The notes under the pieces are model-generated. The model had not been told where the DNA came from and made no database searches. It worked only from the letters and a program-made list of their open reading frames with translations. The translations under genes and the position numbers were made by a program. From the IMG/VR virus record IMGVR_UViG_3300010970_000083, positions 1 through 34,500 of that record: a stretch of 34,500 bases of DNA. The stretch is one strand, 5' to 3'. Positions 1 to 34,500 of the stretch are shown here, one piece after another. The stretch's first letter is position 1. The number at the start of each line of letters is the position of its first letter. This stretch comes from a virus.

Positions 1-52
1 AGAAGAAGCAGTGAAATACGGTATTGTAGATAAGATTGCAAAATCTTTATAA
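1..52 (+). CDS. clpP: ClpP protease, C-terminal end only (host)
   Basis: Only the last 16 codons are present; they read EEAVKYGIVDKIAKSL and then TAA at 50-52. This matches the usual C-terminal end of bacterial ClpP (…A..YGlvD.i…), the serine peptidase subunit of the ClpXP protease. The identification rests mainly on clpX starting 10 bases downstream, because clpP-clpX is a common bacterial gene order. The gene runs off the left edge, so no catalytic residues can be checked. It belongs to the host part of the window, not to the phage. Confidence 0.8.
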   Translation, partial: EEAVKYGIVDKIAKSL

Positions 53-62
53 TTAAAGAAAA

Positions 63-680
63 ATGAAAATGAGTAAATCGACGACCATACATTGTTCTTT
101 TTGCGGACGTAGTAGAGACGAAGTGAAGATTTTGATTGCAGGACAAGAAGGTCATATTTGTGAAAATTGCATCGAGCATGCTCATGAGATTGTTGACAAA
201 GAATTTCATCAGAAAAAAACAGAAGGCAAGGCTGGTGCATTAACTATTCAGAAGCCTATTGCCATCAAAGCATTCTTGGACCAATACATCATTGGACAGG
301 ACGAAGCCAAGAAGATATTATCAGTAGCAGTTTACAATCACTTTAAGCGTATCAATTTACCTACTAGTTCTAAAAACGAAGTAGAAATTGAAAAGAGCAA
401 TGTAATTATGATTGGAGAAACTGGTACAGGTAAAACCTTATTGGCAAAAACCATTGCTAAATTACTAAATGTGCCTTTTGCAATTGTTGATGCTACCGTA
501 TTTACTGAAGCTGGCTATGTGGGTGAAGATGTAGAGAGCATGCTTACTAGATTATTGCAAAACTGCGACTACGATGTAGAAGCTGCAGAAAGAGGTATTG
601 TTTATATTGATGAAATTGATAAAATAGCTCGCAAAGGTGATAATGCTTCTATCACAAGAGATGTAAGTGGAGAAGGAATC
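63..680 (+). pseudogene. clpX: ClpX unfoldase, N-terminal 206 codons, broken at junction
   Basis: This is the ATPase that unfolds substrates for ClpP. The zinc-binding domain has its four cysteines (C11, C14, C33, C36). The AAA+ core shows Walker A GETGTGKT at residues 118-125, the pore-loop GYVG, and Walker B VYIDE at 180-184. The start is ATG 63 or ATG 69; the second gives MSKSTTIHC, the more usual start. Similarity stops after SGEGI (residue 206), where ClpX normally continues with QQALL and where sensor residues, the arginine finger and the C-terminal lid would follow. From there the frame reads phage capsid protein. The open frame of 520 codons to 1625 is thus a chimera. The natural gene is presumably intact in the host, and the break is probably a join made in assembly or DNA amplification. 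Confidence 0.93.
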
Positions 681-725
681 AAAGGTGGCGCATTAGAGGC
701 AATGGCAAAAGGTGAAGCTCGTTCT
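671..725 (+). repeat. Left copy of 55-bp direct repeat closing the phage circle
   Basis: Bases 671-725 are identical to 34446-34500. The first ten bases (AGAAGGAATC) are shared by clpX and the capsid gene; from 681 on the sequence is capsid only. The two copies are 33,775 bp apart, which would be the length of the circular or terminally redundant phage genome. Whether the identity continues past 34500 cannot be seen. Confidence 0.95.
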
Positions 726-1625
726 GCGAAATTTATCGTTAAGGCTTCTGATATGACAACTGCTAACAGCTTTACAGGTGAAGTTATTCCTGCACAGCGT
801 GTTCCGGGTATCAAGTATGACCCAACTCGTCCAGTACACGTTCGTCAATTACTTTCTGTTGGTTCTACTACATCTGACGTTATTCGTTATGTAAAAGAGA
901 CAGGATATGACAACGGTGCTTCAACAAAAGCGGAAGGTGCTACATTAGGTGAATCAGATTTCGATTTGACTGCAACTTCTGTAAACGTTGAGAAAATCGG
1001 TACTTATTTCCGTATTTCAGAAGAAATGTTAGCTGACACTCCTCAGTTGATTTCTTACTTGGCTGCTCGTGCTCCTGAGAAATTATTAACAGTTGAAGAT
1101 ACTCAATTGTTGTCAGGTAACGGAACTGCTCCAAACTTGTCAGGTATCATCACTTCTGCTACTGCTTTCGCAGCAGGTGGATTCGCTAGTGCTGTTAACG
1201 CAGCTAACCAATTTGACGTATTGACGGTTGCTATTAACCAATTGGCTTTGGTTAACTACACACCTGACTACATCATGTTGAACCCAACTGACTTCCACAA
1301 GATTCTATTGTTGAAATCTACAACAAACGAATACTTGAAGGACCAAGTTTACATGGGTTTACAGCCACAATTCTTAGGAATCCCTGTAATTACAAACACA
1401 GCAATTCCAGTAGGTGATTACTTAGTTGGTAACTTCGCAACAGGTACTCAAATGTGGGTTCGTGAGAACATCAGCCTTGAGTTCTTCCGTGAGGATGGAA
1501 CTAACGTGCGTGATGGTTTCGTAACAGTTCGTTTAGTTGAGCGTATCGCTTTATCTACTTATGCTCCATTGGCATTCGTAACAGGTGATTTCGCAACTGA
1601 TATGGCTGCATTAGAAACTGCATAA
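671..1625 (+). CDS. Major capsid protein, C-terminal 316 codons (HK97 fold)
   Basis: This is the larger part of the phage major capsid protein; the first 99 codons are at 34204-34500, and the 55-bp overlap puts both parts in one frame. Joined across the circle the protein has 398 residues, a normal size for an HK97-fold capsid protein. Typical stretches are the E-loop-like region after [18 protein letters not shown], the spine-helix region around [14 protein letters not shown], and the P-domain/A-domain stretch [19 protein letters not shown]. Arg is mostly CGT and Ala mostly GCT, unlike the AGA/GCA-rich early genes, as expected for a heavily expressed gene. A terminator follows. The apparent fusion to ClpX upstream is not believed to be real. 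Prohead protease and portal genes sit just before it on the circle. Confidence 0.9.
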
Positions 1626-1645
1626 GTTTAGTTGGTTTGAATAAT

Positions 1646-1680
1646 AAGAGAGCCATGCATCTATTGGGTGGCTTTTCTTT
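1646..1680 (+). terminator. Rho-independent terminator after the capsid gene
   Basis: Stem AGCCA (1651-1655) pairs with TGGCT (1669-1673), can be lengthened by A-T and G-T pairs outward, and is followed by TTTTCTTTTT. It lies 25 bases after the capsid stop, so it would end the abundant capsid transcript. Confidence 0.65.
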
Positions 1681-1681
1681 T

Positions 1682-1689
1682 TATCTTTG
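1682..1689 (+). promoter_or_regulatory. Bacteroidota -7 element TATCTTTG
   Basis: TATCTTTG fits the Bacteroidota -7 consensus TAnnTTTG. It lies directly after the capsid terminator and 18 bases before ATG 1708, so it could restart transcription for the connector and tail genes. The T-run just upstream may stand in for the -33 element. Confidence 0.55.
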
Positions 1690-1707
1690 AAAAAAAATTA
1701 TAACCAA

Positions 1708-1944
1708 ATGGGAAAATTATTAATGAGCAGAACGGTATTTGATGGCAAGGTCTATCATAAAGCCGGCAATATTGTTGAGGTGAAACCGGAAGTTGAAAAG
1801 TGGTATTTGGAAAAGGGATTTGCTTATAAGTTTGATGATAAAATCATTGAGGAATTAGAGGAAATTGAGGAGGTTGAGGTAATGCCTGAGCCGGAAGTGA
1901 TTGAGACAAAAGAAGAAAAAAAAGTTTATCGTAAAAGAAAATAA
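1708..1944 (+). CDS. Small acidic protein next to capsid, unknown function
   Basis: A 78-residue protein starting MGKLLMSRTVFDGKVYHKAG. The N-terminal half is compact; the C-terminal third is a charged low-complexity stretch rich in Glu, then Lys/Arg (ending YRKRK). ATG 1708 is preferred over the TTG at 1687 because that TTG lies inside the probable -7 promoter element. Its position between the capsid and head-tail connector genes suggests a head-associated or connector accessory protein, but no family is recognised. The stop at 1942-1944 is followed after two bases by the next ATG, so the two genes are probably translated from one message. Confidence 0.75.
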   Translation: MGKLLMSRTVFDGKVYHKAGNIVEVKPEVEKWYLEKGFAYKFDDKIIEELEEIEEVEVMPEPEVIETKEEKKVYRKRK

Positions 1945-1946
1945 CG

Positions 1947-2456
1947 ATGCACCAAATTAAAATAATTTCTGAATCGGCGACTGAAATAATCAGCGTTGCA
2001 GATGCAAAAAATTATATTCGTATTGATACAACTGCGGATGATACCTTATTGGGGTTGATGATTGTTTCTGCTCGTAAACAAGCTGAAAGTTATATCAGCC
2101 GTGATATCATAGCAAAAAATCGTACCTACTACGTTCCTAAAACAGATGGCGAGATTGATTTGCTATTTGGTCCTATTGACGAGGTTAATACGGTAACGGT
2201 AAAAGGTGCTACTGCTGAATACACAACACTAGGTCTTGATGACTTAACGGTTGTGTTAAACGCTGGTCCTGCTGTTAACGTAGAAATCAATTACGATACA
2301 ACAGGAATGAGTGATGGCCTATTAAAGCAAGTTTTATTGCAAATGGTTTCATCGCTTTACGATAATCGTACAGACTACGTTCAAGGCATTACGGTTAACG
2401 AATTGCCTAGCAACTTCCGCAGAATTTTAGACGGCTATAAATACATGTTTATATAA
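1947..2456 (+). CDS. Head-tail connector protein, HK97 gp6-like
   Basis: A 169-residue protein. The N-terminal half has the gp6/phage_connect pattern: ISVADAKNYIRID, a DDTLLGLMI helix, then ARKQAESYISRDI. These helices form the dodecameric adaptor ring below the portal. The C-terminal LLKQVLLQMVSSLYDNR helix is also typical of the family, where a final helix packs against the ring. It stands first in a row of connector and tail-completion genes after the capsid, the usual siphophage order. Its TAA overlaps the next gene's ATG by one base (TAATG at 2454-2458). Confidence 0.85.
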   Translation: MHQIKIISESATEIISVADAKNYIRIDTTADDTLLGLMIVSARKQAESYISRDIIAKNRTYYVPKTDGEIDLLFGPIDEVNTVTVKGATAEYTTLGLDDLTVVLNAGPAVNVEINYDTTGMSDGLLKQVLLQMVSSLYDNRTDYVQGITVNELPSNFRRILDGYKYMFI

Positions 2457-2800
2457 TGAACAACGACGCATCAATACTAAAACAACGAGTGATTGTCAAA
2501 CGATTAGTTAAGACTTCGGATGGCTACGGTGGTACAAGTGTAACAAGCAAGACCACTATCGGCACGTATTGGTGTCGTGTTCAAGAAACATCAGGAAAAA
2601 TAGATGCTAAAAATGGCATCCGTTTGCACGAGGTTCAGATTGAACTAATTATGCGCAAGCCAACGTCTGATTTAATTCAGACCGAAGACATATTACAAGT
2701 TGAAGGTGCTTCTGCTGAATACCGTTTAAACACCTTATTTCAGACCTTTGAAAACTTTTGGGTAAAAGCTACGCTAACTAAAATTGGCAATGAAAACTGA
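2456..2800 (+). CDS. Head-closure / head-tail joining protein (SPP1 gp16-like)
   Basis: A 114-residue, beta-rich protein with the head-tail joining family layout: an N-terminal ILKQRVIVKRLVKTSDGYGG stretch, a central WCRVQETSG segment, and a C-terminal strand ending FWVKATLTKIGNEN. Such proteins plug the bottom of the connector after DNA packaging and give the tail its docking surface. The position between the gp6-like connector and the gp10-like protein supports the call. The start overlaps the preceding stop (TAATG) and the end overlaps the next start by 11 bases. Confidence 0.8.
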   Translation: MNNDASILKQRVIVKRLVKTSDGYGGTSVTSKTTIGTYWCRVQETSGKIDAKNGIRLHEVQIELIMRKPTSDLIQTEDILQVEGASAEYRLNTLFQTFENFWVKATLTKIGNEN

Positions 2801-3236
2801 AATTAAAATTGACCCAAAGGCATTAGCTAAACTTCGCCGTACATTAAAAGAATTGGAACAATTAAGCAAGCAAGAATTATCAAATGAACTTGGTGTTACT
2901 GCGCTTAATATGGTTGGTAGAATGCAAAGAAGTGTCGTAAAAGATACTGGTAAGTTGGCTCAACAGATTAGAGCACAGCGAATAGGTGTTTATCGTATTG
3001 AGGTTGTAGCTGATACACCTTATGCAGCTTATGTTGAATTTGGAACAGGTAGATTTGTTGACCTTTCAAATTTAAAGCCATTAGGGATACCTAAAACGTA
3101 TGCTGAACAATTTAAAGGTAAGGGATTGCGTAAAGTTAATTTAACGGCTCGTCCTTATTTCTTTACTTCGGCAACGTCTGAATTTAAGGAGTTACAAAAG
3201 AGATTAGAAAATAGAATTAAAAATATAATCAGGTAA
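2790..3236 (+). CDS. HK97 gp10-like tail completion protein
   Basis: A 148-residue protein. The central pattern DTGKLAQQIRAQRIG followed by VVADTPYAAYVEFGTGR is the hallmark of the HK97 gp10 family, found at the head-tail interface of siphophages. The C-terminal RPYFFTSATSEFKELQKRL helix also fits. ATG 2790 (MKTEIKIDPKAL) is chosen over the upstream TTG 2784. It overlaps the preceding gene by 11 bases and its stop shares a base with the next ATG, so it is translated in a tightly packed connector operon. Confidence 0.85.
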   Translation: MKTEIKIDPKALAKLRRTLKELEQLSKQELSNELGVTALNMVGRMQRSVVKDTGKLAQQIRAQRIGVYRIEVVADTPYAAYVEFGTGRFVDLSNLKPLGIPKTYAEQFKGKGLRKVNLTARPYFFTSATSEFKELQKRLENRIKNIIR

Positions 3237-3685
3237 TGTTAACAGCTATACATTTTATTCGCAAGGCGATAATTACACGATTGACTGGCACCGTTTTATT
3301 AAATAGCGTTGCAGTTCCTGTTTATAACCGTGTGCCATCAACAGCCACGTTTCCATATATGAATGTTTATTCTTTGACTTCAAACGAAACTGATTTCAAC
3401 GCAGATTCATTTATTGAAGAAACAAGAACAAGAATCGAAATCGTTACTAGGTTTCAAGGAGATTCGGGTGGTGAGTTGCAAGCAAATCTTGCAATAAGCC
3501 AAATTTTAAATTTAATCCGCACAAGGTCAGCTGGTTATTTCGACCTTTCAGCAGACGGATTCAATGTTTTTACCTGCGTAAACGAAGGAGTGCAATATTT
3601 TCAGGATGAAGATGCTGACTACACTTATTTTCGTGCTATTTTAGAGGTGTCAAACAAGATACAACAATTAAGCAATGGAGATTAA
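3236..3685 (+). CDS. Tail terminator / tail completion protein (DUF3168-like)
   Basis: A 149-residue protein in the place where siphophages carry the tail terminator that caps the finished tail tube. The features fit: an N-terminal helix (AIHFIRKAIITRL), the PVYNRVPSTATFPYMNVYSL segment like the 'v.d.vP.....PYv..g' motif of DUF3168 proteins, and a C-terminal strand FRAILEVSN. The identification is by layout and motif shape, without a firm domain hit. It starts with a one-base TAATG overlap and ends 11 bases inside the next gene. Confidence 0.65.
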   Translation: MLTAIHFIRKAIITRLTGTVLLNSVAVPVYNRVPSTATFPYMNVYSLTSNETDFNADSFIEETRTRIEIVTRFQGDSGGELQANLAISQILNLIRTRSAGYFDLSADGFNVFTCVNEGVQYFQDEDADYTYFRAILEVSNKIQQLSNGD

Positions 3686-3947
3686 TGATGCTATATATGG
3701 AGCCGGTGGCGGTGTAATTGGTTCAATTACTACTTGGATTTTAGGTAAGAAAAAAGAAACAGCTGATATAAGCACGATTCAACTAGAAGCAAGTCAAAAG
3801 GTAATTGATATGGTTACGACTATGAATGACCGGTTGGAAGCAAAAGTAAACGAACTGAGCAAAAAGGTAGATGAGTTAACCGAAGAAGTGATTCACCTGC
3901 GTCAAGAAAATAGCAAATTAAAATCCGGTAGAACACCGAAAAGTTAA
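3675..3947 (+). CDS. Small membrane/coiled-coil protein, possible holin
   Basis: A 90-residue protein with one short glycine-rich hydrophobic segment (about residues 6-24, AIYGAGGGVIGSITTWILG) and then a basic KKK. After it comes a long heptad-like coiled coil (about 45-83, NDRLEAKVNELSKKVDELTE). It sits directly before the endolysin, sharing one base with its ATG, and before a spanin-like lipoprotein, so a holin or lysis-control role is likely. The same 'membrane anchor plus coiled coil' layout also occurs in haemolysin XhlA-type proteins. No holin family is recognised for certain. Confidence 0.6.
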   Translation: MEINDAIYGAGGGVIGSITTWILGKKKETADISTIQLEASQKVIDMVTTMNDRLEAKVNELSKKVDELTEEVIHLRQENSKLKSGRTPKS

Positions 3948-4435
3948 TGAAAGACGGCAAAACCTTAGAAAGGATACAGCTACTTCATCCTCGTTTAAGA
4001 GCAGAGGCAGACAAAATTTATTCTGAAATCGCATTGGCATTAACAGGCCGTGCGATTTGTCGTTTCTCTTATACGCTAAGAACTTTTGCAGAACAAGATG
4101 AACTTTATGCACAGGGCCGTACAAAAGCAGGCAAGAAAGTAACTAATGCAAAAGGTAGTGATTCATATCATAACTACGGACTTGCCGTTGACATTGTTTT
4201 AATCAAAGATGGTAAAGTTGCACTTTGGGACACTAAATCAGATTTTGATGGTGATAGCAAATCAGATTGGATGGAGTGTGTTGCTATCTTTAAAAAATAC
4301 GGATGGGATTGGGGTGGAGAATGGAAATTTGTGGATGCGCCACATTTTCAAAAATCATTTGGATATACGATTGCAAAATTAAAAGAGTTGAAAACACGCA
4401 GTTTTGTTGACTCGAAAGGATACGTTCAAATTTAA
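3947..4435 (+). CDS. M15-family peptidase endolysin
   Basis: A 162-residue zinc peptidase that would cut the peptide stems of peptidoglycan (L-alanyl-D-glutamate or D,D-carboxypeptidase type). The visible motif is S73-x-H75-x2-G78-x-A80-x-D82, with zinc ligands H75 and D82. The second motif, WDWGGEWKFVDAPHFQ at residues 120-135, gives the likely catalytic D130 and third zinc ligand H133. The upstream YTLRTFAEQDELYAQGRT stretch is typical of the VanY/Ply500 branch. There is no signal peptide, so release depends on a holin, which the preceding gene may supply. The protein is short, with no separate wall-binding domain. Confidence 0.92.
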   Translation: MKDGKTLERIQLLHPRLRAEADKIYSEIALALTGRAICRFSYTLRTFAEQDELYAQGRTKAGKKVTNAKGSDSYHNYGLAVDIVLIKDGKVALWDTKSDFDGDSKSDWMECVAIFKKYGWDWGGEWKFVDAPHFQKSFGYTIAKLKELKTRSFVDSKGYVQI

Positions 4436-4442
4436 CTAACCA

Positions 4443-4883
4443 ATGAAAAAATCAATTTACCTTTTAGGATTGCTCCTAATTGTTGCATCATGCACGACAA
4501 GTAAAAAAATCACTACATCATCAGATTACGTTCAGCGAGATACGGTCTACAAAGAATTAATCGTTGAAAAAATTCAAGCAGTTACCGACACATTCTTAAT
4601 TGACAATCCTTGTGACACTAGTGGCCTATTATCTTCGTTTTACAAGCGAATTTCAGCAAGGCAGGGTGATGTTATCATCGAAGGCAAAAAAGGCAAGCTA
4701 CGGGCAGAAATCAAGTACTATCCGTTCGTTTTATCAGACTCTAAACAATATCAAGTAAGGTATATCACTAAAACGGTTTACAAGGAAAAAGAAACGACTA
4801 AAAAAGACATTACACCATACATTGTTTTAGTCATCATTATAGCTTTGTTTTTATACATCAGATTGAGCCGTATTTCTTTATAA
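4443..4883 (+). CDS. Lipoprotein with C-terminal TM: probable unimolecular spanin
   Basis: A 146-residue protein with a signal peptide and lipobox (KKSIYLLGLLLIVASC, lipidated Cys17). It ends in a hydrophobic helix, PYIVLVIIIALFLYI, at about 125-139, followed by arginines. One end would be lipid-anchored in the outer membrane and the other in the inner membrane, the layout of u-spanins such as T1 gp11, which fuse the two membranes in the last step of lysis. The middle part is predicted mostly beta or extended. It lies eight bases after the endolysin. A plain lipoprotein of other function cannot be excluded. Confidence 0.7.
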   Translation: MKKSIYLLGLLLIVASCTTSKKITTSSDYVQRDTVYKELIVEKIQAVTDTFLIDNPCDTSGLLSSFYKRISARQGDVIIEGKKGKLRAEIKYYPFVLSDSKQYQVRYITKTVYKEKETTKKDITPYIVLVIIIALFLYIRLSRISL

Positions 4884-4910
4884 ATTGCATAAAATTAAAA
4901 GCATCCTATT

Positions 4911-7900
4911 ATGGCTACATTAACCGGAAAATTAGTTGCGGAAACATATAAAGCGTTATTAAAATTAATTGATAACGACGTAATTACCGGTTCAGAAAAG
5001 CAGATTTCGGACGGATTAGGAGGTTCAACCGGTGTATTTATTGACACTAATGGCTTTATGCGTGCATCAAAGTTCATTGTAACCGGAGGCAATTCAGGAC
5101 AATTTTTAAAAGGTGATGGTTCGTTAGATGGTACAGGATATTTACCGGTTGGAACTACAACATCAGCTATCGCAGAAGGTTCTCGTTTATATTTTACACA
5201 AGCTCGTGTACTTGAAACGGTATTAACAGGATTTGTTAGCACCGAAGGAACGGTCACGGCAGCCGATAGTATTTTATCAGCCATCAACAAAATTTGGTGG
5301 AACATTGAAAACGGTGGTGGAGGCGGTGGTGGTTATGTGCCATATACAGGTGCAACACAGAATTTAAATTTAGGTACATACGGACTTATTTCAGATTACA
5401 TTCAATTCAATTTGTCACCAACATCAATTCCAACAACAGCTGGAACGATGTCATGGAATGCAGCAGATGGAACGGCTGACCTTAAAATGGGAGGCGCAAA
5501 CGTTACTTTGCAAGTGGGCCAAGAGGAGTTGGTACGTGTTGTAAATAAAACAGGTGCCAATTTATTAGAGGCAAATTATCAAGCAGTTAGGATTTCAGGA
5601 GCGCAAGGAAACAGATTAAAAGTGTCATTAGCCAAAGCAGATAATGATGCAAATTCTGCCGATACGATTGGATTGGTGACTGAAACAATAAACAACAATC
5701 AGGAAGGATTTGTAACAGCGGTTGGATTAGTTAGAAACATTGATACGACAGGTGATTTACAAGGCGAAACGTGGGCAGATGGTGAACCGTTATATTTAAG
5801 TGCAACAACAGCTGGTGTTATTACAAATATAAAACCACAAGCACCTGAACACGGGGTTCGTTTAGGTTACGTTGTACGTGCGCATCAAACACAGGGCCAA
5901 ATTTATGTCAAGGTTGATAATGGGTATGAATTAGATGAATTGCACAATGTACTAATCACCGACCCATTAGATGAGGATGTATTGTTTTACGATGGTGTTG
6001 AAGGTCTTTGGATTAATAAGAATATTTATTCAGCAATCAATGCGACAGATGTAGGTAAGTCATTACTTGGCATTTTAAATGCTGAGGATACCATACCAGT
6101 AACGACAAAGCCAAGAGGCATTCGGATAAATGTTGACAATACGGTCAGCGCATTGGATGTCGGCACACAGGGATTTTTGCCATTTTACGATGAAACAGAT
6201 TTTTACATTGATTCACCTGTATTTACAGATGGAACGCAGGTAATTATCGGTGATGATGTAGAGTTTGCCACAGGCAATAAATTATCAGTTGTTGGTAATT
6301 TGGCTGTTGATGGTGCATACGGATACCATTTAGGAACGTATCAGGTTTTATACCGATATAACGCAACAGGTGAACTAAGATTTGGAACCAATGCAGCGAA
6401 TGATTTTACCACGTTTTTTGCCAATGGTATTGAACGTGCAAGATTAAACGCATCAGGATTTTTAGGTGTTGGGGTTTCAAATCCCGCATCAATGATACAC
6501 GCAAAGGCCACAACGGCATATCCTAAAATCATAATTGACAATGCCAGCGCATCAGGTGGTGGTATGTTTAGTGCATATCAGAATGGCACAGAAACGGCCT
6601 TATTCGGAGTTTCAGGTGCGTGGCTTATAGATAACACATCTGATGTTGCAATCGTGGCTGCACGGGCAGGTCAAGGTATTCAATATTTTACCAACGGCAG
6701 CACATCTGAAAAGATGGGATTAAATGCTGATGGTAATTTATATATTGGTCAAACACCTACGTTTGTCGCAGGCGCAACACAGGCGGTAGTGAGAGGTAAA
6801 ACGGGTGCTGCATTCTTAGGTGTTCAGCATTACGATATGTCAATCAAAGGTTCAATCAACACATTCAATAGTGTGTTTCAGGTTGGAACATCGACATTTC
6901 ATTCAGTTGCTGTAATCGTTGAAGATACAGAACGTGCAAGGTTTAATTCAGGTGGCCGTTTTTTATTAGGAACAACGACAGATAATACCACGGATATTTT
7001 TCAAGCTAACGGCTCAATTATTGCCACAGCGATTAAGAAAACAGGCGGTACATCAGCGCAGTTTTTAAAAGCTGATGGTAGTGTGGATTCAACAGCTTAC
7101 GGCACAGGTTCAGTTACATCAGTTGCTGCAACGGTTCCAACAGGTTTTGCCATTTCAGGTTCACCAATTACAACATCGGGAACTTTGGCCATTACTTTTG
7201 CATCAGGTTACTCATTACCAACAACGGTTAAGCAATCCAATTGGGATGATGCGTATTCGTGGGTTGCTGCATTCCCAACACAAACAGGTAATTCAGGTAA
7301 ATATTTAACCACAGATGGTTCATCGTTAAGCTGGGGAACAATCGTTGCAGGTGTCAGTTCATTTAACACAAGAACAGGGGCCATTACATTAGTTAGTACG
7401 GATGTAATAAATGCATTGGGTTACACACCTGTGACTAATGCACGTACAATTACAATCAACGGAACAACACAAGATTTATCAGCCAATATTACGTTTACAA
7501 CAGGCGGTGTCACATCGTTTAATACACGTGATGGGGCCGTAACATTAAGCAGTTCGGATGTAACCACAGCATTAGGATTTACACCTGTAACACAAGCACG
7601 TTCATTAAGCATAAACGGGCAGGCTTACGATTTGTCAGCTGATAGAAGTTGGACAATCACACCAAGTTCAGGGATGCGTAACGTAACAAGTTACACAGCA
7701 ACGGCAGGACAGACTACATTTACAATTACAGGTGGTTACACGGTTGGTTTACTTGATGTATTCCTGAATGGTGTGCGTATTCCTGAATCTGATTTTACAG
7801 CTACAAATGGAACTACGGTTGTATTTAATGAAGGTGTCAAGGCAGGTGATATTGTAACGGCTGTACTTTACACAGCAAGTGCAACATCGGGCATTACAGG

Positions 7901-9476
7901 TGCAGGAACAGGAAATTATTTGGCTAAGTGGTCAGGAACCAGCGCAATTACCAATTCAATTTTATTTGACAATGGTACAAATGTTGGTATTGGTACAACG
8001 ACACCAAGTGCTTTATTAGAAGTTAAAAATAGCACAAGTTCAATAATTAAAAATACTGCTGGCACACGTTCTCTTACATTAGAATCATATGCATCAGATT
8101 GGAATTATTTAGTTTCTGTTGGAAATAATTTAGGTTTAAATGTTAATGGAGCATTTTCAATAGTTCTCAATACTAATAGTGGCGAACGAATGAGAATAAC
8201 GAGTACAGGAGCAGTAGGTATTGGAACAAGTTCACCAACTTTTGCAGATGGAACAGGATTACATATTAATAATAATTCAGGTTCATCACGTTTAAGATTA
8301 ACCAATAATACTACGGGGGGAACTGCAACTGATGGTTCTGAATTTACTCTTGCTGGCAGTGATTTGTATGTCATTAATAATGAAAATGCAAATATGTTTT
8401 TTTTCACAAATGGCAGCGAACGTTTAAGAATTACAGCAACAGGAAATTTAGGAATTAATACAACATCATTTAGTGGTTTTGGTTCAAGATTACAAATGAT
8501 AATGAGAGGTGATTCAACATCAGGTGTATCTGTATTTCAAGTTATAAGTTATGATTCAGCATCATCTATGGCTTTATTTTCAGGGGCCAATTCATCTGAT
8601 GCTCCTGCAATTATATATCAAAGGGATTTAAGATTTGGTTCTGCTACTGATAGCGGATTAACAGGATACACAGACCGTATGCGAATTACTGCTGCTGGCA
8701 ACGTAGGTATTGGAACGACATCGCCAACATACAAATTTGAAGTTGCCAATGCAGGGCAAAATTTTATAAGATTTAGCAATACAGCATCAAGCGCAGATGT
8801 TGGTATATATTTGACAAATACAGCTGTCAATGGTTATTTTGGGATAAACGCATCTGAGGCTTATATTTATACAGCAACAAGCCATCCAATATTATTCTAT
8901 ACTGCAACAGCAGAACGTATGAGAGTTGGAGTAAATGGTAATGTTTTAATTGGTTCATCAACAGATAGAGGAGGTTATACATTTCAAGTTTCAGGTATTA
9001 TTGGTGCATTTGGAAATGCAGGAAGTTTGTTATTCCAAAACAGAAATGGTACCAATACTTATGAATGGTATGCAGTTAACAGCACAATTTATGTTTATAG
9101 TAATTCATCATCATCTAATATTTTGCAAATAAATGGTTCAAATGGTGCTTATTCAGCATTATCAGATGTTAATAAAAAGAAAGATTTTGAGCAGTCAAAT
9201 TTAGGTTTAAATGAAATTTTACAATTAAAACCTACATTATACCGTTTTAAAACAGATGATAAATTTGCTAAAAAAGAACTTGGATTTATAGCGCAAGAAG
9301 TTAGAGAATTTTTACCACAGGCATACGTTGAATCTGAGAAATTTATAGGATTAAATTATCAAGCAATTACGGCTGCATCTGTTAAAGCAATTCAGGAATT
9401 AGATTACAAATTTGAAACGCAAGCCGAAAAAATAGCACGATTAGAAACAAGAGTACAACAATTAGAAGCCAAATAA
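4911..9476 (+). CDS. Large tail fibre with C-terminal peptidase S74 chaperone
   Basis: A 1521-residue fibre. The N-terminal part (1-150) would attach to the tail and contains GQFLKGDGS and a Gly-rich hinge before YVPYTGATQNL. A tandem 52-residue repeat (SFNTRTGAITL… and SFNTRDGAVTL…) lies at bases 7359-7670. Several beads end in ER(M/A)R(I/L)…GN(V/L)GIGTTSP-like turns (near 6430, 6720, 7980, 8218, 8440, 8700, 8940), typical of trimeric beta-structured shafts. The C-terminus is an intramolecular chaperone autoprocessing domain: Ser1418 in ALSDVNKKKD with Lys1423 as likely catalytic dyad, then PTLYRFK, ELGFIAQEV and a final coiled coil. Self-cleavage would release about 104 residues after trimerisation. 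It probably recognises the host surface. Confidence 0.92.
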   Translation: MATLTGKLVAETYKALLKLIDNDVITGSEKQISDGLGGSTGVFIDTNGFMRASKFIVTGGNSGQFLKGDGSLDGTGYLPVGTTTSAIAEGSRLYFTQARVLETVLTGFVSTEGTVTAADSILSAINKIWWNIENGGGGGGGYVPYTGATQNLNLGTYGLISDYIQFNLSPTSIPTTAGTMSWNAADGTADLKMGGANVTLQVGQEELVRVVNKTGANLLEANYQAVRISGAQGNRLKVSLAKADNDANSADTIGLVTETINNNQEGFVTAVGLVRNIDTTGDLQGETWADGEPLYLSATTAGVITNIKPQAPEHGVRLGYVVRAHQTQGQIYVKVDNGYELDELHNVLITDPLDEDVLFYDGVEGLWINKNIYSAINATDVGKSLLGILNAEDTIPVTTKPRGIRINVDNTVSALDVGTQGFLPFYDETDFYIDSPVFTDGTQVIIGDDVEFATGNKLSVVGNLAVDGAYGYHLGTYQVLYRYNATGELRFGTNAANDFTTFFANGIERARLNASGFLGVGVSNPASMIHAKATTAYPKIIIDNASASGGGMFSAYQNGTETALFGVSGAWLIDNTSDVAIVAARAGQGIQYFTNGSTSEKMGLNADGNLYIGQTPTFVAGATQAVVRGKTGAAFLGVQHYDMSIKGSINTFNSVFQVGTSTFHSVAVIVEDTERARFNSGGRFLLGTTTDNTTDIFQANGSIIATAIKKTGGTSAQFLKADGSVDSTAYGTGSVTSVAATVPTGFAISGSPITTSGTLAITFASGYSLPTTVKQSNWDDAYSWVAAFPTQTGNSGKYLTTDGSSLSWGTIVAGVSSFNTRTGAITLVSTDVINALGYTPVTNARTITINGTTQDLSANITFTTGGVTSFNTRDGAVTLSSSDVTTALGFTPVTQARSLSINGQAYDLSADRSWTITPSSGMRNVTSYTATAGQTTFTITGGYTVGLLDVFLNGVRIPESDFTATNGTTVVFNEGVKAGDIVTAVLYTASATSGITGAGTGNYLAKWSGTSAITNSILFDNGTNVGIGTTTPSALLEVKNSTSSIIKNTAGTRSLTLESYASDWNYLVSVGNNLGLNVNGAFSIVLNTNSGERMRITSTGAVGIGTSSPTFADGTGLHINNNSGSSRLRLTNNTTGGTATDGSEFTLAGSDLYVINNENANMFFFTNGSERLRITATGNLGINTTSFSGFGSRLQMIMRGDSTSGVSVFQVISYDSASSMALFSGANSSDAPAIIYQRDLRFGSATDSGLTGYTDRMRITAAGNVGIGTTSPTYKFEVANAGQNFIRFSNTASSADVGIYLTNTAVNGYFGINASEAYIYTATSHPILFYTATAERMRVGVNGNVLIGSSTDRGGYTFQVSGIIGAFGNAGSLLFQNRNGTNTYEWYAVNSTIYVYSNSSSSNILQINGSNGAYSALSDVNKKKDFEQSNLGLNEILQLKPTLYRFKTDDKFAKKELGFIAQEVREFLPQAYVESEKFIGLNYQAITAASVKAIQELDYKFETQAEKIARLETRVQQLEAK

Positions 9477-9477
9477 G

Positions 9478-11412
9478 ATGTCAAAAAATCAAGATTTAGG
9501 GGAATTAATTAATGGGATTAAGTCATTAGGCACTAATCAGCTAAATGCACCTGCATATACATCAGCCACGGCATTTACAGGCACAATTGCTGGTTATCTT
9601 GGATTTGATACAAGCGGAAATATTTTAACATCAGCAGGTGCGAGTCAGTGGATTACAACAGGTTCAAATATTTATTATAATACAGGTAATGTTGGTATTG
9701 GAATATCAAATCCATCTGCAATTTTAAGTATTCAATCTGCTCAGCCTGATATTTCTGTAACATATACGGATTCAACATCTTACGGGAGATTAATTTTTAA
9801 GGAAAATACAACAGAAAAAGGTGCATTTCAGTTTGTTGGTTCATCATATAGTGAAATAATAAGAAGAAATGCATTAGAAATTTATAATGTTGTTGCTGGA
9901 CCTATTATTATGTATAATAGTGGTGGATTAGAAAGATTAAGAATTTCAGCATCAGGTAATGTAGGTATTGGAACTAATAATCCATCTGCTAAATTACAAG
10001 TTGTTGGAATTGCTGCAATAGGTCAATATACAAACGGAACATCAGTAATTGATGCATACGATAGTTTTGCTTTTTACGGTTGCAATACAGCATCAAATGG
10101 AATTGCTATTGGTCCAAGCGGTACCGTATCAATAGGAAACACCAGCACAGCTTATAAATTAAATATTTCAGGTGATGTAAATATCACTGGAACATATCGT
10201 GTAAATGGAACACCAATTGGAACAGGAGGCGGTGGGGTTTCAGGTTCAGGTTCCACAAATTATATTTCTAAATGGTCAGGAACAACGGCCCTAACAAATA
10301 GCGGTCTTTATGAAGATGCTGGTAAATTATCATACGGAACTACATCGCCATTTTATCAATTAGATTGGAAAATTAAAAGTAATGTTCAAATTGGATTTGG
10401 ATATGGTACGGTATATTCTGCTGATGATAGTGCAGGATTAGTCGCACACGGTGGTGGTGGTATTTCTAACACAATTCCTATTGGATTTGCTGCGTCAACT
10501 TTCTTATTTTATATTGGATTTACAGAGGCAATGCGAATTAATACATCAAGAAATTTATTAATTAATACGACAGGTGGAATTTCAGGTGGTGGTGCAGTGC
10601 AGGTTGATGGTGATGTAAACGTAACAGGAACATTCAAAGTAAACGGTGTACAATACAGCACAGGTGGAGGCGGCGGTAATATATCAGGTGCAGGTACGGC
10701 AAATTATATTCCAAAATTTACAGGTAGCACATCAATTGGTGATTCTGCAATGTGGGATAATAATAATTATAGCATTCACCTTGGAATGACAAGTTTTACG
10801 GGAACAGGTGGTGACCCTGAAAGGTACATTGCTATTTATGGGCCAAATAGTTCAGGTATTATTTTTAAAGGTGACACAAGCGATAGTCAGGCAACATCGT
10901 TTATTAAACGCACAAATGGCGCGGGTAATTTAACTATGTATGATACCCGTGAAGTTTATTTGCAAGCAAGTTCATCAAATTATTTTAAAATGAACGGCAG
11001 CGGAGTAGGTATTAACGTACAGCCAACAGGAACACCTTATGTTTTTATGTTGCCAAATAATTATTTGCAGGCTGCAATTGCCTTTTCATGGTACACGTAT
11101 TCCGATGGTCGTGTGAAAGGTGATATTGAGGAAATAGAATACGGCATTAATGAAGTGATGAAAATGAAGCCTGTTAAATACAAGCATTATTCATCGGTAT
11201 TTGAAAACAATAAATTTAATTTAGGTGATAAATACACCAATGAAATTGGATTTGTGGCACAGGACATGGACAAAATTATCAAAGAAGCGGTAAATCGTGG
11301 GAATGATTCTGAGTTGTGGTCATTAGACAAAAGCAAATTGATTCCTGTACTTGTGAAAGCGGTTCAAGAATTGAAAGCTGAATTAGATGAATTGAAACAA
11401 AATAATGCCTAA
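9478..11412 (+). CDS. Second S74-type tail fibre / tailspike
   Basis: A 644-residue protein, two bases after the first fibre and related to it. Glycine-rich beads carry GNVGIGISNPS and GNVGIGTNNPSA turns and repeated G(G)GGxSGSGSTNYISKWSG-type hinges (near 10220 and 10660). The C-terminal domain repeats the S74 pattern: Ser542 in YSDGRVKGDIEE, with Lys547 as the likely partner, then KPVKYKHY, EIGFVAQDM and a coiled coil ending ELKAELDELKQN. About 103 residues would be cut off after assembly. Two S74 fibres side by side suggest branched or alternative receptor-binding parts. The start is ATG 9478. Confidence 0.9.
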   Translation: MSKNQDLGELINGIKSLGTNQLNAPAYTSATAFTGTIAGYLGFDTSGNILTSAGASQWITTGSNIYYNTGNVGIGISNPSAILSIQSAQPDISVTYTDSTSYGRLIFKENTTEKGAFQFVGSSYSEIIRRNALEIYNVVAGPIIMYNSGGLERLRISASGNVGIGTNNPSAKLQVVGIAAIGQYTNGTSVIDAYDSFAFYGCNTASNGIAIGPSGTVSIGNTSTAYKLNISGDVNITGTYRVNGTPIGTGGGGVSGSGSTNYISKWSGTTALTNSGLYEDAGKLSYGTTSPFYQLDWKIKSNVQIGFGYGTVYSADDSAGLVAHGGGGISNTIPIGFAASTFLFYIGFTEAMRINTSRNLLINTTGGISGGGAVQVDGDVNVTGTFKVNGVQYSTGGGGGNISGAGTANYIPKFTGSTSIGDSAMWDNNNYSIHLGMTSFTGTGGDPERYIAIYGPNSSGIIFKGDTSDSQATSFIKRTNGAGNLTMYDTREVYLQASSSNYFKMNGSGVGINVQPTGTPYVFMLPNNYLQAAIAFSWYTYSDGRVKGDIEEIEYGINEVMKMKPVKYKHYSSVFENNKFNLGDKYTNEIGFVAQDMDKIIKEAVNRGNDSELWSLDKSKLIPVLVKAVQELKAELDELKQNNA

Positions 11413-11417
11413 TTTTG
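11410..11417 (+). promoter_or_regulatory. Bacteroidota -7 element TAATTTTG
   Basis: TAATTTTG fits TAnnTTTG. It overlaps the stop codon of the second fibre gene (TAA 11410-11412) and lies 24 bases before ATG 11442. It would give the small fibre-associated genes their own transcript. Confidence 0.45.
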
Positions 11418-11441
11418 GGTAAACCTAAACATATAAGTAAA

Positions 11442-11843
11442 ATGGAAAAAAGTTATGCAGATTTGTTCCTATTAGTGGCACACCTTAACAACAACGTAAA
11501 GGATGCAAAAACAAAAGGACAAAAGAAATTAGTAAAAATTGCCGAGAAAGTAAAAGCCAAGTTGGATGAATACAACGAAAAGGCTGAGGATTTACGATTG
11601 GATAATGCATCAGTTGACAAAGATGGCAATCTAATCCTAAACGAAAAGGGTGGATACAATTTCACCAAAGATGGATTGAAAAAATTAAACCAGCAATCAA
11701 AGGAATTGAACTTATCATCATTCAAGTTTGAGCCGATTATCGTATCTGCTCCCGAAGGATTAGAGGGATTTCATTTCTTAGAGGGTTGGGTGTCAGGAGT
11801 TACATTTACAAAAATAGATAAAATCGAAGATGTCGAATTATAG
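11442..11843 (+). CDS. Helical protein after tail fibres, unknown function
   Basis: A 133-residue protein from ATG 11442. The upstream TTG at 11415 is rejected because it falls inside a -7 promoter element. The first 60 residues are strongly helical and lysine-rich (LVKIAEKVKAKLDEYNEKAE). A turn with DKDGNLILNEKGGYNFTKDG follows, then a beta-like C-terminal part (SFKFEPIIVSAPEGLEGF). The position just after two receptor-binding fibres suggests a fibre assembly chaperone or attachment protein, but no family is recognised. It overlaps the next gene by 14 bases. Confidence 0.7.
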   Translation: MEKSYADLFLLVAHLNNNVKDAKTKGQKKLVKIAEKVKAKLDEYNEKAEDLRLDNASVDKDGNLILNEKGGYNFTKDGLKKLNQQSKELNLSSFKFEPIIVSAPEGLEGFHFLEGWVSGVTFTKIDKIEDVEL

Positions 11844-12207
11844 AAATGTTGAACCATCTGAAATTACCTACGCATGGGTAATTAGTCAGCTTGATTGCGC
11901 ACCATCTTATGAGGGTATGCAGGATTATGTTGTCACCGTTCATTGGCGGTACACAGCATCGTTTGAAACTTATTTCACCGATATTTACGGTGCGCAAAGT
12001 TACAGCGAAGTTGCTGGCCCTGATTTCATTCCTTACGCAGATTTGACTGAGGATGTTGTCATCGGATGGTTAGAGTCATCATTGGATGTACCACAGATGC
12101 AAGCAGGTTTGGCACAATCAATTGAAAATTTGATTAACCCACCTGTAATTGTTTTACCATTACCTTGGGTAAATCCTGAACCAACGGAGCCGATAGTAAA
12201 TATTTAA
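11830..12207 (+). CDS. Conserved-looking phage protein near fibres, unknown function
   Basis: A 125-residue protein with aromatic-rich beta strands: ITYAWVISQLDCAP, then YVVTVHWRYTASF, YAQS-like turns, and a Pro-rich C-terminus (LPLPWVNPEPTEP). The 'W.i..ld..p…g..d.V..vhwr' pattern resembles small proteins found near tail fibres in other phages, but I cannot name the family. It overlaps its upstream neighbour by 14 bases and shares one base with the next ATG. It is probably structural or a fibre chaperone, with low certainty. Confidence 0.7.
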   Translation: MSNYRNVEPSEITYAWVISQLDCAPSYEGMQDYVVTVHWRYTASFETYFTDIYGAQSYSEVAGPDFIPYADLTEDVVIGWLESSLDVPQMQAGLAQSIENLINPPVIVLPLPWVNPEPTEPIVNI

Positions 12208-12656
12208 TGGCAGTTATATCCGGAAATCATTTAGTCGTTTACGATAACGATATGGCACTAGGGCATTCTACGTCCTGTGCTATTTCGTTTAATATGAATG
12301 TTGCAGAAGCGACAAGCAAAGCGTCTGAAGGATGGAAAGAAGTTTTAGCCGGAACAAGACAGGCAACCATTAAAGTTGAGGCATTAGTTGATTATTCACA
12401 GACCCAAAATTATAATGAATGGGTTACACAGATAATCACCCGAAAATATACCAAATGGGTATTTAAAGATGCAACTTCTTTTTATTTAGGAGGCGGTTAT
12501 GTTTTAAGCTGTGAACAGGTGGCTGATTTTGAAGACGTGGACAAATATTCAATTGAAATACAAATTGATGGCCGAGTTTACGTTGAACCAAGACTGCCTT
12601 GGAATTTAGTTTTCACTAATTGGGAAAATGTAAATATCAACTGGGAAAATGTGTAA
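12207..12656 (+). CDS. Tail tube protein paralogue (TP901-1-like), minor
   Basis: A 149-residue protein clearly related to the next gene: both have I/V-x-GH(S/T)TSC, then A(E/D)AT(S/T)K-x-SEGW, and a VDY turn at matching spacing. The fold is that of the major tail tube proteins (TP901-1 family). This copy has an extra C-terminal tail with a near-duplicate short motif (TNWENVNINWENV), and its codon use is less biased than that of its paralogue. It may form a special ring at one end of the tube, or be a decorated minor tube subunit. Confidence 0.75.
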   Translation: MAVISGNHLVVYDNDMALGHSTSCAISFNMNVAEATSKASEGWKEVLAGTRQATIKVEALVDYSQTQNYNEWVTQIITRKYTKWVFKDATSFYLGGGYVLSCEQVADFEDVDKYSIEIQIDGRVYVEPRLPWNLVFTNWENVNINWENV

Positions 12657-12666
12657 TGTAATTTCA

Positions 12667-12674
12667 TATATTTG
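12667..12674 (+). promoter_or_regulatory. Bacteroidota -7 element TATATTTG
   Basis: TATATTTG is a full match to TAnnTTTG in the 49-base gap before the major tail protein, 31 bases before ATG 12706. A separate promoter here fits the need for many copies of the tube protein. No clear -33 TTTG is seen. Confidence 0.6.
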
Positions 12675-12705
12675 TCAAAAGAAAACGAAATAATTTAATA
12701 GCAAT

Positions 12706-13116
12706 ATGGCAACATCAGGAGTATTTAACGGAACGAACCTTTTATTAAAAGTTGAGGACGTAGTTATCGGACACACAACATCGTGTACATTATCAATCAG
12801 CCACGATATCGCTGACGCAACAACTAAGGATTCCGAAGGTTGGTCAGAAGGTATTTCAGGCTTGCGTTCAGGTGAAATTTCATTTGACGGCTTAGTTGAT
12901 TATACTGATGCAACAAACGTAATTGATTTGTTCGATATGATTGCAAACCGTACAATCGTTACTTGTAAGTTTGGAACGGTTGCAGCTGGCGATACTGTTC
13001 TTTCTGCTGAGGGATATTTAACTTCATTAGAGCAAACAGGTGAAATGGAAGCGTCTGTAACTTACAGCGGTTCAATCACTTTGACAGGAGCAATCAGCAA
13101 AGCAACAAACCCGTAA
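12706..13116 (+). CDS. Major tail tube protein (TP901-1 family)
   Basis: A 136-residue protein that would stack in hexameric rings to form the tail tube. The stretch VVIGHTTSCTLSISHDIADA, the SEGWSEGISGLRSGEISFDG turn and the C-terminal strand EASVTYSGSITLTGA match the TP901-1/phage tail 2 type. Arg is mainly CGT and Ala GCT/GCA, as in the capsid gene, consistent with high expression. The gene stands alone between a promoter (12667) and a strong terminator (13141), which is usual for the major tail protein. The tail assembly chaperone and tape measure follow. Confidence 0.85.
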   Translation: MATSGVFNGTNLLLKVEDVVIGHTTSCTLSISHDIADATTKDSEGWSEGISGLRSGEISFDGLVDYTDATNVIDLFDMIANRTIVTCKFGTVAAGDTVLSAEGYLTSLEQTGEMEASVTYSGSITLTGAISKATNP

Positions 13117-13140
13117 TTTAATTACGTGTGAATATAATGA

Positions 13141-13171
13141 CCCGACATCAATAAAAACGGTGTCGGGTTTT
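13141..13171 (+). terminator. Strong terminator after the major tail protein
   Basis: Stem CCCGACATC (13141-13149) pairs with GGTGTCGGG (13159-13167) in nine pairs including one G-T, with a nine-base loop, and is followed by TTTT. It would stop most transcripts after the tube gene and keep chaperone and tape-measure levels low. Confidence 0.85.
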
Positions 13172-13196
13172 AAACTTTAATCTAACTAATAAAACA

Positions 13197-13589
13197 ATGA
13201 ACACAAATCCACAACGTGGGTACTATCAACTTGAAATTGGTGGTAAAACCCGCACGCTTCATTTTTCAATGAATTTTTGGGCAGCTTTCGAACAGGCTAC
13301 CGGTTTTTCTATTTCACAGCTAGGTGAGTTATTTGCAAATGGCATCAGCTTGATGACTATTCGTGGTATTATTTATGCCGGACTTGTTGCTTATGACCAA
13401 GAAGAAAATAACGATATTGACTACACTCTTTACTCGGTAGGAAATTGGATGGAAGATGTTACACCTGAAATGATTGATGGAATTAGCCAAGCTATGATGT
13501 CATCTAAAATTTTAGGTATGGACTTAAACGCAGGTGTTCGTAGAAACGTTACTAAATCTACAAAAAACCCAAAGCAGAAGACCCAATAA
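13197..13589 (+). CDS. Tail assembly chaperone, short form (gpG-like)
   Basis: A 130-residue protein starting MNTNPQRGYYQLEIGG. It has the shape of the first tail assembly chaperone of siphophages: a beta N-terminus (YQLEIGGKTRTLHFSMNFW), then helices with an acidic face (NWMEDVTPEMIDGISQ), and a basic Lys/Asn-rich end. It lies between the major tail protein and the tape measure, as lambda G does. Near its end the zero-frame codons ACA AAA AAC contain the slippery heptamer A AAA AAC (13562-13568); a -1 shift there fuses it to the following frame. The short form coats the tape measure during tail assembly. Confidence 0.85.
   Translation: MNTNPQRGYYQLEIGGKTRTLHFSMNFWAAFEQATGFSISQLGELFANGISLMTIRGIIYAGLVAYDQEENNDIDYTLYSVGNWMEDVTPEMIDGISQAMMSSKILGMDLNAGVRRNVTKSTKNPKQKTQ
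13562..13568 (+). promoter_or_regulatory. A AAA AAC programmed -1 frameshift site
   Basis: The heptamer is in the correct register (zero-frame codons AAA AAC at 13563-13568). After slippage the ribosome reads CCC at 13568-13570 and continues with KAEDPITWDTLLDFYIG without a stop until 13906. The zero frame ends only 21 bases later (TAA 13587-13589). A weak hairpin (CCCA 13582-13585 with TGGG 13592-13595) is the only stimulator I can see. Confidence 0.85.
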
Positions 13590-13906
13590 CGTGGGACACA
13601 TTGCTTGATTTTTACATTGGTCAGGCAGGTATCCCACCCGAGAGATTTTGGCGAAATACATGGAGGGAAAATGCGTTGTTGGGTGAAAGTTGGACAATCA
13701 ATGTAAACTTACAATGGGAAATGACTCGCTACATTAGTCATATGGTATTTAATACCAAAGCAACTAAACGTAGTCAAATTATTACACCTGATAAGCTATT
13801 TCCGTTGCCGCAAGATATTATGTTGCGTAAAGGTGAAGCAAAAAGCACACCGGAGCAGCTTAAAGAATTTATGGATAAAATTGCAAAAAGTCAGGCTAAG
13901 AAATAG
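13568..13906 (+). CDS. Tail assembly chaperone extension (gpT-like), made by frameshift
   Basis: This -1 frame is open from the slippery site to TAG 13904-13906 and has no good ATG start of its own; an independent reading would need the TTG at 13601. Joined by a -1 shift it gives a fusion of about 236 residues (124 from the first frame plus 112 here). The key segment, ITWDTLLDFYIGQAGIPPERFW followed by an aromatic-rich helix, resembles the T domain of G/GT chaperones, which binds the tail tube protein. A terminator overlaps its stop. Confidence 0.82.
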   Translation, partial: PKAEDPITWDTLLDFYIGQAGIPPERFWRNTWRENALLGESWTINVNLQWEMTRYISHMVFNTKATKRSQIITPDKLFPLPQDIMLRKGEAKSTPEQLKEFMDKIAKSQAKK

Positions 13907-13918
13907 CTTGGCTTTTTT
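13895..13918 (+). terminator. Terminator overlapping the chaperone stop
   Basis: GCTAAG (13895-13900) pairs with CTTGGC (13907-13912) in six pairs including one G-T around a six-base loop, followed by TTTTTT (13913-13918). It lies just before the tape measure start at 13933, so some read-through must feed that gene. Confidence 0.6.
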
Positions 13919-13932
13919 CATAACTTTACACT

Positions 13933-16098
13933 ATGGCAGAGAACATACTAAAACTTCTAATAACCGGTGATGCAGCCGATTTAGATAAAGAACTTTCGAG
14001 TGTTGACAAACGGTTACAAAAACTTGGTGAACAGACTAAACGTCTTGGTGAACGTCTATCATTAAGTTTGACTGCTCCATTAGCAATTGCAGGAACGGCA
14101 GCTGTAAAACTTGCTTCTGACTTTGACGAGTCAATGAACAAGGTAAATGTTGCCTTTAAAGATTCAGCAAAAGAGGTTGTTGCTTTCTCAAAAACTACGT
14201 TAAAATCCTTTGGTATTGCACAAGGTACTGCATTAGATATGGCAGCTCAGTTTGGCGATATGAGTACGTCAATGGGTTTAAGTACAGGTCAAGCATCAAA
14301 ATTATCTACTGGTTTAGTTGGATTAGCAGGTGATTTAGCATCTTTTAAAAACATGAACATTGAGGAGGTTACGACTGCCTTAAATGGTGTTTTTACAGGT
14401 GAAACTGAATCATTAAAAAGATTAGGTGTTGTAATGACCGAGGACAACCTGAAAAGGTATGCAATGTCTCAAGGTATTAAAGCTAATATTAAAGACTTAG
14501 ACGAAAGTCAAAAAGTGTTATTGCGTTACAATTATGTAATGGCAAAGACAGCAAATGCACACGGAGATTTTGAAAGAACAGGAGGCGGTGCTGCAAACCA
14601 AATGCGTCAATTTAGTGAATCATTAAAAGAATTAGGAACACAATTCGGGCAAACCGTTTTACCTGCTGTAACTGCCGTTATTAAGGTACTTAATAGCATG
14701 CTTGCAAAAATTGGTGAATTATCCCCTGCTACAAAAACATTTGTAATGATAGCCGGTGGTATTGCTGCACTTACTGGTCCTTTATTATATTTGGCAGGTT
14801 CAGTTATTCCTAAAATGGTTGTTGCAATGAAATTGCTTAATGCTCAAATGTTAAAATTTGGCACGACTATTGGAAAGGCAGGAATGTTTGGAATACTTAC
14901 CGGATTGTTAGGTGTTGCAGCTACGGCAGCTTATGATTATGCCGAAGCAATGACACCAAATGCAAAGTTTGCAGCACAACAAAAAGATGATGCAGATGCT
15001 ATTCGTGAGAAAAATAAAGAGATTTATAAAACGATTGAATATTTAAAACAACAAAAACAAAATACTGCAACTACTGCTAAAACAGGACCAAATGCGCAAC
15101 AAGGAACATTTGGTGGTGGTTTTCAAGCACAAATTGACCAACAAGTCAGAGTTTTAAAATATAATCGTCAAAAATTAAAAGAAGCAGAAGCGAAAGCTGC
15201 AAAAGATTTAGCTGGTAGTGGCAACCTTGCTGATTTAAAACCTACTGGACCAAAAGGAAATGGTCAAGCAACAAAAGAGCAATTTGGTTTAGCCGGTGAA
15301 ATTCAAACATTAGCGGATAAAATTGCTGATGCTCGTAAAGAAACACTTGCCTTAAAAAATGAATTTTTAAACCTTAGATGGCCATCATTAGGTGACCCAT
15401 TAAAGGCATTAGATTTTAATGTTGATAAAATTACAGAAAAGATTAAAACACCTTTTCAAATAATGAATCAACAAATTTCTGCAAATGCTAAGGTTCAGCA
15501 AGAAGAATTAACAATGTTACAAGATTCATATAAAACCTATATGGGCAATGCTCAGGTTTTAGCTGATGGTCTTGGTCAGATGTTTTCTAATTTAGGTGCA
15601 GGATTAATTGATTCATTAGGATTAGCAAAAGATGGAATCGAAGGAATTATTGCAGCAATGGCTAAAATGTTGTTACAACTAGGAATTGGATTGCTACAAG
15701 AGGCAATTATCAATAAAGCAAAACAGGCATTCTTGCGTAAAACAGCAATGACAAATGCAATCGTTGCCGGTTCATCTGCGGCAGCTTCAATGGGTCCAGC
15801 AGGTGTAATTGCCTTGCCGGGTCTTATCGCCGGTGCTATGGGTACCGTAGGTGCTGCATTAGCAGGTGTTCAGGCTTTTGCAAAAGGTGGTATTGTTAGT
15901 GGCCCTACAATGGGTTTAGTTGGTGAGTATCCGGGAGCAAAATCAAATCCGGAAGTAATTGCACCGTTAAACAAATTGCAAGGAATGCTAGACCAAGGGA
16001 ACCAAGGTGGTATATTAGGTGGTGAATTTAAAGTACGTGGTCAAGACCTTTTATTAGTAATGCAACGTGCAGAAAAAGAACGTAACAGAATAGGATAA
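13933..16098 (+). CDS. Tape measure protein
   Basis: A 721-residue protein that sets tail length and probably helps DNA pass the host membrane. It begins with coiled-coil helices (DAADLDKELSSVDKRLQKLG) and has hydrophobic segments at about residues 268-295 and 316-335. A low-complexity helical middle and a Gly/Ala-rich hydrophobic C-terminal part (about 625-660, then FAKGGIVSGPTMGLVGEYPG) follow, which is standard for tape measure proteins. The length would specify a tail of roughly 100 nm (inference from about 1.5 angstrom per residue). It follows the frameshifted chaperone, as expected, and shares two bases with the next gene's ATG (ATAATGG). Confidence 0.92.
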   Translation: MAENILKLLITGDAADLDKELSSVDKRLQKLGEQTKRLGERLSLSLTAPLAIAGTAAVKLASDFDESMNKVNVAFKDSAKEVVAFSKTTLKSFGIAQGTALDMAAQFGDMSTSMGLSTGQASKLSTGLVGLAGDLASFKNMNIEEVTTALNGVFTGETESLKRLGVVMTEDNLKRYAMSQGIKANIKDLDESQKVLLRYNYVMAKTANAHGDFERTGGGAANQMRQFSESLKELGTQFGQTVLPAVTAVIKVLNSMLAKIGELSPATKTFVMIAGGIAALTGPLLYLAGSVIPKMVVAMKLLNAQMLKFGTTIGKAGMFGILTGLLGVAATAAYDYAEAMTPNAKFAAQQKDDADAIREKNKEIYKTIEYLKQQKQNTATTAKTGPNAQQGTFGGGFQAQIDQQVRVLKYNRQKLKEAEAKAAKDLAGSGNLADLKPTGPKGNGQATKEQFGLAGEIQTLADKIADARKETLALKNEFLNLRWPSLGDPLKALDFNVDKITEKIKTPFQIMNQQISANAKVQQEELTMLQDSYKTYMGNAQVLADGLGQMFSNLGAGLIDSLGLAKDGIEGIIAAMAKMLLQLGIGLLQEAIINKAKQAFLRKTAMTNAIVAGSSAAASMGPAGVIALPGLIAGAMGTVGAALAGVQAFAKGGIVSGPTMGLVGEYPGAKSNPEVIAPLNKLQGMLDQGNQGGILGGEFKVRGQDLLLVMQRAEKERNRIG

Positions 16099-18032
16099 TG
16101 GCATACAATACAAAATATCGTTTAGATTTCTCTGACGTACAAGGTCATAAGCGCAGGGTTGAAATCCTAAAAAAAGATTACGGTGGAGGTGTCTTGCCAA
16201 TGATTGGTACTGACGAGCCTGTTGTAATTGAATGGAAAGCTGACGATGATTTTTATGAGCCACTAATTGGTTCAACTTGCACGTTAAATTTAATGGTAAC
16301 GGATGACGTTACCTATGATGAATTTTACCTATATGACGAAAAAGAATATACAGTAAAAGTATTTTATGAATCGTCTGCCGGTGTTTATACTTTGTATTGG
16401 AATGGATGGATTGCAAACGATATTTATTCAGAAGCAATAACTTCAACACCTTATGCAATTACAATTAACGCAAATGATGGTCTTGGAACCTTAGAAGGAA
16501 ACAACACTTGGATTCCTGCCGTTGGTGCTTCAACTCCTTCGTTATGGCAATTTGTTTACAATAATTTAGCGTACATCGGTTTAGACTTTGAGATTTGGAT
16601 TAGTTGTGATATTCGCACTTCGTCTTCTTCTTTATGGTCAAATATTTTTGCAGATATTTTAGTTCGCAAACAAGCAATGTTTCACGATAGCTACATTATA
16701 CATAATGCAAAAGATGTTTTACGTTCTATTTTATTAGGATTAAACTGCAAGATTTATCAGTCATATGGACGTTGGATTATTGCAAACGCATCAAGTTATG
16801 GTGACCAAAGAATTATTAGTGGAATACAAGACGGTTCATTATCAGGAGCAGGTATATTGGCTGCAAAACAGGGTTATTTAAACTCGGGTAGTGAAGATAT
16901 TAAGTTCGAGATTTATAATGCAGCAGGAGCGAATACAGGTGGTTCTACGGCTAACTATTTGCGTATTGTTCCAAGTTATTTTAAGGCAATCAATAATAAC
17001 TTATCAAGAGTTGTTCGAAGACCGGTTAAAAAATATCAAGAGATTGTTGACATTAGCCAAAAGAAATTGGACCTAAATAACAATGCTTCATTTGAATTTG
17101 GAACAGAAAATTGGATTGTTGATACGGGCACAATTGGTACAATTGGTGTACCTTTTGCCGGATTAACTGCCTTGTCATTTATTGAGCAAACAAATAATTC
17201 AGCAACACGAACATTAAAGTTTCATTCAAATGATTCTGGTGCTTATATGATTCAAGCCGGTAAATATCAATTTATTTTTTCAATCCGTTTAGAAAATCAG
17301 GCTACAACAAATCGTGAATATTGGTATGTCAAATTAGTAGGTCAAACAAGCGGAAATACTTGGTATTGGGACAACGCTAATAAAGGTTGGAATTTAGGCA
17401 CTACGATAGTTTGGAATACAACCGAAGTAACTAATCAAGACAAATACCAGTCGTTTAAATACACGATAGAAGGTGTGCCTGAATATGGATTAGCAACAAT
17501 TGGTATGAGTATCCCTTATGTAAATCCGGTTGGTTCCCACGTTCAAACACTTATTGACAACGTAGCTATTCGTTATGTTGACGATGAAATTAATCAGTAC
17601 GAAACAGTTTATTTTATAAGAGAGCAATCAGGAAGTTTTATCGCTTCGGATGTAATGGAACATGAGGACGTTTTTCAAGCAAATATACCGGATGGCATCT
17701 TTTGGGGTAACTTTACTAATATTGACACTTACCGTAGAGCGCAGGACACGTCAAATAAAACAATTGAGGAAATCGTTACGCAGCAGAGGCTAAACGACTT
17801 CCGTGAATATTGTAAAACATACGAGGGTGATTTGTCATCAGCAAGTCAGTATTTGGTCCTAACGATGATGAATAAATTATGGTTTGACTTTAATACAATG
17901 TCGGAAACGGATTCAGCAATTATGGATTCAATGAAATTCAAGGTAAAATCAAATGAATATTCAGTAATTTGCCACATTCCAAATAATTATACGGACGTAG
18001 CGAACAATTACAGGGTATCGTATCAGGAATAG
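16098..18032 (+). CDS. Tail-tip / baseplate structural protein
   Basis: A 644-residue protein directly after the tape measure, where siphophages encode distal tail and tail-associated proteins. The N-terminal 160 residues (YRLDFSDVQGHKRRVEILKK and ITINANDGLGTLEG) look like a beta-sandwich hub domain. The middle part has KYQFIFSIRLENQ and WYVKLVGQTSGNTWYW stretches resembling carbohydrate-binding beta-sandwich modules (about 320-480). A final domain precedes the end YRVSYQE. It may join the tail tube end to the fibres and touch host glycans. No named family is certain. Confidence 0.65.
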   Translation: MAYNTKYRLDFSDVQGHKRRVEILKKDYGGGVLPMIGTDEPVVIEWKADDDFYEPLIGSTCTLNLMVTDDVTYDEFYLYDEKEYTVKVFYESSAGVYTLYWNGWIANDIYSEAITSTPYAITINANDGLGTLEGNNTWIPAVGASTPSLWQFVYNNLAYIGLDFEIWISCDIRTSSSSLWSNIFADILVRKQAMFHDSYIIHNAKDVLRSILLGLNCKIYQSYGRWIIANASSYGDQRIISGIQDGSLSGAGILAAKQGYLNSGSEDIKFEIYNAAGANTGGSTANYLRIVPSYFKAINNNLSRVVRRPVKKYQEIVDISQKKLDLNNNASFEFGTENWIVDTGTIGTIGVPFAGLTALSFIEQTNNSATRTLKFHSNDSGAYMIQAGKYQFIFSIRLENQATTNREYWYVKLVGQTSGNTWYWDNANKGWNLGTTIVWNTTEVTNQDKYQSFKYTIEGVPEYGLATIGMSIPYVNPVGSHVQTLIDNVAIRYVDDEINQYETVYFIREQSGSFIASDVMEHEDVFQANIPDGIFWGNFTNIDTYRRAQDTSNKTIEEIVTQQRLNDFREYCKTYEGDLSSASQYLVLTMMNKLWFDFNTMSETDSAIMDSMKFKVKSNEYSVICHIPNNYTDVANNYRVSYQE

Positions 18033-18054
18033 GTTTAGTTGGGTTTTTGTAAAT

Positions 18055-18140
18055 GCACCGGTACATTATCGGTGTATTTATTTGGTTAGGTTACGGTGTG
18101 CAGATAGGTCTTTCTCGTTGAGTTGGACCTATTTTGTTTT
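18055..18140 (+). terminator. Two hairpins ending the structural operon
   Basis: The second hairpin is strong: ATAGGTC (18104-18110) pairs perfectly with GACCTAT (18126-18132) and is followed by TTTGTTTTTG. A weaker one upstream pairs CACCG with CGGTG (about 18056-18075) and is followed by a T-rich stretch. Together they separate the late structural genes from the early region. Confidence 0.7.
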
Positions 18141-18170
18141 TGTTAATGTTCCCTTAATTGACTTAATCAC

Positions 18171-18178
18171 TAAATTTG
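18171..18178 (+). promoter_or_regulatory. Bacteroidota -7 element TAAATTTG
   Basis: A full match to TAnnTTTG, 16 bases before ATG 18195. It lies after the double terminator, so it probably starts the message for the metallophosphoesterase gene. Confidence 0.6.
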
Positions 18179-18194
18179 GCAAACTAATCGATAG

Positions 18195-19199
18195 ATGAGA
18201 GAAGAAACGGAAGAAAAATTTGAAGCAATACGCAATCATTATTATTCGTCACAGCTACCGTTAAAAGCATTTTACAAGGAATTTCATACAACTTACGGTT
18301 ACAATTTGCCCAAAGGTCTTAAAGACGCAATGATTCGTAATGGCATCACAATGAAAGCTAGGACGCAGTTTTTAATTGAAAATGACGTACCTAAAAAACC
18401 TGTTTTAAAAGAATTTGATATTTCAGAGTTGACTGATTTTGGAATTAAGCCATCAATCGGTCAGGAATATCTTTCAGACAAGTTGCCGGACGGATTTAAA
18501 AAGATTGGCATTATGTCTGATATACATTTTCCATTTCACTCAATGGATGCCTTGCTTTGTGCTATTAAATACTTGCGAGAAGAACATATTGATTGCCTTT
18601 ACCTGAACGGAGACATTTTTGACTTTTATAGCATTAGCCGTCACGAAAAGGACAAGGATTTAAGGGACTTTCCAAGGGAAGTTGAATTGTGCCGTGATTT
18701 CGTTCATAAATTGCGTGAAATATTTCCAAACATACCTATTTACTACAAAATGGGTAACCACGAAGACAGATATGCTCGTAGCTTACAAATACAGGCCGAA
18801 GAATTTAGCCAATTACACGACTTACAATTCGACGTTTTCTTTCACCTTGACCGACTCAAATTTAAAATGGTTGAATCTTGGCGTGGATTTGAAATGGGTG
18901 ACTTACTGGTATTACACGGACACGAACTATATGGAGGTGGTGGTGTAAACCCAAGTCAGAACTTATTTCAGAAAGTTTTATGCAATACCTTAATTGGACA
19001 CGTTCATAGAACGTCAAGCACGACAAGAAAAACAGGTTTTAAAGAATTTATCAGTACATATTCAACGGGTTGCTTAACGGCACTGTCACCTAAATATATG
19101 CCATTTAGTCAACATAATCACGGATTTGCTGTTGTAGAAATAGAAAACGGAAAAAGTAAAGTTCGTAATATTGTTATCAAAGACGGAAAAATAGTGTAA
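18195..19199 (+). CDS. Calcineurin-like metallophosphoesterase
   Basis: A 334-residue enzyme. All five metal-binding blocks of the calcineurin-like superfamily are present in order: D109-I-H111, G139-D-I-F-D143, G187-N-H-E-D191, H241-G-H243 and G268-H-V-H271. They would bind two metal ions and cleave a phosphoester, either in a nucleic acid or in a small phosphorylated molecule. The first 60 residues (LPLKAFYKEFHTTYGYNLPKG) are helical and look like a helix-turn-helix that could bind DNA. It has its own promoter and terminator, apart from both the late operon and the recombination genes. The substrate cannot be told from sequence. Confidence 0.88.
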   Translation: MREETEEKFEAIRNHYYSSQLPLKAFYKEFHTTYGYNLPKGLKDAMIRNGITMKARTQFLIENDVPKKPVLKEFDISELTDFGIKPSIGQEYLSDKLPDGFKKIGIMSDIHFPFHSMDALLCAIKYLREEHIDCLYLNGDIFDFYSISRHEKDKDLRDFPREVELCRDFVHKLREIFPNIPIYYKMGNHEDRYARSLQIQAEEFSQLHDLQFDVFFHLDRLKFKMVESWRGFEMGDLLVLHGHELYGGGGVNPSQNLFQKVLCNTLIGHVHRTSSTTRKTGFKEFISTYSTGCLTALSPKYMPFSQHNHGFAVVEIENGKSKVRNIVIKDGKIV

Positions 19200-19249
19200 T
19201 TTCGTCCTGAAAAATTGAGAGTAGAAAGTTTTGTTGTTGTGCACAATAG

Positions 19250-19283
19250 ACCGGTGATGATTGTTGCCGGTTTATTTTTTTTG
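19250..19283 (+). terminator. Terminator after the phosphoesterase gene
   Basis: ACCGG (19250-19254) pairs with CCGGT (19267-19271), and a TTTATTTTTTTT tract follows. It insulates the next promoter. Confidence 0.65.
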
Positions 19284-19290
19284 GATTATT

Positions 19291-19344
19291 TTTAAAAATA
19301 AATTAAAATATATTTTTTTATTCCAAATAAAAGGTAGATATTTG
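19291..19344 (+). promoter_or_regulatory. Early promoter copy 1: 31-bp AT element plus TTTG
   Basis: Bases 19291-19321 are identical to 24299-24329. In both copies exactly 19 bases separate the element's end from TTTG (here 19341-19344), and the leader AACAACAAAACAA starts about nine bases later. The run of seven T may serve as the -33 element and the rest as an A+T-rich upstream element. The -7 box (GATATTTG) matches TAnnTTTG only partly. Confidence 0.6.
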
Positions 19345-19353
19345 CAATACAAT

Positions 19354-19366
19354 AACAACAAAACAA
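19354..19366 (+). repeat. AACAACAAAACAA leader, copy 1
   Basis: First of six exact copies (others 19664, 24361, 24561, 24804, 25009), each just before a small gene. Here ATG 19374 lies seven bases downstream. The leader has no G and no Shine-Dalgarno; a translation-enhancing role is inferred. Confidence 0.8.
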
Positions 19367-19373
19367 TATCAAA

Positions 19374-19622
19374 ATGAAAACTTTACAAAACACAAAAACT
19401 CACAAAATGAAAACAACTGAAATTGTTTTCTCAAATATGACTTTTATAGTTGAATTATCATGTCATTATATGGCTGCTTTAAATAATCCCGGATGGTCAA
19501 CAATAAAATACAGAGCAAGTATAAAAGAAACAGGTAAAGGTATTGGTGGATTTGGAGGAAAAAATCTTATAACAAGACAAATGGAATTAATTAATTCAAG
19601 ACCTGATTTATTTTTAAGCTAA
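19374..19622 (+). CDS. Small early protein, unknown
   Basis: An 82-residue protein. The second methionine codon (19407) is an alternative start that would remove a Lys/Thr-rich N-terminus. The body has a beta-like EIVFSNMTFIVELSCHYM stretch and a Gly-rich TGKGIGGFGGKNLITRQ segment, then QMELINSRPDLFL. No family is recognised. It is the first gene after an early promoter and the first AACAACAAAACAA leader, so it is likely made early and abundantly, as phage host-takeover proteins often are. Confidence 0.65.
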   Translation: MKTLQNTKTHKMKTTEIVFSNMTFIVELSCHYMAALNNPGWSTIKYRASIKETGKGIGGFGGKNLITRQMELINSRPDLFLS

Positions 19623-19634
19623 ATATAACACCGA

Positions 19635-19654
19635 GCCAAGGCGGATTCCTTGGC
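19635..19654 (+). terminator. Hairpin between two small early genes
   Basis: GCCAAGG (19635-19641) pairs perfectly with CCTTGGC (19648-19654) around CGGATT, followed by AAATTTT. The T tract is weak, so it may only reduce transcription or protect an RNA end. Confidence 0.5.
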
Positions 19655-19663
19655 AAATTTTAC

Positions 19664-19676
19664 AACAACAAAACAA
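19664..19676 (+). repeat. AACAACAAAACAA leader, copy 2
   Basis: An exact copy of the leader, seven bases before ATG 19684. It argues that the 41-residue gene at 19684 is real and that the longer out-of-phase frame through here is not. Confidence 0.8.
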
Positions 19677-19683
19677 TACTATT

Positions 19684-19809
19684 ATGAAAAATTTCCTAAA
19701 AGAATTAAAAGAAGGACATCAGGCAGACCCTACGTTTATTTGGCTTGCAGTACCTACATTCATCTTGTTGGTAGCTATTTATGTAATTTCAATCAACTTA
19801 ACTGCATAG
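19684..19809 (+). CDS. Tiny membrane protein (41 aa)
   Basis: Starts MKNFLKELKEGHQADPTF, then one hydrophobic helix (about residues 19-37, IWLAVPTFILLVAIYVISI), ending NLTA and TAG. It is supported by the leader seven bases upstream and by the close junction with the next gene (ATG 19812, two bases after the stop). A longer frame at 19650-20075 crosses it out of phase; its first 54 codons look like noise. It is possibly an inner-membrane host-takeover or superinfection-exclusion peptide, but the function is unknown. Confidence 0.7.
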   Translation: MKNFLKELKEGHQADPTFIWLAVPTFILLVAIYVISINLTA

Positions 19810-19811
19810 CC

Positions 19812-20075
19812 ATGAGAATCAACAGAAAAGGAAGCACAACAATTGAGTTGCATAACGAAAAAAATGAAGAAATCGAATACATTGAATTATCAGTTGACTG
19901 GGCTTATTACTATGATTCAGGAAACTATGATGAGCCGGAAGAATTCGAATTGGATATTACAAATTCAGAAGTTATTTCAAAAAACAGCCATCCGTTAAGA
20001 GTTTACGAAGAAGCACCGGAGTGGGTAGATTGGGATGAAATAACACAGAGAATCATAGAAACAGAAGGATTATGA
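19812..20075 (+). CDS. Acidic small early protein, unknown
   Basis: An 87-residue protein from ATG 19812 (MRINRKGSTTIELHNEKNEE). It is strongly acidic and aromatic: VDWAYYYDSGNYDEPEEFEL and APEWVDWDEITQRI. Such acidic small proteins are common among phage early genes that bind host proteins or mimic DNA, but this is only a property-based guess. The frame is open upstream to 19650, but ATG 19812 is preferred because the 41-residue gene occupies the upstream part. It overlaps the next gene by ATGA (20072-20075). Confidence 0.7.
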   Translation: MRINRKGSTTIELHNEKNEEIEYIELSVDWAYYYDSGNYDEPEEFELDITNSEVISKNSHPLRVYEEAPEWVDWDEITQRIIETEGL

Positions 20076-20266
20076 AAATAAAAATGGAAAAAGTATATGC
20101 CGAAGTGGCAAAGAATCTAAACGATAGAGGTGTATTGCCTTTCTCGGCTCGGGAGTGGACCGTAGGCAATATTAAAAGAATTCAGTACAATCCAAACCTA
20201 AACGAGCCAATCGTTAGGGCAGAAATTATTGAAGTAATGAAAAAGCAAAAACAATCAAACCAATAA
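20072..20266 (+). CDS. Small helical protein, unknown
   Basis: A 64-residue protein, coupled to the previous gene by an ATGA overlap. Visible parts are KVYAEVAKNLNDRGVLPFS, then REWTVGNIKRIQ, and a Lys/Gln-rich tail. The middle pattern could be a small helix-turn-helix, since REWTVGNIKRIQYNP resembles a recognition segment. It directly precedes the recombination genes and may regulate them, but that is inference. Confidence 0.6.
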   Translation: MKIKMEKVYAEVAKNLNDRGVLPFSAREWTVGNIKRIQYNPNLNEPIVRAEIIEVMKKQKQSNQ

Positions 20267-20270
20267 AATA

Positions 20271-20846
20271 ATGGCACAACAAAACACATTAGCATCTATT
20301 CAGGCCAAGGTCAAAGCACCCAAAGGTCAATTCAATTCTTTCGGCAAGTACAAGTACCGTTCGGCAGAAGACATTCTTGAATCAGTTAAATTAGTCATCA
20401 ATCCGCTAGGCTTTTCAATTGTCCTATCAGACACGATAATTAATGTAGGTGATAGATTCTACATTAAAGCTACTGCAACGCTAACAGATGGCAAGGAAAC
20501 GTACTCAGCAGATGGTTATGCTCGTGAGGACGAAAGCAAAAAAGGTATGGATGGTTCGCAGGTCACTGGGACGTCATCAAGTTATGCTCGGAAGTATGCG
20601 CTTAACGGACTTTTTGCTTTGGATGATACAAAAGACGCAGACGCTACAAATACTTATGTTAAGGATTCTCAACCAAAACAAGAATCAGCAACAGAGCCAT
20701 CGGTTTTATCAGCTTGGCAAGTAGCAGTAAAGAAATGTAACACCGGTGCTGAATTAATGGCTTTGTATAGTTCAAACAAGGAATTAATTGATTCAGATAT
20801 CAATATCAAGTCATTATTTACAACTCGTAAATTAGAAATCGACTAA
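20271..20846 (+). CDS. erf: ERF-family single-strand annealing recombinase
   Basis: A 191-residue protein of the ERF superfamily, which anneals complementary single strands during phage recombination and genome circularisation. The core shows GKYKYRSAEDILESVKLV near the N-terminus, a central YIKATATLTDG strand, and the signature SQVTGTSSSYARKYALNGLFALDDTKDADA at about residues 97-126. The C-terminal part (about 150-191) is a separate helical tail. The exonuclease gene starts on its last base, as with lambda bet-exo type pairs. Confidence 0.9.
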   Translation: MAQQNTLASIQAKVKAPKGQFNSFGKYKYRSAEDILESVKLVINPLGFSIVLSDTIINVGDRFYIKATATLTDGKETYSADGYAREDESKKGMDGSQVTGTSSSYARKYALNGLFALDDTKDADATNTYVKDSQPKQESATEPSVLSAWQVAVKKCNTGAELMALYSSNKELIDSDINIKSLFTTRKLEID

Positions 20847-21550
20847 TGGAAAGCACTTGGATGGATTCTCGTAAAGGAAAATTTACAGCATCGGCAATGC
20901 ACAAATTATTTACTCAGCCAAAATCGGTGAAAGACCGTGAGGCTGGGTATTTATCTGAAACTGCTAAAAGTTACATTGAAGAAGTAGCAATTGAGGAGTT
21001 AACGGGCTATCGTAAAGACTTTGGTACATCAGCAACCGAACACGGAAACAAATACGAAGAAGAAGCATTTGAGGTGTTTAAATTGGCAACCGGTTTAAAC
21101 TTCGATTTTACTTCAAAAACGTTTTATCCTTTTGGTGGCAATAGTGGAGCATCACCGGATGGTGTTCTTTATGAAGACCTAAATATTACGGCTGTGGTAG
21201 ATATTAAATGCCCGTATTCACCGTTATCATTCTACGAGCAAAAAGAAATGTTAATGAATTGTGCAGGTAATAAAACACAAGGAGTGCCACCTGCATATTT
21301 CTACCAACTGCAAACACAAATGATGGCTACCGGTGCAAAGATTTCATATTTGGCTCGTTACTTAGCAAATGAAATAGAAGACACTAAAACCGGTGTTATA
21401 TTGCGTTTTGACTTACCTGTTTCAGCACGATTATATTGGGCAGAAGTTACAGCAGATGAAGACGTACAGGACGAGATTCTAATGAAGCTACGTCAGGCAG
21501 AAATTTACAAACAACAGATTATTCAAAATTTTTTAAAACAAATCAACTAA
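20846..21550 (+). CDS. YqaJ-type (lambda exo-like) recombination exonuclease
   Basis: A 234-residue nuclease of the PD-(D/E)XK superfamily that would resect double-stranded ends for the ERF partner. Motifs seen: SRKGKFTASAMHKLF (N-terminal R-x-G-x-x-TAS motif of YqaJ), EHGNKYEEEAF, GASPDGVLYED with the catalytic Asp, VDIKCPYS with the (D/E)xK pair, and the later YFYQLQTQMMATG segment with the conserved Gln. It starts on the last base of erf, so translation is coupled. Confidence 0.9.
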   Translation: MESTWMDSRKGKFTASAMHKLFTQPKSVKDREAGYLSETAKSYIEEVAIEELTGYRKDFGTSATEHGNKYEEEAFEVFKLATGLNFDFTSKTFYPFGGNSGASPDGVLYEDLNITAVVDIKCPYSPLSFYEQKEMLMNCAGNKTQGVPPAYFYQLQTQMMATGAKISYLARYLANEIEDTKTGVILRFDLPVSARLYWAEVTADEDVQDEILMKLRQAEIYKQQIIQNFLKQIN

Positions 21551-21553
21551 ATC

Positions 21554-21877
21554 ATGGCAAAATTAATCGCAATCAGAATTGACGTTACCAAACTTGATGA
21601 ATCACGTTATTACAAAGGTGCTAAGGGAACGTATTTGGACATTACAGGAATCCTTAATGAAGACCCTGATAAGAACGGAAACTACGGATTTCATACTCAG
21701 CAGGTAACAAAAGAAGAACGAGAGGCAAAGGTTCAAATGCCTATTCTTGGAAATTTCAAAGTATTAAAAGAAATTAGCAAAGGATACAACGTTGTTCCAA
21801 CTACGCAAATACAAGCACCAGCAAAACCATTCCCTAACGGAATCAACGAGCCTGACGCAGACGATTTACCATTTTAA
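21554..21877 (+). CDS. Probable SSB-like single-strand DNA-binding protein
   Basis: A 107-residue protein. The C-terminus ends DADDLPF, very like the acidic tip DDDLPF with which SSB proteins recruit repair enzymes. Before it comes a short Pro/Gln-rich linker (TTQIQAPAKPFPNG), also SSB-like. The N-terminal 75 residues are beta-rich and could be a small OB-like domain, but the usual SSB sequence is not recognised. Position directly after erf and exonuclease supports an annealing or SSB role. A strong terminator follows. Confidence 0.7.
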   Translation: MAKLIAIRIDVTKLDESRYYKGAKGTYLDITGILNEDPDKNGNYGFHTQQVTKEEREAKVQMPILGNFKVLKEISKGYNVVPTTQIQAPAKPFPNGINEPDADDLPF

Positions 21878-21884
21878 CTTAAAC

Positions 21885-21909
21885 GGGGGAGTAATGTCCC
21901 CCATTTTTT
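21885..21909 (+). terminator. Terminator after the recombination operon, touching the next ATG
   Basis: GGGGGA (21885-21890) pairs perfectly with TCCCCC (21897-21902) around GTAATG, followed by ATTTTTT. The next start codon (21910) follows the T tract at once, so that gene is reached only by read-through and its start could be masked or shaped by the hairpin. Confidence 0.8.
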
Positions 21910-22179
21910 ATGAGAAAAGTTATTTCAACATACATTTCAAGACACGGTAACCCTGTCGCAATCTATTCAACATACGGTACCATATTTAGGTCAAAAGACA
22001 TTGAACTTGGTGCTACCTATGAGTTGGCTTATAAACTTGGTCGTGGCGATGCATATTTAAAAGCTGAACTTATAATGGTAACTGAAAACAATCGAACCTT
22101 ATTTTTTAAAAATCCGGATGACGAAGATAAACTAATCGGAATCCCAACTATGAACATAATTAAATACTACAAAAAATGA
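21910..22179 (+). CDS. Small beta-rich protein, unknown
   Basis: An 89-residue protein (MRKVISTYISRHGNPVAIYS). It is beta-like, with TFRSKDIEL-type turns, YLKAELIMVTENNRTLFF, and a basic end IIKYYKK. The start codon lies immediately after the T tract of a terminator. It overlaps the next small gene by ATGA (22176-22179). No family recognised. Confidence 0.65.
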   Translation: MRKVISTYISRHGNPVAIYSTYGTIFRSKDIELGATYELAYKLGRGDAYLKAELIMVTENNRTLFFKNPDDEDKLIGIPTMNIIKYYKK

Positions 22180-22337
22180 AAACACCTACTGCACACCGTA
22201 ACCAACAAAAAAATGAATTAGGCTTTACATTTAACCAAGTGTTTAGCCACATTGGAAGACAATTAATCGCTGATAAACGCAAGCTATCAGGCTCAATGCC
22301 TAAACAGCACAAGCAATTACAGCACACCAATTCTTAA
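22176..22337 (+). CDS. Short basic protein (53 aa), unknown
   Basis: A short open frame (MKTPTAHRNQQKNELGFTFN) linked by an ATGA overlap to the preceding gene. It is rich in His, Gln and Lys, with one likely helix (NQVFSHIGRQLIADKRKL). The coupling and the absence of any other use for these bases support it as a real gene. Function unknown. Confidence 0.55.
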   Translation: MKTPTAHRNQQKNELGFTFNQVFSHIGRQLIADKRKLSGSMPKQHKQLQHTNS

Positions 22338-22347
22338 ATTTCTTGCT

Positions 22348-22461
22348 ATGAGAAAACTATTAATTTCGATATGCGTTTACATTATAGTGATGTTTATTTG
22401 GGTCTTTGTTTTTCCTTTTATTTTAATTTATCGCTTATACACAAAACTTAAATCTTTATGA
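22348..22461 (+). CDS. Tiny membrane protein (37 aa)
   Basis: Starts MRKLLISICVYIIVMFIW and is nearly all one hydrophobic helix (about residues 5-28), ending in basic YRLYTKLKSL. The stop overlaps the next ATG (ATGA at 22458-22461). The length and topology resemble small phage membrane peptides. Function unknown. Confidence 0.55.
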   Translation: MRKLLISICVYIIVMFIWVFVFPFILIYRLYTKLKSL

Positions 22462-22736
22462 AAACTTTTCAAGAGTACGACCAAGCTAATCCACACCTGT
22501 GGGAACTTTATCAAATGATTGCCTTGAATTTAATCAAGCAAGGTTTCCGCAAAATCGGTTCTAAAAGAATTTGCGAAGAAATTAGATGGCACCACAAGGT
22601 TTCAACTAACGAGCCGTACAAAATCAGTAATAATTACACAGCATACTACGCAAGGAAATTTGCTGAACGATACCCACAGCACGCTGGCATTTTTAATTTT
22701 AAAAACTTGCCTAAAAACTTTTTTATTACGCAATAA
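22458..22736 (+). CDS. Conserved phage protein with NNYTAYYARKF-type motif
   Basis: A 92-residue protein. The pattern 'F..Y...NP..W..Y...A...I..G……I.E..RW……Y.I.NNYTAYYARKF…YP…GIFNF' is like a widespread uncharacterised phage/prophage protein found near replication genes in many phages. It is basic and helical, compatible with nucleic-acid binding. The first bases overlap the preceding gene's stop. A structured leader follows. Confidence 0.7.
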   Translation: MKTFQEYDQANPHLWELYQMIALNLIKQGFRKIGSKRICEEIRWHHKVSTNEPYKISNNYTAYYARKFAERYPQHAGIFNFKNLPKNFFITQ

Positions 22737-22740
22737 AAAT

Positions 22741-22855
22741 AGAAATTTGTTTAACAAAATGAGCGATAGGATGTAGGAGTCGTATGGTTCATTTTTTTCC
22801 TTGGTTTCCTTAAACCAATCCCCGATTGTTCTCCTACGCAGTCGGGGTTTTTTTA
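22741..22855 (+). ncRNA. Structured leader / possible attenuator before the initiator gene
   Basis: Two hairpins stand side by side: TTGGTTT (22801-22807) with AAACCAA (22812-22818), then CCCCGATTG (22820-22828) with CAGTCGGGG (22839-22847), the latter followed by TTTTTTT, a good terminator. The terminator loop holds CTCCTAC (22831-22837), which is complementary to GTAGGAG at 22773-22779 upstream. The RNA could switch between shapes and control read-through into 22860, or be a small RNA ending here. Confidence 0.5.
22820..22854 (+). terminator. Terminator just before the initiator gene
   Basis: The nine-pair stem CCCCGATTG/CAGTCGGGG (one G-T pair) is followed by seven T. It ends six bases before ATG 22860. 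See the overlapping leader entry. Confidence 0.8.
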
Positions 22856-22859
22856 TTCT

Positions 22860-23600
22860 ATGGCAAAAATTACAATTAAAAATAGGTACGCAACAGTGCC
22901 TAATGATTTGCTTAATTCAGATAAAATTTCACTAAAAGCAAAAGGATTGTATGCGTTTATTCAATCAAAACCTGATACATGGGATTTTAGTGTTGACCGT
23001 ATCTCAAAACAAATCTTTGAAGGCACAACCGTAGTTGCATCAGCTTTACGAGAATTAGAATCGTTTGGATATTTGCGCAGAAAAAGGTTTCAGAATGCTT
23101 CCGGATTTTGGTTAGTTGAGTACGAACTAAACGAGTTTGGCAATCCTGACGTAGAAAATCCTAGACAGGAAAACCTAGTATCAGGAAATCCTAGTCAGGA
23201 AAATCCTGTATCAGGAAAACCTGCTAATATTAGTAAACAAGATTATAGTAAAAAAGATATTAATAAAACAATTATAGTAAAAAGTAATAGGGATTTGCTT
23301 TTTGAAAAATGGTTGGCTTATAAGAAAGAGAAAAAACAAACTTATACGCAAACCGGCATTAAGTCATTATATGAAAAATGGGCTAAATTCACAGACGAGG
23401 AATTAGCACTAATAATTGAACAATCAATATCTAATAATTGGGCAGGATTATTTGAATTGAAAAATAACGTTAAAAATTCAGCACCGATGAAAGGCAAGAT
23501 TCAATCGGCTTATGAAAACATTAGTATTGCAGGCAACAACATTATAAAACAAATTGAAGATGGTACCTACGTTAATCCATTCGCCACAGGCAACAAGTAA
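22860..23600 (+). CDS. HTH replication-initiator-like protein with internal iterons
   Basis: A 246-residue protein. The N-terminal 90 residues are a winged helix-turn-helix of the HTH_36/replisome-organiser type: VPNDLLNSDKISLKAKGLYA, then WDFSVDRISKQIFEG and ASALRELESFGYLRRKR. A linker follows that repeats a five-residue unit (NPDVE NPRQE NLVSG NPSQE), because the DNA below it is a tandem 15-bp repeat. The C-terminal part (about 140-246) is helical and may bind a helicase loader or helicase. This resembles the lambda O plan: DNA-binding domain, origin inside the gene, partner-binding domain. It overlaps the next gene by 41 bases. Confidence 0.78.
   Translation: MAKITIKNRYATVPNDLLNSDKISLKAKGLYAFIQSKPDTWDFSVDRISKQIFEGTTVVASALRELESFGYLRRKRFQNASGFWLVEYELNEFGNPDVENPRQENLVSGNPSQENPVSGKPANISKQDYSKKDINKTIIVKSNRDLLFEKWLAYKKEKKQTYTQTGIKSLYEKWAKFTDEELALIIEQSISNNWAGLFELKNNVKNSAPMKGKIQSAYENISIAGNNIIKQIEDGTYVNPFATGNK
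23142..23223 (+). repeat. Five tandem 15-bp iterons (candidate replication origin)
   Basis: Units start at 23142 (degenerate), 23157, 23172, 23187 and 23202, with a partial sixth at 23217. Examples are AATCCTAGACAGGAA and AATCCTAGTCAGGAA; alternate units are AACCTAGTATCAGGA and AATCCTGTATCAGGA. Most contain the dyad TCCT…AGGA. The period-30 similarity (units 1 and 3, 2 and 4) is the strongest. An A+T-rich stretch (23224-23295) follows, as in lambda. Confidence 0.75.
23224..23295 (+). other. A+T-rich stretch beside iterons, possible unwinding element
   Basis: About 72 bases with very few G or C, directly after the iterons and inside the coding sequence. TTATAGTAAAAA occurs twice (23243 and 23272). 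Position and composition fit a DNA unwinding element of an origin; this is inference. Confidence 0.5.
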
Positions 23601-24303
23601 TTTAAGCACAAGTGAGTTGCAAATCTATAACGCAACTAAATCCCCAATTTTAAGGACGATTGAGCCTACTGACAAGACTAAAATAGCAATGGAGGTGTAT
23701 TTGTTAGCCAAGGTGAAATTAGGTCTTAATTCGATAAGTTCAGAAGAAGAACACGCAACCGTATCAATATTGCTTGATGACCTTGAAAATTTTAACGGAT
23801 TAACAAAGGATGAAATAATCTTAGCCACTAAGAAAGGTTTGAACGGTGAATATTTAGGACCAAAGGACAATCAGGTATTTTTCAATTCATCAAACTTTGT
23901 GCAATGGGTCAGAAAGTACGATGACAATAAACGTTCTGTTTTAAGCAAGATAAGTAACGCAAAGCAAGAAGACGAGCCAAAGCCAGAACCGGACGAAGCT
24001 ACAAAGAAAGCACAGGCAATACAGATAGCAAATATGTATGCTGAACAGCTACACAAATGCAAATCAGTAGGGGAAACATTTAAATGGGCAGGTGGATTAA
24101 ATTTCTTATATGACTTTGCAAAGAAATACGGGCTACTGGTAATGACCGAGGAGCAAAGGACTAAGTTAATAGACAAATTTAAAGGTCAGCACACTAACGA
24201 AGCAGAATTTGTTGCAGCTTGCAAAACACAGGCATATAAAGATTTTATTATCAGTTTAGTTGACTTTAATGCGAGATTTGACGAAAATGGGAATTATATT
24301 TAA
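23560..24303 (+). CDS. Possible replication partner protein, unknown family
   Basis: A 247-residue protein from ATG 23560 (the TTG at 23554 is less likely). It overlaps the initiator-like gene by 41 bases, so the two are translated together. The N-terminal half is helical (KIAMEVYLLAKVKLGLN, EEEHATVSILLDDLENF) with ATKKGLNGEYLG. A charged linker (KQEDEPKPEPDEATKKA) leads to a second helical domain. There is no Walker motif, so it is not a DnaC-like ATPase. Position after the initiator is that of lambda P, a helicase loader, so a helicase-recruiting role is a reasonable guess. Confidence 0.6.
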   Translation: MVPTLIHSPQATSNLSTSELQIYNATKSPILRTIEPTDKTKIAMEVYLLAKVKLGLNSISSEEEHATVSILLDDLENFNGLTKDEIILATKKGLNGEYLGPKDNQVFFNSSNFVQWVRKYDDNKRSVLSKISNAKQEDEPKPEPDEATKKAQAIQIANMYAEQLHKCKSVGETFKWAGGLNFLYDFAKKYGLLVMTEEQRTKLIDKFKGQHTNEAEFVAACKTQAYKDFIISLVDFNARFDENGNYI

Positions 24304-24352
24304 AAATAAATTAAAATATATTTTTTTATATAAATCAATTTGACTTACTTTG
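24299..24352 (+). promoter_or_regulatory. Early promoter copy 2: 31-bp AT element plus TTTG
   Basis: 24299-24329 repeats 19291-19321 exactly. TTTG (24349-24352, in TTACTTTG) is again 19 bases after the element, and AACAACAAAACAA begins eight bases later. The element overlaps the stop codon of the gene before it. Confidence 0.6.
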
Positions 24353-24360
24353 GTACATCA

Positions 24361-24373
24361 AACAACAAAACAA
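24361..24373 (+). repeat. AACAACAAAACAA leader, copy 3
   Basis: An exact copy, followed by CAAAAAA-type bases and ATG 24381. Confidence 0.8.
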
Positions 24374-24380
24374 CAAAAAA

Positions 24381-24554
24381 ATGGAAAATTTTGCAGTAGG
24401 ATACGCTAAAAGTTACACAACAGAATACACTTACATTAGTTTTAATTCATTTAAAGAAGCTAAAAATTATGTAGCTACTATGTATTCTAACAAAAAAATA
24501 TTTAATGTTCAAACAGACGGCAAAACAACATTTTTAATTACTCCTAATTTTTAA
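24381..24554 (+). CDS. Small early protein (57 aa), unknown
   Basis: Starts MENFAVGYAKSYTTEYTYIS and ends TTFLITPNF before TAA 24552-24554. It is aromatic and Thr-rich, with a helix SFKEAKNYVATMYS in the middle. It is supported by early promoter copy 2 and the leader just upstream, and by the next leader starting seven bases after its stop. The shape 'strand, helix (aligned with a feature along the chain), strand' is reminiscent of small single-domain phage proteins, but no family is known. Confidence 0.65.
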   Translation: MENFAVGYAKSYTTEYTYISFNSFKEAKNYVATMYSNKKIFNVQTDGKTTFLITPNF

Positions 24555-24560
24555 CAATTA

Positions 24561-24573
24561 AACAACAAAACAA
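24561..24573 (+). repeat. AACAACAAAACAA leader, copy 4
   Basis: The last A of the leader is the A of ATG 24573, so leader and start are fused as AACAACAAAACAATG. Confidence 0.8.
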
Positions 24574-24788
24574 TGGAAACTATCGGATATTTTGAGGAAT
24601 ACATTATTAATGGCAAATTCATCGGTTGTAAAGTATGCCAAGAGCAAGACCGTGAAATTGGTTACTACGGCAAAAAAGTAATGGTAGCAGAAGAAACTAT
24701 TATTTTAGAAGGCAACAAGAAAATCAAGAAAGGTCAAGAATACTACACTCGTTACTATCCAATGAACGGTAGAATCACAAAAAACTAA
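24573..24788 (+). CDS. Small early protein (71 aa), unknown
   Basis: A 71-residue protein (METIGYFEEYIINGKFIGCK) with one Cys-x-x-Cys (CKVC), Lys-rich, with YYTRYYPMNGRITKN at the end. A beta-hairpin-rich small fold is likely. It shares the leader AACAACAAAACAATGGA with the next two genes. No family is recognised; an early host-takeover role is only a guess from its promoter context. Confidence 0.65.
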   Translation: METIGYFEEYIINGKFIGCKVCQEQDREIGYYGKKVMVAEETIILEGNKKIKKGQEYYTRYYPMNGRITKN

Positions 24789-24803
24789 TTATCAATTTAA
24801 CCT

Positions 24804-24816
24804 AACAACAAAACAA
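24804..24816 (+). repeat. AACAACAAAACAA leader, copy 5
   Basis: Fused to ATG 24816. The 28 bases 24797-24824, which include the start, are identical to 25002-25029. Confidence 0.85.
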
Positions 24817-24998
24817 TGGAAAATTTACAAATTGAAAATGTTCGCAAATTTGCAATAGAAGCTATCAATTCACATCCTCAACACAAGCAAGAAATTAAAC
24901 AATTATGGGTATTTATGTTAGATGAAATTGAAAACGGTGAATCAATTTCTAACGAATGTAATTTATGTATTCAATCAATTAGCGATTTATTAATTTAA
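24816..24998 (+). CDS. Small early protein (60 aa), unknown
   Basis: A 60-residue helical protein (MENLQIENVRKFAIEAINSH), acidic in the second half (FMLDEIENGESISNE), ending ISDLLI. Its start region is part of a 28-bp exact repeat shared with the next gene, although the proteins then differ. It has an even mix of charged residues and no motif. Function unknown. Confidence 0.62.
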   Translation: MENLQIENVRKFAIEAINSHPQHKQEIKQLWVFMLDEIENGESISNECNLCIQSISDLLI

Positions 24999-25008
24999 TA
25001 ATTAACCT

Positions 25009-25021
25009 AACAACAAAACAA
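25009..25021 (+). repeat. AACAACAAAACAA leader, copy 6
   Basis: Fused to ATG 25021, within the second copy of the 28-bp repeat (25002-25029). Confidence 0.85.
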
Positions 25022-25320
25022 TGGAAAATCACTTAAAAATTTACGGATTTACAGACAATTCAATTGCATCATTAGATGCACAAAGTCTATCAAATGTTTT
25101 TGCTGCCTATGCTGAAAACTGTGCAGGTGACGAAATTATGGAAATCGGTTTTAACAAAAATTCAGGATACGTTTACATTGCATTAGAAAACGGCATACAG
25201 ATTGCTTCTTGCTTTGGTCATAGCGTTGTATTTGTTACAACAGATTTTAATGATGGCGAAGAATATTTTTCAGGCACATACGATGGAGCGTTAGACAACT
25301 TAGCAAAGCTGTCGCATTAG
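25021..25320 (+). CDS. Small early protein (99 aa), unknown
   Basis: A 99-residue acidic protein (MENHLKIYGFTDNSIASLDA). Helix SLSNVFAAYAENCAG, then strands MEIGFNKNSGYVYIALENGIQIAS and VVFVTTDFNDGEEYF, then a short helix. This alpha-beta pattern with many Asp/Glu is typical of small phage proteins that bind host enzymes, but no family is recognised. It ends with TAG, showing that TAG is used as a normal stop in this genome. Confidence 0.65.
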   Translation: MENHLKIYGFTDNSIASLDAQSLSNVFAAYAENCAGDEIMEIGFNKNSGYVYIALENGIQIASCFGHSVVFVTTDFNDGEEYFSGTYDGALDNLAKLSH

Positions 25321-25323
25321 TCT

Positions 25324-25545
25324 ATGCTAGCGATTAAAATAGCTGTTACAGCAATAACTATATGTTTAGCCATTATACTTCTTTACAGTAAAGAACAACA
25401 GCAAATTCAAGAGAATTACCGGCCATTTGTAAAATACACAAACGATGATGCAGATTCTTATCACGAAGATTTTGACTCAAGTTATTTTTACAATGGTTGT
25501 TTAGCAAATACATTTAAATCAAATCACAAGTGCAATGGAAACTAA
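25324..25545 (+). CDS. Single-pass membrane protein, unknown
   Basis: A 73-residue protein. An N-terminal hydrophobic helix (AIKIAVTAITICLAIILLY, about residues 3-21) is followed by a charged, Tyr/Asp-rich part (YTNDDADSYHEDFDSSYFYN) and two Cys near the end. The orientation is uncertain. The signal-like N-terminus could also be an export signal. It overlaps the next gene by 11 bases. Confidence 0.6.
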   Translation: MLAIKIAVTAITICLAIILLYSKEQQQIQENYRPFVKYTNDDADSYHEDFDSSYFYNGCLANTFKSNHKCNGN

Positions 25546-25774
25546 ACAAACAGCAGTAGATTTTTTACTGCATGAAATGAGCAAAATTATACAAGTAGTT
25601 GCTCCAGATTCTTTTAACGCAACTTTATTGAGAATTGCGTATGAAGAAGCCAAATCAATAGAGAAAGAGCAACTTATTGATTTTTATATCGAAGGTTGTA
25701 ATGACCCATATTATTACCAAGCAAATAAAATGAATGCAGAAACCTATTTTAATAAAAATTTTAAAAACAACTGA
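25535..25774 (+). CDS. Small METKQTAVDFLL-type phage protein
   Basis: A 79-residue helical protein starting METKQTAVDFLLHEMSKI. A similar 'METKQTAV.WL…Q…AK.(M/I)EK.Q(I/L)I' pattern occurs in many small proteins of Bacteroidota phages and prophages, from general recollection. IAYEEAKSIEKEQLIDFYIE is the second helix. The function of these proteins is unknown. Some adjacent genes (26493, 26672) show a related MTPKxxA start and helical layout. It overlaps its upstream neighbour by 11 bases. Confidence 0.65.
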   Translation: METKQTAVDFLLHEMSKIIQVVAPDSFNATLLRIAYEEAKSIEKEQLIDFYIEGCNDPYYYQANKMNAETYFNKNFKNN

Positions 25775-25775
25775 T

Positions 25776-25955
25776 ATGCTAAAAATTATAATTGAACTGA
25801 TTATTGGATTAGTCGCTATTTTTGCAGGATATGTTGCAATTGACTACATCCAAAAGAAATTAGATTTTGAAGAATTGTACGTCATTATTTTTGTGGCTTT
25901 TTTAAGCTGGCAGGCAATTATCTTAGGTGAGTATTTACTAAAACTTACATATTAA
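25776..25955 (+). CDS. Two-helix membrane protein (59 aa)
   Basis: From ATG 25776 (MLKIIIELIIGLVAIFAGYV), one base after the previous stop. There are two hydrophobic helices (about residues 3-22 and 34-52) joined by a charged loop, YIQKKLDFEEL. The longer frame from ATG 25734 would overlap the previous gene by 41 bases and is less likely. It may be a small inner-membrane protein, as a second holin-like gene would be, but it lies away from the lysis genes. Function unknown. Confidence 0.6.
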   Translation: MLKIIIELIIGLVAIFAGYVAIDYIQKKLDFEELYVIIFVAFLSWQAIILGEYLLKLTY

Positions 25956-25957
25956 AA

Positions 25958-26365
25958 ATGAAACAAGAAGAACACCGGTTGCAAGTAGCTATCTGCAAAT
26001 ATTTAGATTATAACGGATATGATTTTTTTGCTATTCCTAACGGTGGTATGCGAAACATAAAAGTGGCATCTAAATTAAAGCAAGAAGGTGTCAAAGCCGG
26101 TGTTGCAGACCTGTTTATCCCATTGTCAAATGGAAAGTATCACGGACTGTTTATTGAGGTTAAATACGGAAGAAATGGCCAACAGCCAAGTCAGAAGAAA
26201 TTTGAAGCAATCGTAAAAAGTCACGGGTACGAATATAAAATCGTCAAGTCAATTGATGAACTTGTTGAATTACTAAAAATCTATCGTGCAGAACGTGCTG
26301 AAATTAGAACGTATTCAGATGGATACAAAGATGGAATGCTAAACGCACAAATAACTAAAATATGA
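25958..26365 (+). CDS. VRR-NUC domain nuclease
   Basis: A 135-residue protein. The VRR-NUC pattern is clear: EEHRLQVAICKYL, IPNGGMRN, KLKQEGVKAGVADLF with D51, then GLFIEVKYGRNG with E67-x-K69 and PSQKKFEAI with Gln79. These give the PD-(D/E)XK metal site. In phages such nucleases are thought to resolve branched DNA (Holliday-junction-like) before packaging. The C-terminal 30 residues (AERAEIRTYSDGYKDGML) are an extra tail. It overlaps the next tiny gene by ATGA. Confidence 0.9.
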   Translation: MKQEEHRLQVAICKYLDYNGYDFFAIPNGGMRNIKVASKLKQEGVKAGVADLFIPLSNGKYHGLFIEVKYGRNGQQPSQKKFEAIVKSHGYEYKIVKSIDELVELLKIYRAERAEIRTYSDGYKDGMLNAQITKI

Positions 26366-26496
26366 TTTTTAAACAGCAAAAAAATGTATTTGAATTTTTA
26401 CCGGCTATAACTTATTATAGCAATCGAGGTGGCGAATACAAAAAAGGGACACTAACAATTGGCTGGTTAAATCTAGCCGTAATGTTTAATATATGA
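26362..26496 (+). CDS. Tiny protein (44 aa), unknown
   Basis: Starts MIFKQQKNVFEFLPAITYYS and ends GWLNLAVMFNI. ATGA overlaps at both ends (26362-26365 and 26493-26496) place it firmly in the operon. It is aromatic-rich, with a Gly-Gly turn. No family recognised. Confidence 0.6.
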   Translation: MIFKQQKNVFEFLPAITYYSNRGGEYKKGTLTIGWLNLAVMFNI

Positions 26497-26675
26497 CACC
26501 TAAACAAAAAGCAGAAGAATTGTATAGGACATACATTGACTATACTTTTGGCGATTTTAATTGTAAGCAATGTGCATTAATTGCAGTTGATGAAATTATT
26601 AATGTAGCTAGATGGTCACATTATAGTATACACGATTTTTGGTTAGAAGTTAAAAAAGAAATAGAAAAGCTATGA
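26493..26675 (+). CDS. MTPKQKAEEL-type small phage protein
   Basis: A 60-residue helical protein (MTPKQKAEELYRTYIDYTFG). The pattern 'MTPK.KAEEL……C..CALIAVDEII…FW.EVK.EI' is a recurring small protein in Bacteroidota phages (general recollection), without a known function. It is probably a paralogue of the next gene, which shares the MTPK start and an FWxxVxxEI ending. ATGA overlaps at both ends. Confidence 0.68.
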   Translation: MTPKQKAEELYRTYIDYTFGDFNCKQCALIAVDEIINVARWSHYSIHDFWLEVKKEIEKL

Positions 26676-26890
26676 CACCGAAAGAAACAGCAATAAGCAT
26701 AATTAAAGACTGCGAATATATTCAGGAGCTTGACTATGCAGTAAAAAATCCAAATTGGAGATTACATGCATTAAATCAGTTAGATGTTTTAGTTTTAAAA
26801 ATAGCAAAATCAAATCCTGAGCAAAACACAACATTACGTGAATTTTGGAAAAACGTTTCAATTGAAATTTTACACTATGACCTACCGTGA
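26672..26890 (+). CDS. MTPKETAISI-type small protein, paralogue of previous gene
   Basis: A 72-residue helical protein. It shares MTPKxxA at the start and a 'FW(L/K)(E/N)V(K/S)xEI' segment near the end with its neighbour (FWLEVKKEI there, FWKNVSIEI here), but lacks the cysteines and has an Asp/Asn-rich middle. An old tandem duplication is likely. It overlaps the following gene by 14 bases. Function unknown. Confidence 0.65.
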   Translation: MTPKETAISIIKDCEYIQELDYAVKNPNWRLHALNQLDVLVLKIAKSNPEQNTTLREFWKNVSIEILHYDLP

Positions 26891-27098
26891 ACAAGCCATA
26901 AATTGGGCAAAAGAACAAATTAAAAACAATACCTTAATTGAGCCAATTAAAATTAACAAATGGGAAACCATAGAACACCCAATGTTGTTTCTGGCAACTA
27001 ATGTTGAAAGATTGAAACACGCAGCACCAATTGAGCAAAGATTAGCATACCAACGCATCCGTAACCTAAAACAAAAATTAAATGAAGCAGCTAAATGA
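26877..27098 (+). CDS. Small basic helical protein (73 aa)
   Basis: From ATG 26877 (MTYREQAINWAKEQIKNNTL). A GTG at 26838 would lengthen it but would overlap the previous gene by 53 bases. It is helical with many Lys/Arg/Gln: HPMLFLATNVERLKHAAP, then QRIRNLKQKLNEAAK. The overall pattern resembles the neighbouring MTPK-type proteins (helix, loop, helix). No family named. Confidence 0.6.
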   Translation: MTYREQAINWAKEQIKNNTLIEPIKINKWETIEHPMLFLATNVERLKHAAPIEQRLAYQRIRNLKQKLNEAAK

Positions 27099-27432
27099 AG
27101 AAGAAAACATAATGGTTTATTTAGGCTTGATTTCTGCCCTAATAGACCATATTGAACTTGACCTGTACAAATCTAAGTTTAGGGACAATTACTTGCGTTA
27201 CAAACTACAAGACGTTCAGAACGAACTTATAAAAAAAGAAAAGCTAGTTTTCAATAGGGATAACAGCCATTCAGATTCAGTTCAAAAACAATATTGCGAT
27301 GCCGGAACAATTATGCTTCGTTTCTTTTTAGTTGGCTTGCAGATGGGTAATATGACCGAAACACGAGCAATTGGTTTTAACACTCAGCTTGAATTGCTAC
27401 TGCATTCATACGGAATTAACACCGATGTGTAA
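27082..27432 (+). CDS. Helical early protein (116 aa), unknown
   Basis: A 116-residue protein. Helices IMVYLGLISALIDHIELDL, NYLRYKLQDVQNELIKK and AGTIMLRFFLVGLQMGN suggest a helical bundle; a second start (ATG 27112) would drop the first ten residues. It overlaps its neighbour by 17 bases. The moderately hydrophobic third helix may be buried rather than membrane-bound. No family recognised. Confidence 0.6.
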   Translation: MKQLNEEENIMVYLGLISALIDHIELDLYKSKFRDNYLRYKLQDVQNELIKKEKLVFNRDNSHSDSVQKQYCDAGTIMLRFFLVGLQMGNMTETRAIGFNTQLELLLHSYGINTDV

Positions 27433-27451
27433 TTGTAATTAATTTTTTATT

Positions 27452-27459
27452 TACATTTG
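27452..27459 (+). promoter_or_regulatory. Bacteroidota -7 element TACATTTG
   Basis: A full match to TAnnTTTG in the 46-base gap before ATG 27479. ATTG at 27432-27435 lies 20 bases before its TTTG and could be the -33 box. It may start the DNA-modification gene group. Confidence 0.6.
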
Positions 27460-27478
27460 TCCAACAAACCTTACCAAA

Positions 27479-27709
27479 ATGAATTACGTTGAACCGCACG
27501 AAAATATTGATTTGGTCAATCACCCACCACACTATAAATCAAAAAATGGGATAGAATCAATTGAAGTTATTGAATCCTTTGAACTTGGCTTTAACCTTGG
27601 CAATGCCGTTAAATACATTTTACGTTGCAATAAAAAAGGAAACAAGAAACAGGATATTCAGAAAGCAATTTGGTATTTAAAAAGAGAACTAACAAAATTC
27701 GAAGGATGA
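27479..27709 (+). CDS. DUF3310 family protein
   Basis: A 76-residue protein. It has the DUF3310 signature: VNHPPHY, then GIESIEVIESF, LGNAVKYILRCNKKGN and DIQKAIWYLKREL. The family is widespread in phages. T7 gp1.7, which affects nucleotide metabolism, contains a related domain, but the activity of the small stand-alone proteins is not known to me. Its place just before a ParB-like gene and a DNA-glycosylation gene may link it to nucleotide supply or modification. It overlaps the next gene by ATGA. Confidence 0.88.
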   Translation: MNYVEPHENIDLVNHPPHYKSKNGIESIEVIESFELGFNLGNAVKYILRCNKKGNKKQDIQKAIWYLKRELTKFEG

Positions 27710-27834
27710 TTGGAATAGGATTATTAAAAAACAAGGCTGAGGTTTTACCTGCAATTACAATTAAGGTAAACCCTAATTCGTGGTATATATCGTTCAGATG
27801 GATAATATTTGAATTTAGGATTTTCAGCCTATGA
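27706..27834 (+). CDS. Tiny protein (42 aa), unknown
   Basis: Starts MIGIGLLKNKAEVLPAITIK; aromatic C-terminal half (WYISFRWIIFEFRIFSL). ATGA overlaps at both ends (27706-27709, 27831-27834) argue that it is translated. A beta-hairpin or a short membrane-associated segment is possible. Function unknown. Confidence 0.55.
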   Translation: MIGIGLLKNKAEVLPAITIKVNPNSWYISFRWIIFEFRIFSL

Positions 27835-27941
27835 AAACTGACGAAAGATTAATTTATGAAGCTATTTTTATCGGACTGGTAGAAGTAGCTTTTATCATTT
27901 ATATGACCGTTAAAATTTTAAAGCAAAAAAATAACCAATGA
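27831..27941 (+). CDS. Tiny membrane protein (36 aa)
   Basis: Starts MKTDERLIYEAIFIGLVEVA, with one hydrophobic helix at about residues 8-26 and a basic end (KILKQKNNQ). ATGA overlaps with both neighbours place it in a coupled operon. Function unknown. Confidence 0.55.
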   Translation: MKTDERLIYEAIFIGLVEVAFIIYMTVKILKQKNNQ

Positions 27942-28510
27942 ATGCAGAATTAATAAAGATTGGCGATATAAAGTCAAATCCAAATAATCCGAGAATTATC
28001 AAGGATGACAAATTTCAGAAGTTAGTAAAGTCAATCAAAGACTTCCCTAAAATGCTTGAACTGCGTCCTATTGTTGTGAACGATGATATGGTTGTTCTTG
28101 GTGGTAATATGCGATTGAAGGCTTGCAAAGAAGCAGGATTAAAAGAAGTGCCTGTAATTAAAGCATCTGAATTAACTGATGACGAGCAGAAGCAATTTAT
28201 TATCAAGGACAATGTTGGATTTGGAGAGTGGGATTGGGATATGTTAGCAAACGAGTGGGAAGCAGATGAATTGGTTGATTGGGGTTTAGACTTATGGCAT
28301 AAAGGTTTAGAAGTAAACGAAATGGATGAAAGTCAAATTGATTTAGACCAAGAATTTGACCCAATTGGTTTATCATCCGGATTGCAACGTGTTGTGTTTA
28401 TTTTCGATGGTTCAGAAGAAGCTGAAAGTTGGTTAGGACAACACCCTGAGTTACCACTTAAAAAAATGAATAATGCATGGCAAATCGACCTATCTACCCA
28501 ATCTATATAA
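27938..28510 (+). CDS. ParB-like nuclease-fold protein (DNA-modification type)
   Basis: A 190-residue protein. The N-terminal domain has the ParB/sulfiredoxin-fold motifs NPNNPRIIKDDKF, then LRPIVVND and VVLGGNMRLKACKEAG at about residues 14-66. A second part (EWDWDMLANEWEADELVDWG) is typical of phage and mobile-element ParB-like proteins that sit next to DNA methylases. The C-terminal RVVFIFDGSEEAESWL resembles the tail of that group. Here the neighbour is a glycosyltransferase, not a methylase, and the two genes overlap by 34 bases. It is probably not a partition protein. Confidence 0.82.
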   Translation: MNAELIKIGDIKSNPNNPRIIKDDKFQKLVKSIKDFPKMLELRPIVVNDDMVVLGGNMRLKACKEAGLKEVPVIKASELTDDEQKQFIIKDNVGFGEWDWDMLANEWEADELVDWGLDLWHKGLEVNEMDESQIDLDQEFDPIGLSSGLQRVVFIFDGSEEAESWLGQHPELPLKKMNNAWQIDLSTQSI

Positions 28511-29244
28511 TTTCAAAAGGCAGATACGAGAAAACTTTGTCTGCTGATATTTTTGAGAAAGCTGGATTGAATTACTATGTAGCTGTCGAACCACAGGAAT
28601 ATGACTTGTATGTTAAAAAACTTGGGGAAAAAAGAATATTAAAATTGCCATTTTCAAATTTAGGTTTAGGTAGCTATCCGGCTCGTAATTACTGCTGGGA
28701 ACATGCAAAAAATTTAGGTCATAAATATCATTGGCTGTTTGATGATAACATTCAATATTTTTCAAAGTGGATTAACGGCAAGCGAAAAAGAATTGACACA
28801 ATAGGTGAAGCATTAATGTATGTTGAGCATTTTGTGATTAAAAATAAAGTTACAATTGGAGGTTTTGAGGAACCAAATTTTGTAGTTAAGCCACCAAAGA
28901 AAGCATTTAAAATTAATTGCCACGTTTACTCGGCAATGCTAATTAAAAACGATATTCCATTTAGATGGCGATTAAAATATAATGAAGACGTTGATTTATG
29001 TTTATAGGTACTGCACAACGGTGGTAGCACAGCAAGTTGTATATATTATATGGCTGATAAAGTAAGTACGGCAGCAAAGATGAAAGGTGGAAATCAAACT
29101 GAACTTTATAAAGGAAACGCACCTGAAAAGAATCTTTTAAAAGCAAAAATGCTTGAAGCTGTTTGGCCACAATATGCAAAAACAGTAATTAGATTTAACA
29201 GGCATCATCATTTAGTAGATTGGAAAGTGTTTAAAAGGAAATAA
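28477..29244 (+). pseudogene. TET-associated-type glycosyltransferase, in-frame amber at 29005
   Basis: One reading frame of 255 codons with a single TAG at 29005-29007. The first part (176 residues) has PIYPIYIISKGRYEKTLSAD, then LPFSNLGLGSYPARNYCWEH and HWLFDDNIQYF with D89-D90-N91 as a likely metal/sugar-nucleotide site, and GGFEEPNF. It stops after NEDVDLCL. The frame continues VLHNGG…, then ADKVSTAAKMKGGNQTELY and VIRFNRHHHLVDWKVFK, as TAGT-type glycosyltransferases (which glycosylate modified phage DNA bases) do. The residue at the stop is commonly Gln, so CAG to TAG would explain it. A second start at ATG 29050 could give only the tail. Other genes in this phage stop at TAG, so general recoding is unlikely. 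Confidence 0.8.
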
Positions 29245-29277
29245 TTGTTGGTTTTAATAATGCCAATTTTAAATTAT

Positions 29278-29285
29278 TACTTTTG
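29278..29285 (+). promoter_or_regulatory. Bacteroidota -7 element TACTTTTG
   Basis: A full match to TAnnTTTG, 17 bases before ATG 29303, in the gap before the terminase genes. It probably starts the late packaging/head transcript. Confidence 0.6.
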
Positions 29286-29302
29286 TTACTATCATAAAAA
29301 TT

Positions 29303-29686
29303 ATGGCAAAGGCAGATTCAACAATCATAAAAAAACGGGCAATGCTTGTAGCATTAGAGAAATCACTTGGTGTGGTTACTTCTGCATGCGCCTCAGTTGG
29401 CATTACTCGTGTAACCCATTATGAATGGATGAAGAATGATGCTGAATACAAGGAGGCTGTACACGATATTACCGAGATGGCAATTGATTTTGTTGAGAGC
29501 AAACTATACAAGCAAATTTCAAAGGAAAATACAACAGCCACCATATTCTACCTAAAAACCAAAGCCAAGCACAGGGGATATGTAGAACGTACAGAGATTC
29601 AGCACGAAGGCAATTTAGGTTTAGCATCTAAAATATCTCAGGACGCTAAAAACAAGATTGAGCAAATACTTGAAAATGAGTATTAA
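29303..29686 (+). CDS. terS: Terminase small subunit
   Basis: A 127-residue protein. The N-terminal helix-turn-helix (MLVALEKSLGVVTSACASVGITRVTHYEWMKN region) is that of small terminase subunits that recognise the packaging site. The central helices (YKEAVHDITEMAIDFVESKL, then TTATIFYLKTKAKHRGY) form the oligomer, and the C-terminal part contacts the large subunit. It overlaps terL by 11 bases and has its own promoter element upstream. Confidence 0.9.
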   Translation: MAKADSTIIKKRAMLVALEKSLGVVTSACASVGITRVTHYEWMKNDAEYKEAVHDITEMAIDFVESKLYKQISKENTTATIFYLKTKAKHRGYVERTEIQHEGNLGLASKISQDAKNKIEQILENEY

Positions 29687-31034
29687 TGAAATCATAAAAG
29701 AAAAATGCGAATCCTCACTTTTGTTTTTTACTCGTTATCTTTTTAAAGAAAACACAGGAAACAAATTTGAGGTTGCACCTTTCCACGTTACATTGGCTGA
29801 AACACTTGAAGCTGTGAATCGTGGTGAAATTAAACGGTTAATAATTAACATACCACCAAGATACGGTAAAACTGAGATTGCTGTAAAAATGTTTATAGCT
29901 TGGTCCTTAGCTAAAAATCCATCATCAAAGTTTATTCACCTTTCGTATTCTGATGCACTGGCATTAGACAACTCATCGTTGACTCGTGATTACGTTCAAA
30001 GCGACACGTTTCAAGACTTGTGGCCTGTTCATTTAAAGAAGGACACGCAAGGTCAGAAAAAGTGGTACACCGAGCAAGGTGGTGGTGTTTATGCAACATC
30101 ATCAGGTGGTGCAATTACAGGTTTTGGAGCAGGCACAGGTGGGGCAATTATTATAGATGACCCATTAAAACCGGATGATTCAAGTTCAGATATAAAAAGG
30201 AACTTTATTAATAACCGGTACAATACAACTATTCGTTCTCGTGTAAATGACCGAGATGTGCCTATCATTGTTATTATGCAACGTCTGCACGAGGATGATA
30301 TGACCGGATTCTTATTGCAGAACGGTAGCGGAGAGGAATGGACGCATTTAAAGCTATCTGCATTAAACGAAAATAACGAGCCACTATGGCCAAGTAAACA
30401 TTCATTCGCTGAATTAGAGCAAATACGTCAAGCAAGCCGATATACTTTTTCAGGGCAGTATATGCAAGAACCTGCACCGCAAGAAGGTGGAGAATGGCGC
30501 AAGGATTGGTTTAAAATTATTGAGCCGGCACACTTACCTGCCGATATTAATTGGGAAATGTACATAGATGGTGCCTACACCGAAAACACTAAGAACGACC
30601 CAACTGGTATACAGATTTCGGGAAGCTGTGATGGCAACCTGTATATTTTAAAGTCAATTGATAAATACCTTGAAATGCCTGAATTGAAAAATTTTATCAG
30701 TAGCTTTATTAACGGTGTTGGGGTTGACGTTACTCAAATATTGATTGAGCCAAAAGCATCCGGAAAATCTTTGGCACAATTACTACACCGAGAAACTAGA
30801 CTAAACATCAGCGAACTGAATACAAATTTTGTTAGGTATTCTAAAATTGAAAGAGCAAGAGCATCATCACCATTTATTGAAGGTGGTAGAGTTTATTTGG
30901 TAAAAGATAATTGGAATGAAGCGTATTTACAGCAGGTGAGTACGTTTCCAAATGCAAAGCACGATGAGCATATTGACATAACGTCCTATGCCATCGAACG
31001 TAATTTAATTCAGCCTGCTTTTTATGTAGTTTAA
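29676..31034 (+). CDS. terL: Terminase large subunit
   Basis: A 452-residue ATPase-nuclease that packs DNA into the prohead. ATG 29676 is used; a TTG at 29658 is less likely. Walker A variant IPPRYGKTE (P60 to T66), Walker B AIIIDDP (D161-D162), then the motif-III-like IIVIMQRLHEDD. The RNase-H-type nuclease domain begins around NWEMYIDGAYTENT (D298), continues with TQILIEPKASGKSLAQ, and ends DEHIDITSYAI with the last acidic residues. Length and motif order are normal. No split or intron is seen. Confidence 0.95.
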   Translation: MSINEIIKEKCESSLLFFTRYLFKENTGNKFEVAPFHVTLAETLEAVNRGEIKRLIINIPPRYGKTEIAVKMFIAWSLAKNPSSKFIHLSYSDALALDNSSLTRDYVQSDTFQDLWPVHLKKDTQGQKKWYTEQGGGVYATSSGGAITGFGAGTGGAIIIDDPLKPDDSSSDIKRNFINNRYNTTIRSRVNDRDVPIIVIMQRLHEDDMTGFLLQNGSGEEWTHLKLSALNENNEPLWPSKHSFAELEQIRQASRYTFSGQYMQEPAPQEGGEWRKDWFKIIEPAHLPADINWEMYIDGAYTENTKNDPTGIQISGSCDGNLYILKSIDKYLEMPELKNFISSFINGVGVDVTQILIEPKASGKSLAQLLHRETRLNISELNTNFVRYSKIERARASSPFIEGGRVYLVKDNWNEAYLQQVSTFPNAKHDEHIDITSYAIERNLIQPAFYVV

Positions 31035-31039
31035 ATCGC

Positions 31040-31047
31040 TATTTTTG
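31040..31047 (+). promoter_or_regulatory. Bacteroidota -7 element TATTTTTG
   Basis: A match to TAnnTTTG, 20 bases before ATG 31068. The T-run at 31019-31023 is about 20 bases before its TTTG, near the -33 position. Confidence 0.5.
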
Positions 31048-31067
31048 ACAAAAAATTAATCTAAATA

Positions 31068-32465
31068 ATGGCTTCATTCATAGATTCGGTACGGCAGGGA
31101 GTCGTAAAAGCATTAAGTCAAACAAATCCGACTTACAATCAATTTCTTTATCAGTGGCTTGGTTCATCCATAGTTTGGAATCCTGAAAACGATGCGACCT
31201 ACATAAAAGATGGCTATCAGCAAAATGCTACTGTTTATTCAATTGTAAACCTTATTGCAAAGGCTGCATCAGTTGTTCCTTTTCAGATTTACGAGGTTAA
31301 AAACACAAACGAAGCAAAGAAGTACAAAGCGATGACTTCAAGTTTTATGGATGGCAATACTATCCTTAAATCAAACATTATTCGCAAGCAAGCATACGAA
31401 GTTGTTGACGTACCGGCATTAGAGAAGTTATTAAATAGACCAAACGAGGACCAAAGTTATGCATCGTTCATGACGAACCTAATTGCTTTTGGCAAGCTAA
31501 CAGGTAACAGATACATTTGGGGATTAGGTCCAGATAACGGCCCTAACGGTGGCAAAATTACCGAGATGTATGTTTTACCATCTCACCTAATTGAAATCGT
31601 TGCAAACGGATATACCGAGCCGATAGCAGGCTACAAATTACAATACAACGCAGGTCAGACAATCCCACCGGAGCAAGTTTGTCACATTAAAGATTTTAAC
31701 CCTGAATATGATTCAGCCGGTTCAAACCTTTACGGTCAATCACCGCTTCGTGCAGGATTTAGAGTTTTGACTATGAATAACGATGCTACGATTTCAGGTG
31801 TTAAATACCTGCAAAATCAGACTGCTCGTGGTATGCTTGTAGACAAGTCAGGCTATGAGAATGCAATTCAATCAAAAGCATTAAAAGACCAATTCCGTAA
31901 GCAATACCAAGGCACTAGCAATTCAGGTGATGTTATTATCACTAACAAGGATTTGCAATGGGTAAATTTTGGATTATCGGCAGCAGACGTTGCTTTAATT
32001 GAGCAATACAATGCTTCGGTAAAAGATATTTGCAACATTTACAATATTCCGGTTCAGTTGCTTAACAACACTGATTCTTCGTCATACAACAATATGAAGG
32101 AGGCAAAGAAGGCAATGTACCAAAATGCTGTTATTCCTGAATTGATTAAAATACGTGACGAGTTAAATCGTTGGTTGGTTCCTCAGTTCGGTGATAATCT
32201 TTACCTTGATTTTGACTTTACAGTTATTGGTGAGTTGCAAGAAGACGTTGACAAGTTAGTTGGTCAGATGTCACAAGCTTGGTGGTTAACACCTAACGAG
32301 AAACGTGAAGCAATGAACTACGGACGTGATATGGATAATGCTACTATGGACGATTATTACATTCCGGCTAATTTACAGCCATCATCAATTACTATTGATT
32401 CAATAGAATTACCAAAGTCATTTGATATTGATTTTTCTACGTTCACTCCAAAAACTGAACAATAA
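31068..32465 (+). CDS. Portal protein (HK97 family)
   Basis: A 465-residue portal that forms the dodecameric channel for DNA. HK97-portal features: NATVYSIVNLIAKAASVVPF near the N-terminus, LLNRPNEDQSYASF, a central wing with NRYIWGLGPDNGPNG, and YGQSPLRAGFRVLTMNN. The C-terminal stem/crown region contains NIYNIPVQLLNNTDSSSYNN, WLVPQFGDNLYLDFDF and LTPNEKREAMNYG. The stop shares a base with the next ATG. Length is normal for the family. Confidence 0.95.
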   Translation: MASFIDSVRQGVVKALSQTNPTYNQFLYQWLGSSIVWNPENDATYIKDGYQQNATVYSIVNLIAKAASVVPFQIYEVKNTNEAKKYKAMTSSFMDGNTILKSNIIRKQAYEVVDVPALEKLLNRPNEDQSYASFMTNLIAFGKLTGNRYIWGLGPDNGPNGGKITEMYVLPSHLIEIVANGYTEPIAGYKLQYNAGQTIPPEQVCHIKDFNPEYDSAGSNLYGQSPLRAGFRVLTMNNDATISGVKYLQNQTARGMLVDKSGYENAIQSKALKDQFRKQYQGTSNSGDVIITNKDLQWVNFGLSAADVALIEQYNASVKDICNIYNIPVQLLNNTDSSSYNNMKEAKKAMYQNAVIPELIKIRDELNRWLVPQFGDNLYLDFDFTVIGELQEDVDKLVGQMSQAWWLTPNEKREAMNYGRDMDNATMDDYYIPANLQPSSITIDSIELPKSFDIDFSTFTPKTEQ

Positions 32466-33460
32466 TGCCATTACCTGTACCTGAACCGGCAGAATCAAGG
32501 AATGAATTTGTTGCTAGGTGTGTAATTGACCCAAATGTACAAGGGGATTTTGACACCGTTGAGCAACGTGTGGCTGTGTGCCAAAGTCTTTATGAGCAGG
32601 AAGTACAGGTAAAATCATACGAGGAAACTTTTGCGCAGGAGTTTGAAAAACGATTAGACAGGTTAGAAGCAAAGCAAGCTAAGAAGTGGCAAAAGTATTA
32701 TCAGCAAGAATACAATAATGCATCTGCAATGTTTATTCGCCAAGGTGGCAAATTAGATTCTAACGATATAAATGGTTTCTTTAAATACGACGACCTTAAA
32801 ACACTTTATGTTGAACTTTACACTGATATGGGTATGGAGTTTGCTTCGTGGTATGCAAAATCGTTTGAGAAGTTTACACCGAAGGGATTTGATATCAGCA
32901 ACATAAGTGAGATTTGGAGTCAGGCATTTGCCTTTGTAGGACAAACGGTTGCAGCGCAAAGAGTTTCAGGTGTAAGTGGAACGGCAAAGAAGACATTAAT
33001 TGCTGTTACTCGTAAAATTATGGCTGACCCATTAATGCAGGTACAAAACGAGGCAGTAGTTGCTCGTGCGTTAAAAAAGGATTTTAGCCGTTATTCAACA
33101 TATCAAGCCAAGAGATTAGTAAGGACCGAAGCAACCTATGCTGCAAACTACGGTAACTTGCAAGCTGCACAATCAATCTTTGCTGGTCGTGACTTATTAA
33201 AAAAATGGGGAACTGCACAAGACGAAAGAGTTCGGTCTGCACACGCAGCAGCACAAGGTCAGGTTGTTCCTGTTTCAAAGAAATTTAGTGTAGGAGGTGA
33301 AATGCTTAATTTACCATCAGACCCAAGCGCAAGCGCAGGAAATAGAATAAATTGCCGTTGTTATACTACGTTTATTCCAAAAGCAAACGTAAATACGGTA
33401 GGTGGCTTGATTAGTGATATTGGATTTGGTATTGCAGTAAACGAGTTGACAAACTTTTAA
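32465..33460 (+). CDS. MuF-like head morphogenesis protein
   Basis: A 331-residue protein of the SPP1 gp7 / Mu F type. The C-terminal MuF module is clear: KKWGTAQDERVRSAHAAAQG, then FSVGGEMLNLPSDPSASAGN and INCRCY. The N-terminus carries ARCVIDPNVQGDFDTVEQRV, a small Cys-containing domain that Bacteroidota phages often place here (recollection). Long helices lie between (EEFEKRLDRLEAKQAKKW-like). MuF proteins bind the portal and may be injected with DNA. No toxin domain is fused at the end. A 62-base gap with a promoter follows. Confidence 0.9.
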   Translation: MPLPVPEPAESRNEFVARCVIDPNVQGDFDTVEQRVAVCQSLYEQEVQVKSYEETFAQEFEKRLDRLEAKQAKKWQKYYQQEYNNASAMFIRQGGKLDSNDINGFFKYDDLKTLYVELYTDMGMEFASWYAKSFEKFTPKGFDISNISEIWSQAFAFVGQTVAAQRVSGVSGTAKKTLIAVTRKIMADPLMQVQNEAVVARALKKDFSRYSTYQAKRLVRTEATYAANYGNLQAAQSIFAGRDLLKKWGTAQDERVRSAHAAAQGQVVPVSKKFSVGGEMLNLPSDPSASAGNRINCRCYTTFIPKANVNTVGGLISDIGFGIAVNELTNF

Positions 33461-33498
33461 AGTTTTTTTTTATTTGTTTTTTCTAATCAGAAAAAGCA

Positions 33499-33506
33499 TA
33501 ATTTTG
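33499..33506 (+). promoter_or_regulatory. Bacteroidota promoter, -7 TAATTTTG and -33 TTTG
   Basis: TAATTTTG fits TAnnTTTG, 16 bases before ATG 33523. TTTG at 33473-33476 lies 22 bases upstream, near the -33 position. It would drive protease and capsid. Confidence 0.6.
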
Positions 33507-33522
33507 AACAAAATAAATTAGT

Positions 33523-34197
33523 ATGATATTTAAAGGAGCAGGTATTGACCCAAATTTAGTAGATGATGTCGAAGGCATCGTTGAAGGTTACGGTTCAATT
33601 TTTGGTAATATTGATTCTGATGGCGATATAATTGTCAAAGGAGCATATACCAAAACATTGACTGAAAATGGTTCAAGAGTTCGCTATGTAAACCAACACC
33701 GCATTGACCAACCTTTGGGCAAGATGGATATGTTGATTGAAGACGAAATCGGTTTGAAATTCAAAGCTAAAGTGCCATTGACTACGTTAGGCAAAGATGT
33801 TTTGCTTTTAATGAAGTCAGGTGTCTTAAATGAAAATTCGGTTGGTATCGTTCCTATTCAAAAGGAATATTCAAACGATGGTGTTCGTTTACTGAAAGAA
33901 GTAAAGTTGTACGAAATTAGTTGCGTTACCTTGGCAGCAAATCCTATGGCATTAATTACTAATGCAAAAGGTGAGATTGACCAAGATTTATTTAGTGCCC
34001 GTTTTGATGCTCTTAATCGTGTTATTAAAAAGGAAAACGTATCTGATGAACTTGGATACGCTATTGAAGCTGAATTGATGAAAATGAAATCATTGTTTAT
34101 CGAATTAACCACTCCGCCGGTAGAAAACACCACGGAGCCGGAAGTAAAGCAAGAGGACATTTCTGAAATTTTCAAATATTTAAAATCTAAAATTTAA
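33523..34197 (+). CDS. Prohead protease (HK97 / U35 family)
   Basis: A 224-residue serine protease that removes the capsid protein's N-terminal scaffold arm during head maturation. Visible parts: VEGYGSIFGNIDSDGDIIVKGAY at the N-terminus, likely catalytic His59 in NQHRIDQPLGKM, Ser106 in NENSVGIVP, and the third motif YEISCVTLAANPMA around 130-143. The C-terminal 50 residues are a helical tail that may hold it inside the prohead. It is six bases upstream of the capsid gene start. Confidence 0.93.
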   Translation: MIFKGAGIDPNLVDDVEGIVEGYGSIFGNIDSDGDIIVKGAYTKTLTENGSRVRYVNQHRIDQPLGKMDMLIEDEIGLKFKAKVPLTTLGKDVLLLMKSGVLNENSVGIVPIQKEYSNDGVRLLKEVKLYEISCVTLAANPMALITNAKGEIDQDLFSARFDALNRVIKKENVSDELGYAIEAELMKMKSLFIELTTPPVENTTEPEVKQEDISEIFKYLKSKI

Positions 34198-34203
34198 CAA
34201 ACA

Positions 34204-34500
34204 ATGTCAGAGGATATTAAAAAACAATTAGACGATTTAACGTCTGCAATCGATTCAAAAATTGAATTGGCAAAAGGTCAAGCTGCGGATAACGCATATA
34301 ACAAAGCTGACGAAGTATTGAAAGGTGAAATCAAAAACTTAGAAGCTAAGTTTGGTGATATTCACTCACGTTTAGATGCAGCTGAGGTTGCAGCTAAGAA
34401 AACTGCATCAGGTGCTTCTGCTCGTGATTTCAAATCTGCTTTGGTAGAAGGAATCAAAGGTGGCGCATTAGAGGCAATGGCAAAAGGTGAAGCTCGTTCT
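34204..34500 (+). CDS. Major capsid protein, N-terminal 99 codons (runs off edge)
   Basis: Starts MSEDIKKQLDDLTSAIDSKI. The first 70 residues are a helical coiled coil with Lys/Glu heptads (scaffold-like delta domain that the protease removes), then ASGASARDFKSALVEGIKGG. The last 55 bases are identical to 671-725, where the rest of the gene is. Cleavage near residues 70-100 would leave the mature HK97-fold domain. No separate scaffold gene was found, consistent with a built-in delta domain. Confidence 0.92.
   Translation, partial: MSEDIKKQLDDLTSAIDSKIELAKGQAADNAYNKADEVLKGEIKNLEAKFGDIHSRLDAAEVAAKKTASGASARDFKSALVEGIKGGALEAMAKGEARS
34446..34500 (+). repeat. Right copy of 55-bp direct repeat closing the phage circle
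   Basis: Identical to 671-725. Bases just before it (TTGGT) differ from those before the left copy (AGTGG), so the left copy's flank is foreign (clpX) and this one's flank is true phage sequence. Confidence 0.95.

Follow-up and report, generated by a model that had tools for sequence, protein, structure and literature searches.

A candidate iteron replication origin embedded in the initiator gene of a tailed phage

Few phages known from metagenomes have a mapped replication origin. In a 34.5-kb virus record with tailed-phage genes, analyzed here at its full length (the window), a replication initiator gene contains tandem 15-bp units in the part that encodes the protein's linker. Does this repeat belong to the protein, or does it mark the site at which replication of the phage DNA begins? 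An initial annotation of the sequence had placed an origin inside this gene, on the plan of phage lambda, and had named a plain repeat in the protein linker as the alternative.

Repeats and an A+T-rich segment in the initiator linker

The initiator gene (22860..23600, + strand) encodes 246 aa, which Pfam, PHROG and AlphaFold2 together resolve into a winged helix, a disordered linker and a swappable C-terminal domain. Codons 95-119, in the linker, read NPDVE NPRQE NLVSG NPSQE NPVSG and are followed by KP, so that the five-residue repeat described in the initial annotation is present, with a PF13730 domain upstream. At the DNA level, codons 95-121 form an array on the + strand (23142..23222) of five full 15-bp units (23142-23216) and a partial sixth (23217-23222), also as first described. 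Tandem Repeats Finder gave this array a score of 104, the top score within the window, with a period of 30 that reflects two alternating 15-mers. The dyad TCCT...AGGA, originally assigned to the units in general, is perfect in units 2, 4 and 5, with inner spacings of 4, 4 and 5; it is reduced to CCT...AGG in unit 3 and lost from unit 1, and we count the degeneracy of these two units against the origin reading.

The array is followed directly by an A+T-rich segment (23223..23295, + strand), which we propose as a DNA unwinding element. At 73 bp, it agrees with the earlier estimate of about 72 bases, and its A+T content is 82% compared to 67% for the whole initiator gene. Tandem Repeats Finder detected a second, A+T-rich array of 15-mers, TAGTAAAAAAGATTA, inside this segment at 23231-23283; the 15-bp repeat might be a single-strand loading motif. 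In distant relatives, we noticed that the A+T segment encodes I-S-K/N-K-D repeats, in which serine is nearly always AGT.

To ask what the protein sequence accounts for, we held the protein fixed and redrew its codons from the phage's own usage. Eight AGG/CCT dyads are observed compared to a mean of 0.92 after resampling (p = 5e-5), and the same procedure gave p = 0.003 for DNA self-match at lag 30 and p = 0.12 at lag 15. The poly-A tract (AGGAAA-A-TCCT) is a better-supported center for the dyad than the center of TCCT...AGGA alone. Pattern and repeat scans of the 34.5-kb window found no second iteron array. Cumulative GC skew, which had been suggested as a check over 23.1-23.3 kb, keeps climbing across the region and has no inflection at 23.2 kb; we count this against an origin, and we note that the measure is uninformative here because nearly all genes share one strand.

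Conservation of the DNA across related initiators

The nearest relative found, L001, has 86% amino-acid identity to the window's initiator. Between the two genes, synonymous changes amount to 0/22 in codons 95-122 compared to 69/184 elsewhere (Fisher 7e-5), and the gene-wide minimum of synonymous change falls at codons 95-150 (permutation p < 5e-5). Amino-acid change in codons 95-150 is as high as anywhere in the gene. Low synonymous change combined with undiminished amino-acid change therefore indicates constraint on the DNA rather than recent common ancestry of the segment.

We extended the comparison to 13 disjoint pairs of related initiators with 80-98% identity, including the window pair. 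Synonymous changes were found at 15/276 in the iterons and 11/222 in the A+T segment (the next 20 codons), compared to 552/2311 elsewhere, a four- to fivefold reduction in both segments (amino-acid-stratified z of -6.7 and -6.2, respectively), while amino-acid change in both was equal to or above that elsewhere. Among the 13 pairs, four (L033-L039, L042) are closely related to each other; with three of these removed, the contrast is unchanged (iterons 13/224 versus 450/1837 elsewhere). The counts directly support constraint on the DNA of both the iterons and the A+T segment, and by this measure it goes beyond what the protein imposes. The initial annotation had proposed comparing relatives at synonymous sites, where retention of the protein linker without the DNA dyads would speak against an origin; the relatives show the opposite, with linker amino acids that vary freely and DNA that is kept.

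Codon choice in a broader sample of 145 initiator genes in 81 clusters points in the same direction. Of 226 codons that immediately precede E-[NK]-P, 183 have G as their last base, compared to 70.9 expected from each locus's codon usage, and these G-ending codons span many different amino acids. As a control, codons before any E in neighboring genes end in G 720 times compared to 691.5 expected. At the third position of the proline codon, where any base is allowed, the base complements the one before GG in 102 of 185 E-type units (53.9 expected). In G-[NK]-P units this pairing gives no signal (20 compared to 19.9 expected), a result that we count against the origin reading.

Across 53 lineages (clusters), codon choice maintains a DNA dyad of the form N7-G-GAAAAN-C-C-N7 with a poly-A center. 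Complementarity is raised exactly on the antidiagonal centered on the A-tract, from -2:8 to -7:13, covering seven bases on each side, and compensatory changes occur in both arms, so that covariation of the dyad is directly supported. The Watson-Crick fraction at dyad positions is 0.439 compared to 0.279 after permutation (z 6.5), although the permutation breaks the relatedness between clusters (70% identity cut) and z may partly reflect shared ancestry; shared ancestry does not account for the restriction of the signal to the antidiagonal. The G-U fraction at the same positions is not raised (0.067 compared to 0.093 permuted). This covariation pattern, with a Watson-Crick excess but no G-U excess, is the signature that a symmetrical protein assembly on a DNA dyad would be expected to leave, and not that of an RNA hairpin.

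The layout also recurs. Other lineages contain near-perfect palindromes, such as AGATACGGAAAAGCCGTATCT in L094, and of 99 intervals between successive units, 71 measure 15 bp. In 36 of 57 genes, compared to 5.7 expected, the 60-bp stretch richest in A+T begins no more than 60 bp beyond the final unit. Covariation between winged-helix residues and the bases of the iteron arms gave a weak signal that is confounded by relatedness. A pattern search on eight aligned sequences was defeated by their diversity, and a scan of genome contigs returned one distant relative.

The winged helix, its neighborhood and comparable systems

The N-terminal domain (aa 1-96; 22860..23147, + strand) matches PF13730 (HTH_36) over residues 23-72 with 25.7 bits, compared to the curated cut-off of 25. 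This is the sole Pfam report at E values up to 0.1; PF06970 (RepA_N) has no match, and RepA_N membership by Pfam was rejected on this basis. PHROG matches are to replication initiation families, the best named one being phrog_428 (5e-15). A PHROG named 'replication initiation O-like' also matches, which is weaker than the Pfam criterion; with the lambda O Pfam domain absent from the Pfam matches, we rejected membership of the lambda O family by Pfam.

AlphaFold2 predicts the winged helix with moderate confidence (blocks of about 63-89 pLDDT in residues 1-90), and a disordered linker at residues 96-140 (pLDDT below 50). The C-terminal domain, which begins at about aa 143 (23286..23597, + strand), is predicted to be helical (helices 143-234). 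When the predicted winged helix was compared to known structures with VIA-align, initiator and primosome proteins ranked first: the DnaB N-terminal domain (Z 10.9), RepA_N 4pql (Z 9.1; rmsd 2.4, 80 aligned), RctB (8.6), RepA_N 4pt7 (8.4), DnaD (7.9), the RepA_N-DNA complex 5kbj (7.9), 4pta (7.8) and PLE RepA 4ro3 (7.4). As Z scores of 7-8 may be non-specific among winged helices, we take the ordering as evidence and not any single score. On the predicted model, the N-terminal domain appears to have a RepA_N-type winged-helix fold. Foldseek alone returned nothing below E 0.001 with the initiator model, and a sequence search of the PDB gave chance matches only.

The association of the repeats with this winged-helix family is directly supported. 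L024 and L026, phages with a terminase 82-83% identical to the window's, have exchanged the C-terminal domain for a different one, yet keep the winged helix and the iterons. L025 has another N-terminal domain with a C-terminal domain like that of L024 and L026, and no iteron repeats were found in its initiator. Retention in the former and absence in the latter therefore suggest that the iterons track the winged helix, a pattern that is suggestive and rests on one loss event.

The gene arrangement has counterparts in known systems. In the RepA_N plasmid pSK41, the boxes to which the RepA_N domain binds lie within rep, and the origin encodes a deletable linker (PMC5703833); RepA_N iterons are inverted repeats that converge on a poly-A tract (PMC7145576), and the C-terminal domains of these initiators are host-specific (PMC5703833, PMC7145576). 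The phage gene resembles RepA_N plasmids (pSK41, pTZ2162) in its N-terminal winged helix, the presumed binding domain, and in the repeats inside the initiator gene; its dyad corresponds to RepA_N iterons as described in PMC7145576, and its predicted fold matches 4pql, 4pt7, 4pta and 5kbj. It differs in having a PF13730 domain instead of PF06970, in its 15-bp units with overlapping dyads, and in belonging to a phage rather than a plasmid.

The nearest comparisons within the PF13730 type are Staphylococcus phage 80alpha gp20 and the pPR9 Rep, which share a PF13730-type domain, 15-bp linker repeats and adjacent A+T-rich repeats, and for which genetic data point to an origin within the gene or to autonomous replication. 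In pPR9, the segment comprising domain and origin is replaced by one with a PF13730 domain, and the mini-replicon replicates (PMC5703833); we found that its linker has E-N-P units at 15-bp spacing behind this domain, plus an A+T-rich array of 15-mers. In 80alpha, loss of ORF20 was not complemented in trans, from which the authors inferred an origin embedded in the gene (PMC5499656), and the sequence record annotates a putative origin over 15-bp GGAAAAACC units. What sets both apart from the window is their hosts, their C-terminal domains and the arms of their iterons, which in 80alpha are GGAAAAACCGTTAAC. Bacillus phage SPP1 carries oriL, with direct repeats and an A+T-rich unwinding element bound by the initiator, inside initiator gene 38 (PMC6316719). 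The likeness to our locus lies in this published layout of repeats and an A+T-rich element in the initiator gene; SPP1 has a second origin copy, oriR, whereas none is seen in the 34.5-kb window.

The lambda plan of the initial annotation holds insofar as gene O likewise contains iterons and an A+T-rich segment (ori-lambda) in mid-gene. Its initiator family is another matter, since the phage protein lacks a Pfam match to lambda O despite the 'O-like' PHROG. Lambda iterons, at about 18-19 bp, are longer than the 15-bp units found here. RepA_N plasmids, SPP1 oriL and 80alpha are nearer, and the best reading is a known kind of origin whose plan is closest to those of RepA_N plasmids and SPP1 oriL.

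Directly before the initiator ATG lies a structured leader RNA (22757..22853, + strand), which is part of the replication module and not the iteron origin itself. It forms three hairpins, of which loops 1 and 3 are complementary over seven bases (kissing loops) and the last is terminator-like and followed by a U-run; it may be an attenuator that regulates how much initiator is made. Across nine relatives, pairing is kept in 98% of cells, and two-sided changes are seen in 22 cells compared to 7.2 after shuffling. An Rfam search with the upstream leader gave nothing above threshold. Counterparts occur at L025:1468-1554, L027:3289-3375, L034:1406-1492, L040:1399-1488 and L002:2466-2551, and a covariance model of the leader has matches in 19 of 40 sources. 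Two of these, L002 and L025, have initiators with a different N-terminal domain, and in L025 the leader and the initiator are separated by another gene. We also observed a second leader type at the same position (L033:1400-1499, L043:1400-1499; similar in L035, L037, L041, L045, L048 and L050), with two complementary stretches, GATCTCAC/GTGAGATC or CTCCTTAC/GTAAGGAG, and a conserved tail, GGTGGATTT(A/T)TTTGGTGGC.

Upstream, the genes for an ERF annealing protein and a YqaJ exonuclease (20271..21550, + strand; PF04404 5.8e-37, PF09588 1e-14) are the recombination part of the same early region as the initiator. Elsewhere in the window, six similar 27-bp stretches (AACAACAAAACAA...ATG) lie directly 5′ of the start codons of small genes (19354-19380, 19664-19690, 24361-24387, 24553-24579, 24796-24822 and 25001-25027) and are probably a shared translation or transcription start signal. 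Adjacent genes encode a ParB_N-domain protein (27938-28510) and a TET-associated glycosyltransferase (TAGT; 28477-29007); the glycosyltransferase hints that the phage DNA carries modified bases. Near the start of the record, a 520-aa frame (63-1625) appears by eye to open with a ClpX-like zinc finger and ATPase N-terminal part and to run on as a capsid-like protein, which may reflect a gene fusion or a join made in assembly.

Alternative readings and the proposed origin

Among other explanations, the one that survives best takes the repeats as initiator binding sites that act as an operator, for autoregulation or for titration and copy control, instead of as an origin. All of the sequence evidence for a bound DNA dyad fits any binding function. 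However, the adjoining A+T segment is equally constrained (11/222) and consistently follows the array, 80alpha and pPR9 provide origin evidence for the same layout, and a position deep inside a gene is unusual for an operator. We regard this reading as unlikely.

The inverted repeats could also form RNA stem-loops and act as mRNA hairpins in translation pausing, stability or attenuation, and arm covariation alone cannot separate DNA from RNA. The G-U fraction reported above, 7-bp arms whose 15-bp spacing makes adjacent hairpins mutually exclusive, and a constraint that extends through the A+T segment all make hairpins very improbable. We give similarly little credence to another cis site in the initiator gene: partition, packaging and recombination sites may likewise be repeat arrays and a ParB_N-domain protein is encoded in the window, but the presence of the array follows the DNA-binding domain of the initiator itself rather than the remainder of the genome, and we know of no such site in this position. 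Least probable of all is the plain protein linker grown by in-frame duplication with the DNA repeat as a side effect, which fits in-frame units whose translation is a five-residue repeat rich in proline, and duplication that copies codons too, but is contradicted by synonymous sites constrained where amino acids vary, by G-ending codons of many amino acids before E-N-P, by covariation of both dyad arms across lineages, and by predicted disorder (pLDDT under 50).

We consider it highly probable, from synonymous constraint and dyad covariation, that 23142-23295 is the initiator-embedded iteron replication origin of this phage, much as first proposed. We hypothesize that the winged-helix domain binds the 15-bp iterons inside its own gene, each an inverted repeat centered on an A-tract, and that the bound initiator assembles a nucleoprotein complex. 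This complex would open the adjoining A+T-rich segment, and the C-terminal domain would recruit the helicase-loading machinery. As for the disordered linker, which this stretch of DNA encodes, it may be largely a by-product of the origin.

The new elements are the phage lineage and the evidence, at the level of codons, that a large initiator family has its origin in the linker; a limited literature search did not find a published general rule that the PF13730 linker is the origin. We think it reasonably likely that, in PF13730 phage initiators generally, from Bacteroidota to staphylococcal phages and in plasmids, the proline- or asparagine-rich linker is a translated origin, that the winged helix and origin form a mobile cassette with interchangeable C-terminal domains, and that origins can be read in unannotated genomes from codon choice alone. 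If true, the linker of a very common initiator family would pinpoint the origin with single-base precision, and an origin test that needs no laboratory would be available in synonymous codon choice. It would also explain, at the level of DNA, a linker repeat that would otherwise pass for protein filler and would define a movable initiator-origin cassette.
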